This document shows, one piece after another, positions 1 through 64,000 of a stretch of DNA of 64,000 bases (its first letter is position 1; each line of letters starts with the position of its first letter). The notes beneath the pieces are model-generated. The model worked only from the letters and a program-made list of their open reading frames with translations. It was not told the DNA's origin and ran no database searches. The translations under genes and the position numbers were made by a program. The DNA is from Proteiniborus ethanoligenes (GTDB lineage: Bacteria > Bacillota > Clostridia > Tissierellales > Proteiniboraceae): contig NZ_FNQE01000002.1 in the NCBI RefSeq assembly GCF_900107485.1, forward strand, positions 124,001 to 188,000. Direction: 5' to 3'.

Positions 1-204
1 AACTAGAACTCCGCCTACAGGTCGGTCAAGTCTATGAACAAGTCCTAGGTAGGGCTTTTCCTTCAAGACCTCTTTTTCTACGCAATGATTAATTAGAATA
101 CTCATTAAATCTTCATCTAGAGTTTTATCACTTTGGCAGGGCATTTTAGGAGGCTTTTCTACTACTATTATATTCCTGTCCTCAAAAAGTATTTTAGCTT
201 TCAT
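1..204 (-). CDS. RluD-family pseudouridine synthase (N-terminal part; runs off the window)
   Basis: Only the first 68 codons are in the window. Translating the minus strand from the ATG at 204 gives a protein beginning MKAKILFEDRNIIVVEKPP and reaching a HRLDRPVGGV motif near residues 58-67. The VVEKPP start and the HRLD motif, whose Asp is the catalytic residue, are hallmarks of the RluA/RluD family of RNA pseudouridine synthases, which isomerise uridines in 23S rRNA or tRNA. An AAGGAG ribosome binding site lies 6-7 bases before the ATG. No S4 domain precedes the catalytic region, so this is a short-form member, but the exact rRNA target cannot be told. Confidence 0.85.
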   Translation of the reverse strand, partial: MKAKILFEDRNIIVVEKPPKMPCQSDKTLDEDLMSILINHCVEKEVLKEKPYLGLVHRLDRPVGGVLV

Positions 205-334
205 TTTGATTCTCCTTAGTATATTATTATAGTTAGATTTTTTCAAAAAAACATAAAAATATCAATAGAAAAAACAAAATTATTTTATTAATCTTTTTGG
301 GATTTTTGTAGTTCCTGTTAAATGTATAACTTTG

Positions 335-364
335 TTGAAAAATGTTGAAACCATATGTTATAAT
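335..364 (+). promoter_or_regulatory. sigma-A type promoter of the ferritin-like gene
   Basis: TTGAAA (335-340) and TATAAT (359-364) are separated by 18 bases and lie about 40 bases before the ATG at 405. A second TTGAAA occurs at 345-350. This is the clearest promoter in the 200-base divergent gap at the start of the window. Confidence 0.65.
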
Positions 365-404
365 TTAATAGCATGACTTAAAACACTAGGAAGGAAGTTA
401 AGAA

Positions 405-869
405 ATGTACACAATTATAGATGTAATAGACAAGATAATAGATATAGAAAAAAAATCACTAGAGCTTTATGAGATGTTGAAAGATAGCCCTAACATAAGT
501 GGGCATGTAAAGCTTGTGGCAGGTACTTTTATTAGGGAAGAAACAAGGCACATAGAAACATATAACAAAATAAAAAAAGAAATTATGAATAAGGATGATA
601 TTCAGCTAGACTTTGATGTTTATGACAATATTTCTAAAATTATTATAGACTTTAGAAAGGGACTCACCTATACAGAGGCTGATGATGTTAAGCAGCTATT
701 AATGAGTGCTCTTGATTTTGAAGAAAAAAATCTAGCTCTTGTTATTAGAATACAAGGACTGCTTGTAAAGAAAAAAGAAGATACTGAAACTAACAGCTAT
801 AAAGCACTAAGTGGAATTATCAAAGAAGAAAAAAAACATATTGATATGATTAAAGAGTTCTTAGGCTAG
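405..869 (+). CDS. Ferritin-like (rubrerythrin-type) four-helix-bundle protein
   Basis: A 154-residue all-helical protein. Acidic and histidine residues recur at helix positions typical of ferritin-like diiron proteins: IDIEKKSLELYE near residues 11-22, an EETRH motif near 45-49, DFEEKN near 105-110 and an EEKKH motif near 142-146. The two ExxxH elements plus the two other Glu-bearing helices would supply the metal ligands. There is no C-terminal rubredoxin CxxC domain, so it is not a full rubrerythrin. Role is inferred as iron or peroxide handling in an anaerobe. It has its own promoter, an AGGAAGG ribosome binding site and a terminator, so it is a single-gene unit. Confidence 0.7.
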   Translation: MYTIIDVIDKIIDIEKKSLELYEMLKDSPNISGHVKLVAGTFIREETRHIETYNKIKKEIMNKDDIQLDFDVYDNISKIIIDFRKGLTYTEADDVKQLLMSALDFEEKNLALVIRIQGLLVKKKEDTETNSYKALSGIIKEEKKHIDMIKEFLG

Positions 870-935
870 CTATAAAATAGCTTTATGTACAATTATAAAT
901 AGAATCAAGATACATAAGGATAATACAATATATTT

Positions 936-972
936 AAAGAATCCAAAATACTACAGGATTCTTTGTTTTTTT
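936..972 (+). terminator. Rho-independent terminator after the ferritin-like gene
   Basis: A 9-bp stem, AAAGAATCC (936-944) with GGATTCTTT (956-964), is followed by G and seven T. Confidence 0.8.
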
Positions 973-1073
973 ATTCTTTTTACTTTTTTATAGCAACTTT
1001 ATACATTTTATAGTAAAATGTATATATATTTATTTTTATTACTAGCTTCATCAATGAGGAAAGGAACATGTAG

Positions 1074-2864
1074 ATGATTGAAAACATAGCGTTTATATTA
1101 AAGATAACAGACTTAAAAACTATTCATGCTTTGAGTATTTTTCTAGCAGGAACTATTGCTTTACTACTTTTATATAATAGAAGAAAAGATAATATAAAAA
1201 TTATGATGGGAAAGATAGTATTTGATAATTTAAAGAATCCTATGGTAATAACAAACAATGAAAGAAAGATAGTTTATGTTAATAGTAGCTTTGAAGAATT
1301 GACTGGATATAGGCTAGAAGAGATTTTGCACAAAAACACTAAATTTCTACATTCGGGGATTCATGATAAGGAATTTTATACTGAAATGGATAGTGCCATT
1401 AATGAATATGGAAGATGGCAAGGCGAAATATGGGATAGAAAAAAGAGCGGTGAAATATTTCCTAAGCATTTAACTATAACTGCTGTAGAAAGACAAGACG
1501 GTAAACGAATAAATTATGTAGGAATATACCAAGATCCAATAGAAATGAAGAAAATAGAAGAAAATTTTGTTAGACTTGAGAAATATGACTTGCTGACAGG
1601 TCTTCCAAATGACAAATATTTGAGAGAAATTTTAACAAAAGAAATGAGCATAAAGAGTACAAGCCATGAAGAACAATTTGTAATATCTTTTAAAATTACA
1701 AACTTTAATGAGATTGTTGCCAGCTATGGATACAGACTAATGGACGAAGTTATGGTAAATATGATTAACAGAGTTGAACTAATCTTTAGTGGAATTGGAA
1801 CCTTATTTAGAACTGAAAAAGAGGTATTTATGGTATATGGAACTATAGATACGCAAATACAAAGCTTAGATAGTATTGCTGAAGAGCTGAACAATGCTAT
1901 TAGCATAGGCTTTAGCTGTGATGATGAAATTGTATTTATAAATATAATCATTGGAATATTACCAATAATAAATACATATGATAATGTTTATAGAATTCTA
2001 GAGGATGTTAATTTAGCAATAGATTGGGCGGCAAAAAGCAATAATGGTAATTATGCTTTTTACGATGAGAGTATAAGGGAACAGCTTCAAAATGATGTAA
2101 AGATAGAAACTCTCTTAAGAACTGCAATTGATAATATGGAATTAAGCTTGTTATACCAACCGCAGCATGACACAAAGACAGGAAAAATAATAGGCTTAGA
2201 AGCTTTAGTAAGATGGAATAACGACGAGATTGGACAAGTATCACCTTTTGTATTTATACCTATTGCAGAAAGATTAGGTCTTATAGACCAAATAGGAAGA
2301 TGGGTAATGCTAGAAGCCTGTAAGCAAAACAAAAAATGGCAGAAGCTTGGGTTACCTAAGATTCCCGTTTCAGTAAACCTATCTCCTATTCAATTTAAGA
2401 ATAGGAGACTAGTCGATGATATAAAAAGCATATTACAAGAATGTGGACTAGAAGGTAAATATTTAGGTGTGGAGATTACGGAAAATGCTTTAGTTGAAGA
2501 TATAAAAGACATAAATAAAAAGCTTTCTTCCTTAAAGGATATGGGTATCAAGATTTCTATAGATGATTTTGGTACTGGATATTCGTCCTTAAGATATCTT
2601 AGAGATTTAAATCTTGATGTAATAAAAATAGATAGGGAATTTATAAAGGATTATCCAGAAAAAGATGATGGATCTATTACTAAAATAATATTGAATCTTG
2701 CTCGTGAACTTGGATATAAGACAGTTTCTGAAGGAGTAGAAACTCAAGAACAATTAGATTTTGTTAACCTTAATGGTGGAGATGTTATACAAGGCTACTT
2801 TTTTAGTCCGCCAGTAAGTCCTGAAAGAATTGAAGAAATATTAACAAAACAAAACGAGGGATAA
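1074..2864 (+). CDS. Membrane-anchored PAS - degenerate GGDEF - EAL protein (predicted c-di-GMP phosphodiesterase)
   Basis: A 596-residue protein with one N-terminal membrane helix (about 18-36), a PAS domain (about 47-160), a GGDEF-type domain (about 170-325) and an EAL domain (about 345-590). The EAL residues needed for c-di-GMP hydrolysis are visible: GLEALVRW, NLSPIQF, EITEN, DDFGTGYSS, KIDREF and SEGVET. The GGDEF signature is replaced by RTEKEVFMV, so cyclase activity is not expected; such domains often act as GTP-binding regulators of the EAL domain. The next gene starts 2 bases after the stop, so the two are very likely co-transcribed. A start-stop dipeptide-less ORF (ATG TAG) lies directly before the ATG. 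Confidence 0.88.
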   Translation: MIENIAFILKITDLKTIHALSIFLAGTIALLLLYNRRKDNIKIMMGKIVFDNLKNPMVITNNERKIVYVNSSFEELTGYRLEEILHKNTKFLHSGIHDKEFYTEMDSAINEYGRWQGEIWDRKKSGEIFPKHLTITAVERQDGKRINYVGIYQDPIEMKKIEENFVRLEKYDLLTGLPNDKYLREILTKEMSIKSTSHEEQFVISFKITNFNEIVASYGYRLMDEVMVNMINRVELIFSGIGTLFRTEKEVFMVYGTIDTQIQSLDSIAEELNNAISIGFSCDDEIVFINIIIGILPIINTYDNVYRILEDVNLAIDWAAKSNNGNYAFYDESIREQLQNDVKIETLLRTAIDNMELSLLYQPQHDTKTGKIIGLEALVRWNNDEIGQVSPFVFIPIAERLGLIDQIGRWVMLEACKQNKKWQKLGLPKIPVSVNLSPIQFKNRRLVDDIKSILQECGLEGKYLGVEITENALVEDIKDINKKLSSLKDMGIKISIDDFGTGYSSLRYLRDLNLDVIKIDREFIKDYPEKDDGSITKIILNLARELGYKTVSEGVETQEQLDFVNLNGGDVIQGYFFSPPVSPERIEEILTKQNEG

Positions 2865-2866
2865 AA

Positions 2867-3994
2867 ATGATACAGGAACTAGTAAAAGCATTTTTCTTTA
2901 TTTTTGTAGCAGAAATGGGAGATAAGACTCAAATATTGGCAATGACATTTGCAACACAATATAAGGTGCAAAAGGTACTATTAGGAGTTTTAATCGGTTC
3001 CGCATTAAACCACGGGATAGCCATAGTATTAGGCTCGTATCTTTCGACTCTAGTACCACTAGATAAAATACAGATAATAGCAGGGTTAATGTTTATTGTT
3101 TTTGGACTCATGGCTTTAAGAAGTCATGATGAAGAAAAAGAGGATAATAAAAGGAGCTTTGGTCCGGTTTTGACTGTGGCCTTAGCCTTTTTTCTTGGAG
3201 AATTAGGAGATAAAACCCAGCTTACTGCAATGACTTTAGCTGTAGACTCAGAATATCCAACCTTTATATTGCTTGGAGCAGTTTTAGGAATGCTGGCTAC
3301 TAGTGGACTAGGAATATTTATTGGAACTATTATTGGAGATAAAGTTCCTGAATTTACAATAAAAGTTATATCATCGGCAATATTTATTTTTTTTGGGACC
3401 TTAAAGCTCTTCCAAACAGTTCCTAAGGAGTATATATCAGGTTTTAGCATCGGGATATATTTTTCTTTTTTAACCTTGTTAATATATATACTTTTGAAAC
3501 CAATTTTGAAAGCAAAAAAGGAAGAAAGAAGACTTCCTATGCAAGAAATTGCTGCTACCTTGTATGACCAAGCAAATGAAATAAAGAAAGCAGTTGAAGA
3601 TATTTGTATTGGAGAATCTATTTGTGGAGAATGCATAGGGAGCAGGTGTCTTGTTGGATTTGCTAAAAGAGCTCTTAAATCAGCCATAGAGGAAGAAACC
3701 TATATTCTACCTTCAGAATGGGAGGAACTACCTAAAATTAATGGAAAAAGCTTTCCACAAGGAAAAGTAGTGGAAGCACTATCATTGACCTTGTCTCATT
3801 TAATAAAATATGGAGGCAATCATGATGATAATTATGTTGTTAATAAGGCAAGGCAAGCTTTGGAAATTATAGCCTTTGGAGAAACTATTCCTTTCTATGG
3901 GGATGTGAAGAACTATTTTAAAGAAATGAAAAAAAGAAATGAAAAGCTTTCAAGCAGGATAATAAAAAGAATTGAAGAGATAAATGAAGCATAA
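2867..3994 (+). CDS. TMEM165/GDT1-family (UPF0016) cation transporter with a C-terminal cysteine-containing domain
   Basis: The membrane part (about 1-212) carries two copies of the family motif E-x-G-D-K-T: EMGDKT at 16-21 and ELGDKT in the second repeat. These motifs define the GDT1/MneA family, which exports Mn2+ or Ca2+. Six to seven hydrophobic segments are visible. The remaining 160 or so residues are soluble, which is unusual for a family whose bacterial members are typically around 200 residues. The tail holds a cluster, CIGESICGECIGSRC, followed by helical sequence. Translation is likely coupled to the EAL gene upstream (2-base gap). Substrate is inferred from the family, not shown. 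Confidence 0.85.
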   Translation: MIQELVKAFFFIFVAEMGDKTQILAMTFATQYKVQKVLLGVLIGSALNHGIAIVLGSYLSTLVPLDKIQIIAGLMFIVFGLMALRSHDEEKEDNKRSFGPVLTVALAFFLGELGDKTQLTAMTLAVDSEYPTFILLGAVLGMLATSGLGIFIGTIIGDKVPEFTIKVISSAIFIFFGTLKLFQTVPKEYISGFSIGIYFSFLTLLIYILLKPILKAKKEERRLPMQEIAATLYDQANEIKKAVEDICIGESICGECIGSRCLVGFAKRALKSAIEEETYILPSEWEELPKINGKSFPQGKVVEALSLTLSHLIKYGGNHDDNYVVNKARQALEIIAFGETIPFYGDVKNYFKEMKKRNEKLSSRIIKRIEEINEA

Positions 3995-4109
3995 TAAAAA
4001 GTTCATCCTCCTGTTAAAATATGTACTAAATGCCTGTATGTTTAAAAATCATCTATTAGGGAATAAATATATAGACTATAGTTAAATTTAAAGCTAAGGA
4101 GGAATATAT

Positions 4110-4631
4110 ATGGAAAGAATAGTTGGGAGACAAGCACCAGATTTTAATATGCAGGCAGTATTGCCTAATGGAGAAGATTTTGGAGAAGTTAAGTTAAATG
4201 ACTATAAAGGTAAGTGGTTAGTAATGTTTTTTTATCCACTAGATTTTACTTTTGTCTGTCCTACAGAGATAAAAGCCTATAGCCATAGATATGAAGAATT
4301 TAAAGCAGCAAGGGCAGAAGTTTTAGGCATAAGCACAGATAGTGAACACTCACATAAGGCTTGGATAAAAGGTGACCTAGGCAAGCTAAAGTTTCCTTTA
4401 GCTTCTGATAGAACAAAGACTACATCTAGAGACTATGGAGTCCTTATAGAAGAAGAAGGCATAGCTTTAAGAGGACTATTTATAATAGACCCAGAAGGGG
4501 TAATAAGGTATTCGGTAGTCCATGATCTAGGAATAGGAAGAAGTGTTGATGAAACTCTTCGTGTGCTTAAGGCATTACAAGCTGGAGGATTATGTCCTGT
4601 AGATTGGAATGAAGGAGACGAATTATTGTAG
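4110..4631 (+). CDS. Typical 2-Cys peroxiredoxin (AhpC/Prx1 type)
   Basis: A 173-residue thiol peroxidase. The peroxidatic cysteine is C50 in the motif DFTFVCPTE, and the resolving cysteine is C162 in GGLCPVDW, the layout of typical 2-Cys Prx dimers that reduce H2O2 and organic peroxides. The protein ends shortly after the resolving cysteine and lacks the C-terminal YF helix, which suggests resistance to overoxidation. A strong AAGGAGG site lies 7 bases before the ATG. It is monocistronic, with a terminator downstream. No ahpF-type reductase is adjacent, so thioredoxin or another partner would have to recycle it. Confidence 0.92.
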   Translation: MERIVGRQAPDFNMQAVLPNGEDFGEVKLNDYKGKWLVMFFYPLDFTFVCPTEIKAYSHRYEEFKAARAEVLGISTDSEHSHKAWIKGDLGKLKFPLASDRTKTTSRDYGVLIEEEGIALRGLFIIDPEGVIRYSVVHDLGIGRSVDETLRVLKALQAGGLCPVDWNEGDELL

Positions 4632-4667
4632 TATAAATGCCTAAAATGGTGTTTGGAACAATTGGTG

Positions 4668-4700
4668 GGACGGTCAGTTCAGTGGCCGTCCTAATTATTT
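4668..4700 (+). terminator. Probable terminator after the peroxiredoxin gene
   Basis: GGACGGTCA (4668-4676) pairs with TGGCCGTCC (4683-4691) with one G-U pair. The following tract, TAATTATTT, is T-rich but interrupted. Confidence 0.6.
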
Positions 4701-4813
4701 ATGAGGACTAGGAAAGTTCTAATTTTATATAAGAATTATTGCACTCATTATATTTTCTAAAACTTTTTCATAGGTTACAATAAATATGATAGTATCATAA
4801 TGAGGTGGTTTTA

Positions 4814-5434
4814 TTGGAGATTTCTAATATTAGATATGCATTTTCAAAAAGACGGAAAAAGCCTATGGAAATAAAGGATAATTATGCTGTATTGATGCCT
4901 CTTATAATGGTAGATGGTCAGTGGCATGTATTATTTGAGGTACGCTCTGAAAAGCTAGAAACTCAGCCTAATGAAATATCTTTCCCAGGTGGAAAGGTTG
5001 AAAAAGGAGAGAAGTTTTCAGAAGCAGCTATTAGAGAAACCAGCGAAGAGCTAAATATTTATCCTAGAAACATAACTCTCTTGGGAGAACTAGATTTTAT
5101 AGCATCCGGGAATAGAGCTATATATGGTTTTCTTGGGATACTTGAAGAATTAGACATAGACCATATTAAGTACAATGAAGATGAGGTAGACCACATATTC
5201 ACAGTACCTTTAGACTTTTTTATAAACAATGAACCTGAAACACATTATACTAAACTAGAAGTAACCACAGATTCAGATTTTCCATATCATATGATACAAA
5301 ACGGTAAGGAGTATAATTGGTATAAAGGAAAGCAAGCTGTATATTTTTATGTGTATGGCGATTATGTAATATGGGGTATGACTGCTAGATTTATAAAAAA
5401 TTTTGTCAGTATAATAAAAGAAGATAACTTATAA
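4814..5434 (+). CDS. Nudix hydrolase, CoA-diphosphatase-like
   Basis: The Nudix box is present as GGKVEKGEKFSEAA followed by IRETSEELNI (GX5EX7REUXEE pattern; the usual Gly before the last hydrophobic residue is Asn). It is preceded by RSEKLETQPNEISFPGG, which resembles the RS-x-x-L...FPGG signature of CoA pyrophosphatases. The likely reaction is Mg2+-dependent cleavage of CoA or a related nucleoside diphosphate derivative. The TTG at 4814 is preferred as start because GAGGTGG lies about 6 bases before it; the GTG at 4805 is part of that ribosome binding site. It is a single-gene unit ending in a bidirectional terminator. Confidence 0.8.
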   Translation: MEISNIRYAFSKRRKKPMEIKDNYAVLMPLIMVDGQWHVLFEVRSEKLETQPNEISFPGGKVEKGEKFSEAAIRETSEELNIYPRNITLLGELDFIASGNRAIYGFLGILEELDIDHIKYNEDEVDHIFTVPLDFFINNEPETHYTKLEVTTDSDFPYHMIQNGKEYNWYKGKQAVYFYVYGDYVIWGMTARFIKNFVSIIKEDNL

Positions 5435-5464
5435 AAAGCAAATGAAAATTCATTTGCTTTTTAT
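5431..5464. terminator. Bidirectional terminator (Nudix gene and convergent HTH regulator)
   Basis: A nearly perfect palindrome, ATAAAAAGCAAATGAA (5431-5446) with its complement at 5449-5464. A tracts and T tracts flank the GC-containing core, so it can work on both strands. Confidence 0.8.
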
Positions 5465-5520
5465 AAGTTTGGAGATTTTACGAACAAGAGCTTATGCATC
5501 TAATATGGTTAGAGAAATAG

Positions 5521-7164
5521 TTATTGCTTAAGCTTTTCGAGAATATTTTCAAGCCAAGCTATTATGTAATTTTTATTTTTATTAATATCAGGAATTGATT
5601 TCCAAGCATCTAAAAAATGTTCGTTTATAGCTTTAACAAGTATATGCTCATTAAATAAAAAACTAAAGGCTGACCTTTGGTTTTCAGGAATATTTGATAC
5701 TTTTTCTAAGGGATTGCAAGCATTAATAAATAAAGAACTCACACCATTAATCTCAAAAAAAAAGCATGGAAGCAGATTTTTATTTTTTTTGCTTATCAAA
5801 GCAATTTCATAGTTATTATATTTTTTTAATAAATATATAAGATGATGGACATACCTGATAATATCATTTTTATCTATACTGTGTTCTAGTGAAGTCTTGT
5901 ATCCATCAATTGTTAAAGGTTTTTTACCATCAATCATATTCTCAAATTCTTCTCTTATGTAAATATCTCTATAAATATACGTTTTAACTCTATTGGAAAA
6001 GGCGTTTAGTTTTGTTTCGTGCCATTTGTTTTTTTCTTCAATCTCTAATTTAGCTGTATTAAATATTTTTAGATATTTGTTATAAAGGCCTAAGGGTATA
6101 GTTAACGAATTTATTCCATCACTATAGAAATAACTATTTCCTAATCTATCTATATTTTCGGTTTTGCTTTTGCAAAAGAAAATATCCCTATAATAAAATC
6201 GACTCACTATTAATGGGGAAGAATGAGAAATTGATCTATAGTGATGGTACAAAAGTGTATTAATAATTTCTTGATTTTTAAAATAAAATGCATTATTCAA
6301 ATTGTAATGCGAAAAATCCGTTAGACATACCATTGCTCCAATTGTAGGAACTATTATTATGTCTGTTCCTCTAGCTTGTGGGCTGTTTTCTTTGAAATAA
6401 AAGACCTTAAAACTTTCATACCTAATGAATTTTTGAATAAATCCTAATGTCTTTAGAGTATTTCCTTTATTGTCATGTAGTAGCAAATTGATGACTATTT
6501 GCCAATCGTTTTCAAGAATTTTAATAAAAAGTTTTTCAACAAGTCTGTAAAAATCCTGCTTAAATGGAATTAACTCTACACCACTATTTAAGATGATAAG
6601 AATAGGCTCCTGATGTTTTCCATTTATTGTAGATGCCTCATCAAGTATCCTTAAGATATTTGATAAAATGTACTCTTCTCCTGTTATCATACACTCACTG
6701 CACATGGTATGACTTGTCGAGATATGATCATTATTATGGGGAAATATATTGTTGCTACCATTAATTAAAATAGGCTTTGCTTTTGAAGTTTTTACACTCA
6801 TGTAATTGGAATTAAACCTAACAGCTATTTTATTTTTTTGTTCTATGGAATATTCTTGTCCATTTAACAAAATATCCTCTATTTTGTCTTCTACTTTTCT
6901 AAAAGTAATACTTTTTTCATTACTAATCATCTTCATTACTTCGTTAATATTTCTTTCCTGCTGGCTACTTGATACTGTGCTTGAAATAAATTTTGCTATA
7001 TTTTGAATATGATTAGAGTTATATGGAGGCACTCTTTTATTATTAATCCACTTACTTACTAAAGAAGGATCTACATTTATGCCTCTAGCCAATTGATTAT
7101 AAGTTATGTTTAGAGATGATACTATAAGCTTTAAACATTCCCCAAATTCTAAACAACTTTTCAT
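5521..7164 (-). CDS. Large HTH (XRE/Cro-like) DNA-binding protein of unknown function
   Basis: A 547-residue protein. Residues about 11-55 form an HTH (NQLARGINVDPSLVSKWIN), like Cro/C1-type repressors. The other roughly 490 residues are not recognised; they are rich in Asn, Lys, Ile and Tyr, contain no clear membrane helix, and have a CSEC pair near residue 155. The gene is transcribed away from a methyl-accepting chemotaxis gene, with a 329-base shared control region. The size suggests an HTH fused to a sensory or enzymatic domain. Function cannot be assigned. Confidence 0.6.
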   Translation of the reverse strand: MKSCLEFGECLKLIVSSLNITYNQLARGINVDPSLVSKWINNKRVPPYNSNHIQNIAKFISSTVSSSQQERNINEVMKMISNEKSITFRKVEDKIEDILLNGQEYSIEQKNKIAVRFNSNYMSVKTSKAKPILINGSNNIFPHNNDHISTSHTMCSECMITGEEYILSNILRILDEASTINGKHQEPILIILNSGVELIPFKQDFYRLVEKLFIKILENDWQIVINLLLHDNKGNTLKTLGFIQKFIRYESFKVFYFKENSPQARGTDIIIVPTIGAMVCLTDFSHYNLNNAFYFKNQEIINTLLYHHYRSISHSSPLIVSRFYYRDIFFCKSKTENIDRLGNSYFYSDGINSLTIPLGLYNKYLKIFNTAKLEIEEKNKWHETKLNAFSNRVKTYIYRDIYIREEFENMIDGKKPLTIDGYKTSLEHSIDKNDIIRYVHHLIYLLKKYNNYEIALISKKNKNLLPCFFFEINGVSSLFINACNPLEKVSNIPENQRSAFSFLFNEHILVKAINEHFLDAWKSIPDINKNKNYIIAWLENILEKLKQ

Positions 7165-7493
7165 AATGCTACCCCCAATACTATCTTTATGTGCTAGTAA
7201 TTAGCTTAATATTGACCATATATATTTGATTTTCAGAGAAAATGCAACATTGTCAATGACAAAAACATGACACGCAGAAAGAAGTTATATTTCCCTGTGA
7301 TAATATAGATAATATAACTAAAAATTCTAGCTTATTCTCCAAAACTTGCATAATCATTAAATTATAAAACAAATGTAACATAAATGTAATATTTAAATAC
7401 AATTATATACATGGTTCAGTTGTTATATATTTTACACAAAAATCCACGTAAGTACATAGTGACAAATATTATACTGCTAGGGGGGCATATAGA
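7165..7493. promoter_or_regulatory. Divergent control region between the HTH regulator and the chemoreceptor
   Basis: A 329-base AT-rich gap. It contains a perfect palindrome, TTGTCAATGACAA (7250-7262), near the likely regulator promoter on the minus strand (TTGCAT, about 17 bases, then TATATA). Upstream of the chemoreceptor a TATTAT (7467-7472) could be a -10, but no good -35 is visible. The palindrome is a candidate autoregulatory site for the HTH protein. Confidence 0.4.
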
Positions 7494-9512
7494 ATGAAAA
7501 AAGAAAGAAGATTATTTGGTTCAAAAAGTTTAAAGGCTAAAATTTCTTTATCATTAACACTATTAATACTTGTTATGTGTGCAGGCTTAGGAATAATATC
7601 ATATATCAATGCAAAGGAAGCATTAATATATAATGTAAAAGATAATTTACCACAGTTAGCAGAAAGTGCTGCAAGTTTTGTACAATCAGAGCTAACAACA
7701 TATACTTCATCATTAGAAGTACTAGGAACAATACAAAGACTAAAAAGCAAAGAAGTTTCATGGGAGGAGAAAAAGTCAATTTTAAAAGACGAGACTGAAC
7801 GCTCTGGATATTTGAATTTAGGTATATCTGATTTGAATGGAAATATAAATAAAGTATATGGAAAATCAGAAAACATTTCAAATAAAGATTACTTCGCGAA
7901 AGCTAAAAGTGGAGAAAGCTTTGTATCAGATCCATTTATAGACGATGACAATAGAATTAAAATTGCAATATCAGTACCCTTTAAAGACAATGGAAGAATC
8001 ATAGGGACAATTGTTGCATATATAGATGCAAGTGTTTTAAATAATATGGTTAAAGATATAAGGTACGAAGAAACAGGATATGGTTTTATTATAAGCAAAG
8101 ATGGTATTATTATTGGACATCCAGACCATAGCTTAGCTATGTCAGAAGAATTTAAATATGAAAATATGAAGAAGAATGATGAATATAAAACTTTAGCAAT
8201 TCTTTTTGAGAAAATGATGAATGGAGAAGTAGGAGAATATTCATATACTTTTGCAGGTGAAAACAAACTAAACGGATATGCTCCTATAGGAGATACAGGC
8301 TGGTCTATTGCTGTAACTGCACCTGAAGAAGAAGTGCTAGTAAGATTAAATACCTTAAGAAACTCAAGTATGATTACATCTATAATAGCTATAGCTTTAG
8401 GTATTGTAGTTTCATTGTTTATTAGCTTGTCTATAACAAAGCCTATTATAGCTGTAACAAAACGAGCCGAAAGAATTGCTGATTTAGATATTAGCGAAGA
8501 TATAGATAAAAGTTTCTTAGAGAGGGAAGATGAAATAGGAAGAATAGCAACAGCCTTCCAAACCATATTATATAATTTAAGAGAATTTATATCAAATGTT
8601 ATGAATTCAGCAGAGCTAGTTGCTGCATCTTCTGAAGAATTAACAGCAATTTCTGAGCAGTCGGCGATGGCCTCCCAAAGTGTAGCTACTTCTTCTACAG
8701 AGGTAGCACAAAATTCAGAAAAACAGCTAAGAGAAATACTAGATGTAACATCATCTATGGAGCAAATATCTGCAAGTGTCCAAGAAATATATAGTAATGC
8801 AGAGGAAATAAATAATTTAAGTAAAGAGACTTTTGAACAATCAAATACAGGAAGAGATGATATCAAAGAGGTAATTTCTCAAATGCATAGTATAGCAAAA
8901 AGTACAGAGCATGTTAAAGAATCATTGGAGGAAGTTACTAACAGTTCTAAAAAGATGAATGACATGACAAACTTGATTCAGAACATAGCAGAGCAGACAA
9001 ATTTACTCGCCTTAAATGCCGCAATAGAAGCAGCAAGGGCTGGAGAGCAGGGAAGAGGTTTTGCTGTAGTTGCAGAAGAAGTTAGAAAACTAGCTGAGGA
9101 ATCTCAACAGGCAACAGAAGATATATATGAACTTATTAAAAATAATGATGAAATTATCAAGAAAGCTAACATAGCTATGGAAGAAGGCATGAATAATGTC
9201 AATAAGGGTATGGACACTGTTAATCATACAGAAAAAACCTTTGAGAATATTGCCAATTTAGTAAGAGATGTTAGTGAGCAAATAGTATTTATATCAGAAT
9301 CTATAAATCAAGTGGCTAAAGGAAGCGAGAGTGTAGTTTCATCTTCTGTTCAACTAGAAAGTATGAGCAAAGAAGTTTCAGGACAAATACAAAATGTATC
9401 AGCTGCTACAGAGGAGCAAACAGCATCTATGGAGGAAATTGCGTCAGCAAGTCAAAGCTTAGCTAAGCTAGCAGAAGAGCTTCAACAAAGCATTGGTCGA
9501 GTTAAGCTGTGA
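7494..9512 (+). CDS. Methyl-accepting chemotaxis protein with periplasmic-type dCache sensor
   Basis: A 672-residue classical chemoreceptor. TM1 is at about 17-37, an extracellular double-Cache domain at about 38-280, TM2 at about 290-312, a HAMP domain (from [20 protein letters not shown]) at about 313-370, and a methylation and signalling coiled coil to the end. The kinase-contacting tip is recognisable around residues 500-530 ([20 protein letters not shown]). dCache domains commonly bind amino acids, organic acids or purines; the ligand here is unknown. Ribosome binding site AGGGGGG. The protein ends without a CheR-docking pentapeptide. No che genes are nearby. Confidence 0.95.
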
Positions 9513-9563
9513 TTAAGTGTATTTTAAAAAGTTATAAATATTGAATTATATATTTTTTAGATA

Positions 9564-9614
9564 AAAAAACACCTACTATATGTTATTTAGTACTTAACAT
9601 AGTAGGTGTTTTTT
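9564..9614. terminator. Bidirectional terminator between the chemoreceptor and the MATE gene
   Basis: AAAAAACACCTACT (9564-9577) pairs with AGTAGGTGTTTTTT (9601-9614), giving A and T tracts on both sides of a 14-bp stem. Confidence 0.85.
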
Positions 9615-9639
9615 GTTTAGACTATAAATTTTGAATTTA

Positions 9640-10995
9640 CTATTGATTCTCTAAATGTAACTTCTGCAACTTTTTCAATTCAATTAATATAAAAGTTCCC
9701 GTCAATAGAGAAGAGAAAAAGTCAGCAGTTGGGCCAGCCATCCATACTCCATTTAAATCAAAAAAACGTGGAAGTATAAGTATAGCAGGTATAAGCATGA
9801 GAACTTGTCTTGACAAACTAAGCAGCATTGCTTGCTTTGGTTTTCCAGTAGCTTGAAAATAGTTAGAGCTTACGATTTGGAAGCCTATAAGTGGAAGCAT
9901 TGTGAAGAATATTTTCATTCCATTGGCTCCAATATTGACAAGCTCTTTGTCCTTACTATTAAATAAAGCTACTAACTGAGAAGGAAACATTCGGGTTACG
10001 ACAAATCCAATTATTGTAATAGTTGTGGCTGCTGTTATTGCAAGTAAAAAAGCTTTCTTCACTCTATCATAATTTTTAGCTCCATAATTATAACCAATAA
10101 TAGGTTGAGAACCTTGATTTATACCGAAAATAGGCATTAGTAATATAGTTGAAAAGCTATTTATAGCTCCATAAGCCGAAACAGCTAAATCTCCACCATA
10201 AGTAATCAGACTACGATTCAATAATGTTGTAATGCCACTAGCTGCAACCTGCATTGCAAAGGGTGCGGAACCAATAGCAAGTATATTTTTAACAATATGG
10301 GGCTTTAGTTTCCAATTTTCCTTTTTTACTACAAGAGAGCTTTTACCACTAAAGAAATAATTAAGTACCCATGCTGCAGAGACAGCTTGGGATATTATTG
10401 TTGCGAGAGCAGCACCCTTAATTCCCATGTTAAATACTATAATAAAAATGGGATCAAGTATAGTATTAAGTATGGCACCTATTAACATAGTTGCCATAGC
10501 CATCTTAGGGCTACCATCTGCACGAATAAAGTTGTTCATACCAAAACCTATTGACTGAAATACTGCACCTAATAGAATAATACTTAAATATTCTTTAGCA
10601 TAAGGTAATATTTGTGGACTTGCTCCAAACAGCTTAAGAATAGGGTCTAAGAATATTAAGCCAAATATAGAAAGAGTTAATGAAATAATTATTAATAAAA
10701 CCATGGCATTTCCTAATATTAATTCAGCTTCTTCTCTTTTTCCTTCTCCTAGCCTTATAGATATTAAAGAAGTTGCTCCTATACCTATAAGCATACCAAA
10801 AGCCATTATAATAATCATTATTGGGAAAGCTATGGTAATGCCTCCTAAGCCTAAGGAATCAACAAAGTTGCCTATAAAAATCCTATCCACTATATTATAA
10901 ATTGCGTTTACTACCATACCTACAATTGCTGGTATAGAAAACTTAAGCAACAATTTCCCAATTTTTTCTTCACCTAATAATTTTGCTCTGTCCAT
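9640..10995 (-). CDS. MATE-family multidrug efflux transporter
   Basis: A 451-residue membrane protein with about 12 hydrophobic segments in two homologous halves. The start (LLGEEKIGKLLLKFSIPAIVGM) and the internal GINQGSQPIIGYNYGA motif are typical of MATE/NorM-like Na+ or H+ coupled drug exporters. The gene lies 9 bases downstream of a marR-type regulator on the same strand and is surely in its operon, so it is probably derepressed by a ligand of that regulator. Substrate unknown. Confidence 0.92.
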   Translation of the reverse strand: MDRAKLLGEEKIGKLLLKFSIPAIVGMVVNAIYNIVDRIFIGNFVDSLGLGGITIAFPIMIIIMAFGMLIGIGATSLISIRLGEGKREEAELILGNAMVLLIIISLTLSIFGLIFLDPILKLFGASPQILPYAKEYLSIILLGAVFQSIGFGMNNFIRADGSPKMAMATMLIGAILNTILDPIFIIVFNMGIKGAALATIISQAVSAAWVLNYFFSGKSSLVVKKENWKLKPHIVKNILAIGSAPFAMQVAASGITTLLNRSLITYGGDLAVSAYGAINSFSTILLMPIFGINQGSQPIIGYNYGAKNYDRVKKAFLLAITAATTITIIGFVVTRMFPSQLVALFNSKDKELVNIGANGMKIFFTMLPLIGFQIVSSNYFQATGKPKQAMLLSLSRQVLMLIPAILILPRFFDLNGVWMAGPTADFFSSLLTGTFILIELKKLQKLHLENQ

Positions 10996-11004
10996 AAATA
11001 CCTC

Positions 11005-11451
11005 CTAAACCGATTTTAATGTTTTGACTATGTTGTTGAAGCTATCAATAAACTTGTTTAATTCTTCTTCCTCTAACACGCTAAATATGGATTTTAACTG
11101 ATTTTCAAGCTCTTTGTTTTTTGAATGGAAATAGTCTTTACCTTCCTCTGTTAATTTTAGAATAGTTTTTCTTCTATCATGAAGATCCATATTTCTATAA
11201 AGAAGATTTGATTTTTCTAATGAATCTATTAAAGTAGTTAAGCTACCCTTTTTCAAATTTAGATATTTTCCTAGCATGGTAGGAGTTACTTTATCCATAT
11301 TTCCAATAACCATTATTGCCTTATGTTGGTTCTTATTACATCTATATTTATTGTCATCATTATTACTAAAAAAAGAACTTATCTTTTGATGAAATAAAGG
11401 AACGAATTCGAGAAAAATAGGATATAACTCTTTTAATTTTTCGTCTTTCAA
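11005..11451 (-). CDS. MarR-family transcriptional repressor
   Basis: A winged-helix protein of about 148 residues. The recognition helix region (TMLGKYLNLKKGSLTTLIDSL) and the wing (HDRRKTILKLTEEG) match the MarR family DxRxxxxxLT signature. A TTG start at 11451 is chosen because AGGTAGGTG lies 6 bases before it; the GTG at 11460 is inside that site. It heads an operon with the MATE exporter. Two copies of a TTAGAAwTCTAA palindrome lie directly upstream and are the likely autoregulatory operators. Confidence 0.88.
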   Translation of the reverse strand: MKDEKLKELYPIFLEFVPLFHQKISSFFSNNDDNKYRCNKNQHKAIMVIGNMDKVTPTMLGKYLNLKKGSLTTLIDSLEKSNLLYRNMDLHDRRKTILKLTEEGKDYFHSKNKELENQLKSIFSVLEEEELNKFIDSFNNIVKTLKSV

Positions 11452-11472
11452 TATTATCACCTACCTTACAAA

Positions 11473-11517
11473 AAAGAATAGTTAGAAATCTAATAATTAG
11501 AATTCTAACTATTCTTT
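11473..11517 (-). promoter_or_regulatory. Candidate tandem MarR operators, overlapping a possible tyrS terminator
   Basis: Two palindromes, TTAGAAATCTAA (11482-11493, one mismatch) and TTAGAATTCTAA (11497-11508, perfect), are spaced 15 bases centre to centre. Together they lie in a larger inverted repeat whose 15-bp arms (11473-11487 and 11503-11517) could also fold as an AT-only hairpin followed by six T on the minus strand, downstream of tyrS. Operator use by the adjacent MarR protein and termination of tyrS are both plausible. Confidence 0.6.
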
Positions 11518-11553
11518 AATAAAAAGTCAACCATTGTTTGTTTTTTATCAGCC

Positions 11554-12777
11554 TTACACTAATTTTATTAAATGATAAACCTTTTTACCTTTTCTAATAA
11601 TTATTTTATTATCTCTAAAACTGTCTAAAGTAATTAATATCCCTGGATCCTTTACCTGCTCATCATCAACATGTATACCACCTTGAGTGATAAGTCTTCT
11701 AGCTTCACCATTTGATTTAGTAAGTCCTACCTGTGTCAGCAAGCTTAAGATACCTATGCCTTCTTCAAATATGGAGCTTGAAAGCTCTGTAGTAGGCATG
11801 GATTCTAGATCTCCACCGCTGCCAAATAGGGCTTCTGCAGTTTCTGCAGCTTTTCTAGCTTCATCTTCACCGTGGATAAGCTTAGTAACTTCAAAAGCTA
11901 ATATTTTTTTAGCTTCATTAATTTCGGCACCTTCTAGTTGAGAAAGTCTCCTAACTTCATCCATAGGTACGAAGGTTAGCATTCTTAAACATTTATCAAC
12001 ATCTTCATCATCAACATTTCTCCAGTATTGGTAGAACTCATAAGGTGTAGTTTTTTCTGGGTCTAACCATACAGCGCCTTTTGCTGTTTTACCCATTTTA
12101 TCACCTTCGCTATTTGTAAGAAGAGTACAGGTCATAGCATATACCTGTTTACCAGCCTTTCTTCTTACTAGTTCCATACCTGCAATCATATTGGACCATT
12201 GATCGTTTCCACCTAATTGCATTTTACATCCGTATTTTTCATTTAATACATAGAAGTCATATCCCTGCATTAGCATATAATTAAACTCTAAAAAGGATAA
12301 GCCTTTTTCTAATCTTTGTTTAAAGCATTCAGCAGTTAGCATTCTATTAACAGAGAAATGGGTACCTACTTCTCTTAAGAAGTCAACATAATTTAAGTCC
12401 AGTAGCCAATCTGCATTGTTTACTAATATAGCTTTGCCATCCCTAAAGTCAATGAATTTTTCCAATTGTTTTTTAATACTGTTTACATTATGCTCTATTT
12501 TCTCTTTAGTAAGCATTTGTCTTATGTCAGTTCTACCTGACGGGTCACCAACCATTGCCGTACCACCGCCAAGGAGAGCTATAGGTTTATGTCCTCCTCT
12601 TTGCATATGAGCCATAAACATCATAGCTATGAAATGTCCCACATGTAAGCTGTCAGCAGTAGGGTCAAAGCCTATATAAAATGTAACAGACTCTTTGTCT
12701 AAAAGCTCTCTGATTTCTTCTTCATGAGTAGTTTGAGCAATATATCCCCTTTCCATTAAAACATCAAATACATTCAT
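11554..12777 (-). CDS. tyrS: Tyrosyl-tRNA synthetase
   Basis: A 407-residue class I aminoacyl-tRNA synthetase that charges tRNA-Tyr. The HIGH-type motif is HVGHF near residues 46-50, the KMSKS-type motif is KMGKT, and a C-terminal S4-like domain ([18 protein letters not shown]) is present. Tyrosine-pocket motifs ([15 protein letters not shown]) are conserved. Length is normal for bacterial TyrRS. AAGGAGG lies 6-7 bases before the ATG. Expression is controlled by the T-box leader immediately upstream. Confidence 0.97.
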
Positions 12778-12824
12778 TAAAATTCCTCCTTGTCTATGCT
12801 ATTTATAAAATTATTTCTAAATAC

Positions 12825-13035
12825 AAAAAGGGTCTTCTATCCATAATAAGGACGAGAAGACCCGTGGTACCACCTTAATTCGCATCAATAAGATGCCTCT
12901 TAGCTATTATATCGTATAGCTTACGCAATACTTTCGTATTGAAAACTCCAGAGCGTAATTCGTGACTTTATGTACTGAAGGCTTTCACCAGCCGCCTACT
13001 CTCTATAATGTTAGCATAAAGCACTACTAATTCCT
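12825..13035 (-). promoter_or_regulatory. T-box riboswitch leader of tyrS
   Basis: Read on the minus strand, the leader contains the conserved T-box AAGGTGGTACCACG (12863-12876). It is followed by a terminator whose stem is GGGTCTTCT (minus strand 12863-12855) with AGAAGACCC (12838-12830) and then five T. Stem I features AGAGAG and GGCTGGTGAAAGCC lie further upstream. A TAC in the context AATTACGC (minus strand, 12957-12955) is the likely Tyr specifier; a second TAC lies nearby. Uncharged tRNA-Tyr would pair with specifier and T-box and prevent termination. Confidence 0.93.
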
Positions 13036-13138
13036 TCATAGTAAAAACATATGTGATTTGTCATATATATTATGCCTTTTATATATTATTGTCAAGTGTT
13101 ATTCAAAATATTTTTAAGATAGAATTTTATATTAAAAT

Positions 13139-13171
13139 AAATGGGTCTCTTAAAATTTAAGAGACCCATTT
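13139..13171 (-). terminator. Terminator of the superoxide reductase gene
   Basis: A 16-bp nearly uninterrupted palindrome with the GC core TGGGTCTCTT and its complement, centred at 13155. T-rich sequence follows on the minus strand. Confidence 0.75.
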
Positions 13172-13181
13172 AGAGCTTAGA

Positions 13182-13556
13182 TTATTCAATTACTAACTCA
13201 GCAGAATTTTCCCACAAACCATGAATATTACAATAGCTTAGAGCATAAACTGTACCTGATTTATTAACCTTCATTTTTGTAACTGTTAAAGGCTCATTAA
13301 ATACTTCCCCTTCACCGTGAGCAGTATAATTATAGTTACCTACTTCTATTGGAAATTTAGCTCCTTCAGGATGGAAAAATACTTTAATCCAAGAAATATG
13401 ATGCTCAAGTGTATTTGGATGGCCTATCTCTTCTCCAATTAAAACTTTAATTTCAATATCTTCTCCTGCTTTTGCTTTTTGAGGAATATGTATTACTGGA
13501 ACGTGCTTTTCACCTTTCCAATCTCCAGACTGTAAAAATTGACTTAAAGATTTCAT
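13182..13556 (-). CDS. Superoxide reductase, class II (neelaredoxin)
   Basis: A 124-residue non-haem iron enzyme that reduces superoxide to H2O2 without releasing oxygen, typical of anaerobes. Ligands of the catalytic Fe(His4Cys) centre are visible: H18 in EKHVP (with the catalytic Lys beside it), H46 in GHPN, H52 in LEHH, C109 and H112 in CNIHGLW. The N-terminal desulforedoxin domain of class I enzymes is absent. The ATG at 13556 has AGGAGGT about 10 bases upstream; an upstream in-frame GTG at 13565 is too close to that site. Electrons would come from a rubredoxin encoded elsewhere. Confidence 0.93.
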   Translation of the reverse strand: MKSLSQFLQSGDWKGEKHVPVIHIPQKAKAGEDIEIKVLIGEEIGHPNTLEHHISWIKVFFHPEGAKFPIEVGNYNYTAHGEGEVFNEPLTVTKMKVNKSGTVYALSYCNIHGLWENSAELVIE

Positions 13557-13727
13557 ATTAAACACTACCTCCTGTGTAATTTATTTATCTATATTATACA
13601 TATTTAATAATATACCCATCAAAATCTAAAAAAAACAAAAAATAATATAAAAAAAACATACATGAGTTAGTAAAAAATCATTCTTTCTGGTAAAATATAT
13701 ATAAACATATTTTCTAGGAGAGAGAGC

Positions 13728-14852
13728 ATGATACAATTAATAGCTACATCAACTTTTGGACTTGAAGCAGTAGTAAAACGTGAGATAATTCAATTAGGCT
13801 ATAGTGACATTAAAGTAGAGAATGGAAAGATAACATTTAATTGTGATGAATCAGCAATTCCAAAAGCAAACTTATGGCTAAGAACTGCGGATAGGGTTCT
13901 ATTGAAAATGGGAGAGTTTAAAGCATTATCTTTTGAAGAGCTTTTTCAAGGGACAAAGGCACTTCCTTGGGATGAGTGGATAACTGAAGATGGAGAGTTT
14001 ACTGTAACTGGGAAATCTGTAGACTCAAAGCTGTTTAGTGTATCTGATTGCCAGGCAATAGTCAAGAAGGCTGTAGTAGAAAAATTAAAGGAAAAATACA
14101 AAACAGAATGGTTTAAAGAAGATGGACCTAAATTTACTATACAGGTGTCAATTCTCAAAGATATAGCAACCCTCACCATAGATACTAGTGGAGAAGGCCT
14201 ACATAAAAGAGGGTATAGAGTAGAAAATGTAGAAGCGCCTATAAAGGAAACACTTGCATCTGCAATAGTAAGCCTAAGCTATTGGAATCCAAATAGGATC
14301 CTTTTAGACCCTTTCTGTGGTTCTGGAACTATACCCATAGAAGCAGCAATGATTGGGAAAAATATTGCACCAGGGCTTCAAAGAAGCTTTGCATCTGAAA
14401 AATGGCCTAGAATAAGAGATGGTTTATGGAAGGAAGCAAGAAAAGAAGCTTTTAAGTCCATAAGACAGGATTTAAATATGCGTATATTTGCATCGGACAT
14501 AAATCCAAAAGCAATAGAAGCAGCTAAGGAAAATGCATATGAAGCTGGGGTAGACGATTGTATAGCCTTTGATGTAAAGCATATGTCTAAAATTAATGTT
14601 AATGATGATTATGGAGTAATCATATGTAATCCTCCTTATGGAGAAAGGCTAGGAGATAAAAAAGAAGTTGAAAGATTATATATAGAAATGGGTAAGGTAT
14701 TTAATAAGCTAGATACATGGTCTAAGTATATTATTACTTCAAATGAAGATTTTGAAAAGTTATATGGGGAAAAAGCAAGTAAAAAGAGAAAGCTGTTTAA
14801 TGGCAGAATAAAGGTTGATTATTATCAATACTATGGACCTAGGCCTGTATGA
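13728..14852 (+). CDS. THUMP-domain class I rRNA N2-guanine methyltransferase (RlmL/YpsC-like)
   Basis: A 374-residue protein with an N-terminal ferredoxin-like/THUMP RNA-binding region (about 1-155) and a C-terminal Rossmann methyltransferase. The SAM motif is DPFCGSGTIPIEA and the catalytic motif is NPPYGERLGD, the N-P-P-Y type used for exocyclic amine methylation. Close relatives (B. subtilis YpsC, and the N-terminal half of E. coli RlmL) methylate 23S rRNA guanine. Ribosome binding site TAGGAGAG. A string of 11-bp repeats begins 2 bases after the stop. Confidence 0.9.
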   Translation: MIQLIATSTFGLEAVVKREIIQLGYSDIKVENGKITFNCDESAIPKANLWLRTADRVLLKMGEFKALSFEELFQGTKALPWDEWITEDGEFTVTGKSVDSKLFSVSDCQAIVKKAVVEKLKEKYKTEWFKEDGPKFTIQVSILKDIATLTIDTSGEGLHKRGYRVENVEAPIKETLASAIVSLSYWNPNRILLDPFCGSGTIPIEAAMIGKNIAPGLQRSFASEKWPRIRDGLWKEARKEAFKSIRQDLNMRIFASDINPKAIEAAKENAYEAGVDDCIAFDVKHMSKINVNDDYGVIICNPPYGERLGDKKEVERLYIEMGKVFNKLDTWSKYIITSNEDFEKLYGEKASKKRKLFNGRIKVDYYQYYGPRPV

Positions 14853-14853
14853 C

Positions 14854-14908
14854 GGTAGTTTAACGATTGTTTAACAGTAGTGTAACAGTAGTTTAACGAT
14901 TGTTCAGC
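14854..14908. repeat. Five tandem 11-bp units between the methyltransferase and cupin genes
   Basis: The units are GGTAGTTTAAC, GATTGTTTAAC, AGTAGTGTAAC, AGTAGTTTAAC and GATTGTTCAGC. The first two and last two also form a 33-bp-period duplication with a 17-base exact match (14855-14871 and 14888-14904). An 11-bp period is close to one DNA helical turn. No function is known. Confidence 0.85.
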
Positions 14909-14928
14909 ATAAAAAAGGAGGGTTTTAT

Positions 14929-15276
14929 ATGATAGTTTCACACAAAGGAGACATAAAAGCAGTGAAAATTGAAAACCCACAAGCAAAGGATGCCACAATG
15001 AAAGTACTAGTGTCACCTACAGAAGGATGGGAAGGATATGTAATGCGTATTTTAGAAATAGAAGTAGGAGGCTACACGCCAAAGCATAACCATCCATGGC
15101 CACATATAAACTATGTAGTAAGTGGCAAGGGCAGACTACACTTAGATGGAAAGGACATTGATGTAGAAGCCGGTTCCTTTGCATATGTTCCATCAGATAC
15201 GACACATCAGTTTTCGAACATTGGAAATGAAGTCTTTGAATTTATATGCATAGTACCAGAAGAAGGACATAAATAA
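14929..15276 (+). CDS. Small cupin-domain protein
   Basis: A 115-residue single-domain cupin. Motif 1 is HNHPWPHINYVVSGKG (metal-binding His residues and a following Gly) and motif 2 is PSDTTHQFSN. Such single-domain cupins bind a divalent metal; many are of unknown substrate. AAAGGAGG lies before the ATG. It is a one-gene unit that converges with hcp and shares its terminator. No specific function can be assigned. Confidence 0.8.
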   Translation: MIVSHKGDIKAVKIENPQAKDATMKVLVSPTEGWEGYVMRILEIEVGGYTPKHNHPWPHINYVVSGKGRLHLDGKDIDVEAGSFAYVPSDTTHQFSNIGNEVFEFICIVPEEGHK

Positions 15277-15303
15277 AGCTAGGTAAAAAATTACCTAGCT
15301 TTT
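15275..15303. terminator. Bidirectional terminator between the cupin gene and hcp
   Basis: AAAGCTAGGTAA (15275-15286) pairs with TTACCTAGCTTT (15291-15302), a 12-bp stem with a 4-base loop. Confidence 0.8.
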
Positions 15304-15312
15304 CCTATACCA

Positions 15313-16959
15313 TTATGCACCCATGAACATTTTCATATCATCTTCAACATTAGTGATTCCACCGATTCCAAAGGTATCAACTAATACTTTTGCTACATTT
15401 GCTGATAAAAATGCTGGTAGAGTTGGTCCTAAGTGGATGTTTTTAACTCCTAAATACAGTAAGGCTAATAGGACTATTACAGCTTTTTGCTCGTACCATG
15501 CAATATTATATGATATTGGAAGTTCATTTATATCATTTAATTCAAATACTTCCTTTAATTTAAGGGCAATTACTGCAAGAGAATAGGAGTCATTACACTG
15601 ACCAGCATCTAATACTCTTGGAATACCACCAATATCTCCTAGCTCAAGCTTGTTATATTTGTACTTTGCACAGCCTGCTGTAAGAATTACAGTATCCTGT
15701 GGTAAAGTCTTTGCAAATTCAGTATAGTAATCTCTAGATTTCATTCTACCATCACAGCCAGCCATGACGAAAAATCTTTTAATAGCTCCAGATTTAACAG
15801 CATCTACAACTTTATCAGCAAGGCTTAGAACTGTATTGTGAGCAAATCCACCAACTATTTCACCTGTTTCTATTTCAATAGGTGAAGCACATTTTTTAGC
15901 ATGCTCGATTATTTGGGAGAAGTCTTTTTCCCCATTAGCATCAGGTACTATATGAGTAAGTCCTTCAAAGCCTACTGCACCAGTAGTATAGACTCTGTCC
16001 CTATATGAATCCTTTGGAGGAACTAAACAGTTTGTAGTTAATAAAATAGGTCCATTGAAACTATCAAATTCCTTATCTTGCTTCCACCATGCATTTCCAT
16101 AATTACCTACAAAATGAGAATGTTTTTTGAATGATGGATAGTAATGGGCTGGTAGCATTTCACCATGAGTATATACATCTACTCCTGTGCCTTCAGTTTG
16201 CTCTAGCAGCTGCTCGAAATCCTTTAAATCATGTCCACTGACTAATATAGCAGGATTATTTTTTACACCTATATTTACTGAAGTTATTTCTGGATGACCA
16301 TAAGTGCTAGTATTTGCTTTATCTAATAAAGCCATTACGTCTACACCATACTTACCACATTCCATAACTAATGCAACTAACTCATCTGCTGATAAGGTAT
16401 TGTCAGTAGTAGCTACTAATGCTTTCCCTATAAATGTGTATACTCCATCATCTTCATAACCTAAATTTAGTGCATGCTCTGCATAAGCAGCCATACCCTT
16501 AAGCCCATATATTAAAAGCTCTCTTAAGGATCTTACATCTTCATTTTCAGTAGCTAAAACACCTACATACCTTGATTTTTCTTCAAATAATTCTTCTGAA
16601 TCAGAGAACCATGTTGCAGCATCATGTGTAATATCTGAAATGCTTCCTCCTACCTTTACTACCGATTCCTTAACTTCGTCTCTAAGCTTTAATGCATCCT
16701 TTATTCTAGCAACAAAACGAGCTTTATCAAAGTTAGCATTAGTTATTGTCATAAATAAGCCTTCAACTATTAATCTATCAGCTTTTTTAGTGTCTATACC
16801 TAATTCTCTTGCTCTATTGTTGTAGAAAGAAATACCTTTTAGTGAGTAAATAAGTAAATCTTGAAGGTTAGCCACATCTGCAGGCTTACCACATACACCT
16901 CTTAATGTACAGCCAGTACCCTTTGCCGCTTCTTGACATTGAAAACAAAACATACTCAT
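15313..16959 (-). CDS. hcp: Hybrid cluster protein / hydroxylamine reductase
   Basis: A 548-residue Fe-S protein that reduces hydroxylamine or, as shown for several homologues, nitric oxide. The N-terminal cysteines C5, C8, C17 and C23 (CX2CX8CX5C) bind a [4Fe-4S] cluster as in class I Hcp of strict anaerobes. Hybrid-cluster ligands are visible in the second half: [25 protein letters not shown] and [10 protein letters not shown]. The ATG at 16959 has AAGGAGG 7 bases upstream; a longer frame exists but has no ribosome binding site. A CRP/FNR-type palindrome lies about 130 bases upstream, shared with the ferredoxin gene at 22266. Confidence 0.97.
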
Positions 16960-17085
16960 TGAAAATCCTCCTTTATAAAAATAAATTATATTAAAATCAT
17001 ACATAAACAAGGTTATTTAAACTAGGTTCATAAACTTATAATAAATCAATAGGTTTATCTAAACAGTGATTGATATCAAATAAAA

Positions 17086-17103
17086 TTGTGATATATGTCA
17101 CAA
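17086..17103 (-). promoter_or_regulatory. CRP/FNR-type palindrome upstream of hcp (candidate HcpR site)
   Basis: TTGTGATATATGTCACAA: 6-bp arms with a 6-base spacer, in the gap between hcp and the divergent corrinoid adenosyltransferase gene. The same arms and spacing recur at 22168-22185. hcp genes of anaerobes are known targets of HcpR, a CRP/FNR-family regulator. No strong -10/-35 pair could be fixed nearby. Confidence 0.6.
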
Positions 17104-17176
17104 AAAAGGATAAAGGATAATATATTGGGTATATTTTTATACAAGAACAGAAATTATTTATTAGTTGGAGGTAAGC

Positions 17177-17710
17177 ATGGGCGTTTATACTAAAACAGGA
17201 GACAAGGGTCAAACAAGTTTGTTTGATAACAAAAGAGTAGATAAAGATGACTTTAGAGTTGAGAGCTATGGAACTATAGATGAACTAAATACCTTTTTAG
17301 GATTATCTAAAAACTATATTAATGATAAGGGGATATTTAGTCTTATTCATGGAATACAAAGAAAGCTATTTGATGTAGGTGCTGAGCTAGCTACAGAGGA
17401 ATCCTCTAAAAGACCCATGGTAATAAAAGAAGAGGATGTGATTTTTTTAGAGAAAAAAATAGATGAGTATACTGAAAAAATAGAGAAGCCTAACTATTTC
17501 ATAATACCTGGTGAAGGTAAGGTATCAGCCCATTTGCATGTGGCTAGGACTGTTTGTAGAAGAGCTGAGAGAAGGATAATTACTTTATCAAAAGCAACAG
17601 ACATAAACCCTTATCTAATTAAATATATAAATAGGCTTTCAGACCTAATATATATATTGTCAAGATGCACAGAAAATAGATTTGAAAAAGTTGAATTTAA
17701 TAAGGAATAG
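17177..17710 (+). CDS. PduO-type ATP:cob(I)alamin adenosyltransferase
   Basis: A 177-residue trimeric-type enzyme that transfers the adenosyl group of ATP to cob(I)alamin to make coenzyme B12. The ATP-binding N terminus (YTKTGDKGQTSLF), the ESYGTIDELN motif, and the C-terminal CRRAERR and INRLSDLIY motifs are family signatures. The ATG at 17177 is preferred because GGAGGT ends 5 bases before it. It is a single gene, with its own terminator; no cobalamin biosynthesis or B12-dependent enzyme genes are next to it. Confidence 0.94.
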   Translation: MGVYTKTGDKGQTSLFDNKRVDKDDFRVESYGTIDELNTFLGLSKNYINDKGIFSLIHGIQRKLFDVGAELATEESSKRPMVIKEEDVIFLEKKIDEYTEKIEKPNYFIIPGEGKVSAHLHVARTVCRRAERRIITLSKATDINPYLIKYINRLSDLIYILSRCTENRFEKVEFNKE

Positions 17711-17749
17711 AGAACAATAAAGGTGTATCCTGTATTAAATTACAAAATA

Positions 17750-17781
17750 AAAAACCAGAAACTATAATGTTCTGGTTTTTT
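17750..17781. terminator. Bidirectional terminator after the adenosyltransferase gene
   Basis: AAAAACCAGAA (17750-17760) pairs with TTCTGGTTTTT (17770-17780), shared with the convergent gene at 17793. Confidence 0.8.
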
Positions 17782-17792
17782 TATTGCATATC

Positions 17793-18179
17793 CTAGTAAT
17801 ATCCTCCAAAAGAGTTAAATAGAGCAGCTCCAACTACAATACCTATTATTATAGATAGAACAACTAGAACTAATGATATTATGATTAAAATACCTTGAAG
17901 CTTTAAATATGAACCTAAATTCTCAAAAATACCGTTGATTTCTCTTGCATCACCTGATAAGTACTTGTCTATAGATGTTTTAGCTCCTCTAAGCTTTACG
18001 CCTAGTATAATTGTAATGATTCCAGGAATTAAAGAAACTCCAAAAGTGGTTATTGCACCTAAACATATAAAAGCACCACTTATAATAGTCATAATACCTA
18101 CAAATCCAGACCACTTACTTAAGGTTTCTAGTAAACTCCTATCTGGCGTAGCATATGCTGGTTGATTAAAGTTATCCAA
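17793..18179 (-). CDS. Small membrane protein, DUF5362-like
   Basis: A 128-residue protein with about three to four hydrophobic stretches: WSGFVGIMTIISGAFIC, a Gly-rich ITTFGVSLIPGIITIILGVKL and a C-terminal ILIIISLVLVVLSIIIG. It resembles uncharacterised clostridial membrane proteins of the DUF5362 type, but this is from memory of the pattern only. The TTG at 18179 is taken as start because AGGAGGTG lies 6 bases before it; the GTG at 18188 is inside that site. Function unknown. Confidence 0.65.
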   Translation of the reverse strand: MDNFNQPAYATPDRSLLETLSKWSGFVGIMTIISGAFICLGAITTFGVSLIPGIITIILGVKLRGAKTSIDKYLSGDAREINGIFENLGSYLKLQGILIIISLVLVVLSIIIGIVVGAALFNSFGGYY

Positions 18180-18342
18180 TAGATTCACCTCCTCATAGCA
18201 TGTTAACTTAATTATACAATAAGAATATACTATATATCAAATGCTATTTAGAAAAATTTTGAAATATGCTTATAATTCTGAAACTTTTTCTTTTTATCGT
18301 CATAAGTCTAGTATTATCTATAGAAAAACAATGAATCTATGG

Positions 18343-18348
18343 TATAAT
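18343..18348 (+). promoter_or_regulatory. Extended -10 promoter element of the PAS-PP2C gene
   Basis: TGGTATAAT (core TATAAT at 18343-18348) about 70 bases before the start codon; the -35 region is weak, as is usual with extended -10 promoters. Confidence 0.5.
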
Positions 18349-18419
18349 ACTATAAACGAGTTTTTTCATAAAAATTGTTACCATTGCCCATATTCAATGA
18401 GGAAAAGAGGGATAGGAAT

Positions 18420-19538
18420 ATGCTCCAAAGCTCTAGAGAAGTACTCGCTAGTGAAAAAATTAATAGATATGGAAGACTATCCTATGAAGTATTAGATGGG
18501 ATGGTGGATTGGGTACGTGTTATAGATCGTAAAGGAACTATAATTTACGCAAATAAGTCAATGGAGAAGGCATTAGGAAAAGGTATTGTTGGTGAGAAGT
18601 GTTATTCTGTTATTGGTAAGGGATGCGCTTGTGAAAGGTGTATAGCTTATGCTACAGTAAATACTGGAGAAATTGTAGAAAAAGAAGAAATAATAGGAGA
18701 CAGAATATATTCTGTTAAGAGCTCACCAGTTAAAGATTTAGAAGGAAATATTTATGCTGCTGTTGAGGTCTTTAGAGATGTAACCAGAGAAAGAAAGCTT
18801 GAACAAGAAATAATTAAAAAAAATGAAAAAATGAGTGAAGATTTAAGCTTTGCTAGAACTATTCAAAAGAAAATATTGCCTCAAAAAGGTATTCAAGGGC
18901 CATTAAAGATAGATTACCTTTACTTCCCATCGGAAATGTTAAGTGGTGACGTATTTGATATATACAAAATAGATGAGGATCACATGGGCATATATATTAG
19001 TGATGTAGTAGGTCATGGTATAACAGCATCAATAATGACAATGTTTGTTAGACAAGCTATGAAATCAATCAAATATGAATATGTGGAACCTGGTGCTGCA
19101 ATTACTGAGCTGCATAAAAGATTTCTTGATTTAAATCTTGATACAGAAAAGTATTTTACTATTTTTTATGGTGTTTTAGATTTAAAAGACTACTCTTTCA
19201 AATATGTGAATGGAGGTCACAATTGTATTCCTCTACTAATTAATAATAATATAGAGCTCCTTGAAGCTAAGGGATATCCAATTACTTGTCTGTTTGAACA
19301 AATTAAGTATGAGGAAAAGCAGATAAAACTCAATAAAGGAGATAAAATATTGTTCTATACTGATGGAGTTATAGAAACAAGAAATCAAGCTGGAGAGCTA
19401 TTTGGGATTGAAAGACTTATAGAGATATGTCAAAACAATAAAGATAATCTCCTAAAGCATATAGAAAAGGGTGTTAATAATTTTAAGTACAAGGACTTAG
19501 ATGATGATTTTGCATTATTGTCTATTGAGTTAATATAA
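18420..19538 (+). CDS. PAS-PP2C (RsbU/SpoIIE-type) serine/threonine phosphatase
   Basis: A 372-residue protein. An N-terminal PAS domain (about 22-130) contains four clustered cysteines, C61, C69, C71 and C74. A short coiled coil (about 130-155) joins it to a SpoIIE/RsbU-type PPM phosphatase domain (about 165-372). Metal-binding motifs are visible: SGDVFD, ISDVVGHGITAS, VNGGHN and FYTDGVIETRN. RsbU-like enzymes dephosphorylate anti-anti-sigma factors in partner-switching pathways; no rsbV/rsbW pair is nearby, so the target is unknown. The ATG at 18420 has AGAGG and GGATAGGA just upstream. Confidence 0.85.
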   Translation: MLQSSREVLASEKINRYGRLSYEVLDGMVDWVRVIDRKGTIIYANKSMEKALGKGIVGEKCYSVIGKGCACERCIAYATVNTGEIVEKEEIIGDRIYSVKSSPVKDLEGNIYAAVEVFRDVTRERKLEQEIIKKNEKMSEDLSFARTIQKKILPQKGIQGPLKIDYLYFPSEMLSGDVFDIYKIDEDHMGIYISDVVGHGITASIMTMFVRQAMKSIKYEYVEPGAAITELHKRFLDLNLDTEKYFTIFYGVLDLKDYSFKYVNGGHNCIPLLINNNIELLEAKGYPITCLFEQIKYEEKQIKLNKGDKILFYTDGVIETRNQAGELFGIERLIEICQNNKDNLLKHIEKGVNNFKYKDLDDDFALLSIELI

Positions 19539-19558
19539 GCTGGGTAACCAGCTTTTTT
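19537..19558 (+). terminator. Terminator between the PP2C gene and pgi
   Basis: AAGCTGG (19537-19543), loop GTAA, CCAGCTT (19548-19554) then a run of T. It begins at the stop codon of the PP2C gene and ends about 10 bases before the pgi ribosome binding site. Confidence 0.75.
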
Positions 19559-19580
19559 GAATATATTTAGGAGGAGCAAT

Positions 19581-20924
19581 ATGAAAAATTTATATTTTGA
19601 TTATTCAAACTCAGGAGTATCACAATCAGACATTGAAAGCATGAAGAAAAGTTTAAATACTGTACATAATATGCTGCACTATAAAACAGGATCTGGAAAT
19701 GAATTTTTAGGATGGTTAGACTATCCTGTAAACTATGATGAGGAAGAATTTCAGCGATTAAAAAAGTCTGCAGAGAAGATTAGAAAGGATTCAGATGCTT
19801 TAATTGTAATAGGCATAGGGGGATCCTATCTAGGGGCAAGGGCTGTGATTGAAGCTTTAAGCCATTCATTTTACAACCAACTTCCCAAAAGCAAAAGGAA
19901 CTCGCCAGAGATATATTTTGCTGGTAACAATATAAGCAGTAGATACATGAAGGATTTATTAGAAATAGTAGAAGATAAGGATATTAGCATTAATGTTATA
20001 TCTAAATCAGGTACAACGACAGAACCAGCTATTGCATTTAGAATACTTAAGGAATATATGGAAAAGCGATATGGAAAAGAACAAGCAGCAAAAAGAATAT
20101 ATGTAACTACAGACAAGGAAAAAGGAGCACTTAAAAAATTAGCTGAAGATGAGGGCTATGAAACATTCACTATACCTGATGATATAGGAGGCAGGTTTTC
20201 TGTCCTTACTCCAGTAGGACTATTGCCTGTTGCAGTCTGCGGTATAGATGTAGATAGGCTAATGGATGGAGCAAAATCAGGAAGAGAAGAATATAGCCTT
20301 ATAGATTTAGACAAGAACTACTGCTATCAATATGCGGTCATTAGAAATCTACTTTATAATAGTAGTAAAAGTATTGAAATATTGGCCAGTTATGAACCCT
20401 CAATGCGTTATACAGCAGAGTGGTGGAAACAGCTTTATGGAGAAAGCGAAGGAAAGGAAGGAAAGGGAATATTTCCTGCTTCTGTAGACTTTTCAGCAGA
20501 CCTTCATTCCTTAGGACAATATATACAAGATGGCAGAAGAGATTTATTTGAAACGGTAATTAATATTGAAGGTGTAGCTGAAAGGCTAGAAATAAAAAGG
20601 CAAGAATCCGATCTTGATGGTCTAAATTACTTAGCAGGAGATACATTAGGCTATGTAAATAGAAAAGCTTTTGAGGGAACTGTTTTAGCTCATGTAGACG
20701 GAGGGGTCCCAAACTTAATTATTAGCATACCTGAAATAAACGAATTTTACTATGGAAAGCTAATATATTTTTTCCAGAAGGCATGTGGCATAAGTGGATA
20801 TTTGCTAGGAGTGAATCCCTTTGACCAGCCTGGAGTTGAAGCATATAAAAATAATATGTTTGCATTATTAGGAAAGCCAGGGTATGAAGAATTAAGACGA
20901 AAACTAGAAAAAAGATTAGGATAA
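19581..20924 (+). CDS. pgi: Glucose-6-phosphate isomerase
   Basis: A 447-residue glycolytic enzyme interconverting glucose 6-phosphate and fructose 6-phosphate. Sugar-phosphate-binding motifs [11 protein letters not shown] and [10 protein letters not shown], and the active-site stretch [14 protein letters not shown], are clear. The length matches the short (about 450 residue) Firmicute form. The ATG at 19581 follows AGGAGGAG. A strong hairpin follows the stop codon. Confidence 0.97.
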
Positions 20925-20927
20925 GAG

Positions 20928-20950
20928 AGGCTGGCAAAATGCCAGCCTTT
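20928..20950. terminator. Bidirectional terminator between pgi and the DUF881 gene
   Basis: AGGCTGGC (20928-20935), loop AAAAT, GCCAGCCT (20941-20948). It overlaps the last codons of the convergent gene. Confidence 0.75.
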
Positions 20951-21686
20951 ATAATTGACTATTTAAGCTTTCAACAGGTCTGATATATTTTGGCTCAATT
21001 TTCTTGTGAAGGCCAGGTATTACTATATCTTCTTTTTTTACAATGTTTATTTTTAGGAATAAATTTCTTTTCACATAATCTATAATTCCGCCTCTTATAG
21101 TTAGGTTAGCTTCTAACTCTTTTGGATCTCCTATTGCCCTTATTATTACGGGAGTATTAATAACGTGGTCATCGAAAATCAAAGAGTTGTTTTCTTCCTC
21201 AATTGTTGAATAAGAAGTGTACCTTATATCGTTTATAGAAATAGCCTCTGCATTAGCAGCATTTAAACCGCTAATAATTTGTAACAAAGCATCATAATTA
21301 GCAGCTATAATATTCGTGCCGTCATCAAAGGTTACTTCAACCTCAGGCTCACCTATTTCTATTTGAAGCCCAGGTCCCTGTGTATCTTTGTATCCAACAA
21401 GGATATTATATTTTTCTAACTCAGTGTAAAGGCTCTTAAGATAATTATCTTTTTCTGCCACCTCATCTTCAAAGCCTTTAATATCACTCTCTATATCATT
21501 TAATGTTTTTAAAAGCTCTTCTTTTTGAATGCTTAATCTTTCTATTTCAACAGATAGTGCCTTTGATTTAGTAATAGGATTAGCTCCATCAGTAACATTT
21601 TGAGTAGTATTAAACTGTATAGAAAGTATAACACCAAGTATTAAGCAAACTAAAAACATAGAAAATTTACTTTTTATATCTTTCAA
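20949..21686 (-). CDS. DUF881-family membrane-anchored protein (YlxW/YlxX-like)
   Basis: A 245-residue protein with one N-terminal membrane helix (about 8-25), a coiled coil (about 42-95) and a C-terminal DUF881 domain. The family motif around NAANAEAISINDIRY and the CDxxG-like DPKELEANL segment are present. In Bacillus, DUF881 proteins (YlxW, YlxX) lie in the division gene cluster; this copy stands alone. Start is TTG at 21686 with AGGAGG 7 bases upstream. Function unknown, presumably at the membrane and cell wall. Confidence 0.82.
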   Translation of the reverse strand: MKDIKSKFSMFLVCLILGVILSIQFNTTQNVTDGANPITKSKALSVEIERLSIQKEELLKTLNDIESDIKGFEDEVAEKDNYLKSLYTELEKYNILVGYKDTQGPGLQIEIGEPEVEVTFDDGTNIIAANYDALLQIISGLNAANAEAISINDIRYTSYSTIEEENNSLIFDDHVINTPVIIRAIGDPKELEANLTIRGGIIDYVKRNLFLKINIVKKEDIVIPGLHKKIEPKYIRPVESLNSQL

Positions 21687-21863
21687 ATTGACTCCTCCTA
21701 AAAGCCTAGTTATATATATAATAACCTTTTTGAGTAAAAAATGAAATTGTTTAATAATGTATTTTTATTATAAAAGATAATTCACCAAGAAGTGGGTATA
21801 ATTCTATTATATATATTAAGAAAAATATTAAGGCAGATTAAACAATCTATGGGAGGGGAAAAA

Positions 21864-22157
21864 ATGGATATTATCATTTCTGAAGATGTTATACAATATC
21901 TTGAAAACTTAAGACGAAGAACTCTTACAATATACACAGAAATAATAGGAAGTTGCTGAAGTCCAAGACCTGAAATTTTTGTGAGGACTAGAGAGCCGGT
22001 GGCTCTTGAGGATTTTCAAGAGTATGATGTAGATGGAATAAAGGTATATTTATTTAAGGATGCTAAAGTAGATAAAGAAATTATATTAGAAATGTCTAAG
22101 CAAGTGTCAGATCTACCTAATAAAGAAATTGCAGTAAAAGGAATAGATTTAAGCTAG
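21864..22157 (+). CDS. CC/Se-motif family selenoprotein (UGA read as selenocysteine)
   Basis: The frame from ATG 21864 (preceded by GGGAGGGG) runs 98 codons to TAG 22155-22157 with one in-frame TGA at 21957-21959, codon 32. The context is G-S-C-TGA-S-P-R-P-E, so the protein would read GSCUSPRP, where relatives carry GSCCSPRP. This matches the small CC/Se-motif family, distantly HesB/IscA-like. The codon after the TGA continues a coherent protein (VDGIKVYLFKDA...VKGIDLS). Hairpin candidates that may serve as bacterial SECIS follow the TGA: AGTCC with GGACT (21960-21989) and AGAGCC with GGCTCT around a GGT loop (21992-22006). Ordinary gene calling misses it. Biochemical function unknown. Confidence 0.85.
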
Positions 22158-22167
22158 ATTTTAAAAA

Positions 22168-22185
22168 TTGTGATAAACATCACAA
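22168..22185 (+). promoter_or_regulatory. CRP/FNR-type palindrome upstream of the FrdX-like gene (candidate HcpR site)
   Basis: TTGTGATAAACATCACAA has the same arms and 6-base spacer as the site before hcp (17086-17103). It lies 80 bases before the ferredoxin-like gene. Because it follows the selenoprotein gene and is followed by eight T, it could also form a terminator hairpin; both uses may coexist. Confidence 0.6.
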
Positions 22186-22265
22186 TTTTTTTTGCTTATT
22201 ATCACACATTTATATGCTAATGTAATATATAATAAAAAACAGAAAACTAAAAAGGAGTGCATAAA

Positions 22266-23009
22266 ATGGCGATTAGGAAAATAATGCATATAGATGAAGA
22301 AAAATGCATAGGATGCGGACTATGTACAAAGGGCTGTGCAGAAAGCGCTATTAAAATAATAAATGGTAAGGCAAAGCTAATATCAGAAAATCTTTGTGAT
22401 GGACTAGGAAACTGTATAGGACATTGTCCAGTAGGAGCTATTCAAATAATTGAAAGAGAAGCAGATGAATTTGATGAAGAGGCAGCAGCAAAGCATTTGG
22501 AGAGCTTAGACAAAAATCAAACCTCTCAAGCCCATGGGCATGGAGGTGGCTGCCCAGGAAGCAGGGCTATGGCAATAAGTAGAAATGAAAAGCCTAAAGC
22601 ATCAACAGCTGTATCTATAGGAGATATAGAGATAAAAATCAAACCTCAATTATCTCAATGGCCTGTTCAGCTAATGCTTGTTCCAGAAAGAGCTACTTAT
22701 TTTGATGGCAAAGAATTGTTAGTTACAGCAGATTGTGTACCATTTGCTTATCCTAATTATCACTTAGATTTATTGAAAGATAAGTCAGTAGTCATAGGCT
22801 GTCCAAAGCTAGATGATGTTAACTATTATGTGGAAAAGCTAACTAATATAATCTTAAATAATGATATAACTGGAGTTACTGTAGCCCATATGGAGGTTCC
22901 TTGCTGTAATGGTATAGTAATGGCAGTAAACGAGGCTGTAAGAAGATCTAGAAAAAATATTGAAATCAATAGAGTAAAAATATTAATTGATGGTGAAAGA
23001 GAGAGATAA
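22266..23009 (+). CDS. FrdX-like 2x[4Fe-4S] ferredoxin-domain protein
   Basis: A 247-residue protein. The N-terminal part (about 1-65) has two cysteine motifs, CIGCGLCTKGC and CDGLGNCIGHCP, binding two [4Fe-4S] clusters. A His/Gly-rich linker (HGHGGGCPGSR) is followed by a C-terminal domain with conserved cysteines (TADCVPFAY, IGCPKLDD, VPCCNG). Proteins of this build, called FrdX in comparative studies, are co-regulated with hcp by HcpR and are proposed to feed electrons into nitrosative stress responses. The shared palindrome with hcp supports that. The ATG at 22266 has AAGGAG 8 bases upstream. Confidence 0.82.
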   Translation: MAIRKIMHIDEEKCIGCGLCTKGCAESAIKIINGKAKLISENLCDGLGNCIGHCPVGAIQIIEREADEFDEEAAAKHLESLDKNQTSQAHGHGGGCPGSRAMAISRNEKPKASTAVSIGDIEIKIKPQLSQWPVQLMLVPERATYFDGKELLVTADCVPFAYPNYHLDLLKDKSVVIGCPKLDDVNYYVEKLTNIILNNDITGVTVAHMEVPCCNGIVMAVNEAVRRSRKNIEINRVKILIDGERER

Positions 23010-23028
23010 GAACTCTCTTTTTCTTTTT
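22996..23028 (+). terminator. Terminator of the FrdX-like gene
   Basis: AAAGAGAG (22996-23003) pairs with CTCTCTTT (23013-23020), followed by TTCTTTTT. The hairpin includes the stop codon. Confidence 0.7.
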
Positions 23029-23110
23029 GAGTTAAAAATATGATATAATAGTTTCTAAATTAGCTATTATAATACTTAAATACTTGATAATAAATAAATT
23101 GGAGGTATAC

Positions 23111-23695
23111 ATGAAAAATCTTAATATTTGTATAGATATAGATGGAACCATTACAGATCCATATTATTGGTTAGATAGTGCAAATAAATATTTTAACAAG
23201 AATTTAAAGCCAGAAGATGTGATAACATATGAGATAAATGAAATAATGGGAGTAACAGTAGAGGAATACTTTGAATTTTATGAGATACATGGAGAAGAAA
23301 TACATCTAAATGCTTTAGCTAGAGAAGATGCTGCTTACATAATAAGAGATTTAGCAAAAGTACATAATATATTTTATGTAACTGCAAGGGAAGAAAAAAT
23401 GTCAAAAGCAACTCAGAAATGGTTTGAAGAGCATAAGCTACCTAAAGCACCTATATATTTCATAGGGGGCCATTATAAGGTGGACAAGGCTAAAGAGTTG
23501 GATTGCCATATATTCATTGAAGATAGGTACGAAAATGCTAAAGAGCTAGCATTAGCAGGTATAGATGTGCTGTTATTTGATTGTTATTATAATAGACTAC
23601 CCTTATTACCTGGTATAACTAGGATTAATAACTGGCTTGATGTAAAGAAAGAAGTAAAAAATTATGAAGCTACTTTATCAGAAGAAACAGCTTAG
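23111..23695 (+). CDS. HAD-superfamily nucleotidase-like phosphatase (NT5C type)
   Basis: A 194-residue protein. The HAD motif I is IDIDGTIT near residues 7-14, motif II is around YVTAREEK, and the last motif is IFIEDRYENA. This layout is that of 5'(3')-deoxyribonucleotidase (NT5C)-like and YorS-like HAD enzymes, which dephosphorylate nucleotides. The ATG at 23111 has GGAGGT 5 bases upstream. mscL follows after 70 bases with no terminator between, so both may be co-transcribed. Substrate is not certain. Confidence 0.75.
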   Translation: MKNLNICIDIDGTITDPYYWLDSANKYFNKNLKPEDVITYEINEIMGVTVEEYFEFYEIHGEEIHLNALAREDAAYIIRDLAKVHNIFYVTAREEKMSKATQKWFEEHKLPKAPIYFIGGHYKVDKAKELDCHIFIEDRYENAKELALAGIDVLLFDCYYNRLPLLPGITRINNWLDVKKEVKNYEATLSEETA

Positions 23696-23767
23696 TGTTT
23701 AGACAAGTTGTTAGCAGGGAATAAGTATATGTATAGAAAAACATATAAGATGGGAGGTCATATTTTT

Positions 23768-24163
23768 ATGCTTAAAGAGTTTAAAAAATTCGCAATGAGA
23801 GGCAATGTAGTAGATTTAGCAGTAGGGGTAATTATAGGGGGAGCATTTGGGAAGATAGTTAGTTCTCTTGTAAATGATGTAGTTATGCCATTACTAGGAC
23901 TTCTAGTTGGTGGTGTAAACTTTACAGACTTAAAACTACCATTAAAGGAAGCAACAGAAGGCTCAGAAGCAATTTTCCTAAATTATGGGCAATTTATACA
24001 GTCGATTTTTGACTTTTTAATTATTGCATTTTCAATATTCCTTTTTATAAAAGCCTTGAATTCATTTAAGAAGAAAGAAGAGGATAAACCAGCTCCTCCT
24101 CCAGCACCAACTAAGGAAGAGCTTTTGCTTACTGAAATTAGAGATTTATTAAAGGAAAAATAA
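23768..24163 (+). CDS. mscL: Large-conductance mechanosensitive channel
   Basis: A 131-residue channel that opens on hypo-osmotic shock. The N-terminal amphipathic helix and TM1 ([41 protein letters not shown]) are the MscL signature in broken form here: [13 protein letters not shown] and [13 protein letters not shown]2 is at about 75-98 and a charged C-terminal helix follows. The ATG at 23768 has GGGAGGT about 9 bases upstream and removes 20 residues of a longer frame that has no ribosome binding site. Confidence 0.96.
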
Positions 24164-24193
24164 TATCGTTATTATTTTTTGACACAGATGTAC

Positions 24194-24238
24194 ATATCCA
24201 CAGGTATATTATTATACTCTGTGGATATATTTTGTTTT
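24194..24238 (+). terminator. Terminator after mscL
   Basis: ATATCCACAG (24194-24203) pairs with CTGTGGATAT (24219-24228), followed by ATTTTGTTTT. Confidence 0.75.
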
Positions 24239-24315
24239 AGAGAGAGTTTTTGTGGAACAAAAATTAGAGAGCCAAGGTCTAAAGTAATTATAAAATTAAA
24301 ATATTTCTGTTCATC

Positions 24316-24343
24316 TTGTCAAATTTAAAATTTGTAATATAAT
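24316..24343 (+). promoter_or_regulatory. Promoter of the LCP gene
   Basis: TTGTCA (24316-24321), 16 bases, TATAAT (24338-24343), about 110 bases before the start codon. A second TATAAT at 24372-24377 lacks a good -35. Confidence 0.6.
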
Positions 24344-24454
24344 CTTAATCTTCTAAGCTTTTTTAATATGTTATAATTTTCATAACTGTAATATTTATAA
24401 TATAGATATAAAACGAAATTATATCTATTATTAAGCTGAAAGTAGGTGTGCATA

Positions 24455-25468
24455 TTGAAGCAGTTTATAAAAATTTTTTCCATAGCTTTTGCTTGCTTTG
24501 CTTTAGCTATAGGAGCAGGGGTATATACTTATTCTAAAATATATGAACCACCAGAGGAACAGCCAGATTATACAGACGAAAAAGAGAGGGAAGAAGAAAA
24601 CGCAGAAGCAGATAAGCCTAAGGATCCTTTTCAAATAGCCATAGAATCTAGTAAAAGGGTAAATTTTTTGCTTATGGGAATGGAAGGTGCTAGATCAGAC
24701 ACTATAATATTTGCCAGCTTTGACCCTAAAGGCAACAAAGTAGATATGATATCTGTACCTAGAGACACATATTATTATACAAAAGGTTATGAAAGTGGAG
24801 ATCTAAGAAAGCTAAATGCAGTATATGGAAGAAGTAAAGCTGAGGGAACAAAAAGAGCAGTAGAAGAAATATTAGGACAAGTACCTGTTCACCACTATAT
24901 AATGGTAGATTATAAAGGGGTAGAAAAGATTGTAGATTCTCTTGGTGGGGTTGAAGTGAATGTACCTTTTCACATGGATTATTATGATCCAGCAGATAAG
25001 CCGCCATTACGCATAGATATACCAAAAGGAAAACAAGTGCTAAACGGAGAACAATCAGTAAAATTCTTAAGATATAGACATAATAGTGATAAGACTGTAG
25101 GATATCCTGACGGAGACTTAGGAAGAATAAGAGCTCAACAGCAGTTTATAAAATCTGCAATAAAAAAATCACTAAGCTTAAAGATTGTTAATGTAGTAAA
25201 AACTAGCTTTGATTATGTAAGGACTGATGTAAGTCTAAAGGATGCTTTAGGCTATGCTGCTGGTGCAATAGGTATTAGCGTGGACGATATTTCTATGACT
25301 ACATTGCCAGGTGTAGCAGAAGATAGGACGTATGGAAGAACAACATTGTCTTATTTTATTCATGATCCTATACAAGTAAAAGAAATGATGATGAAAATAT
25401 ATGAGGTTCCATCAGAAAATCTTGATGAAAGCCAAGATTCAAGCAATGAAAATAAACAGAATGATTAA
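24455..25468 (+). CDS. LytR-CpsA-Psr (LCP) family cell-wall glycopolymer ligase
   Basis: A 337-residue protein with an N-terminal membrane helix (about 2-28) and an acidic linker rich in Glu and Asp. The extracellular LCP domain shows the phosphate-binding Arg/Asp motifs: ARSDTIIFAS, ISVPRDTYY, LGGVEVNVP, LNGEQSVKFLRYRH and GDLGRIRAQQQF. LCP enzymes transfer teichoic acids or other glycopolymers from lipid carriers onto peptidoglycan. TTG at 24455 is taken as start, with AGTAGGTG 6 bases upstream; the GTG at 24446 is part of that site. Confidence 0.92.
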   Translation: MKQFIKIFSIAFACFALAIGAGVYTYSKIYEPPEEQPDYTDEKEREEENAEADKPKDPFQIAIESSKRVNFLLMGMEGARSDTIIFASFDPKGNKVDMISVPRDTYYYTKGYESGDLRKLNAVYGRSKAEGTKRAVEEILGQVPVHHYIMVDYKGVEKIVDSLGGVEVNVPFHMDYYDPADKPPLRIDIPKGKQVLNGEQSVKFLRYRHNSDKTVGYPDGDLGRIRAQQQFIKSAIKKSLSLKIVNVVKTSFDYVRTDVSLKDALGYAAGAIGISVDDISMTTLPGVAEDRTYGRTTLSYFIHDPIQVKEMMMKIYEVPSENLDESQDSSNENKQND

Positions 25469-25479
25469 GTATGAATGAG

Positions 25480-25503
25480 AAAAGCCTGCAAAAGCAGGCT
25501 TTT
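25480..25503. terminator. Bidirectional terminator between the LCP gene and murC
   Basis: AAAAGCCTGC (25480-25489), loop AAAA, GCAGGCTTTT (25494-25503). Confidence 0.85.
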
Positions 25504-25531
25504 ATGTTATACTTCAATTAATATTTGTTTT

Positions 25532-26911
25532 TTACTCAAGCAGCATCTCCCCAACCATATAAATATCCCCTGCTCCCATAGTGACTATTATGTCTCCATT
25601 AGAAGCATTATCTTTAATATAGTTGCTTATATTCTCAAAGGTACCTAAGTATTCAGCATCAACACCATTGTTTAATAGCTCATTGACCAAATCCCTTGAA
25701 TGAATGGCACCAGTATCCTTTTCTCTAGCCGCATATATATCAGTTACTAAAACCTTGTCAGCGTCATAAAAAGAATGGGCAAACTCATTTAAAAGAGATT
25801 TAGTTCTTGTATAGGTATGGGGCTGAAAAGCACAAAGTATTCTGCTAGAAGAAGAATTTCTTAAAGCAGACAATGTAGCCTTAACTTCAGTAGGATGATG
25901 TGCATAATCATCGATTATTGCAGCACCATTAACTTGCCCCTTATATTCAAGTCTTCTATGAGTTCCCTTATACATAGCAATTGAACTAATAATTGTGTCC
26001 ATTGGAACCCCGCAGGTATGTGTAGTAGCTATAGCAGCTAGTGCATTATATATATTATGAGTTCCCATTGTATTTAAAGCCACATCGTAAGATTCCTTAT
26101 TATTAACTATTAGTCTAAAAGAAGGAGTTCCCTTTCCATTAAAGGAAATATGAGTAGCTTTGTAATCTGAGTCATTTTCAATCCCAAATGTTATTATATT
26201 ACAATTTGCACTTCTTATTGCTTTTTTAACGTTATCATCATCATTATTTGCAATGATGTATCCATTTTGGGGTATTATCTTAGCAAAGTCAGAAAAAGTA
26301 TCTATAATATGATTTAAGTTTTTATAATAATCTAGATGGTCCTCATCAATATTTAATATAACACCTATAGTTGCAAAAAACTTTAGAATGTTTCCTTTAT
26401 ATTCACATGCTTCAGTAAGCAGAACTTCACCATTACCTATTTTTACATTGCCTCCTATTAAATCAAGCTCTCCTCCTAATAAAATAGTAGGATCAATTGG
26501 AGAATCATTAAATATTACAGACATCATTCCTGTAGTAGTAGTTTTACCATGAGTTCCTGAAACAGCTATAGAATTTTTATATAGCTTCATTAGCTGACCT
26601 AAAAAGGTTCCTCTATCTACAGTAACTATATTTTTTTCTATGGCCTCTAGCAGCTCGGGGTTATCCTTACTTATTGCATCAGTATACACGACTAAATCAG
26701 CACCATTAATATTATCTTTATTATGTCCAATGCTTACTATAGCACCTTTATTTTCAAGTCTTTTTAATATATTAGAGGACTTAGCATCAGAACCAGAAAC
26801 TTTATATCCATTCTCTAAAAGTATTTCAGCTAAACCACTCATGCTTATTCCACCAATTCCTATAAAATGAACTTGTGAAAAGCTATGACTATGTATATCA
26901 AACGAAAACAT
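25532..26911 (-). CDS. murC: UDP-N-acetylmuramate--L-alanine ligase
   Basis: A 459-residue cytoplasmic enzyme that adds L-Ala to UDP-MurNAc in peptidoglycan synthesis. The N-terminal nucleotide-binding motif GIGGISMSGLAEIL, the ATP-binding loop SGTHGKTTTTGM, and the ligase motifs NIDEDHLDYY and DDYAHHPTEV are all present. Length is normal. AGGAGG lies 7 bases before the ATG. It faces away from the spoVG block, in a position often seen in clostridia. Confidence 0.97.
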   Translation of the reverse strand: MFSFDIHSHSFSQVHFIGIGGISMSGLAEILLENGYKVSGSDAKSSNILKRLENKGAIVSIGHNKDNINGADLVVYTDAISKDNPELLEAIEKNIVTVDRGTFLGQLMKLYKNSIAVSGTHGKTTTTGMMSVIFNDSPIDPTILLGGELDLIGGNVKIGNGEVLLTEACEYKGNILKFFATIGVILNIDEDHLDYYKNLNHIIDTFSDFAKIIPQNGYIIANNDDDNVKKAIRSANCNIITFGIENDSDYKATHISFNGKGTPSFRLIVNNKESYDVALNTMGTHNIYNALAAIATTHTCGVPMDTIISSIAMYKGTHRRLEYKGQVNGAAIIDDYAHHPTEVKATLSALRNSSSSRILCAFQPHTYTRTKSLLNEFAHSFYDADKVLVTDIYAAREKDTGAIHSRDLVNELLNNGVDAEYLGTFENISNYIKDNASNGDIIVTMGAGDIYMVGEMLLE

Positions 26912-27013
26912 TTAAATACCTCCTGACAGGGAATAAGATGATTATTCATATTATTGCCAATAATTATACTATTATTAATATATTCTATAGTGACTTCTGA
27001 TGATACAGTGATG

Positions 27014-27042
27014 ATTATACCATAATAGCTAGATTTTAAAAA
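27014..27042 (-). promoter_or_regulatory. Probable murC promoter
   Basis: On the minus strand an extended -10 TGGTATAAT (core at 27019-27014) is preceded by a weak TTTTTA/TTTTAA -35 at about 27042-27036, roughly 100 bases before the murC ATG. Confidence 0.5.
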
Positions 27043-27269
27043 GAGAATATTTATATCTACAATATTTCAAGTATAGAGTGAATAAAACATATAAAAAGGT
27101 GGTATAATATTCATGGTTATTAGGTATTATATGGAAAAGAAAATTTGTTTACATAACTGTATCAATATAAATATAACACACTATCCATATTAATAAACAA
27201 TAAAAGTAAAACCAAATTTTACTTTTATTATATAAATACACAAAATTACAAATTTTTTTATATTTAAAA

Positions 27270-27298
27270 GAAGGATTTACCAAAAAAGTAGAGAATAT
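27270..27298 (+). promoter_or_regulatory. Sigma-H promoter of spoVG
   Basis: The -35 GAAGGATTT (27270-27278) fits RnAGGAwWW exactly, the -10 AGAGAATAT (27290-27298) fits RnnGAATww exactly, and the spacer is 11 bases. spoVG is the archetypal sigma-H gene in Bacillus subtilis. The start site would be near 27305, about 45 bases before the ATG. Confidence 0.85.
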
Positions 27299-27348
27299 TA
27301 AATTTAAGCAAATTCAGATTTAAGACCCCGTGGGAAGGTGGTGAATTC

Positions 27349-27612
27349 ATGAAGGTAACAGACGTAAGAGTCAGAAAAGTTAATAATGAAGGAAAAATGA
27401 AGGCCATAGTTTCAGTTACATTCGATGAAGAATTTGTAGTACATGATATTAAAATAATTGAAGGGCAAAACGGGCTATTTATCGCTATGCCTAGTAGGAA
27501 AATGGCAGATGGTGAATTTAGAGATATAGCTCATCCAATTAATTCAGAAACAAGAAATGCTATACAAAAAGCAGTTTTTGAAGAGTATGAAAAAGCAATG
27601 AGTGAGGAGTAA
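27349..27612 (+). CDS. spoVG: Septation regulator / RNA-binding protein SpoVG
   Basis: An 87-residue protein nearly identical in build to SpoVG: it starts [19 protein letters not shown] and contains [23 protein letters not shown]. SpoVG binds nucleic acid and affects septation, sporulation and cell-surface genes. GGAAGGTGGT precedes the ATG. It is preceded by a consensus sigma-H promoter and followed by a strong terminator, so it is a separate unit from glmU although the order spoVG-glmU is conserved. Confidence 0.97.
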
Positions 27613-27615
27613 ATT

Positions 27616-27637
27616 AAAGGGTCTATGGACCCTTTTT
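27616..27637 (+). terminator. Terminator of spoVG
   Basis: AAAGGGTC (27616-27623), loop TATG, GACCCTTT (27628-27635) and further T. Confidence 0.85.
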
Positions 27638-27795
27638 ACTTTTTTGTAATATTTGTTTCATAATTGGAGCCTTAATTTATTATACTGTATACATAATTTT
27701 TGCTACCATCTTGTTTTTTTACACCTAATAGATTATATTTATATTTGGTAGACAATAAACAAACTCGGATGTATAAATGAATAGATATAATTTTT

Positions 27796-27825
27796 TTGAC
27801 ATTATCTATAGTAGGGAATAATAAT
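27796..27825 (+). promoter_or_regulatory. Promoter of the glmU-prs operon
   Basis: TTGACA (27796-27801), 18 bases, AATAAT (27820-27825), about 27 bases before the glmU start codon. Confidence 0.65.
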
Positions 27826-27852
27826 TGCATCTGGATATAAGGAGTGAGAAAA

Positions 27853-29229
27853 ATGTTTCTTTCTATTATACTTGCTGCTGGAGAAGGTACTAGAATGAAA
27901 TCTAAGCTTCCAAAGGTTATGCATAGTATATGTGGTAAACCATTATTAAGCCATGTAATAAATGTTTCTAAGGCTTCTGGTATAGACAAAAACATAGTAG
28001 TAGTAGGACATGGTGGAAATATAGTAAGAGAAAAGATTAAAGAAAATGTTCAATTCGTAGAGCAGCCTGTAGGAGAAGGTGTTCCATACGGAACTGGTTT
28101 TGCTGTAATGCAAGCAAAAGACTATATAGAAGACAATAGCTGTGTAGTAATTCTTTATGGAGATACTCCTTTAATAACAAGTGATACATTGACTAAACTC
28201 ATAGAATTTCACAAAAAGGGAGACTATGAGGGGACAGTTCTGAGTGCAGATTTCAACGACCCAGCAGGCTATGGAAGAATAATTAGAGATAATGCAGGAA
28301 ATGTAACGGCTATAGTTGAGCACAAGGATGCTAGTGATGAAGAAAAAGGTATTAAAGAAATCAATTCGGGGATTTATTGCTTTAATGGCAAAAGTCTAAA
28401 ATTAGCACTAGAAAATTTAGACAATAACAATGCACAAAATGAATACTATATTACTGATGCTATAAAAATATTAAATGAATTGGGCTTTACTATAGGTGGA
28501 TATAAGATAAGGGATAATGAAGAAATTGCAGGAATTAACTCAAGAATACAGCTTGCTGAAGCCGAAAAAATAATGAGAAAAAGGATTAACAACAAACACA
28601 TGATTAATGGGATTACAATTATAAATCCTGACAATACTTATATTGATAGTGAAGTGGCTATAGAGAGGGATACTATTATATATCCGGGAGCGATAATAGA
28701 AGGAAACACGAGGATAGGTGAAGATTGTATAATAGGACATAACAGTAGAATTGTAAATTGTAAAATTGGAGATAGAGTAGACATTCAAATGTCAACAATT
28801 ATAGAAAGCAAAATAGATGATGATTCACATATAGGTCCTTATGCATACATAAGGCCAAATAGTGAAATAGGAAAGAATGTAAAGATAGGAGATTTTGTTG
28901 AAGTTAAAAATTCAAAAGTTGATGATAACTCTAAAGCTTCTCATCTTTCATATATTGGAGATGCCTATGTAGGAAAGGGTGTAAACATAGGCTGTGGTAC
29001 TGTGTTTGTAAACTATGATGGAAAAAATAAGCATAAGACAATAGTACAGGATAATGCTTTTATAGGCTGTAATGTTAACCTTATTGCTCCTGTTGAAGTG
29101 GAAGAAGGAGCTTATGTTGCTGCAGGCTCTACTATTACAGATAAAGTGCCTAAAAAAAGCCTTTCTATAGCTAGAGCTAGACAAGTTAACAAAGGAGACT
29201 GGGTAGAAAAAAAAGGATTAATAAAATAA
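27853..29229 (+). CDS. glmU: Bifunctional UDP-GlcNAc pyrophosphorylase / glucosamine-1-phosphate acetyltransferase
   Basis: A 458-residue bifunctional enzyme of the UDP-GlcNAc pathway for peptidoglycan. The N-terminal uridylyltransferase has LAAGEGTRMKSKLPKVMH and LYGDTPLI; the C-terminal left-handed beta-helix acetyltransferase has hexapeptide repeats (IGPYAYIRPNSEIG, IGDFVEVKNS, GVNIGCGTVFVNYDG). The ATG at 27853 has AAGGAG 8 bases upstream. prs starts 23 bases after its stop, so they are co-transcribed. Confidence 0.97.
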   Translation: MFLSIILAAGEGTRMKSKLPKVMHSICGKPLLSHVINVSKASGIDKNIVVVGHGGNIVREKIKENVQFVEQPVGEGVPYGTGFAVMQAKDYIEDNSCVVILYGDTPLITSDTLTKLIEFHKKGDYEGTVLSADFNDPAGYGRIIRDNAGNVTAIVEHKDASDEEKGIKEINSGIYCFNGKSLKLALENLDNNNAQNEYYITDAIKILNELGFTIGGYKIRDNEEIAGINSRIQLAEAEKIMRKRINNKHMINGITIINPDNTYIDSEVAIERDTIIYPGAIIEGNTRIGEDCIIGHNSRIVNCKIGDRVDIQMSTIIESKIDDDSHIGPYAYIRPNSEIGKNVKIGDFVEVKNSKVDDNSKASHLSYIGDAYVGKGVNIGCGTVFVNYDGKNKHKTIVQDNAFIGCNVNLIAPVEVEEGAYVAAGSTITDKVPKKSLSIARARQVNKGDWVEKKGLIK

Positions 29230-29252
29230 TTTCTAGTAGGAGGAATATATAA

Positions 29253-30200
29253 ATGAACATTAGCGGAAGAGACTTGAAAATTTTTTCAGGAAATGCAAAT
29301 AAAGAATTAGCTCAAAAGATTTGTACAGAACTTGGAGAAACTTTAGGAGACAGTGTCGTAGGTAGATTTAGTGATGGGGAAATTTCAGTAAACATTAATG
29401 AAACTGTAAGAGGATTTGATGTGTTCGTGATTCAGCCTACATGCCCACCAGTAAATGAAAGCCTTATGGAGCTATTAATTATGATTGATGCATTAAAAAG
29501 AGCTTCGGCAGGAAGAATTAATGCAGTAGTACCTTACTATGGCTATGCAAGACAAGATAGGAAAGCAAAAGCAAGAGACCCAATTACAGCAAAGCTTGTT
29601 GCAGATCTTCTTGAAATATCAGGGCCAGATAGAATAATAACGATGGACTTACATGCTGCTCAGATCCAAGGATACTTTGACATTCCTGTTGACCACTTAT
29701 TTGGGGGCCCTATATTAGCAGAATATTGTAAAAGAAAGCTAATTGGGGATACCGTAGTGGTGTCTCCCGATGTAGGTGGAGTTCAAAGGGCTAGAAACTT
29801 TGCTAGTATTTTAGACTTGCCTATTGCAATTATTGAGAAGAGAAGACCAAAAGCAAATGTATCAGAAGTAATGAATGTAATAGGGGATATAGAAGGAAAA
29901 GATGCTATAATAGTAGATGATATTATAGATACAGCAGGTTCAATGACTAAGGCGGCAAGTGTTTTGAAAGACTTTGGTGCTAAAAGAGTGTTTGCATGCT
30001 GCACACATGCAGTTCTTTCGGGACCTGCTATTGAAAGAATAGAAAACTCTGTAATAGAAAAGCTAGTAGTAACAGATACAATTCCACTGACAGAAGAAAA
30101 GAAAATAGACAAAATTGAAGTAGTATCAGTAGCACCTTTAATAGCAGAAGCTATAAGAAGGATATATAAAAATGAATCAGTGAGCAGATTATTTGATTAG
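29253..30200 (+). CDS. prs: Ribose-phosphate pyrophosphokinase
   Basis: A 315-residue enzyme making PRPP from ribose 5-phosphate and ATP. Family motifs are visible: [49 protein letters not shown] and the PRPP-binding loop [19 protein letters not shown] precedes the ATG. It sits between glmU and pth as in Bacillus; the ctc/rplY gene normally found between prs and pth in Bacillus is absent. Confidence 0.98.
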
Positions 30201-30221
30201 GCTCAAAAGGGAGTTGGTTTT

Positions 30222-30803
30222 TTGTACGCGGTAATAGGACTGGGCAACCCTGGTAATCAATATAAGGGAACTAGGCATAATGTAGGTTTTGATACAATAG
30301 ATTGTATTGCCCAGAGGAATAATGTAAAGGTTACTAAGATTAAATTTAAGGCAGTATATGGTGAAGCTCAAATAGGTGGACAAAAGGTACTTTTAGCTAA
30401 ACCACAGACTTATATGAATAGAAGTGGGGAAAGTGTACTTGAACTATTGAATTTTTATAAAATACCATTAGAGAACTTAATAGTTATAGTCGATGATGTA
30501 GACATAAAATATGGAGCCTTAAGAATAAGAACAAAAGGAAGTGCTGGTACACATAATGGAATGAAATCTATCATTCATTTACTCCAAAGTGATAACTTCC
30601 CAAGGGTAAAGATTGGAATTGGTAAACCTAAAGAGCACCAAGATTTAGCTGACTTCGTACTAAGTAGGTTTTCTAAGGACGACAGGATTACCATAGATAG
30701 CACTATTGAACAAGCTGCCAAGGCAGTTGAAAAGATTGTTACTCACGGAATAAATACTGCAATGAATGAATTCAATCAAAATACAGATAGCCCAGGTGCT
30801 TAG
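30222..30803 (+). CDS. pth: Peptidyl-tRNA hydrolase
   Basis: A 193-residue enzyme that recycles peptidyl-tRNAs dropped by ribosomes; the Bacillus orthologue is spoVC. The signature GLGNPGNQYKGTRHNVGF, the catalytic His in that segment, and KPQTYMNRSGE, DDVDIKYG and GSAGTHNGMKS are present. TTG at 30222 is the start, with AAGGGAG about 8 bases upstream. The stop codon lies in the loop of a 9-bp hairpin. Confidence 0.95.
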   Translation: MYAVIGLGNPGNQYKGTRHNVGFDTIDCIAQRNNVKVTKIKFKAVYGEAQIGGQKVLLAKPQTYMNRSGESVLELLNFYKIPLENLIVIVDDVDIKYGALRIRTKGSAGTHNGMKSIIHLLQSDNFPRVKIGIGKPKEHQDLADFVLSRFSKDDRITIDSTIEQAAKAVEKIVTHGINTAMNEFNQNTDSPGA

Positions 30804-30812
30804 CCTGGGCTA
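30788..30812 (+). other. Hairpin spanning the pth stop codon
   Basis: TAGCCCAGG (30788-30796) pairs with CCTGGGCTA (30804-30812); the pth stop codon TAG is in the 7-base loop. No T tract follows, so it is not a typical terminator. It lies 27 bases before mfd. Confidence 0.6.
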
Positions 30813-30838
30813 AAGGTGTTTAACGAGGAGCTGGTTTT

Positions 30839-33800
30839 ATGAAGGTTAATATGTTTATAGACAGTCTAAAGAATCTGTCTTCATATGACCAATTGACTAA
30901 AGAAATAAATAAGAAGTCCTCGCCTATTGCACTTCATGGATTATCAGAGGAGAATATAGCTCATATAATATATGGGCTTAATCAGCATTTAGACAGGCAA
31001 ATACTTATAATGACTTATGACGAACTAAGAGCAAAAAAAATATTAGAAGATTTAAGCTTTTTTTGCAATGACAATAGTGAGCTATTTCCAAGCAAAGAAG
31101 TAGTTTTGTATGATATAGAAGCCTACAGCCATGAAATATCAAATCAGAGAGTAAAGGTATTAGATAGATTATCAAAGGAAGAAAACATTGTAGTAGTTGC
31201 ATCTGTTAAAGGAGCTATAAGCAAAATAATGAGCAAGTCAGCAATTAAGGCATATACAATAGATATTGAATTAGGCCAAGTTGTTGATTTGAATAATATT
31301 GCAGACACGTTGGTTGTTCAAGGCTATGAAAGAGTCCATATGGTAGAAGGAGTAGGACAATTTAGTATAAGGGGCGGAATAATCGACCTTTTCCCAGTTA
31401 ACTCACTTAATCCCTTTAGAATAGAACTCTTTGATGATGAAATAGATTCTATAAGAATTTTTGATTTAAAAACACAAAGGTCTATCGACAATTTATCCAG
31501 TATACGCATACCTCCGATAAAAGAGATATTGATTCTAAAAGGAGAGGCTGAAAGCATAGCAAATGAAATGGAAATTGACTTAAATGCACGGATCAAAAAG
31601 CTACAAAAAAAAGGAGAAGTAGAAATAATAGATAGTCTAACAGAAAAATACGGCCACTATATTCAAAGACTATCTAATGGCTTAAGCATAGGAAATATTG
31701 ACCTATTAGTGCCTTATTTCAAGCAGGAACTTTCTAATATCCTTGAATATTTTAAAAATGATTCATTAGTCATAGTCGATGAACCACAAAGAATAGAGGA
31801 AAGTGTAAAAGGTATTAAAGAGGATTTTATAAATAGATATACGGATTTATTTGAAAGAGGAGAAGTCTTGTCTAGACATCAGGATATTTTTCATACCTAT
31901 GATGCTATCGTAGAAAAAATACACAGCATGACCAGTATTACCACTACTAATCTTCTTAAAAACAATCCACGCTTCATGCCAAAGGCTATTATAAACTTTA
32001 ATACAAAAGGTATGCAATCCTTCCATAATAAAATAGAGTTACTAGCAGATGAGCTAAAATATTTAAAATATAGGGGATATAAAACCATAATTCTTTCAGG
32101 AACTAAGGAAAGAGGAATTAGACTTGCACAAAGTCTTTTGGAAATGAATATAGAATGCAGCTATGTAGATGACCCTCATAGAGAAATAAAATCAGGTCAA
32201 GTATTTGTAACCCATGGGAGCATTAGCAGAGGATTTGAATATACAAACCTTAAATTTGCTATAATTAGTGACAAGGAAGCCTTTGGAACCTACAAGAAAA
32301 CTAGACCAGTAAAGGCAAGAAAGGACACTACTAAGATTGAATCCTTTACAGATTTAAATATAGGCGATCATGTGGTCCATGAAGCTCATGGTATTGGTAA
32401 ATATATAGGAGTAGAGCAGCTAAAGGTACAAGGAGTAAAAAAAGACTATTTAGCCATTAAATATTCAGGTGAAGATAAGCTTTATGTTCCAATTGATCAG
32501 ATGAATTTAATTCAAAAATATATTGGCTCAGACGCAGTCCAGCCTAAAATAAACAAGCTTGGAAGTAGCGAATGGGCAAAAACTAAGACAAAGGTCAAAA
32601 AAGCTATAGAAGATATGGCAAATGATTTAATAAAGCTATATGCTACTAGAGAAAGTATTAAAGGTTTTAAGTTTTCTCAAGATACACCATGGCAAAAACA
32701 ATTTGATGATGCTTTTCCTTATGAGGAAACAGAGGATCAACTTAGATGCATAGAAGAAATAAAAGGTGATATGGAAAAGGATAGACCTATGGATAGGCTA
32801 TTATGTGGAGATGTGGGCTATGGCAAGACGGAAGTAGCATTAAGAGCTGCATTTAAAGCCATAATGGATGGGAAACAGGTAGCTATTTTAGTACCTACAA
32901 CTATACTTGCACAACAGCATTATAACACCATAATCGAAAGGTTTAACCAATTTCCGGTTAAAGCTGAAATGCTAAGTCGATTTAGAACTGCTAATCAGCA
33001 AAAGAAAATAATAAATGATTTGAAAAGTGGAAACCTAGACATAGTAGTAGGAACTCATAGATTATTATCTAAGGATGTAAAATATAAAGATTTGGGCTTA
33101 CTTATTATAGATGAAGAGCAAAGATTTGGAGTAAAGCATAAGGAAACTATAAAAATCATGAAGGAATCAATAGATGTCCTCACATTAACTGCTACTCCTA
33201 TACCGAGGACCCTTCACATGTCTTTAATAGGTATTAGAGATATGAGTGTTATTGAAGAGCCTCCCGAGGAAAGATATCCTGTCCAGACATATGTAGTGGA
33301 GCATAATGATCAAATAGTCAAGGATGCAATTATAAGAGAGCTTAGTAGGCAGGGACAGGTTTATTATCTTTATAATAGAGTCCAAAGCATACAGCAATTT
33401 GCTTCAAAAATTAAAGCCCTAGTTCCAGAGGCAAGAGTAGCCATTGGACATGGACAAATGAGTGAAAGAGAGCTAGAAAGAGTCATGATGGACTTTTTAA
33501 GCAGGGAAACTGATGTGTTAGTGTGTACAACCATTATTGAAACAGGTCTAGACATACCTAATGTAAATACAATTATAATTCATGATGCAGACAAAATGGG
33601 GCTTTCACAATTATATCAATTAAGGGGAAGGGTAGGACGTTCCAATAGAGTAGCTTATGCTTATTTCACTTATGAAAAAAACAAGGTTTTAACCGAGGTT
33701 GCGGAAAAAAGACTAAAGGCAATAAAGGAATTTACTGAGTTTGGTTCCGGTTTCAAAATAGCTATGAGAGATTTAGAGATTAGAGGAGCAGGAAATTTGT

Positions 33801-34375
33801 TGGGAGCAGAGCAGCATGGACAGATGGCTGCTATAGGCTATGATTTATATATTAAATTCCTTGATGAATCTATAAAGAAACTGAAAGGAGAACGAAGAGA
33901 GGAAATAGTAGATACTTCTATAGAGCTTAATATAGATGGATATATACCGAATAAATATATCCAGGATGAAGAACAAAAAGTAGAGATATATAAGAGGATT
34001 TCATCTATTAACAACAAAGAAGACTACTCTGACGTTTTAGAAGAGATAATAGATCGATTTGGAGATGTTCCAAATGAAGTTGTTAATCTATTAAGAATAT
34101 CATATATTAAATCTTTATGTATCAAAGGGAAGATAATATCACTGTTTCAAAATGATGATATTATTAAAATAGAATTTAAGTCCTTAGAATATATTACACC
34201 AGAGATTATGAACGAATTGGTTGTTTCCTATGGTAGAAGAATGATTTTTGATGTATCTAAGAATCCTAGCTTTAAATACAAGCTCATGAATAAGTCGCAA
34301 GAAGGTATATTGTCAGAGCTTGAAAAAATTATTGAAAAAATTAGTGGTTTTCATATAGGTACAAATAAGATATAA
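30839..34375 (+). CDS. mfd: Transcription-repair coupling factor Mfd
   Basis: A 1178-residue DNA translocase that removes stalled RNA polymerase and recruits UvrA. Domains in order: UvrB-like region (about 1-340), RNA-polymerase interacting CarD-like domain (about 500-570, DHVVHEAHGIGKYIG), a RecG-like helicase with Walker A GDVGYGKTEVALRAA and DEEQ box, motif VI QLRGRVGRS, and a C-terminal TRCF domain. Length is typical. GAGGAG precedes the ATG. The fin gene that lies between spoVC and mfd in Bacillus is not here. Confidence 0.98.
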   Translation: MKVNMFIDSLKNLSSYDQLTKEINKKSSPIALHGLSEENIAHIIYGLNQHLDRQILIMTYDELRAKKILEDLSFFCNDNSELFPSKEVVLYDIEAYSHEISNQRVKVLDRLSKEENIVVVASVKGAISKIMSKSAIKAYTIDIELGQVVDLNNIADTLVVQGYERVHMVEGVGQFSIRGGIIDLFPVNSLNPFRIELFDDEIDSIRIFDLKTQRSIDNLSSIRIPPIKEILILKGEAESIANEMEIDLNARIKKLQKKGEVEIIDSLTEKYGHYIQRLSNGLSIGNIDLLVPYFKQELSNILEYFKNDSLVIVDEPQRIEESVKGIKEDFINRYTDLFERGEVLSRHQDIFHTYDAIVEKIHSMTSITTTNLLKNNPRFMPKAIINFNTKGMQSFHNKIELLADELKYLKYRGYKTIILSGTKERGIRLAQSLLEMNIECSYVDDPHREIKSGQVFVTHGSISRGFEYTNLKFAIISDKEAFGTYKKTRPVKARKDTTKIESFTDLNIGDHVVHEAHGIGKYIGVEQLKVQGVKKDYLAIKYSGEDKLYVPIDQMNLIQKYIGSDAVQPKINKLGSSEWAKTKTKVKKAIEDMANDLIKLYATRESIKGFKFSQDTPWQKQFDDAFPYEETEDQLRCIEEIKGDMEKDRPMDRLLCGDVGYGKTEVALRAAFKAIMDGKQVAILVPTTILAQQHYNTIIERFNQFPVKAEMLSRFRTANQQKKIINDLKSGNLDIVVGTHRLLSKDVKYKDLGLLIIDEEQRFGVKHKETIKIMKESIDVLTLTATPIPRTLHMSLIGIRDMSVIEEPPEERYPVQTYVVEHNDQIVKDAIIRELSRQGQVYYLYNRVQSIQQFASKIKALVPEARVAIGHGQMSERELERVMMDFLSRETDVLVCTTIIETGLDIPNVNTIIIHDADKMGLSQLYQLRGRVGRSNRVAYAYFTYEKNKVLTEVAEKRLKAIKEFTEFGSGFKIAMRDLEIRGAGNLLGAEQHGQMAAIGYDLYIKFLDESIKKLKGERREEIVDTSIELNIDGYIPNKYIQDEEQKVEIYKRISSINNKEDYSDVLEEIIDRFGDVPNEVVNLLRISYIKSLCIKGKIISLFQNDDIIKIEFKSLEYITPEIMNELVVSYGRRMIFDVSKNPSFKYKLMNKSQEGILSELEKIIEKISGFHIGTNKI

Positions 34376-34416
34376 TAGTATGTATGTAAACAGGCATAAA
34401 ATAGGGAGGGATTTTG

Positions 34417-35427
34417 GTGCAAAATAGACTCAACAAAAAGATATTACTAATTACGTTTTTGATATTATCAGTAGTACTGGTACTAAGTGGTTGCAATGTG
34501 TCAAAGGAAGAAGGTGTTGCAACTGTAAATGGAAAGATTATATCAAAATCCGATTTTGATTTAAACTTTGATATAAATAAAAGGATTTATGAAAGCCAGT
34601 TAGGCTCAGATGTAATGTCAAGAGATATGGGTAATGGAAAAACTTTTGAAGAAGAATTAAAGAATATAGTATTAGAAAATATTATTATTGAAGAAGTCAT
34701 ATTACAGGCTGCAGAAAAGGAAAAGATTAAGCTAACTAAAGATGAATTAGACGAAGCTATAAATGAATTTACTGAATCAGTAGGCGGCAAGGAAAAGCTT
34801 AAAGAAATATTACAGCAGAACCATATGACAGATGAGTATATAAGAAGCAGAATGGAAAAGGACATGGTTATTGGAAAGTATAGAGATAAATTTTATGAGT
34901 CAATTATCTCTGAAGAGGATGCAAAAAATCTTTATGAAAAAAATAAGGATTTATATATTTCTGTTAAGGCAAGCCATATATTAGTTAATACAGAGGAAGA
35001 GGCTAAGGATATATTGAAAAAAATCAATGCTGGGGAAAACTTTGACGACTTAACAAAACTATCAATTGAGCCAGGTGCAGAAGAGAGAAAAGGAGACTTA
35101 GGTTATTTCACTAAGGATAGAATGGTTCCTGAATTTTCAGAAGCAGCATTTGAATTAAAGCCTGGTGAAATCAGCGATGTAGTTAAAACAGATTTTGGCT
35201 ATCATATAATTAAGCTTGTTGATAGAAAAGAATCTTTTGAAGAAGTTAAAGATGATATAATAGCAGTACTGCAAAACCAACAATCAGAAAAATTTGAAGA
35301 AAAGATTAAAGAGTTAAGGGACACAGCCAAGGTAGAATATTTAATTAAAGAGGAAAAAGTAGAGAACAAAGATACAGATGAAGCAAATAAAGAAGAAAAC
35401 AAAGAAGAGAATAAAGACAACAACTAA
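34417..35427 (+). CDS. PrsA-like foldase lipoprotein (parvulin peptidyl-prolyl isomerase)
   Basis: A 336-residue exported lipoprotein. The signal peptide has a hydrophobic core and a lipobox LSGC near residue 26. A SurA-N-like chaperone region (about 40-175) is followed by a parvulin domain (about 180-280) with ASHILV, GDLGYF, MVPEFSEAAFEL and GYHIIKL motifs. The last 20 or so residues are Glu/Lys/Asn-rich. It would fold secreted proteins at the membrane-wall interface. A GTG start at 34417 gives better spacing (6 bases) to GGGAGGG than the TTG at 34414. Confidence 0.93.
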   Translation: MQNRLNKKILLITFLILSVVLVLSGCNVSKEEGVATVNGKIISKSDFDLNFDINKRIYESQLGSDVMSRDMGNGKTFEEELKNIVLENIIIEEVILQAAEKEKIKLTKDELDEAINEFTESVGGKEKLKEILQQNHMTDEYIRSRMEKDMVIGKYRDKFYESIISEEDAKNLYEKNKDLYISVKASHILVNTEEEAKDILKKINAGENFDDLTKLSIEPGAEERKGDLGYFTKDRMVPEFSEAAFELKPGEISDVVKTDFGYHIIKLVDRKESFEEVKDDIIAVLQNQQSEKFEEKIKELRDTAKVEYLIKEEKVENKDTDEANKEENKEENKDNN

Positions 35428-35431
35428 ACTG

Positions 35432-35464
35432 AGACGGCCATTGATTGGCCGTCTTTAATTTTTA
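35432..35464 (+). terminator. Terminator after the prsA-like gene
   Basis: AGACGGCCA (35432-35440), loop TTGAT, TGGCCGTCT (35446-35454) then TTAATTTTTA. Confidence 0.8.
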
Positions 35465-35569
35465 TTTGCTATAAAATTACCATGTATGCATAAAATAATC
35501 TTAATAGTAAAATAATAAGTACACATAGAAAGTTATATATTTACATTTTACAATTGAGGAGGGAAAAAA

Positions 35570-36121
35570 GTGAAGGCTACTGGAATTGTAAGGAGAATAG
35601 ATGATCTTGGCAGAGTGGTAATACCAAAAGAAATCAGGCGAACTCTTAGGATAAGAGAAGGAGATCCTTTAGAAATATTTACTGATAGGGAAGGAGAAGT
35701 AATCCTAAAAAAATATTCACCTATAGGGGAACTAAATGAATTCGCTACTGAATACGCAGAGTCTTTATATGAAAACATAAGCCATACTTCAGTTATTTGT
35801 GATAGGGATACTATAGTTGCAATATCAGGAGGATCTAAAAAAGAGTACTTAGATAAAAGAGTAAGTCCTGAACTAGAGAAAATTATGGAAAGCAAAGAAA
35901 CCTATGTGGCAACAGGTACAACTAAGCCTATTAGACTAGCCTCTGATGAATTGAATCCAGAAAAATACACTAGTCAAATCATAGCACCTATAGTTACACA
36001 AGGAGACCCAATTGGGGCAGTGGTTTTAGTATCAAAGGAGCCAAATGCAAAAATGGGAGATATAGAAACTAAACTAGCAGAAACAGCAGCAGGATTTTTA
36101 TCAAAACAAATGGAACAATAA
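35570..36121 (+). CDS. spoVT: Stage V sporulation protein T (AbrB-like regulator)
   Basis: A 183-residue regulator that modulates sigma-G-dependent genes in the forespore. The N-terminal AbrB swapped-hairpin DNA-binding domain (KATGIVRRIDDLGRVVIPKE, EGDPLEIFTD) is followed by a C-terminal GAF domain (about 60-183). GTG start after GAGGAGGG. Upstream, TGCATA (35487-35492) and AAATAATA (35510-35517), 17 bases apart, weakly resemble a forespore-type promoter; this is tentative. It is a one-gene unit with its own terminator. Confidence 0.97.
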   Translation: MKATGIVRRIDDLGRVVIPKEIRRTLRIREGDPLEIFTDREGEVILKKYSPIGELNEFATEYAESLYENISHTSVICDRDTIVAISGGSKKEYLDKRVSPELEKIMESKETYVATGTTKPIRLASDELNPEKYTSQIIAPIVTQGDPIGAVVLVSKEPNAKMGDIETKLAETAAGFLSKQMEQ

Positions 36122-36128
36122 TTTACTT

Positions 36129-36160
36129 AAAGCCTACTAAATAAAAAGTAGGCTTTAATT
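36129..36160 (+). terminator. Terminator of spoVT
   Basis: AAAGCCTACT (36129-36138) pairs with AGTAGGCTTT (36147-36156), followed by AATTATT. Confidence 0.7.
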
Positions 36161-36286
36161 ATTATAGCCAGTAGAAAAGTCCAACTTTAACATATTTTAT
36201 ATTCATTATCCTTTCTAAATTTGATATAATAATACTTACGGATTTCTATATCTGTTTATCTTTAATAAGAATACCAGGAGGCAATT

Positions 36287-37897
36287 ATGACTAGAGATAA
36301 CTTTTTAAAAGGAGCAGCTATATTAGGGGTATCAGGCCTTATAGTAAAGATTTTAGGAGCATTCTATAGAATTCCCCTCTCGAATATGATAGGGGACGAA
36401 GGTATGGGTTATTATCAAACCGCCTATCCTTTGTATGTTCTTTTAGTTGCCATATCTACATCAGGATTTCCAACAGCAATTGCTAAAATTGTTTCAGAAA
36501 AGAGAGCCTTGCAGGATTATAGAGGAGCTCATAGAGTTTTTAAAATATCATTTATGGGTTTTCTTTTTGCAGGTATAATTACATCCATATTTGTTTTTTT
36601 TACGGCAGGATATATAGTAGAACTAGTAGGCAACGAAGATGCTTATTATTCTCTAATCGCCATGTCACCTGCATTATTCTTCGTTCCAATAATGTCTGCA
36701 TTTAGAGGATATTTTCAAGGGCGACAGACCATGGTTCCAACGGCAATGTCTCAGTTTGTAGAGCAACTATTTAGAGTTTCCATAGGCTTATTCCTTGCAT
36801 ATCAGCTAGTAGGTTTAGGACTCCCACAAGCAGCAGGTGGAGCTTCATTTGGAGCATCTGCTGGCGGTATTGCAGGTACTATAATAATTGTTATTATATA
36901 TTTTAAAGAAAGAAAAAACATTTTACATGAAATGGACAAAAGTGTAGCTACTAAGCCTGAAAGTGTAGGGAAAATAGTAAAAGATATATTAGTTATAGCC
37001 ATACCTATAACTATTGGTGCATCCATACTTCCTATAATTAGTACCATAGATACCTTTCTTATTATGAGAAGACTACAAGAAATAGGCTTTACACAAAAGG
37101 AAGCGACAGCACTATATGGACAACTTACAGGCAATGCACAAACCTTAATCAATCTTCCTCAGGTATTATCCATGGCAATAGCCATAAGTTTGGTACCAGC
37201 AGTATCTAGTGCATTTGCAAAGAAAAACTTTGAAAGTATTCGTAATATAACTAAATCTGGGGTTCGTGTAACCTTACTTATAGGCTTACCATCAGCATTT
37301 GGCTTATTCATATTGTCTACACCTATTATTGATCTTTTATATTATAATTATGATTTATCTCAAATGCAGAGCACCGGAGCAATACTTCAAGTTTTGGCAC
37401 TTAGCTTAGTGTTTTTAACATTGATACAATCTCTTACAGCCATACTTCAGGGTATAGGAAAGATAATGGTGCCTGTTAAAAACCTAGCTATAGGAGCTGT
37501 AGTAAAAACAATATTTACTTATATATTAACAGGTATACCTTCAATAAATATAAAAGGAGCTGCAATAAGTACAATAATGGCTTATTTAGTCGCTGCCATA
37601 CTAAATTTTATTGAAGTTAAAAGGTATACTAAGGTCCAATTTAAATTTAAGGACACTTTTTTAAAGCCCATAATATCTACATTTATAATGACAGTTACTG
37701 TATGGGCTGTTTATAGATATTCAGTTCTTCTGTTAGGAAGTAAGATTTCAACTGTTTTATCTATAGGAGTAGGTGGGGTAGTATATATAATAGCTCTCCT
37801 TTTAACAGGTGCATTAACGACTGAAGATTTTGAACTTTTACCTAAAGGAGAAGTAATAGCAAAAAAATTAAAGTCAAAAGGGCTTCTAAGAGGCTAA
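36287..37897 (+). CDS. SpoVB/YabM-family lipid flippase (MOP superfamily)
   Basis: A 536-residue membrane protein with about 14 hydrophobic segments. The start (FLKGAAILGVSGLIVKILGAFYRIPLSN in pieces) and the YQTAYPLY, FRGYFQGRQTMVPTA and AIAISLVPAVSSA motifs are characteristic of the SpoVB/YabM branch of MOP flippases. These move lipid-linked wall or cortex precursors. Its place between spoVT and mazG matches Bacillus yabM. AGGAGG precedes the ATG. Whether it serves sporulation or vegetative growth cannot be told. Confidence 0.92.
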   Translation: MTRDNFLKGAAILGVSGLIVKILGAFYRIPLSNMIGDEGMGYYQTAYPLYVLLVAISTSGFPTAIAKIVSEKRALQDYRGAHRVFKISFMGFLFAGIITSIFVFFTAGYIVELVGNEDAYYSLIAMSPALFFVPIMSAFRGYFQGRQTMVPTAMSQFVEQLFRVSIGLFLAYQLVGLGLPQAAGGASFGASAGGIAGTIIIVIIYFKERKNILHEMDKSVATKPESVGKIVKDILVIAIPITIGASILPIISTIDTFLIMRRLQEIGFTQKEATALYGQLTGNAQTLINLPQVLSMAIAISLVPAVSSAFAKKNFESIRNITKSGVRVTLLIGLPSAFGLFILSTPIIDLLYYNYDLSQMQSTGAILQVLALSLVFLTLIQSLTAILQGIGKIMVPVKNLAIGAVVKTIFTYILTGIPSINIKGAAISTIMAYLVAAILNFIEVKRYTKVQFKFKDTFLKPIISTFIMTVTVWAVYRYSVLLLGSKISTVLSIGVGGVVYIIALLLTGALTTEDFELLPKGEVIAKKLKSKGLLRG

Positions 37898-37954
37898 TGG
37901 CAGGTATAAATGAAGGAAAAATTGTCAAAGCTAATTGTAAATATGGAGGTAAAC

Positions 37955-39433
37955 ATGGGTAAAATTACAGTGGTAGGGTTAGGGCCAGGTGATGTTAGTT
38001 CACTCACATTAGGTGCTATAGAAATTATAGGTAATGGCAATAAGGTTTTTTTGAGAACAGAAAAGCACCCTACAGTCGAATATTTAGACCAAAAAGGTAT
38101 AGAATATAACTCATATGACTATGCTTATGAGATAGAAGCAAGCTTTGAAAAGGTCTATGAGCATATAACTCAAGATTTAGTAACAAAGTCCCAAAAACAT
38201 GGTCATATTACTTATTGTGTACCTGGTCATCCATTAGTTGCTGAAAAAACAGTGGCAATGCTTATAAGCCTTGAAAAACAGGGAAAGATAGAGTTAGAGA
38301 TAGTACCAGGTTTAAGCTTTATTGAGCCAATAATCTTAGCAGTAGGACATGACCCTATAAATGGTCTAAAAGTAATAGATGGACTTAACATAAAGGAAAT
38401 AAGTGTCGATATAAATATTGACTGTATTATAACTCAAGTGTATGATAAAATGAGAGCTTCAGAGGTTAAGCTTGCTCTTGCTGAAATATATGGAGATGAG
38501 CATGAAATATATGTTATAAGTTCAGCTGGTATTAAAAAGGATGAAGAAATAGTCAAGATTCCTCTTTATGAACTGGACAGGGTAGACAATATAGGCTATT
38601 TAACAAGCATATATGTACCTAGAGTAAAGGACAAATCCATATATGACATTTATGATTTAATTAGAATAATGGAAAAGCTAAGAGGGGAGGAAGGATGCCC
38701 TTGGGATGCAGAGCAAACCCATGTATCATTAAGAGAATATATAATTGAAGAAGCCTATGAAGTTGTAGACGCAATTAACAATGAGGACATGGATGCCTTA
38801 GCAGATGAATTAGGCGATTTGCTTTTACAAGTAGTATTTCAAAGTCAAATAGGTAAAGAGGAAGGATATTTTAACTTCTGGGATGTGACAACAAATATCT
38901 GTAAAAAGCTTATCTATAGACATCCACATGTGTTTTTAGATAAAACAGCAGATAATGTATATGAGGCCTTAAAAAATTGGAATGATATGAAGGCTGAGGA
39001 AAAAAACATAAAAACATATACTGAGAGACTTAAAGACATACCTAAAAGCCTTCCTTCGCTTATGAGAAGCTACAAGGTGCAGCAAAGAGCTGCTGATGTT
39101 GGATTTGATTGGGAGCATGTAAATGGAGCAATAGAGAAGCTCCATGAAGAGCTTAATGAAGTAATACAGGAAATAGAGAACAATAATAAAGAAAATCTAG
39201 AATTAGAAATAGGGGATTTAATATTTGCTATAGTAAATGTAAGTAGGTTTTTAAACATAAATCCTGAGAATGCAATAAATAAAACTATAGAAAAATTTGT
39301 CGAAAGATTTGAGTTTATTGAAACCGAAAGCAAAAAAATGGGCAAGAATTTAAAGGAAATGTCCCTAGAAGATATGGATTTCATGTGGGAAAAAGCAAAA
39401 ATACATAAAAATAAAAAAAATGATAAAAAATAG
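37955..39433 (+). CDS. mazG: Tetrapyrrole-methylase-like / MazG nucleotide pyrophosphohydrolase fusion (YabN)
   Basis: A 492-residue two-part protein. Residues about 1-215 form a SAM-dependent tetrapyrrole methylase-like domain (TVVGLGPGDVSSLTLGA, YCVPGHPLVAE). Residues about 230-490 carry the MazG NTP pyrophosphohydrolase, with GCPWDAEQTHVS, EEAYEVVDAI and DELGDLLLQVVF, and a second MazG-like repeat near the end. It would remove non-canonical NTPs. The ATG at 37955 has GGAGGT 4 bases upstream; the longer frame from 37910 lacks a site. Confidence 0.94.
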   Translation: MGKITVVGLGPGDVSSLTLGAIEIIGNGNKVFLRTEKHPTVEYLDQKGIEYNSYDYAYEIEASFEKVYEHITQDLVTKSQKHGHITYCVPGHPLVAEKTVAMLISLEKQGKIELEIVPGLSFIEPIILAVGHDPINGLKVIDGLNIKEISVDINIDCIITQVYDKMRASEVKLALAEIYGDEHEIYVISSAGIKKDEEIVKIPLYELDRVDNIGYLTSIYVPRVKDKSIYDIYDLIRIMEKLRGEEGCPWDAEQTHVSLREYIIEEAYEVVDAINNEDMDALADELGDLLLQVVFQSQIGKEEGYFNFWDVTTNICKKLIYRHPHVFLDKTADNVYEALKNWNDMKAEEKNIKTYTERLKDIPKSLPSLMRSYKVQQRAADVGFDWEHVNGAIEKLHEELNEVIQEIENNNKENLELEIGDLIFAIVNVSRFLNINPENAINKTIEKFVERFEFIETESKKMGKNLKEMSLEDMDFMWEKAKIHKNKKNDKK

Positions 39434-39514
39434 TACAGAAAAGAAGGATTTTGCATAAAAACATAGAATATGCTATTTGTAACCAATTATTAATATTATG
39501 AGGGAGGTTATATT

Positions 39515-39793
39515 GTGAACAAAGCTGAATTAGTAGCTAGCATGGCTGAAAAAAGCAACTTAACAAAAAAAGATGCAGAAAGCGCTCTTAATGCATTCAT
39601 GAAAAGCGTTGAAGAAGCATTAGCAGGTGGAGAAAAGGTACAATTAGTTGGTTTTGGTACTTTCGAAGTTAGAGAAAGAAAAGCTAGAGAAGGTAGAAAC
39701 CCAAGAAACCCAGAAGAAGTTATTAAAATACCAGCTTCTTCAGCACCAGTTTTCAAAGCTGGCAAAACATTAAAAGAAGCAGTAAACAAATAA
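39515..39793 (+). CDS. hup: Histone-like DNA-binding protein HU
   Basis: A 92-residue HU-family nucleoid protein: NKAELVASMAEKSNLTKKDAE, the GFGTFEVRERKAREGRNP arm and the IPASSAPVFKAGK end are all conserved. GTG start at 39515 with AGGGAGGT upstream. It is inserted between mazG and rqcP/yabO, an arrangement common in clostridia, and has its own terminator, which suits a highly expressed gene. Confidence 0.98.
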   Translation: MNKAELVASMAEKSNLTKKDAESALNAFMKSVEEALAGGEKVQLVGFGTFEVRERKAREGRNPRNPEEVIKIPASSAPVFKAGKTLKEAVNK

Positions 39794-39796
39794 GAG

Positions 39797-39822
39797 AATC
39801 AGGTCAGTGACCTGATTTTTTT
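39797..39822 (+). terminator. Terminator of hup
   Basis: AATCAGGT (39797-39804), loop CAGTG, ACCTGATT (39810-39817) and seven T in a row including the stem end. Confidence 0.85.
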
Positions 39823-39889
39823 ATAACAAATAGGAAGGTTCTACATTATTATTTTTTTATAGAAGCTTTTGTAATAATGAGGTGATGCT

Positions 39890-40129
39890 ATGAGAATAGA
39901 TAAATATTTAAAAAATGCAAGAATAATTAAAAGAAGAACAATAGCCAAGGAAGCATGTGAGCAAGGAAGAGTTCTAGTGAATGGAAAAGAGGCAAAGCCT
40001 GGAACAGTATTAAGCGTAGGAGATATAATCCAAATTAACTTTGGAGCCAATACAATGAAAATTGAAGTTTTAAAACTACTTGAACATGTTACAAAAGAAA
40101 GTGCTGAGGAAATGTACAGAAATATATAG
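39890..40129 (+). CDS. rqcP: S4-domain RNA-binding protein RqcP (YabO)
   Basis: A 79-residue S4-domain protein (MRIDKYLKNARIIKRRTIAKEACEQG in parts: RIDKYLKNARI, RRTIAKEAC, VNGKEAKPG). Its Bacillus orthologue binds stalled 50S subunits and works with RqcH to add alanine tails in ribosome quality control. GAGGTGAT precedes the ATG. Position before yabP is conserved. A strong terminator follows at once. Confidence 0.94.
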   Translation: MRIDKYLKNARIIKRRTIAKEACEQGRVLVNGKEAKPGTVLSVGDIIQINFGANTMKIEVLKLLEHVTKESAEEMYRNI

Positions 40130-40165
40130 AAGGGCTGGTCTAAAGACCAGCCCTTTGCATTTTCT
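40130..40165 (+). terminator. Terminator of rqcP
   Basis: AAGGGCTGGTCT (40130-40141), loop AA, AGACCAGCCCTT (40144-40155), followed by TGCATTTTC. Confidence 0.75.
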
Positions 40166-40203
40166 AAATATCTTATATATGAAGAGAATCTTACTAACTG
40201 CTA

Positions 40204-40232
40204 GCATAAAAAAAGGCAAAGCTACATATTCA
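40204..40232 (+). promoter_or_regulatory. Possible sigma-E-like promoter of yabP
   Basis: GCATAAA (40204-40210), 14 bases, CATATTCA (40225-40232) partly match the mother-cell sigma-E pattern (KMATATT, 14-15, CATACAHT). The -10 match is only partial, so this is a weak call. Confidence 0.3.
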
Positions 40233-40264
40233 TTAACATAAGTATATAAATGGGAGGGGAATAA

Positions 40265-40555
40265 ATGGTTACGGAAAAGAAAACCACATTAAAGAGTAAC
40301 AATATTATACTTGAAGATAGAGAAAAGCTTGGCATATCAGGTGTTGAATATGTAGAGAGCTTTAACGATAATACTATAATCCTTTTTACATCAAAAGGAG
40401 GACTTACTATTAAGGGCGCTTCATTAAATATAAGCAAGCTAAATTTAGACGATGGTAATGTAACTATTCAAGGTATTATAAACAGCTTAAATTACACTAA
40501 CAAAGAACTATCGGCTAATAAAGGAGGGGGCTTGTTAGGGAAAATGTTTAAGTAA
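40265..40555 (+). CDS. yabP: Sporulation protein YabP
   Basis: A 96-residue protein with the YabP/YqfC signature: ILEDREKLGISGVEYVESF and LTIKGASLNISKLNLDDGNVTIQG in parts. YabP is needed for sporulation in Bacillus; its molecular role is unclear. GGGAGGGG precedes the ATG. yabQ follows after 27 bases, so yabPQ form a pair as in Bacillus. Confidence 0.95.
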   Translation: MVTEKKTTLKSNNIILEDREKLGISGVEYVESFNDNTIILFTSKGGLTIKGASLNISKLNLDDGNVTIQGIINSLNYTNKELSANKGGGLLGKMFK

Positions 40556-40582
40556 CATCTAGTATTTTCATGAGGTGATAGG

Positions 40583-41092
40583 ATGGATAGCTACGTCCAA
40601 AATCAAGGATATATTTTTCTTTCAACTTTATATGGAGGCATCATTATTGGATTCGCATATGATATATATAGAATATTTAGATATTATTTTAAACCAAAAA
40701 AAATAGCTACATTTATTGAAGATTTTATTTTTTGGATAATTATTTCCTTAATTTCTCTTACAGTTCTTTTATATACGAATTGGGGAGAAATAAGGGGCTA
40801 TGTTTTTATTGGGTTTTTTAGTGGTGCTTTTTTATATTCAAAGCTTTTAAGCAAGATTATTATTAGCACCATAGTTTGGATAGTAAATGGGATAATAAGC
40901 ATTCTAAGGAGAGTGTTTAAGGTTATTTTCTTTCCCTTTAGATTAATTATGTCAAAGCTTCGCGAACCATATGTAAAGCTTAAATCTAGTGTAAATAGAT
41001 TAACTAGAAAAACTAAGAGATATCTGGGTTTACCCTTTGTAGTGCTTAAAAGATGTAAAAAGAACATTAAAACTCTATTTCGCAAAAAATAA
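40583..41092 (+). CDS. yabQ: Spore cortex protein YabQ
   Basis: A 169-residue protein with about four membrane helices in the first 95 residues (YIFLSTLYGGIIIGFAYDIYRIFRYYF, FWIIISLISLTVLLY, GYVFIGFFSGAFLYS, IIISTIVWIVNGIIS in order) and a basic C-terminal tail. YabQ is required for cortex formation in Bacillus and localises to the forespore membrane. GAGGTGAT precedes the ATG. Paired with yabP. Confidence 0.93.
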   Translation: MDSYVQNQGYIFLSTLYGGIIIGFAYDIYRIFRYYFKPKKIATFIEDFIFWIIISLISLTVLLYTNWGEIRGYVFIGFFSGAFLYSKLLSKIIISTIVWIVNGIISILRRVFKVIFFPFRLIMSKLREPYVKLKSSVNRLTRKTKRYLGLPFVVLKRCKKNIKTLFRKK

Positions 41093-41236
41093 TTGGAATA
41101 GATAGGCTAGGCCTAAAACAGCGTACGATAACAAAATATACCATTAGATTATTACATAATACTTTTTCTCTATAAAGGATTTTAAATATTTTTGTAGAAA
41201 CAATATACTAATGCCAAGGTAAGAAAGGTGAGCTTT

Positions 41237-41557
41237 ATGAAAGAGAAAAAGAGAAGAAAAGGACTTAAAATAAGACATATATTAGTTTGCATCATGGTTA
41301 TTTATGTAGGAACAACTTTTATTAATCAACAAAAACTAATAGTAGCTCTTAATAAGGAAAAGATAGAAAAGCAAAACGAGATAGATAGATTGAATAGTGA
41401 AATCAAAGATATTGAAGAAAAACTAGAGTATACGGATTCCTTAGAGTATATTGAAAAGATGGCAAGAGAAGAACTAAAGATGGTAATGCCAGATGAGATA
41501 ATATTCATAGATAAAAACAGAAATAAGGACAAGCCTATTAAAGGCATTGATAACTGA
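41237..41557 (+). CDS. divIC: Septum formation initiator DivIC/FtsB-like
   Basis: A 106-residue bitopic protein: a basic N terminus, one membrane helix (about 12-30), a coiled coil (about 38-68) and a short C-terminal domain with the family pattern YIEKMAREELKMVMPDEI. It would act in the FtsL-DivIB division complex. The ATG at 41237 has AAAGGTG 6 bases upstream; the in-frame GTG at 41228 is inside that site. The neighbourhood (yabQ, divIC, S1 protein) matches Bacillus. Confidence 0.93.
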   Translation: MKEKKRRKGLKIRHILVCIMVIYVGTTFINQQKLIVALNKEKIEKQNEIDRLNSEIKDIEEKLEYTDSLEYIEKMAREELKMVMPDEIIFIDKNRNKDKPIKGIDN

Positions 41558-41644
41558 TTTTAACTGATTGACATATTTATTGTTATAATATATACTTAAA
41601 TGAGTTAAGGCAGTTATAATATCTAAAGGAGGAGTATTTAATTT

Positions 41645-42055
41645 ATGCCCGTTTTAGTTGGTAACGTAGTTGAAGGTACAGTTAGTGGTATTACAAACTT
41701 TGGTGCTTTTATTCAACTACCTGAAGGAAAAACAGGACTAGTTCATATTTCTGAAATATCACATGATTATGTAAGCAATGTAAGCGAATACTTAAAAAAA
41801 GACCAAGCTGTAAAAGTAAAGGTCTTATCAATTAGCGATGAGGGAAAAATCAGCTTATCAATAAGACAAGCTGAGCCTAAAAAATCAAAAAAGCAACCAG
41901 CAGAAATAGACTGGAGCAAGAGTGATGATAAGCAAAAATTTATGTCTTTTGAGGATAAGATGGCTAAGTTTTTAAAAGATAGTAGTGAAAAGCAAGAACA
42001 GCTTAAGAAAAAAGATACGAAAAGGGGCTTTGGAGCAAAAAATCGAAAATCATAG
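41645..42055 (+). CDS. S1-domain RNA-binding protein (YabR-like)
   Basis: A 136-residue protein. Residues 1-75 form an S1 domain (VGNVVEGTVSGITNFGAFIQLPEGKTGLVHISEIS in pieces: VEGTVSGITNFGAF, GLVHISEIS). The rest is Lys-rich and probably disordered. Orthologue of Bacillus yabR by sequence and position. AAAGGAGGAG lies 9-10 bases before the ATG. A sharp terminator follows. Confidence 0.92.
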   Translation: MPVLVGNVVEGTVSGITNFGAFIQLPEGKTGLVHISEISHDYVSNVSEYLKKDQAVKVKVLSISDEGKISLSIRQAEPKKSKKQPAEIDWSKSDDKQKFMSFEDKMAKFLKDSSEKQEQLKKKDTKRGFGAKNRKS

Positions 42056-42060
42056 ATAAC

Positions 42061-42087
42061 AACCGGATATAATATCCGGTTTTTTTA
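42061..42087 (+). terminator. Terminator after the S1-domain gene
   Basis: AACCGGATA (42061-42069), loop TAA, TATCCGGTT (42073-42081) and six more T. Confidence 0.85.
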
Positions 42088-42437
42088 TTTGTTGAATAAA
42101 AGATTTATGAATCCTCATCAATGAATTTCTAATTTATTTTCGATAAATAAATAGTTTGTTTTCAAATAATATACGAAATTAAATTAATGTTAATCCTTAA
42201 ATATTAAACTGTATAAGCGATAAATTCTGGTTACATAGGGATAGCACAAAAAAAGACATTAGCTTTGCTGAGCTATACTATCATCTGAAATAAAAATGGA
42301 ATTTGTCGAAAAATGAATAGAATAAGATTTTAACAAGGCTACATATATTAGTGTGACTTTGTGTTAAATTAACCTTATATTTTCTTTAAATAACCTTAAC
42401 AAAGAAAACGCCTATAAAATGATAAAACAATAATTGA
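42088..42437. other. Non-coding gap before spoIIE
   Basis: About 350 AT-rich bases. No tRNA is present, unlike Bacillus where tRNA genes lie between yabR and spoIIE. A TTTGTCGAAAAA at 42302-42313 fits a Spo0A box. No ORF or stable fold stands out otherwise. Confidence 0.55.
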
Positions 42438-42438
42438 T

Positions 42439-42505
42439 ATTGTCAAAAACTTTTTAGGATTCGCAACTTCTATTGACAAATATTTTGAAAACCATCTGTT
42501 AAAAT
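42439..42505 (+). promoter_or_regulatory. Spo0A-activated-type spoIIE promoter (21-bp spacer)
   Basis: TTGACA (42473-42478) and TAAAAT (42500-42505) are 21 bases apart, the unusual spacing known for Bacillus spoIIE and close to the 22 bases of spoIIG. Spo0A-box-like sequences are ATTGTCAAA (42439-42447) and, on the opposite strand and overlapping the -35, ATTTGTCAA (42481-42473). A third, TTTGTCGAA, is further up at 42302-42310. The start site would be near 42512, about 26 bases before the ATG. Confidence 0.7.
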
Positions 42506-42537
42506 GGCCTAAACAAAGAATAGGTGGTGGGTGCTTT

Positions 42538-44916
42538 ATGATAAGTAGAATAGAAACATTCCCTAGAGAGGATCAGGGACGCTGGAATATTAAAAGTCTA
42601 AAAGAAATAGCTAAAGTCATAAATAGTAGCACTATAATAATTAGTGTATTATCCTATCTCATAGGAAAGTCATCTATTATGGAGGGATTAACTCCTTTTG
42701 GAATAGCTTTTGTCACTGCATATCTAATAAAATATGGTGGATTAAGTCTTGTTCCTATATTTGCGTCTTTAGGCATAGTAACAGTCCATGGACTTGAGAG
42801 CTATCAGTATCTTTCTGCCTTGTGGTTTGTATTTTTCACCTATAAGATACTAAACCCTAAATTTAAAGACAGTGCCATTAAGTCTTCTGTATTTGCAGCC
42901 TCAGTTTTAATGATTTTTAAAAGCATATATGTAATCATAAATGATTTTTACATTTATGATTTGATGCTGACTATGTTTGAAGGAATAGTTGTGTTTACTC
43001 TAACCTATATATTTGCATATAGTATTCCTACAGTAGACACTGATTTTAATAGAGTGTTTTCAAACGAGGAAGTAATATGCGGTTCAATAATGCTTGCGCT
43101 GGCGGTATCAGGCTTGGGAGATATGAGTTTGTTTGGTATGTCTATAAAAAATGTTATTGGAATAGTAATAGTTCTTTTGCTTTCCTACAACAAGGGTCCA
43201 GCAATAGGCACTGTAGTAGGGATTACTATAGGTGTGGTAACATCTATGTCGCAGATTAATTTGCCCTTTGTTATATCCATATACGGGTTTGCAGGACTGT
43301 TATCAGGACTATTCAAAGAAGTGGGGAAAATTGGTAGCTGTATAGGTTTTATTCTAGGCAGTATTATTATGTCCTTCTATATAGATGGCGCCTCACAGAC
43401 AATATTAAAGAACAAAGAGATAGTCCTGGCTATTGGCATATTTTTGATAATGACTAAATTATTAAAGGGATTGAGCAGTAAGGTTATTATAGGTATATCA
43501 AATAGAACTCAAATAGAGGATGCTTATTCAAATAGGGTAAAAGATATGACATATAATAGACTTAATGAAATATCACAGGTTTTTGAAGAGCTTGGAGATA
43601 CTTTTAGAAGAGTATCAGATAAGAGTAAGATAGTAGAGCAAAAAGATGTTTCAAATCTCATTAATGAAGTTGTAGATCATGTTTGTAAGCAATGCTATCT
43701 TTGCAAATTTTGTTGGGAAAGCGACTTTTATACTACATATGGTTCTATGTTCGATATGCTAGGGACCATAGAAACTAGAGGCAATATATCTACTGACCTG
43801 ATGCCAGATATATTTAAGAAGAGATGTACAAAAACTGATGCTATAGCACAGAGGTTGAACTATTTATTCCATATTTACAAATTAGACTATAAATGGGAAA
43901 ACAAAATAATTGAGAGTAGACAATTAGTATCTCAGCAGTTAGAAGGAATGTCCAAGGTAATTAAAGACTTGGCAAATGAAATACATAGAGATGTAAGATT
44001 TAAGCAGGATGTAGAAAAGGAAATTTATGCAGGGTTAAGAAAGAGCAGGATAAATGTTGATAAGGTAATTGTTACAGAAACTGAAAGAGAGGATTTTGAA
44101 ATATACCTAGAAATAAGGACGCATAATAGTGAAGATACCATAAATAAGGCCATATCAATTGCCTCTGAAATCATAGGTATCCAGCTTGCAAACGATAAAT
44201 ATTGTTCTAGCTCAAGATATGATGGAAAAAAGCTAAAGTTCAAGCTGGTTAGAGCAAATCGTTTTGGTGCTATAACTAAAGTATCAAGAATAGATAAAGG
44301 ACTTATAGGGGTATCAGGAGATAATTATACCTTTGGAGAAAAATGCAATAATTATTTTGCAGTCATTAGCGATGGTATGGGTGTAGGACATAAGGCAAAC
44401 CAAGAAAGCCATATTACCATATCATTATTAGAAAAATTCTTAGAAGCTGGATTTGATAAAGAGCTAGCTTTAAAGACTATTAATTCAGTGCTAGTGCTAA
44501 AGTCATCAGAAGAAATGCTTGCAACAATTGATATGTCAATTGTTGATTTGTATAGAGGGAAGTCTCAGTTTATTAAAATAGGTTCAGCTCCAACCTTTAT
44601 AAAGAGAAAAGATAAAGTTCAAATAATAAACTCTCATTCTCTTCCTGTAGGCATATTAAGGGATGTTGATATTCAGGTATATGAGGAAGAATTAGAAGAT
44701 GGAGACTTTATTATTATGGTATCAGATGGTATCTTAGATGCAAACTATGATGAAGATAACAAGGAAAGATGGATGGCTAATATTATCCAAAAGATTGAAA
44801 GCCTCAATCCACAAACTATTGCAGATGACATAATGGATGCTGCCTTAGATGTATGTGAAGGAAAGGCAAATGATGATATGACTGTACTGGTTACGAAGAT
44901 ATGGAAGAGAAGATGA
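42538..44916 (+). CDS. spoIIE: Stage II sporulation protein E (PP2C phosphatase)
   Basis: A 792-residue protein with about ten membrane helices in the first 320 residues, a central regulatory region with a CKQCYLCKFCW cysteine cluster (about 380-390), and a C-terminal PP2C domain (about 590-790) with ISDGMGVGHKA and VSDGILDANYDEDN metal-binding motifs. SpoIIE dephosphorylates SpoIIAA to activate sigma-F in the forespore and also binds FtsZ at the polar septum. Length is close to that of Bacillus SpoIIE. AGGTGGTGGG precedes the ATG. The promoter looks Spo0A-controlled. Confidence 0.97.
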   Translation: MISRIETFPREDQGRWNIKSLKEIAKVINSSTIIISVLSYLIGKSSIMEGLTPFGIAFVTAYLIKYGGLSLVPIFASLGIVTVHGLESYQYLSALWFVFFTYKILNPKFKDSAIKSSVFAASVLMIFKSIYVIINDFYIYDLMLTMFEGIVVFTLTYIFAYSIPTVDTDFNRVFSNEEVICGSIMLALAVSGLGDMSLFGMSIKNVIGIVIVLLLSYNKGPAIGTVVGITIGVVTSMSQINLPFVISIYGFAGLLSGLFKEVGKIGSCIGFILGSIIMSFYIDGASQTILKNKEIVLAIGIFLIMTKLLKGLSSKVIIGISNRTQIEDAYSNRVKDMTYNRLNEISQVFEELGDTFRRVSDKSKIVEQKDVSNLINEVVDHVCKQCYLCKFCWESDFYTTYGSMFDMLGTIETRGNISTDLMPDIFKKRCTKTDAIAQRLNYLFHIYKLDYKWENKIIESRQLVSQQLEGMSKVIKDLANEIHRDVRFKQDVEKEIYAGLRKSRINVDKVIVTETEREDFEIYLEIRTHNSEDTINKAISIASEIIGIQLANDKYCSSSRYDGKKLKFKLVRANRFGAITKVSRIDKGLIGVSGDNYTFGEKCNNYFAVISDGMGVGHKANQESHITISLLEKFLEAGFDKELALKTINSVLVLKSSEEMLATIDMSIVDLYRGKSQFIKIGSAPTFIKRKDKVQIINSHSLPVGILRDVDIQVYEEELEDGDFIIMVSDGILDANYDEDNKERWMANIIQKIESLNPQTIADDIMDAALDVCEGKANDDMTVLVTKIWKRR

Positions 44917-44945
44917 GCATGTGGTAAAAGCCACATGCTTTTTTC
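44916..44945 (+). terminator. Terminator of spoIIE
   Basis: AGCATGTGG (44916-44924), loop TAAAAG, CCACATGCT (44931-44939) then TTTTT. Confidence 0.85.
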
Positions 44946-45049
44946 ATAATCATATGTGGACTAGCATAAGTATATATTAACTTGTGAATTTTAAATGTAT
45001 ATAAAACAAAGGCTTGGAAATAATTAAAAAAAAGCCTAGGAGGATTATT

Positions 45050-45781
45050 ATGGAAAAAATTATTGAGTTTAGGCAGATAATGCTTATAACAGATGGAGAA
45101 TCCAATGATGGAATAAGCCCTGTAAGTGCAGCAAAGGAAGGACATGAAAAAGGGGTAACTACAAGTACCATAGGAATTACAAATAGAGGCAAGGAGGAGG
45201 GAGCTTTAAAAGAAATTAAAGATATAGCTGAAGCTGGTGGTGGAGTATGGGAAATAACCCACATTCAAAATCTTTCAATGGCCTTAAGCATAGCAACTGT
45301 TAAATCTGTATATAAAACAATAGAAGAGGCTGTTAACAAAGAACTAAAAGAAATAATAGGAACAGAGCTTAAGGATATGCACCCTCAATCTAGAATAAAG
45401 GTTACAGATATGATTGACAGGCTTGGAGACGAGATAAATATAAAATGCTGTATAGTTATAGATTCTAGTGGAAGTATGGCTAGTAAAGTTAATATAGCTA
45501 GAAATAGTATATTAAATCTTCTAAGAGTACTTAGTCAAAGAAAAGGAAAAACAGAAATTGCAGTAATAAGCTATCCAGGGAAAAACGGAAGTCAATATGA
45601 TGTCTTGTGTGACTTTACTGAAGATATAGATTTATTAGAAAAATCACTTAACAAAATTCAAATAGGTGGCAATACTCCTACGGGACCTGCCATAGAAAGC
45701 GCCATAGAGCTACTTTGCAAAAAAGATAAATTTGGAATCAAAATAGAAGAAGAAATAGTATTTAAAAGTCTTAGCGTATAA
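45050..45781 (+). CDS. yabS: YabS-like protein with a permuted von Willebrand factor A domain
   Basis: A 243-residue protein orthologous by position and pattern to Bacillus YabS. The order of VWA elements is unusual: residues about 1-85 look like the C-terminal half of a VWA fold (IMLITDGESNDG, TSTIGITNRG, IAEAGGGVWEI), while about 125-243 look like the N-terminal half with the MIDAS motif VIDSSGSM, then AVISYPG and NTPTGPAIESA. The ATG at 45050 has AGGAGG 6 bases upstream; a short hairpin (AGGCTT/AAGCCT, 45010-45037) lies just before that site. Function unknown; neighbours suggest sporulation. Confidence 0.85.
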   Translation: MEKIIEFRQIMLITDGESNDGISPVSAAKEGHEKGVTTSTIGITNRGKEEGALKEIKDIAEAGGGVWEITHIQNLSMALSIATVKSVYKTIEEAVNKELKEIIGTELKDMHPQSRIKVTDMIDRLGDEINIKCCIVIDSSGSMASKVNIARNSILNLLRVLSQRKGKTEIAVISYPGKNGSQYDVLCDFTEDIDLLEKSLNKIQIGGNTPTGPAIESAIELLCKKDKFGIKIEEEIVFKSLSV

Positions 45782-45787
45782 AATAAT

Positions 45788-45843
45788 GAGATTCTCTCTT
45801 GCATTCAGAAGGCTTTCTCCAAGCCGGTGTGAGTGAGAATCTC
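45788..45843 (+). ncRNA. Structured RNA element between yabS and yabT
   Basis: An 18-position helix pairs 45788-45805 with 45826-45843 with one mismatch (T97/T34 of the 457xx-458xx numbering, i.e. 45797 and 45834) and several G-U pairs. It encloses a 5-base bulge CAGAA (45806-45810) and a 5-bp hairpin GGCTT/AAGCC (45811-45825) with loop TCTCC. No T tract follows, so it is not a standard terminator. No known RNA family is recognised. Confidence 0.55.
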
Positions 45844-45889
45844 GATTTTATATTGTTTAGAAGCATTATCCCATATGAGGAGGAAGAAT

Positions 45890-46804
45890 ATGCTATACAT
45901 ATCAGAAAAAATCTTTGGAAAGTGGAATAAAAATGAATATATAGTATTGTCTAAGCTTGGAGAAGGGGGAATAGGAGCAGTATATAAGGTTAAGGGCAGT
46001 ACTGGAAATATTAGAGCTTTAAAAATAAGCAGAGATATAAGTTCAATAACCAGAGAATTTGATATGATGAACAAGCTTAAAAGCATTAAGCATATTCCAA
46101 GAGCATATGAAGTGGACGATTATGAAAAAGATGGTGAAGTTTTTTATTTTTTTATTATGGATTATATAGAAGGGTATAGTATAAAGGATTTGATAAAGCA
46201 TAAGGACATGAAGGTTAAAGAAATAATAGGAATTGGAATTATTTTATTGAACTTATTAGAAATAATATATAGAATAGGATATGTATATGCAGATATAAAG
46301 CCTGAAAACATAATGCTAGACAAAAAAAAGAAACGAATCAGCTTTATTGATTTTGGAGGAGTAATTCTCAAAGGACAAGGGATTAGAGAATATACTCCTG
46401 CCTATAGTATGATATCTTGGGGAATAGAGAGAAATTATGATAGTATAACAAGTTTAAATTTCAGTATAGCCATGATAATCACTTCTATGCTGCTAAAAAA
46501 AGAATTTAACCCACTAATACATAATCTAGAACAGGTAATATGGCACATTAAACATCTTGTTATAGATGAGGAACTTAAAAAGATTTTGATTAAGGCACTT
46601 AAATGTGAAATCATACATACTGATATCTTAAAAGATAAACTGAAAAAGGCTTTCAAAAAGACTAGCTCATCTCTAAAGGCTATTAGTAAATCCAGTACTA
46701 AAATAAAATCCTATAGGAAACCAGAAGCTATAGATGCTTTTTTTTTCTTTAGTATGGGACTACTTTTAATTGTGGTTATAATAGGACTTAATATTTATTT
46801 TTAA
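45890..46804 (+). CDS. yabT: Serine/threonine protein kinase YabT-like
   Basis: A 304-residue Hanks-type kinase. The glycine loop is LGEGGIGAVYKV, the ATP lysine is in RALKISRD, the catalytic loop is YADIKPENIML (Ala replaces the usual Arg of HRD) and the metal motif is DFGG. A basic linker precedes a C-terminal membrane helix (about 283-303). Bacillus YabT is a spore-specific kinase activated by DNA binding and lacks an extracellular sensor, as here. The ATG at 45890 has GAGGAGG 6 bases upstream, after the structured RNA element. Confidence 0.9.
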   Translation: MLYISEKIFGKWNKNEYIVLSKLGEGGIGAVYKVKGSTGNIRALKISRDISSITREFDMMNKLKSIKHIPRAYEVDDYEKDGEVFYFFIMDYIEGYSIKDLIKHKDMKVKEIIGIGIILLNLLEIIYRIGYVYADIKPENIMLDKKKKRISFIDFGGVILKGQGIREYTPAYSMISWGIERNYDSITSLNFSIAMIITSMLLKKEFNPLIHNLEQVIWHIKHLVIDEELKKILIKALKCEIIHTDILKDKLKKAFKKTSSSLKAISKSSTKIKSYRKPEAIDAFFFFSMGLLLIVVIIGLNIYF

Positions 46805-46906
46805 AAGGAAAATTTATTTAGATATAGAAATTTTATAATACAGATTTAGATTCTCCTGGGGAGAAAGTGGATATTTAACAAAAAACTAATAAACGGTGAT
46901 GTAAGA

Positions 46907-48292
46907 ATGAAAGAAAAAGTAAGGGCTACAATAAAAAAATATAATCTAATAGAAAAAGAGGATAATATAGTAATTGGTGTTTCCGGTGGACCAGATTCTA
47001 TGGCATTATTATATATACTCAACGATATAAAGCAGGAGATGAATTTTAATATTTATGTGGCTCATATTAACCATGGAATCAGAAAAGAAGAAGCGGATGC
47101 AGATGAAGAATTTGTTAAAGATATATGTTCAAGACTTGCTATTTCATTTTATTCTACGAAAGTAAACATGGATGAATATGCTAAAAAAAAGAAACTCACA
47201 TCTGAGGAGGCAGGCAGAGAAATAAGATATAGTTTTTTTAATAAAGTATTAAATATTATTGGTGGAGGTAAAATTGCAGTAGCACATAATAAGAATGATC
47301 AAGCAGAGACACTAATAATGAGATTTTTTAGAGGCACAGGCCTAGAGGGACTAAGGGGAATGGAATATAAGAATGGAAACATTATTAGACCTATTTTAGA
47401 TATCCATAGAGAAGAAATAGAGAGCTATTGTAAGAAAAACCATATAGACGCTAGAATAGATAGGACAAACCTAGAGCCCATATACGGAAGAAATAAAACA
47501 AGACTAGAAGTAATACCCTATATAGCTAAAAACTATAATAGTGGAATTATTGATACATTAGTCAGAACTGCCAGACTTATGCAGATGGATAGTGAGTTTA
47601 TACTGGAAATTGTAGATAGAAAATATAAAGACATAACTATTGAAGAACATACAAATAGTATAGTATTGAATATAAAAGAATTAAATGCTGAACATTATTC
47701 TATTAAATCAAGGATTATAAGAAAGGCTATTGAGAAAATAAATGGTAGCCTAAAAGGAATTGGCGAAAAGCATATTAGTGATATTCTTAGATTGGCAGAA
47801 GAAAATTTAACTGGAAAGAGTATTAACATTATTAAAAATATTATAGTTAAAGCAAGCTATGGCAACATGATAATAGAAAAGGAAAACGATCAGAGGAAGA
47901 TTAACTTTAAGAGCACCATTGTCACAGGTCAAGATATATATATAGAGGAAATAAATGCTAGTATCTCATCATATATATTACCTGTATCCAAAGCAAATAT
48001 TAAGGACACAAATCCTTTTAAAAAATACTTTGATTATGATAAAATAAAAGGTAGGCTTTGTATAAGAAGTAGAAGAGAGGGAGACAGATTTATTCCTCTT
48101 GGAATGAAGGGGTCTAAAAAGCTAAAGGATTTTTTTATTGACGAGAAAGTACCCAGAGAAGAAAGAGATAATATACCTATTATCGAGAATGATGGAAATA
48201 TAATATGGATAGTAGGGTATAGAATAAGTGAAGAGTACAAGGTGGAAAACAGTACTAAAAAAGTATTAGTTCTAGAATATAAAAAACAATGA
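46907..48292 (+). CDS. tilS: tRNA(Ile)-lysidine synthetase
   Basis: A 461-residue enzyme that converts C34 of the CAU-anticodon tRNA-Ile to lysidine. The PP-loop ATPase motif is GVSGGPDSMALL, and HINHGIRKEEADADEEF, AVAHNKNDQAETLIMRF and GLEGLRGM follow. C-terminal TilS domains (about 230-310 and 385-455) are present. Ribosome binding site GGTGATG is weak. It overlaps the upstream edge of hpt reading frames, and hpt follows at 20 bases, as in Bacillus (tilS-hprT-ftsH). Confidence 0.97.
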   Translation: MKEKVRATIKKYNLIEKEDNIVIGVSGGPDSMALLYILNDIKQEMNFNIYVAHINHGIRKEEADADEEFVKDICSRLAISFYSTKVNMDEYAKKKKLTSEEAGREIRYSFFNKVLNIIGGGKIAVAHNKNDQAETLIMRFFRGTGLEGLRGMEYKNGNIIRPILDIHREEIESYCKKNHIDARIDRTNLEPIYGRNKTRLEVIPYIAKNYNSGIIDTLVRTARLMQMDSEFILEIVDRKYKDITIEEHTNSIVLNIKELNAEHYSIKSRIIRKAIEKINGSLKGIGEKHISDILRLAEENLTGKSINIIKNIIVKASYGNMIIEKENDQRKINFKSTIVTGQDIYIEEINASISSYILPVSKANIKDTNPFKKYFDYDKIKGRLCIRSRREGDRFIPLGMKGSKKLKDFFIDEKVPREERDNIPIIENDGNIIWIVGYRISEEYKVENSTKKVLVLEYKKQ

Positions 48293-48312
48293 GAAGCTTA
48301 AGGAGGATAAGG

Positions 48313-48858
48313 ATGAAACATAATATTAAGGAAGTACTTGTGACATATGAAAATATTCAAGCCAAAGTAGAAGAAATGGGAAAAGAAATTACAAAGGATT
48401 ATCAAGGCAAAGACTTGATGCTTGTTGGTGTTCTTAAAGGTGCATTTATGTTTTTAGGGGATCTTGCTAAAAACATTGAAATACCACTTACTATTGACTT
48501 TATGGCGGTTTCTAGCTATGGGAATTCTACTGAATCTTCTGGTGTAGTTAGAATTCTTAAAGATTTAGAGGGCGGTATAGAGGGTAAAGATATATTATTG
48601 GTAGAAGATATAATAGACACTGGACTTACTTTAAATTATCTAGTAAATAATCTAAAATCTAGAGGAGCTAAAAGTGTTAAAATATGTACTCTTCTAGATA
48701 AACCAGAGAGAAGATTGGTAAATGTAGAGATAGCATATAAAGGTTTCGATATTCCAGATGAATTTGTAGTAGGATACGGTATAGATTTTGCAGAGGGCTA
48801 TAGAAACCTTAAGGATATATGTATATTAAAGGAAGAAGCGTACAGTCATATATTATAA
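48313..48858 (+). CDS. hpt: Hypoxanthine phosphoribosyltransferase
   Basis: A 181-residue purine salvage enzyme making IMP or GMP from hypoxanthine or guanine and PRPP. The PRPP loop is LLVEDIIDTGLTL; GVLKGAFMFLGDLA and the C-terminal VVGYGIDFAEGYRNL are conserved. The ATG at 48313 has AAGGAGGATA upstream, so the frame start at 48289 inside tilS is not used. Confidence 0.97.
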   Translation: MKHNIKEVLVTYENIQAKVEEMGKEITKDYQGKDLMLVGVLKGAFMFLGDLAKNIEIPLTIDFMAVSSYGNSTESSGVVRILKDLEGGIEGKDILLVEDIIDTGLTLNYLVNNLKSRGAKSVKICTLLDKPERRLVNVEIAYKGFDIPDEFVVGYGIDFAEGYRNLKDICILKEEAYSHIL

Positions 48859-48939
48859 TAAACTCCATTGTCTTTTAATTATCTATATGTTAGAATATAA
48901 TGATAATATTAACATCTTAGTTTGAAAGGAGGACTATTT

Positions 48940-50754
48940 TTGAAAAGATATTTCAGGGGTATAAGCTTTTATCTGCTTATATTCATAATACTAATTTTTG
49001 CCGTCCAGCTACTGACAAAAAACGTGGAAGAATCAAAAATTATTGACTACACAAATTTAATAGAAGAAATCAATAAAGATAATGTAGAGAGCATTACAAT
49101 AGTAAAAAATGAAGATACTGTAAAAGGTAGGCTAAAAGATAATACAATTTTTACTCTTACTTTGCCTACTAGTTCAGATAAATTCTACGAAGATTATTTA
49201 AAAGTACCGATTGAACAGGGTAGAATAAAGCAGGTATTTGGAGAACCTCAACCCCAAACACCATGGTATCTTTCAGCTCTTCCAACAATATTTATGATTC
49301 TTGTATTTGTTGTTTTTTGGTTTGTATTTATGCAACAATCGCAAGGCGGTGGAAACCGTGTAATGTCATTTGGAAAGAGCAAAGCTAAAATGCACAAGGA
49401 TGAAGGAAAGAAAATTACATTTGCTGATGTTGCAGGATTACAAGAAGAAAAAGAAGAGCTTAAAGAGATTGTTGATTTTCTGAGAAGCCCTAAGAAGTAC
49501 ATTGAATTAGGTGCTAGAATTCCTAAGGGAGTGTTAATGGTAGGGCCTCCAGGGACAGGAAAGACTTATTTAACTAAGGCTGTAGCAGGAGAAGCAGGAG
49601 TACCTTTTTTTAGCATTAGTGGTTCTGACTTTGTTGAAATGTTTGTAGGAGTAGGTGCTTCTCGTGTAAGAGATTTATTTGAAACAGCTAAGAAAAATTC
49701 ACCATGCATTGTATTTATAGATGAGATCGATGCAGTAGGTAGAAGAAGAGGAGCAGGTCTTGGTGGAGGTCATGACGAAAGAGAGCAAACCTTAAATCAA
49801 CTGCTAGTAGAAATGGATGGTTTTGGAGAAAATGAAGGTATAATTATCATAGCAGCTACAAATAGACCTGATATATTAGACCCAGCGCTTCTTAGACCAG
49901 GTAGATTTGATAGGCAAGTATATGTTGGACTTCCTGATATAAAAGGAAGGGAAGAAATTCTAAAGGTTCATACGAGAGGAAAACCATTAGCTCAAGACGT
50001 TGATTTGAAAGTTGTAGCGAGAAGAACTCCAGGGTTTACACCTGCAGATTTAGAGAACCTAGTTAATGAAGCTGCATTATTGACAGCTAGACATAGTTTA
50101 AAAGAGATACCTATGTCTATTATTGAAGAAGCATCAACTAAAGTAGTAGCAGGACCGGAGAAGAAGAGTAAGGTTATCAGCGAAAAAGAAAGAAAGCTAA
50201 CTGCATATCACGAAGCAGGTCATGCAGTAGCAGCTAAACTTCTTCCAGGAGCAGATCCAGTTCATATGGTAACTATTATTCCAAGAGGAAGGGCAGGAGG
50301 ATTTACTATGTATCTTCCTGAAGAGGACAGGAACTATGCAACTAAGGGAGAAATGGAAACAACCCTTGTTCATATGCTAGGAGGAAGAGTAGCAGAACAG
50401 CTTGTATTAGAAGATATTAGCACTGGTGCTCAAAATGACCTTGAAAGAGCAACCAAGATTGCAAGAAATATGGTTACTCATTATGGAATGAGCGAAAACT
50501 TAGGTCCTATGACTTATGGCACTGATGATGATGAAGTGTTCATTGGTAGGGACTTGGCTAGAAGCAGAAACTACAGTGAAGAAGTTGCAGCAGCTATAGA
50601 TAAAGAGATGAGAAGAATAATAGATAAGGCTTACCACAAATGCGAAGCCATCTTAAAAGAAAATATAGATAAACTTCACAAAGTAGCAGAAGCATTGCTT
50701 GAAAAAGAAACCCTAGATGCAAAGGAATTTGAAGAATTATTCGTAGTAGCGTAA
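48940..50754 (+). CDS. ftsH: ATP-dependent zinc metalloprotease FtsH
   Basis: A 604-residue membrane AAA+ protease. Two membrane helices (about 6-26 and 105-127) flank a small extracytoplasmic domain; the AAA domain has Walker [10 protein letters not shown], Walker [12 protein letters not shown] and the second region of homology [22 protein letters not shown]; the protease has HEAGH. It degrades membrane and regulatory proteins. TTG at 48940 is the start with AAGGAGG 7 bases upstream; a longer in-frame start at 48922 would include that site. A TATAAT at 48896-48901 may be a promoter. Confidence 0.97.
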
Positions 50755-50780
50755 AAGAAGGCTGAAGAGCCTTCTTTTTT
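50755..50780 (+). terminator. Terminator of ftsH, end of the conserved block
   Basis: AAGAAGGCT (50755-50763), loop GAAG, AGCCTTCTT (50768-50776) and four more T. Confidence 0.85.
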
Positions 50781-50883
50781 GCAAGTAAAATATCAAATAT
50801 ATTTAAGTTAGAGGAAGAAAAAATTGTTTTAATGATCAAAAACTCAGATTTTGAAAATAAAATGACTTACAAAGGAGGTAAAA

Positions 50884-51927
50884 ATGAATTATTTATACAA
50901 GGAACAAATAATAGAAGTAAAAACTAAAGCTGATAAGATAAAGGTGTCAAATTTTTTAAAGGAACAAGGACTTATTTTGGAAAATGATGTTGAATATACT
51001 ATAGCTATTTTAATTGATGATAAAATAGTTGGCACAGGTTCTTTAAGTGGAAGGATATTAAAATGTATTGCAGTACAAAAAGAGTTTCAAAGATTAGGCA
51101 TATCAACTAGAATTGTAAGTAATTTAGTAAATGAGGCTTATTTTAGAGGGAATACACATCTTTTTATTTATACAATTCCTAAAAATGAAATCCTATTTAT
51201 TGATGTGGGCTTCTATAAAATTGCAGAGGTCTTAGATAAAGTGTGCTTGCTTGAGAATCAATCAAATGGAATTGGAAGCTATACAAAGAAATTAGCACAG
51301 CATAAGGTAGAAGGTAATAATATAGCTTCTATTATAATGAATTGCAATCCTTTCACATTAGGTCACCAATATATTATAGAAAAGGCAGCAAGTGAAAATG
51401 ATGTATTGCATGTGTTTATAGTATGGGAAAATCGGTCCAGCTTTCCTTCTGAAGTGCGTTATCATCTAGTAAAAGAAGGAACAAAGCATATATCAAATAT
51501 TGTTCTTCATAAGGGTAAAGATTATATTATTTCTGATGCAACATTTCCTTCGTATTTTATTAAAGATAAGTCAAGTATAGTAGAAGCACATACTAGGCTT
51601 GATATAGAAATATTCAAGGAATATATAGTTCCTGCTTTGGGAATTAATAAAAGATATGTAGGGGAAGAACCCTATTGCCCAATAACGAAGCAATATAACG
51701 AGACAATGAAAGCTTTATTACCTTTAGCGGGAGTTACTGTAGAAGAAGTAAAAAGAATTGGTGTTGAGGATGATTATATAAGTGCTTCTAAAGTAAGAAG
51801 CTTGATTATATCTGGTGAACTATCAAAGACAAAAAAATATTTGCCTAAGACTACCTATGATTTCCTCATGTCAAAAGAAGGTTTAGAAATTGTGAATAAA
51901 ATGAAGGATATAAATAGAAGACATTAA
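50884..51927 (+). CDS. citC: [Citrate (pro-3S)-lyase] ligase
   Basis: A 347-residue enzyme that acetylates the thiol of the citrate lyase prosthetic group, activating the enzyme. An N-terminal GNAT-like domain (about 20-125, VQKEFQRLGISTRIVSNL) is followed by a nucleotidyltransferase domain with MNCNPFTLGHQYIIEKA (HxGH-type motif) and ISASKVRSLI. AAAGGAGG precedes the ATG. It begins the citrate gene cluster, separated from citD by the chemoreceptor, regulator and transporter genes. Confidence 0.96.
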   Translation: MNYLYKEQIIEVKTKADKIKVSNFLKEQGLILENDVEYTIAILIDDKIVGTGSLSGRILKCIAVQKEFQRLGISTRIVSNLVNEAYFRGNTHLFIYTIPKNEILFIDVGFYKIAEVLDKVCLLENQSNGIGSYTKKLAQHKVEGNNIASIIMNCNPFTLGHQYIIEKAASENDVLHVFIVWENRSSFPSEVRYHLVKEGTKHISNIVLHKGKDYIISDATFPSYFIKDKSSIVEAHTRLDIEIFKEYIVPALGINKRYVGEEPYCPITKQYNETMKALLPLAGVTVEEVKRIGVEDDYISASKVRSLIISGELSKTKKYLPKTTYDFLMSKEGLEIVNKMKDINRRH

Positions 51928-51958
51928 AATAAAAATTTTTTAAAAAAAAGAAGGAGTT

Positions 51959-51988
51959 TTGAAAAAAATGTAGAATGTCTAATATAAT
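51959..51988 (+). promoter_or_regulatory. Promoter of the citrate-cluster chemoreceptor gene
   Basis: TTGAAA (51959-51964), 18 bases, TATAAT (51983-51988). The predicted start site, near 51995, falls inside the palindromic operator. Confidence 0.7.
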
Positions 51989-51991
51989 AAA

Positions 51992-52009
51992 TTGTATACC
52001 GGTATACAA
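51992..52009 (+). promoter_or_regulatory. Operator 1: 18-bp palindrome, candidate GntR/FCD site
   Basis: TTGTATACCGGTATACAA, a perfect palindrome overlapping the predicted transcription start of the chemoreceptor gene. The same 18-mer recurs at 54510-54527. Binding here would block transcription. Confidence 0.75.
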
Positions 52010-52025
52010 AAAAAGGAGGTATGAT

Positions 52026-53666
52026 GTGCGAAGAGAAAATAAAGCCAATACCTATACTATTTCTGGTTTATTGCTATATAGTATACTGCCTATAATATTG
52101 TATGTAATAATATCTAGCTTCTGGGAGATTCAGCTTAAGACTATTGTTGGATTATATTTTATCTATATGACATTGTTTTCCCTTTTAGTTTATAACTTGT
52201 TTATAAAAAAAGAAAAAATAAACAATAAGATTTTCAATATTTTTTCTCAAATAGCTAGTGGAGATTTGAGTATTAACACTGAAATTGATACAGGTACAAA
52301 AGAAAATATAAATAAATCTATTGAAGTAATTAAAAAACTAAAAGAAAAATATGTTGAAGGTAATTTTAACCTAGCTGAACTTGAAGTAGCAAGTTACAAT
52401 ATAATTAAAACATATAGAGGAATTACTAGAATATTTGTAACTGATGAGACGGGGCAACAGATATACAATTCGTCAGTCAAAGGGAACAAAAAAGGAAAAT
52501 TGATTTTCAATGGGAATAGAGAATATTTTATTAACGCTAAAGAAACAGGTAAAATACAAATATCAAACTATATTTATTCAAATAGAGAAAACAAATTATC
52601 AATAATAGTTGCCATTCCTTATAAAAATGGAGATGTTTTTAAAGGCATTATAGCTGCTACTCTAGATCTACAGCTAATAAGTATTGCAAAAGAAAAAAAT
52701 AAAAATATTGTCTTGGGCACGATATTTGTATTGAGGGAATTAATAAAGCAAGTAGGAAAATCTATTGATAATTTATCAAATGAGGTAAAAAGAATTGCTA
52801 TATTAAATCAAGGGATAAACAATAGGAATAAAAATATTGTAAAAGAAATAGATTGTGTTACGACTAGAATAGTAGACAGCAATTATAAATTACAAGAAGG
52901 AAGTCAAAATACTAACAGTATATCTAAAGATTTAAACGATATTGTACTTATTGTAGAAGAAATCGAGAAAAAGACAAATAAGTCGGCTGAAGTAATGGTA
53001 TCAAGCAGAACTTACATGGAAGATTTAATTGGAAGCATGGAGATAACAAAAGAGACTTCGCTAAAAGCTAATAAAGTAGTAGATACATTGTCTACCAAAA
53101 CAAAGGAAATTGACAATATAGTAACAATGGTAAGAGACATAGCAGGACAAACAAATTTACTAGCATTAAACGCTTCCATAGAAGCAGCTAAAGCAGGAGC
53201 AAGTGGATTAGGATTTGCTGTAGTAGCTGATGAAATCAAAAAATTAGCTCAAAGTTCTGATAAAGAGGTTAAAGAAATAGAATCAGCTTTATTGACAATA
53301 AACCAGTATTTAGATGATGTAAAAAAACAGATGAAAGAAGTACATAATACTATAAATTCACAAGAAATAAAATCTAGAGAAAATCAAAAAGTACTCTCAG
53401 AAGCAATAAATATATCTGAAGAAACTAGAAATGATGTAAACAATATAGTTAACAGAATAAGAAACATAGATGGGAAAGTGTATTCAATTAATGAGGTTAT
53501 GACAAATATTACTTTAGGTTTCCAAGAAACCACTTCATCTTTTCAGGAAGTTTCAGTAGACATACAAAATCAGTTTGACAGTATTGAAAATACTGGGGAA
53601 ATAATTATGGAAATAGAGGAAATGACAAATAGTATAAAAAAAGACATAAGCAAATTTAAATACTAA
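52026..53666 (+). CDS. Membrane chemoreceptor (MCP) with a predicted cytoplasmic Cache-like sensor, in the citrate cluster
   Basis: A 546-residue protein. Two membrane helices (about 10-33 and 37-60) are separated by only a few residues, so there is no extracellular ligand domain. A HAMP-like or coiled stretch (about 62-112) leads to a Cache/PAS-like domain (about 115-245; [32 protein letters not shown]). The MCP signalling domain follows, with the tip [23 protein letters not shown]. The GTG at 52026 has GGAGGT 5 bases upstream; the longer frame would start inside the operator. Its operator and setting suggest it senses citrate or a product inside the cell. Confidence 0.85.
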
Positions 53667-53740
53667 CTGACTTTAAAGAGAAAATATGATAAAATAAACA
53701 GAAGTAATTTTCATTTAAAGTTGGTTAGGAGGCATAATAA

Positions 53741-54409
53741 ATGAGCATAAGGTTAGAACCAGTTAGATCAAATGATTTAAGACCTATAAGAGAAATAGTA
53801 TATGAAGAATTAAGAAAAGCTATCTTTGATGGTAGAATTAAAAAAGGAGAACATTTAGTTGAAAGTATAATTGGAGAGAAAATGGAAGTGAGTAGAACCC
53901 CTGTTAGAGAAGCCTTGCGCCAACTAGAAGCAGAAGGCTTAGTTTCTAACGTACCAAGAAGGGGAGCAATTGTACAGGGCATAACCAAAGAAGATGCTGT
54001 AGAAATCTATGACTTAAGAGAGGTGTTAGAAGGTTTAGTTGTTAGGCTTTCATGCAAAAACATAACAGATGAAGACATAATTAAACTAAAGGATATTCTG
54101 AAAAAAATGGAAGAAACTATTAGCAAAAAAGATGATGAAAGCTATTTAAACATTCATGGTGATTTTAATAATATTATATTTAATCGAGCTAATAGTAAAA
54201 GACTTCAATCCATGATGACAAATATATATGATTATTTAGCTAGCTTAAGAAGTATATCATTGCAAAAAGAAGATAGGAGAATTTCAGCCCTTGAAGAGCA
54301 TAGGCAAATTGTTTATGCATTAGAAAAAAGAGACGAAGAAGCAGTAGAGAAATTAGCTAGAGAACACGTTAGAAAAGCTAAAGAAGCTTTTCTAAAAAAC
54401 TTAATCTAA
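53741..54409 (+). CDS. GntR-family transcriptional regulator (FadR/FCD subfamily)
   Basis: A 222-residue regulator. The N-terminal winged HTH (LRKAIFDGRIKKGEHL, MEVSRTPVREALRQLEAEGLV) is followed by a helical FCD ligand domain (about 85-222) with metal-binding positions in the pattern D...H...H (HGDFNNIIF, ALEEHRQIV, LAREHVRKA). FCD regulators commonly respond to organic acids. It lies between the chemoreceptor and the transporter, and the only repeated palindrome in the cluster is probably its operator. AGGAGG precedes the ATG. Confidence 0.93.
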   Translation: MSIRLEPVRSNDLRPIREIVYEELRKAIFDGRIKKGEHLVESIIGEKMEVSRTPVREALRQLEAEGLVSNVPRRGAIVQGITKEDAVEIYDLREVLEGLVVRLSCKNITDEDIIKLKDILKKMEETISKKDDESYLNIHGDFNNIIFNRANSKRLQSMMTNIYDYLASLRSISLQKEDRRISALEEHRQIVYALEKRDEEAVEKLAREHVRKAKEAFLKNLI

Positions 54410-54446
54410 GAAATAAAACAATAATTTATATATTTTTTAAATGCAA

Positions 54447-54464
54447 GTGTATACCTGTATACAA
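54447..54464 (+). promoter_or_regulatory. Operator 2: near-copy of the palindrome
   Basis: GTGTATACCTGTATACAA matches operator 1 at 16 of 18 positions. It lies 63 bases, six helical turns, upstream of operator 3, centre to centre. Confidence 0.65.
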
Positions 54465-54509
54465 TACAAATTATCGCACAGACTCCCCTTAAAACAAAAG
54501 CGCAAAACA

Positions 54510-54527
54510 TTGTATACCGGTATACAA
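54510..54527 (+). promoter_or_regulatory. Operator 3: identical copy of the palindrome before the transporter gene
   Basis: TTGTATACCGGTATACAA, identical to operator 1. An extended -10, TATGGTAAAAT (core 54571-54576), lies downstream, placing this site about 65 bases before that start. Repression by looping with operator 2, or activation, are both possible. Confidence 0.75.
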
Positions 54528-54600
54528 TACAGAAAGGAGGATAATTGCTTTTTATTGTAGTCTAATATGGTAAAATAATATTTTATAAGGAGGAAAAGAA

Positions 54601-55923
54601 ATGAGTAACGAAGCAATCAACAGTATCAATCAAGAGAAAAAACAAATAAAGGTTTTTGGTATTCCTATTTTTCTGTTCCTAGTTGTTGCTATAATAGTTA
54701 TTTCAGCTTCTTATTTTGATGTAATACCTAAAAATCTTGCTGGTGCTTTTGCTGTTCTTTTAGTACTGGGAGCTATTTTTGGCGAAATAGGAGAACGTAT
54801 TCCTATATGGAATGAGTATGTTGGTGGTGGAGCTATATTAGCTTTTTTAGGTTCTGCGTTTCTAGTATACTATGGGATTATGCCAGAAGGAACTATAGAA
54901 TCTATAAATGCATTTATGAAAACATCCTCGTTCTTAGATTTATTCATATCAGTACTTATTACTGGAAGTATTTTAGCTGTAAATAGAGAAATACTCATCA
55001 AAGCAGTTAGAGGTTATTTTCCAGCCATAATAGGGGGTATTATTTTATCTTTTGTTTTTGGTGGCTTAGTAGGACTAATATTTGGCAAATCTTTTATGGA
55101 AACAATCTATATGTATGCTCTTCCTATAATGGGTGGTGGTACAGGAGCAGGTGCTTTGCCTATGTCAGAAATGTATGAGTCTATAACAGGGAACTCTAGG
55201 GAAGCATTTTTATCATTTGCTTTTCCTATATTGACTATCGCTAACATTATATGTATAATACTGGCTGCAATTCTAAACAAAATAGGTCAAAAAAGACCAA
55301 ACCTAACAGGAAATGGTGAATTAGTAAAAGTAGGAGAACTTGATGTTAGTGTTAAAGATAAAAAAATAGATATTACATTAAGAGATATCGGGGCAGGATT
55401 ACTGCTGGCTACTACTTATTATGTGTTAGGAAGACTAATGTCAAAGGTCATACTGCCAAGCATCTTTGGTATAGAGATCCATGCATTTGCATACATGGTT
55501 ATATTTGCTGCAATCAGTAATGGATTCAATATTATTCCTGAGGAACTTAAGCAAGGGGCACGTAGACTACAACAATTTTTCTCGGGCCAGTTTTTATGGT
55601 TAATGATGGTTGGTGTTGGTGTAGCATATACTGATTTAGGTGAATTTGTAGGTGCACTAACTATTAGCAATATTATTATAGCTACTGCAATTGTAATAGG
55701 AGCTTTCTTAGGTTCAGCTATAGTAGGCAATTTAGTAGGTTTTTATCCTATAGAATCAGGTATTTCAGCAGGACTTTGTATGGCTAATAGAGGTGGATCT
55801 GGTGATTTAGCGGTTTTAGGTTCTGCTAAAAGAATGGAGCTAATGCCATATGCCCAAATTTCATCAAGAATTGGTGGTGGAATTATGTTAGTTATAGCAA
55901 GCATTGTATTTGGCATGCTATAA
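54601..55923 (+). CDS. 2-hydroxycarboxylate (citrate/malate) transporter, 2HCT family
   Basis: A 440-residue membrane protein with about 11 hydrophobic segments. The GGG-rich re-entrant loop motifs of the 2HCT family are present: PIMGGGTGAGALPMSE and, in the second half, CMANRGGSGDLAVLGSA. The family includes CitS (Na+/citrate), CitP (citrate/lactate exchange) and MaeN. Directly before citDEF, citrate is the expected substrate. AAGGAGG precedes the ATG. The coupling ion or exchange substrate cannot be told from sequence. Confidence 0.93.
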   Translation: MSNEAINSINQEKKQIKVFGIPIFLFLVVAIIVISASYFDVIPKNLAGAFAVLLVLGAIFGEIGERIPIWNEYVGGGAILAFLGSAFLVYYGIMPEGTIESINAFMKTSSFLDLFISVLITGSILAVNREILIKAVRGYFPAIIGGIILSFVFGGLVGLIFGKSFMETIYMYALPIMGGGTGAGALPMSEMYESITGNSREAFLSFAFPILTIANIICIILAAILNKIGQKRPNLTGNGELVKVGELDVSVKDKKIDITLRDIGAGLLLATTYYVLGRLMSKVILPSIFGIEIHAFAYMVIFAAISNGFNIIPEELKQGARRLQQFFSGQFLWLMMVGVGVAYTDLGEFVGALTISNIIIATAIVIGAFLGSAIVGNLVGFYPIESGISAGLCMANRGGSGDLAVLGSAKRMELMPYAQISSRIGGGIMLVIASIVFGML

Positions 55924-56032
55924 TAAAAACCGAGTTATTTGATTAAAACAAATATGGTAATAGGCGGTTAATTAACCGCCTATTACCATGAAAGATGGTG
56001 TTTTGAAGTTTTAACAAAGGAGGTTACACAAT

Positions 56033-56302
56033 ATGGATGAAATCAAAATAGGCCAAGCAGGTAGTTTAGAATCAAATGATTTAATAGTTACGGTAGATTT
56101 AAATTACGAAGAAGGCTTACACATAGAAATTGATAGCGTGGTCAAGGAAAAGTTCGGGAAGAAAATAGAGAAAGTTACAAGAGAAACTTTAGATGAATTA
56201 AATATTAATAATGGTCATATAAAATTAGTTGACAAAGGCGCATTAGATTTTACTATAAGAGCGAGATTGAAAACTGCAATAAAAAGGGCAGAAGGGAGGT
56301 AA
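56033..56302 (+). CDS. citD: Citrate lyase acyl carrier protein (gamma subunit)
   Basis: An 89-residue carrier protein. The attachment serine is S14 in GSLESNDLIV, where the 2'-(5''-phosphoribosyl)-3'-dephospho-CoA group is joined. The C-terminal ALDFTIRARLKTAIKRA is conserved. AAAGGAGG precedes the ATG. citE starts 5 bases after its stop. Confidence 0.97.
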   Translation: MDEIKIGQAGSLESNDLIVTVDLNYEEGLHIEIDSVVKEKFGKKIEKVTRETLDELNINNGHIKLVDKGALDFTIRARLKTAIKRAEGR

Positions 56303-56307
56303 CATAT

Positions 56308-57183
56308 ATGAAAAGACTAAGAAGAACTATGATGTTCGTGCCAGCTAGCAATCCAAATATGATGGTAAATGCGCCAGTTTTTAAGCCGGATTGTATTATT
56401 TTTGATTTAGAGGATGCAATTTCATTGAGAGAAAAAGACAGTGCTAGAGACTTAGTTGCTGAAGCGTTGAAATCAATTGATTATTCTGATTGCGAAGTAT
56501 TCGTCAGAACAAATCCATTATATACACCTTTTGGTGAAGAGGATGTTAGGGTATTAGTAGCTGCAGGATTGAGAAATGTAAGATTGCCTATGACCGAAAC
56601 AGCAGAAGATATAATAAACTTAGACGAATTATTAACAGAAATAGAAAAGGAATTAGGATTAGAAAATGGAATAGTAAAAATATTAGGTGCCATTGAAACT
56701 GCAAAGGGAGTAATAAATGCGGAGAAAATTGCAACTGCTAGTACTAGAATGCTAGGAATTTCTTTCGGTGCTGAAGACTTTACAAGAACCATAGGGGCGG
56801 AGCGCAGTAAAAGTGGAGAAGAACTATTTGTAGCTAGATCTAAAATAGTATTAGCAGCAGCAGCGGCAGGAATAGACGCTATTGACACTGTATTTTCAGA
56901 TATAAATGATGATGAAGGATTTAGAAAAGAGACTGAAATGGCAAAAAAACTTGGATTTGCAGGAAAATCTATTATTCACCCAAGACAAATTAAGATAGTG
57001 CATCAGGTATTTACTCCATCAAAAATTGATGTAGATAATGCACTTAGAGTAATTCAAGCAATAGAAGAAGCTGAACAAAAAGGTTTAGGAGTAATATCCT
57101 TAGATGGTAAAATGGTAGATGCTCCAGTTGTAGCAAGAGCTGAGAGAATAGTAAGATTAGCTAAGGGAGCAGGAATAATATAG
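56308..57183 (+). CDS. citE: Citrate lyase beta subunit (citryl-ACP lyase)
   Basis: A 291-residue TIM-barrel enzyme that cleaves citryl-ACP to acetyl-ACP and oxaloacetate. RRTMMFVPASNP, DLEDAISLREKD, GAIETAKGV, SFGAEDFTR and KSIIHPRQI are family motifs supplying Mg2+ and substrate ligands. GGGAGGT precedes the ATG. Translationally tight with citD and citF. Confidence 0.97.
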   Translation: MKRLRRTMMFVPASNPNMMVNAPVFKPDCIIFDLEDAISLREKDSARDLVAEALKSIDYSDCEVFVRTNPLYTPFGEEDVRVLVAAGLRNVRLPMTETAEDIINLDELLTEIEKELGLENGIVKILGAIETAKGVINAEKIATASTRMLGISFGAEDFTRTIGAERSKSGEELFVARSKIVLAAAAAGIDAIDTVFSDINDDEGFRKETEMAKKLGFAGKSIIHPRQIKIVHQVFTPSKIDVDNALRVIQAIEEAEQKGLGVISLDGKMVDAPVVARAERIVRLAKGAGII

Positions 57184-57195
57184 GAGGTGATAGGG

Positions 57196-58749
57196 ATGAA
57201 TGAAATGGTAGTAAACTCAGTAGGTAGGAAAATACCTAAATATATAGAGGGAATAGGGGAATTAAAAGCTTTTCAAGGAGCTTTTGCCTACAAGCCAGTA
57301 GGAGAAAAAGCATCGTTAAAAATATCAAAAGTTACTCCTAAAGATAATAAAGTAGTAGATAATATAAGAAAGAGTTTAGAATTATGTGAGATTAAAGATG
57401 GAATGACAATATCTTTTCATCATCACTTTAGAAATGGTGATTATTTAGTTAATATGGTAGTTGATGAAATTGCTTCTATGGGAATTAAGGATATAACCAT
57501 TGCCGCAAGTTCTTTACAGTCTATTCATAGTCCGCTAATTGAGCATATAAAAAATGGTGTAATAACAGGAATTCAAACCAGTGGGATTAGAGGAAAACTA
57601 GGGGAAGCCATAAGTAAAGATAAGATACTTAAAAATCCTGTAATCATTCGTTCTCATGGTGGTCGACCAAGGGCTATTGAAGCAGGAGAAACAAAAATAG
57701 ATATTGCTTTTATAGCAGCTCCTGCAGCAGATAAGTATGGAAATGTTAATGGTGTAGAGGGGCCTACAGCTTGTGGCTCTATGGGCTATGCAATGGTAGA
57801 TGCTGAATATGCAAATAAGGTAGTAGTAGTTACTGATTATATGGTTGAATATCCTGCTTGTCCAATAAGCATACCACAGACTTTAGTAGATTATGTTGTT
57901 CTTATAGATAAAATTGGAGATCCAAAAGGAATAGTGTCTGGTGCTACTAGAATAACTAGGGATCCTCTTGAGTTATTTATAGCTGAAAGAGCTTCTGAAG
58001 CTATAATTGTATCAGGTCTAGTAAAAAATGGTTTTTCTTTTCAAGCAGGCACTGGTGGCGCTTCCTTAGCAGTTGCACATTTTTTAAGAGAATACATGAG
58101 AAAAGAAGATATTAAAGGAAGTTTTGCAGCAGGTGGAACTACAGGATATTTAGTAGAAATGCTAGAGGAAGGCTTATTTAAATCTTTGCTAGATGTACAG
58201 TGCTTTGATTTAAAAGCTGTAGAATCTATTAGAAAAAATCCTAATCATATTGAAATGTCTGCATCCTTTTACGCTAATCCACATAATAAAGGCTGTGTTG
58301 CTAATCAGCTAGATATTATGATACTAAGTGCTACAGAAATAGACGTTGACTTCAATGTAAATGTAATCACAGGTTCTAATGGAGTTATTATGGGAGCATC
58401 AGGTGGACATTGTGATACAGCAGCAGGCTCAAAGTTAGCCATAGTAGTAGCACCACTTTTAAGAGGAAGACTCCCTATTGTTATGGATGAGGTTACTACA
58501 ATTGTTACTCCTGGAGAAACTATAGATGCGGTAGTGACTGAAAGAGGTATAGCAGTAAATCCTAGAAGAAAAGATTTATATGATTTATTTAAGGAAGCTA
58601 AATTAAATGTAGTGGATATTCATGAGTTAAAACATATTGCAGAGGGCTTAACAGGTAAACCTGAGAAGCTTGAAACAACAGATGAAATCGTAGGCCTAGT
58701 AGAATATAGAGATGGAACTATTATTGATACTATTAGGAGAGTAAAATGA
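57196..58749 (+). CDS. citF: Citrate lyase alpha subunit (citrate:acetyl-ACP transferase)
   Basis: A 517-residue CoA-transferase-like subunit that swaps acetyl for citryl on the carrier protein. ISFHHHFRNGDY, SHGGRPRAIEAGE, GVEGPTACGSMGYA and ASGGHCDTAAGSKL are conserved. The ATG at 57196 has AGGAGG 8 bases upstream; an in-frame GTG at 57187 lies within that site. Its last four bases overlap the citX start (ATGA). Confidence 0.97.
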   Translation: MNEMVVNSVGRKIPKYIEGIGELKAFQGAFAYKPVGEKASLKISKVTPKDNKVVDNIRKSLELCEIKDGMTISFHHHFRNGDYLVNMVVDEIASMGIKDITIAASSLQSIHSPLIEHIKNGVITGIQTSGIRGKLGEAISKDKILKNPVIIRSHGGRPRAIEAGETKIDIAFIAAPAADKYGNVNGVEGPTACGSMGYAMVDAEYANKVVVVTDYMVEYPACPISIPQTLVDYVVLIDKIGDPKGIVSGATRITRDPLELFIAERASEAIIVSGLVKNGFSFQAGTGGASLAVAHFLREYMRKEDIKGSFAAGGTTGYLVEMLEEGLFKSLLDVQCFDLKAVESIRKNPNHIEMSASFYANPHNKGCVANQLDIMILSATEIDVDFNVNVITGSNGVIMGASGGHCDTAAGSKLAIVVAPLLRGRLPIVMDEVTTIVTPGETIDAVVTERGIAVNPRRKDLYDLFKEAKLNVVDIHELKHIAEGLTGKPEKLETTDEIVGLVEYRDGTIIDTIRRVK

Positions 58750-59267
58750 TACAAGAAGACTTACTACAGAAGGTATTAGAAGCCAAGGAAGAAAGGGCAG
58801 CTTATCAAGAAAAGCTTATTACTAAATATAAGCTGCCTTTAATTTCTCTAACCTTAAATTTGCCAGGTGGATATTTTCAATACTCAAAATGGCAGGATGT
58901 AATGGCAAAAGCTTTAGAAGCAATTGAAGCAGCATTTACCAATAATATTGTTTATTCCGAAAATAGACTAGGTAAATGGGGGCCAGAAGGATTTTGGATA
59001 ATAGATTTATCAAATATATCTATAAAGAAAAAAGTAATTAGTATAGAAGATGGATATTTTTTAGGTAGACTTTTTGATATTGACGTAATCGATTTATGTG
59101 GAAAGCCTATATCAAGAAGAGACTTTAATATGGAACCAAGAAAATGTATTGTTTGTGAAAATAATGCCTTGAATTGCTATATAAATAAAAAACACACACT
59201 GGAAGAACTTAAATCCAAAATAAATGAAATTATTGAAGAGGGACTGAGGATAGGTGTTGAACAATAG
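58746..59267 (+). CDS. citX: Apo-citrate lyase phosphoribosyl-dephospho-CoA transferase
   Basis: A 173-residue enzyme that attaches the prosthetic group precursor to CitD. LISLTLNLPGGYFQYS, RLGKWGPEGFW, GRLFDIDVID and the RKCIVCENNALNC cysteine motif fit CitX. It starts within the citF stop (ATGA overlap) and overlaps the start of citG, so the three are translationally coupled. Confidence 0.95.
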   Translation: MIQEDLLQKVLEAKEERAAYQEKLITKYKLPLISLTLNLPGGYFQYSKWQDVMAKALEAIEAAFTNNIVYSENRLGKWGPEGFWIIDLSNISIKKKVISIEDGYFLGRLFDIDVIDLCGKPISRRDFNMEPRKCIVCENNALNCYINKKHTLEELKSKINEIIEEGLRIGVEQ

Positions 59268-60174
59268 TGACTTAAATATTTGTAAAAAAGCTATAAAAAT
59301 AGGTCAAGCAATGACCGGTGGTATTTTATTAGAGGCATCATGTAACCCTGCACCTGGCCTAGTGAGTCCCTTTTCAATGGGTGCTCACAAAGATATGAAT
59401 TTTCTTAGTTTTATGCTAAGCACTTCTGCCATATCTCCATATTTTTCTTTGTTTGGTCAGGTTGGACTAAACTGGGAATGTGAGGCACCTTTGCTAGAAT
59501 TATTAAGACCAATAGGGATAAGTGCAGAAGAACAATTGATACAAATAACTGGTGGAGTCAATACCCAAAGAGGAATTTTGTTCTTAGGTGGAATAGTAGC
59601 AGCTGTCAGTGGGCATATAATGAAAACAGAAAAGATATCAGTAAATAAAATATGTGAAAAAGTTTCCCAAGTTTGTGAAGGAATTGTAGATAATGAATTG
59701 GGAAACCTAAATTCAAAAAACAAATATACACATGGAGAAAAATTATTTAAAGAATATGGCATTAGAGGAATTAGAGGAGAAGTAGAGGATGGACTCCCTT
59801 CTGTTAAAAACATTTCATATCCAAGATTTGTGAAAACTATGGAACAAGGGCTTGGCTTGAATAAGGCTATGATAGATAGTTTGTTACACTTAATAGAAAA
59901 AGTAGAAGATACAACAGTTTTATCAAGGTTAGGTATGAATGGACTTATGAAGGCGCAGGAAGGTGCTAAAGAAGCTATAAATAAAGGATCTGTATACACT
60001 TCAGAAGGAAAGGCTTACATCGAGAAACTAGATAAATATTTTATTGAAAATAATATTAGTCCTGGAGGCTGTGCAGATTTATTAGCAGTAACTGTAGCCA
60101 TATATATTTTAGAGGGAAAAAATATAGACATTATTAGTATTTTAAAAGGGTATGGGAATTTATTTTATGAATAA
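59257..60174 (+). CDS. citG: Triphosphoribosyl-dephospho-CoA synthase
   Basis: A 305-residue enzyme that makes the citrate lyase prosthetic group precursor from ATP and dephospho-CoA. The signature EASCNPAPGLVSPFSMGAH in its N-terminal part and LLELLRPIGISAEE, GVNTQRGILFLGG are typical. The gene overlaps the end of citX. TTG at 59257 gives 6-base spacing from GAGGA; the GTG at 59254 is also possible. Confidence 0.94.
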   Translation: MNNSDLNICKKAIKIGQAMTGGILLEASCNPAPGLVSPFSMGAHKDMNFLSFMLSTSAISPYFSLFGQVGLNWECEAPLLELLRPIGISAEEQLIQITGGVNTQRGILFLGGIVAAVSGHIMKTEKISVNKICEKVSQVCEGIVDNELGNLNSKNKYTHGEKLFKEYGIRGIRGEVEDGLPSVKNISYPRFVKTMEQGLGLNKAMIDSLLHLIEKVEDTTVLSRLGMNGLMKAQEGAKEAINKGSVYTSEGKAYIEKLDKYFIENNISPGGCADLLAVTVAIYILEGKNIDIISILKGYGNLFYE

Positions 60175-60229
60175 AGTATTTATCATGTGAAAACTATTTA
60201 CAAAAATAGAATTTTCGGAGGTTGAATAA

Positions 60230-61621
60230 ATGGTAAAAATCACAGATACTACATTGAGAGATGCCCATCAATCTTTGCTAGCTACTAGAATGAGAACAGA
60301 AGAAATATTACCTATTGTAGAAAAAATAGATGAAGTAGGATATCATTCACTAGAAATGTGGGGTGGAGCTACGTTTGACTCGTGTTTAAGATTTCTTGAT
60401 GAAGATCCATGGGAAAGATTACGGAATATAAGAAAAAAAGCTAAAAAAACAAAACTTCAAATGCTGTTAAGAGGTCAAAATCTACTAGGTTATAAACATT
60501 ATGCTGATGATGTAGTAGAAGAGTTTGTTAAACGGTCTATAGCAAATGGAATTGATATTATTAGAATTTTTGATGCGCTAAATGATATAAGAAATTTAGA
60601 AAAGGCTATAAAGGCTACAAAAAAAGAAGGCGGTCATGTTCAATGTGCTATATCCTATACTATTAGCCCTGCTCACAATATAGACTATTATATTGATAAA
60701 GCAAAGGAAATGGAGAATCTAGGGGCAGATTCAATTTGTATTAAAGACATGTCAGGAATATTGACTCCATATGTTGCGGCAGATTTAGTGACACAAATGA
60801 AAAAAGCATTAAATGTTCCAATTCAATTACATACTCATTATACTAGTGGCATTGCATCTATGACTTATATCAAAGCTATTGAAGCAGGGGTAGATATCAT
60901 AGACACAGCAATTTCTCCTTTGGCTTTAGGCACATCTCAACCACCAACTGAACCAATTGTAGCAGCATTAAAGAACACATCATATGATACTGGAATTAGC
61001 TTAGAAAAACTAAGTGAATTAGCAGATTATTTTAGAGGTTTAAAAGAAAGGTATTTAAAAGAAGGTCTAATTGATCCTAAAGTCCTAGGAGTAGATGTTA
61101 ACACTTTAATTTATCAAGTACCAGGTGGCATGTTATCTAATCTTATTTCCCAATTGAAGCAGCAAAATAAACTAGATAAATTTGAAGCAGTATTAGAGGA
61201 AGTACCAAAGGTGAGAGAGGACTTAGGCTATCCGCCTCTTGTAACTCCAATGAGCCAAATGGTAGGAACTCAAGCAGTTTTTAACGTAATAACTGGAGAG
61301 AGATATAAGATGGTTCCAAATGAAGTTAAGGATTATGTTGCTGGATTATATGGACAACCAACTATACCTATAAAAAAGGATATACAAGAAAAAATTATTG
61401 GAAATAGAGAAGTAGTTACAAGGAGACCAGCTGATTACATTAAACCTCAGCTTGAAGTATTAAGAAAAGAAATAAAAGAATATATAGAGCAAGATGAAGA
61501 TGTACTGTCCTATGCCTTGTTTCCACAAGTTGCCATGAACTTTTTTAAAAGCAGATGGACTAAAACCTACAAAATAGAAACTACATTATATAATGAAAAA
61601 GATATGACGCATCCTATTTAA
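60230..61621 (+). CDS. oadA: Oxaloacetate decarboxylase alpha subunit, carboxyltransferase part only
   Basis: A 463-residue protein with the OadA / pyruvate carboxylase carboxyltransferase fold: TDTTLRDAHQSLLATRM, EMWGGATFD, LLRGQNLLGYKHY, the CIKDMSG lysine motif and metal-binding LHTHYTSG. The conserved carboxylase domain runs to the end; the C-terminal biotinyl domain (AMKM motif) of full-length OadA is absent. It would act on oxaloacetate from citrate lyase. Biotin carrier (OadG/GcdC-like) and OadB genes are not in the window, so they are encoded elsewhere or another route is used. Confidence 0.93.
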   Translation: MVKITDTTLRDAHQSLLATRMRTEEILPIVEKIDEVGYHSLEMWGGATFDSCLRFLDEDPWERLRNIRKKAKKTKLQMLLRGQNLLGYKHYADDVVEEFVKRSIANGIDIIRIFDALNDIRNLEKAIKATKKEGGHVQCAISYTISPAHNIDYYIDKAKEMENLGADSICIKDMSGILTPYVAADLVTQMKKALNVPIQLHTHYTSGIASMTYIKAIEAGVDIIDTAISPLALGTSQPPTEPIVAALKNTSYDTGISLEKLSELADYFRGLKERYLKEGLIDPKVLGVDVNTLIYQVPGGMLSNLISQLKQQNKLDKFEAVLEEVPKVREDLGYPPLVTPMSQMVGTQAVFNVITGERYKMVPNEVKDYVAGLYGQPTIPIKKDIQEKIIGNREVVTRRPADYIKPQLEVLRKEIKEYIEQDEDVLSYALFPQVAMNFFKSRWTKTYKIETTLYNEKDMTHPI

Positions 61622-61694
61622 TGAGCATATTATTAACGTAAGTAACTATATATCAAATTAATAAGGTAAGAACACATAGATTGGAGGTTCAATT

Positions 61695-63044
61695 ATGGAT
61701 GAAATAAGAATTTTGACTCCTACGGGTATGCTAGGCTATGGATTTCCCATTGAAGATTTCAAAGAAGGAATAAGGAGGAAACCACATGTTATTACCGTTG
61801 ATTCAGGCTCAACAGATAGCGGACCCCAAAAACTAGGGAATGGCTCCTTAACTTGTACTTATGAAGCATATTATAAGGATATAAGTATATTGTTGGAAGC
61901 ATCCTATGAACATAAAGTTCCTGTTTATATTAGTTCTGCTGGTGGTGCAGGTTCTAATGAGCAAGTTGATATATTTGTTGATATAGTCAAAAAAATTAGC
62001 AAGGAAAAAAAATATAATTTTAAAATTGCGGTAATATATTCTGATATTGATAAAGATTTAATAAAAAACAAATTAAAGCAGCAAAAAATTAGTCCGTGTG
62101 GTCCAGTCCAAATGTTAACTGAAGAAGAAATCGATGATGCTACTACTATTGTTGCACAAATGGGAGTAGAGCCATTTTTAAAAGCTATAGATGAAGACGT
62201 AGATATAATTATATCAGGGAGAGCATATGACCCTGTACCAATAGCTGCTCTTGGAGTGAAAAATGGATTTGATTTAGGCTTATGTTGGCACCTAGGGAAA
62301 ATTATGGAGTGTGGGGCTTTGTGTGCCGGTGCAGCATTAAAGCCGATAATGGGTTATCTCAGAAGAGACCACTTTATAGTTGAGCCTATGAGTTCTGATT
62401 TAAAATGTACAGAAGCTTCTGTAGCTGCCCATACATTATATGAAAAATCTCACCCTTACCTTTTACCAGGACCAGGAGGAATTCTAGATGTGTCAGAAGC
62501 AGTTTTCCAGCAATACGATGACCGAAGTGTGAAAGTCACCAATAGCAAGTTTATACCTTCTAAAGAATACACTATAAAATTAGAAGGTGCAAAATCAGTA
62601 GGATATAGAGCCACATTTATTGCTGGAATGAGAGATCCTTTTGCTATAAAGCAAATAGATAGTATTTTAGAAGGAGTTCGTAAGAATGTCAGTGAATATT
62701 TCAGTGAGTATCTAGGGAAGTTTGATATTATTTTTCATGTATATGGAAAAAATGGAGTCATGGGAGATTATGAACCAGAAAAAAACACAGCTTCCCATGA
62801 ACTATGTATAGTAGTTGAAGTTGTTGCCAATGATCAACAGATTGCAAATGCAATCTGTTCAAAAGCTAGAGTCACTCTTTTACATTATCATTTTGAAGGC
62901 AGAAAAGCTACAGGAGGAAACGTTGGTTTTATATTTACACCTTTAGAGATACCATTAGGAGAAGTGTACCAATTTAATGTATATCACCTAATGGTAATAG
63001 ACGATGGGACCCAATATTTTCCTGTTTCGATAATGGAAATTTAG
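61695..63044 (+). CDS. AtuA-family (DUF1446) protein of unknown role
   Basis: A 449-residue cytoplasmic protein. The N-terminal RILTPTGMLGYGF, VDSGSTDSGPQKLG, ISSAGGAGSNEQVD and ISGRAYDPVP segments belong to the AtuA/DUF1446 family, named from acyclic terpene degradation, whose biochemical role is not settled. GGAGGT precedes the ATG. It lies 74 bases after oadA and 12 before the DUF4387 gene; these two families are often found side by side. The citrate operon setting suggests work on a tricarboxylic or dicarboxylic acid, but that is inference. Confidence 0.85.
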   Translation: MDEIRILTPTGMLGYGFPIEDFKEGIRRKPHVITVDSGSTDSGPQKLGNGSLTCTYEAYYKDISILLEASYEHKVPVYISSAGGAGSNEQVDIFVDIVKKISKEKKYNFKIAVIYSDIDKDLIKNKLKQQKISPCGPVQMLTEEEIDDATTIVAQMGVEPFLKAIDEDVDIIISGRAYDPVPIAALGVKNGFDLGLCWHLGKIMECGALCAGAALKPIMGYLRRDHFIVEPMSSDLKCTEASVAAHTLYEKSHPYLLPGPGGILDVSEAVFQQYDDRSVKVTNSKFIPSKEYTIKLEGAKSVGYRATFIAGMRDPFAIKQIDSILEGVRKNVSEYFSEYLGKFDIIFHVYGKNGVMGDYEPEKNTASHELCIVVEVVANDQQIANAICSKARVTLLHYHFEGRKATGGNVGFIFTPLEIPLGEVYQFNVYHLMVIDDGTQYFPVSIMEI

Positions 63045-63055
63045 GAGGGAGTTAA

Positions 63056-63382
63056 TTGAAAAAGAACATGAAAAACATAACAGAACTTACCCATGTAATT
63101 AGAAGTAAAAATGCGGGTCCTTTTGAATTAACACTGGACATGATCTTTTTAGATAGGGAAATATATGAAAAAGTTAAAAAATCAGGAGTGATTACAAAAA
63201 AATTAATAGCAAGCTTATATAATGTTTCTGAAGAAAAAGTAGTAACATTTGCATATTTCGATGCAGCAAATGCAATTAAAGCTACTTTAGTTAGGCCACG
63301 ACAACAAGCTAGTATAGGTGAAATAGATATGCATGCATGTCAACAACATGTACCTTTACTAAGCATAGAAATTCCTTGGTAG
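63056..63382 (+). CDS. DUF4387 protein
   Basis: A 108-residue protein: ELTHVIRSKNAGPFELTLDMIF at the start in pieces (VIRSKNAGPFELTLD), then SLYNVSEEKVVTFAYFDAANAIKATLVRP and GEIDMHACQQHVPLL patterns typical of DUF4387. TTG start at 63056 with AGGAGGG 6 bases upstream. It is the small partner usually encoded beside AtuA-like proteins and may form a complex with it. It ends the cluster; a terminator follows. Confidence 0.85.
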   Translation: MKKNMKNITELTHVIRSKNAGPFELTLDMIFLDREIYEKVKKSGVITKKLIASLYNVSEEKVVTFAYFDAANAIKATLVRPRQQASIGEIDMHACQQHVPLLSIEIPW

Positions 63383-63430
63383 AAATAAAGACAAGACTGA
63401 TTAATAGAACCCATTACAATATATATTTAA

Positions 63431-63467
63431 GGAAACCCCTAACATAAATATTAGGGGTAGTTTCTTG
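63431..63467 (+). terminator. Terminator of the citrate cluster
   Basis: ACCCCTAA (63435-63442) pairs with TTAGGGGT (63451-63458); flanking GAAA and TTTC can extend the stem across a bulge, and TTGTTTG follows. Confidence 0.75.
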
Positions 63468-64000
63468 TTTGCATAAATTAAAGAAAAATCATAAATAGTT
63501 ATTTAATACACGGGAATGCTGTATACAATTTTCATTTGTTAAAAAACTATGACTAACATGTCAGATTTATATAGATTTTTGTTTACAAATCCTATTAGCT
63601 ATCATTGTATTATATATATAGACAGAGAACTAAATTGCATAGATTGTGTTATTTATATTATTCTAGGGATTTTTATTGTTAAAGATATCTATATAAAGAA
63701 GGACGAAAGCCTATGTTATATGTTAACAATCCTGCGTTGGAATAAGATTTCTAACAATAGTCCCTCTTATAGGCAGTAAATATCCTCTAATGATTTAGAG
63801 CATTTGAAAAATCTATATAATTTTCACGAAATTTCCCGGGCAATGAAAGTTAAAGTAGCAAAAAGTATAAATATGACTGAAGCAATAAAAATATTTATAT
63901 AAAACATAATAATATGTCATATATATTAAAGGAATAAATAAATTGATATAGAACAATCTTTATAGCAGTATGAAGCATTTAATTCATAATATTAATATGC
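63468..64000. other. Terminal region without a convincing gene
   Basis: About 530 AT-rich bases. A 76-codon frame (63549-63779) has no ribosome binding site and a product that is not recognised. The same frame continues after its TAA for about 40 codons with protein-like sequence (NDLEHLKNLYNFHEIS), so it may be a decayed gene. A half copy of the citrate operator, TGTATACAA, is at 63519-63527. Confidence 0.4.

Follow-up and report, generated by a model that had tools for sequence, protein, structure and literature searches.

A predicted Cys-Sec member of the CC/Se motif family in Proteiniborus ethanoligenes, with a predicted HesB/IscA fold and a proposed thiol/selenol redox role

In a 64-kb stretch of Proteiniborus ethanoligenes DNA (64,000 nt, hereafter the window) a TGA interrupts a short reading frame that continues beyond it, which raises the question of whether this codon terminates translation or specifies selenocysteine (Sec), and what the protein would do in the latter case. 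The gene (21864..22157, plus strand, TAG included) starts with an ATG at 21864 and runs through 31 sense codons to the TGA at 21957-21959 (codon 32), which is followed by 65 codons and a TAG at 22155-22157; the product would have 97 residues, the codons of its Cys31-Sec32 pair being TGC-TGA (21954..21959, +). A Shine-Dalgarno sequence, GGGAGGGG (21851..21858, +), read from the sequence, stands 5 nt 5' of the ATG. An earlier sequence-only reading had described this layout, from the ribosome binding site through TGC-TGA at codons 31-32 to the TAG, and our re-reading matched it exactly. The combination of a Shine-Dalgarno-like motif, an ATG, at least 20 codons, one in-frame TGA and at least 60 further codons, a pattern defined post hoc with the gene already known, occurs once on the two strands of the 64-kb window, in this gene. 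Its divergent neighbour encodes a DUF881 protein (PF05949 by Pfam; 20949..21686, minus strand) and its downstream neighbour a 4Fe-4S dicluster-type protein (22266..23009, +, the start ATG being our choice). Directly 3' of the gene lies a terminator-like hairpin followed by a T run (22163..22190, +; -10.2 kcal/mol, z -4.5, 0/200 shuffles as stable), which was missed by a separate terminator scan whose criterion was three G-C pairs; because this hairpin comes after the gene, the latter is probably transcribed alone. An Rfam search of the gene region returned only matches far under their gathering scores.

If the TGA were a true stop, the downstream frame would be a relic or a separately reinitiated peptide. 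TGA does serve as a stop in the source genome, and it ends 7 of the 49 mechanical ORFs of at least 150 aa in the window, so that other frames here use it as an ordinary stop. Against this reading, which we regard as very improbable, stands the presence of the in-frame TGA at the identical codon in 6/6 clade genomes, the window's included; the other five are two congeneric genomes (G915 and G914), two of the same order (G1003 and G792) and one of the same class (G720), with identities ranging from 30 to 64%. The six TGA orthologues form a single clade (SH-aLRT 99). Computation shows purifying selection beyond this conserved UGA: 3' of the TGA, dS/dN was 1.09/0.20 for window-G915, 1.43/0.22 for window-G914 and 1.30/0.13 for G915-G914, and dN was lower than dS in 15/15 pairs, a difference that is clear for close pairs alone, the distant ones being near saturation with dN close to dS (e.g. 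1.01/0.85 for window-G720). The sequence-only reading would have abandoned a selenoprotein if the sequence after the TGA were unconserved among relatives; it is conserved in five of them, with dN well below dS in close pairs, and structure prediction gives a single continuous fold across the site. When a profile of the six-member clade was run against 391 genomes of the class, a draw in whose match list G914, G915, G792 and G1003 are absent, G720 was the only further full-length close match. Scanning named genomes with a further profile (A3) yielded one relative, in Sporosalibacterium faouarense (Tissierellales), and a scan of named-genome contigs with the window protein gave 46 pattern matches and zero relatives.

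The source genome (G000; 3.16 Mb, 69 contigs, 99.8% complete) encodes the Sec machinery, whose absence the sequence-only reading had named as its other ground for rejection: a tRNA-Sec with anticodon TCA (72.7 bits, gathering score 47), selB (362.7 bits, cut-off 242), selA (636 bits, cut-off 268) and, directly upstream of selA-selB on contig C39, selD, identified by sequence and location rather than by a profile. This selD (L161:11872-12912) has its own in-frame TGA, in SGUAAKIGP, with a GUU-loop hairpin 33 nt 3' of the UGA by hand count. The TGA might be read as another amino acid through suppression or local recoding, a reading for which nothing in favour was found and which is opposed by the complete Sec machinery, by Cys at the equivalent site in relatives and by a SECIS-like signal at the level of the family (see below); we rate it as even less probable than a true stop. 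We hold it near certain that UGA-32 is translated as Sec, a residue that we infer for the actual protein: SelB and Sec-tRNA(UCA) would decode UGA-32, which would result in the Cys31-Sec32 pair.

The family as a whole follows the Sec machinery. SelB scored above its cut-off in 79 of 80 tested family-bearing genomes (a chosen set, not all those known), the sole exception, judged by E-value, being G253, whose one family member is Cys-Cys. In a comparison of 329 phylum genomes, taken to be those with handles G000-G328, selA was found (E ≤1e-60) in 74/79 family-bearing and 145/250 other genomes (Fisher p 2e-10). The five family-bearing genomes without selA are G253, G281 (one weak match), G176 (truncated gene), G168 and G243. 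G168 and G243, drafts 90 and 92% complete, carry TGA family genes (L141 and L157) with selA unmatched at E 1e-60; G176, likewise without a selA match at this threshold, has a truncated TGA gene (L104). Missing contigs or selenoprotein decay may account for these TGA genes, of which those of G168 and G243 weigh against the selenoprotein explanation.

In all likelihood the window gene adds a new, divergent member to NF041239 (Moor_selen_rel, CC/Se motif family (seleno)protein), a family already on record. The NF041239 model matched the whole window protein with an E value of 3.8e-10 and 39.7 bits, 0.3 bits below the curated cut-off of 40 bits, while in the genome scan the window gene scored 35.2 bits, also below the cut-off; against Pfam the window protein had no family at E 1. 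The family name given by the sequence-only reading was thus correct, and the downstream family pattern to which it had pointed is present, as P, V, G and P after the motif together with DGI.VY. NF041239 matches were found in 92/398 genomes of the phylum (E 0.01), 85 of them above the cut-off, and an 11-row profile (A2) gave matches in 136/249 genomes of the order, from which 41 places were extracted, the weaker rest being unchecked. An archaeon used as a control genome, Methanosarcina acetivorans, has an NF041239 match under the cut-off. The family is tabulated as "CC/Se motif family selenoprotein (hypothetical protein predicted in Moorella thermoacetica)" in a 2026 review (PMC13188914), and the same hypothetical protein is given in a 2022 review (PMC9312934); the tables of these two reviews give no function for it, which is consistent with the earlier description of the function as undescribed.

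Two adjacent sites make up the motif. Among 149 extracted members (a set from which, e.g., weak matches of short length and the second copies of G362, G151 and G153 are missing) the site pair is UC in 35, UA in 32, CC in 29, UU in 11, UG in 10 and CU in 8, besides rarer forms, 2 of the 8 CU rows (L052 and L098) being alignment offsets and not adjacent Cys-Sec. From this tally, Sec as predicted from in-frame TGA is therefore at the first, the second or both of the sites. The TGA of the window gene aligns with the second site, as the sequence-only reading had claimed in placing it at the family's second Cys; the whole six-genome clade has Sec there, and the window protein has its adjacent pair, Cys31-Sec32, at the conserved site of the family. 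On a 181-row tree, built without the motif columns and omitting proteins of <80 aa, five named rows and duplicates, a minimum of 16 changes separates Sec from non-Sec and 6 separate Cys-Sec from the rest, rough counts given that labels were set by string (L071 was called CU though its Sec is at site 1, and Thr-Sec was counted as first-site Sec). Eleven members have two adjacent TGA codons and are predicted to be Sec-Sec (L112, L114, L115, L118, L119, L120, L154, L155, L107, L097 and L111), their motif often being GUUNAFYAPSG. Five of the 149 (L093, L095, L109, L143 and L152) have neither Cys nor Sec at either site, so that, as judged by the alignment, the family is maintained at sequence level even where the active pair is gone, which weighs against the redox role proposed below. 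In G045 two adjoining tandem sister genes (L147:2501-3090; SH-aLRT 87), one Cys-Sec and one Cys-Cys, form by sequence a natural Sec/Cys duplicate pair. TAA or TAG as alternative Sec codons, considered for two G383 matches, were dropped, these stops being N-terminal and away from the Sec site.

For bacterial SECIS elements, the relevant part of a review (PMC13188914) gives a loop of 3-9 nt, a stem of 4-16 bp, a G in loop positions 1-2 and a distance of 16-37 nt for most. We compared local folding after the UGA with that of synonymous-codon shuffles, by motif class, in distinct members of at least 75 aa with U or CC in a motif within residues 20-60. Excess structure was centred 20-30 nt past the UGA in one-Sec genes (n=122; t -8 to -12), and was found in Sec-Sec genes (n=11; t about -7) and in Cys-Sec genes (n=12; t -5.4 at 18-22 nt); Cys-Cys genes (n=31) had no excess (t -1.7 or weaker), t being a guide and not a probability because the genes are related. 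A hairpin of the published model scored over a threshold of our own in 113/122 one-Sec genes (shuffles 0.63), 11/11 Sec-Sec genes, 9/12 Cys-Sec genes (shuffles 0.35) and 18/31 Cys-Cys genes (shuffles 0.53). Of the 113 one-Sec genes, 74 had the loop exactly 23 nt past the UGA; it stood at 21 nt in 9 Sec-Sec genes and at 20-21 nt in 7 Cys-Sec genes, and was scattered in Cys-Cys genes, positions that lack a shuffle comparison and of which conserved codons beneath the loop can favour one. TGA-bearing genes of the family, not Cys-Cys ones, have excess structure of the kind that a SECIS would give, and it is at the level of the family only that this signal is supported.

In the window gene itself three candidates were considered. 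Candidate D (21991..22007, +) is a 7-bp hairpin with a GGU loop 38 nt past the UGA, 1 nt beyond the published range, and beats 199/200 synonymous shuffles; an alternative form has a larger loop at 37 nt. Its seven pairs are all kept in the window, with 5 in the orthologue of G915 (L197), 6 in those of G914 (L198) and G792 (L213), 3 in that of G1003 (L206) and 2 in that of G720 (L059). Candidate C (21974..21989, +) has a weak stem and a UGUG loop 20 nt past the UGA, near the position seen in most TGA-bearing relatives; of its six pairs, G1003 and G720 have all 6, the window 5 (two being G-U), G914 5, G915 4 and G792 3, and G1003 and G720 thus have a 6-bp stem at 20 nt in place of hairpin D. Candidate A (21960..21989, +), an AGUCC/GGACU stem with a 20-nt loop, was judged by pair conservation: all five pairs are found in the window and G914, 3 each in G915 and G792, 1 in G1003 and 2 in G720. 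The sequence-only reading had proposed two hairpins, of which the one at 21960-21989 was recovered as described and the other only roughly, being found at 21991-22007 with its loop at 38 nt versus "about 39". The model hairpin was no better than shuffles in G915, G914 and G792 (0.38 to 1.0 of shuffles as good), and 19/200 shuffles were as stable as the fold of the whole region (74 nt of the window, z -1.45), which is hence unexceptional. RNAalifold found no common structure for all six orthologues; for the four closest it predicted hairpin D together with a helix of 3 bp at 54-60 nt, and also a different helix at 42-45 nt. Judged on these folds, D is the best candidate SECIS of the window gene, and the position of the element has possibly shifted within the clade.

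What may such a protein do? The AF2 model of the window protein (pLDDT 93, 96-row alignment) was compared with known structures by VIA-align, in which rows 1-10 had Z scores of 8.3-4.4 and the next row 2.7, with the caution that Z <8 may reflect a common arrangement only. Six of these ten are titled IscA, SufA or Fe-S biosynthesis proteins; the remaining four (YneR, DsrR, AQ_1857 and HI1723) we take to belong to the same superfamily. Foldseek was weak for this model (best E 0.036, AQ_1857; SufA E 0.17 with a probability of 0.95; unrelated rows below these). For L137, a second member, whose Sec is at the first site (AF2 pLDDT 92), VIA-align retrieved the same ten entries (Z 8.9-5.4; next 3.7) and Foldseek gave SufA at E 6.2e-5, the first ten rows all coming from the same set; for both models the ten entries stand well above the rest. 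At the sequence level PF01521 matches 24/96 members at E ≤0.1 (best 8.8e-5), the 20 other Pfam families listed matching one member each, and NCBIfam matches among members include NF038090 IscA_HesB_Se (12), TIGR00049 (7), SufA (5) and TIGR01911 (4). Against this, the family profile A1 returned no IscA when searched in PDB sequences, its four matches being chance ones at E >1. It is likely, going by these predicted structures, that the window protein and the CC/Se family have the HesB/IscA fold.

Two proteins, L247 and L248 (GYGUSGP and GVGUGGP), have an in-frame TGA and are HesB-like selenoproteins by their UxGP motif. A PF01521 search of 148 genomes of the class at E 1e-5 matched no other protein. 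In one hhalign comparison the family matched them with 94.6% probability and E 7.1e-8, and the columns, read by eye, place Cys31 of the window protein opposite the HesB-like Sec, so that site 1 corresponds to the HesB Sec and IscA Cys35 site and Sec32 of the window protein is the next residue. The Fe-S ligand set of IscA is CXnCGCG, according to the portion of PMC5471300 that deals with it. This Cys35/99/101 set is absent from the window clade, Cys31 and Sec32 being the only Cys or Sec in each of its six members; of 181 family members, 154 lack both Cys and Sec beyond the motif region, and 2 carry CC or CxC close to their end.

These data bear on the main rival to a redox function, a Sec-using stand-in for A-type carriers in which Cys31-Sec32 of the same selenoprotein would bind a metal or an Fe-S cluster, e.g. 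across a homodimer. The predicted IscA/SufA/HesB fold is in its favour, as are the scarcity of PF01521 in the class noted above, the lack of any PF01521 match at E 0.001 in the source genome, and a 4Fe-4S protein as the neighbour of the window clade; the missing CXnCGCG ligands and the many members devoid of Cys or Sec past the motif region speak against it, and we consider this reading unlikely, though clearly more probable than a stop codon.

We propose instead that the protein is a redox relay built upon an Fe-S-carrier fold. The only two chalcogen residues would sit on the loop equivalent to the IscA Cys35 loop, where the adjacent thiol and selenol could act as a redox pair, by way of a reversible selenenyl-sulphide or a mixed disulphide, that would have the thioredoxin system or a comparable donor as its reductant. 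This role, chemistry and partner alike, is one that we infer, with moderate confidence, because the protein has no reactive groups besides the adjacent thiol and selenol, lacks the ligands of the carriers, and belongs to a family of which several subgroups have thioredoxin systems nearby. A survey of 848 neighbours of 187 distinct family genes, in which 1-3 representatives per neighbour family were named by Pfam, gave counts that are lower bounds, many loci having a flank of 1.5 kb only, that have no background rate behind them and in which relatives within one family are not independent. A thioredoxin or a pyridine-nucleotide-disulphide flavoprotein was found near 23/187 genes: in 12 the gene directly downstream encodes thioredoxin (f25 and f53) and in 4 the one after it does (f48 and f99), 3 have a thioredoxin-flavoprotein fusion (f59) and another 3 a flavoprotein-rhodanese fusion (f58) on their upstream side, and for the remaining one the neighbour is encoded on the opposite strand (f2). 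These thiol-redox neighbours support the relay for the family only; against it, the window clade has no thioredoxin neighbour.

Other subgroups adjoin other genes. In one Sec-Gly subgroup 11 genes are preceded at 1-27 nt by an SDF symporter (three families), CstA is directly upstream of 7 genes (five families), 8 genes in 7 genomes have an SBF transporter (bile acid/arsenite-type) no more than three genes away, and an aldehyde ferredoxin oxidoreductase (AFOR) is near 8/11 Sec-Sec genes and two others. An iron-hydrogenase-like 4Fe-4S protein is found near 7/11 Sec-Sec genes. Two clusters as big as some that were retained were left out of consideration as non-operonic: ABC-F genes, at 18 places in 15 genomes and on the opposite strand at 12 of these, and XRE regulators, in 18 genomes, with the regulator immediately downstream but on the opposite strand in 14/18. 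Because other types adjoin transporters and AFOR, a single role for the whole family is not established, and the same associations would suit a small partner of membrane transporters or redox enzymes, specialised by subgroup as a chalcogen sensor or a metalloid/thiol chaperone. For the window gene, which adjoins none of these genes and has its own terminator-like hairpin, we think that role rather improbable, somewhat more so than metal or cluster binding. No member of the window clade has the thioredoxin system, SDF, CstA, AFOR or SBF among its surveyed neighbours; the neighbour there is the 4Fe-4S protein, the next gene in G000, G915 and G792 and the second in G914, and in the window it lies behind the terminator-like hairpin, which also weighs against the relay.

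Taken as a whole, a Cys31-Sec32 selenoprotein with the HesB/IscA fold and a thiol/selenol redox relay function is the explanation that we favour, at even odds. A broader and more tentative scenario is that the HesB/IscA fold, in the anaerobes of a class where standard A-type carriers are mostly absent, became a set of small selenol-thiol relays. Sec would move there between two neighbouring sites (giving Sec-Cys, Cys-Sec, Sec-Sec and Cys-Cys), every subgroup would serve a partner of its own (the thioredoxin system, an SDF symporter, CstA or an AFOR-type oxidoreductase), and in the window clade the Sec site and the SECIS hairpin would both have shifted. The CC/Se family was already known; what is usefully added is a predicted fold for it, the pattern of Sec at two sites and a SECIS-like signal at family level, which turn an unexplained family name into a testable hypothesis, that of selenol-thiol redox chemistry on an Fe-S-carrier scaffold. 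The literature searched, which did not extend to the likeliest papers of Haft and colleagues, contained no statement of a link between the CC/Se family and HesB/IscA in the parts seen, and we claim no priority.

Compared with known systems, the window protein shares with NF041239 its length, the CC/Se motif, the P-V-G-P pattern after it and DGI.VY, but its Sec is at the second site, whereas most members have it at the first, and its C-terminus reads SDLPNKEI where other members have an FGxFKxL-like end. With the IscA/SufA/ErpA A-type carriers (PF01521) it has in common the predicted fold and the placement of the motif at the carriers' Cys35 loop; unlike them, it has no C-terminal CGC pair and no PF01521 match. 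The HesB-like selenoproteins (TIGR01911, UxGP) resemble it in predicted fold and in carrying Sec on the same loop, but in L247 and L248 Sec occupies the first site, one residue before the Sec of the window protein, whose motif is CUSP and not UxGP and for which no TIGR01911 match is listed at E 1. DsrR of Allochromatium vinosum (2k4z) is a structural match to both models (Z 7.2 for the window protein and 7.7 for L137). DsrR presumably has no CC/Se pair, and we take it to be an IscA-fold protein without Fe-S ligands, hence a precedent for another role on this fold.
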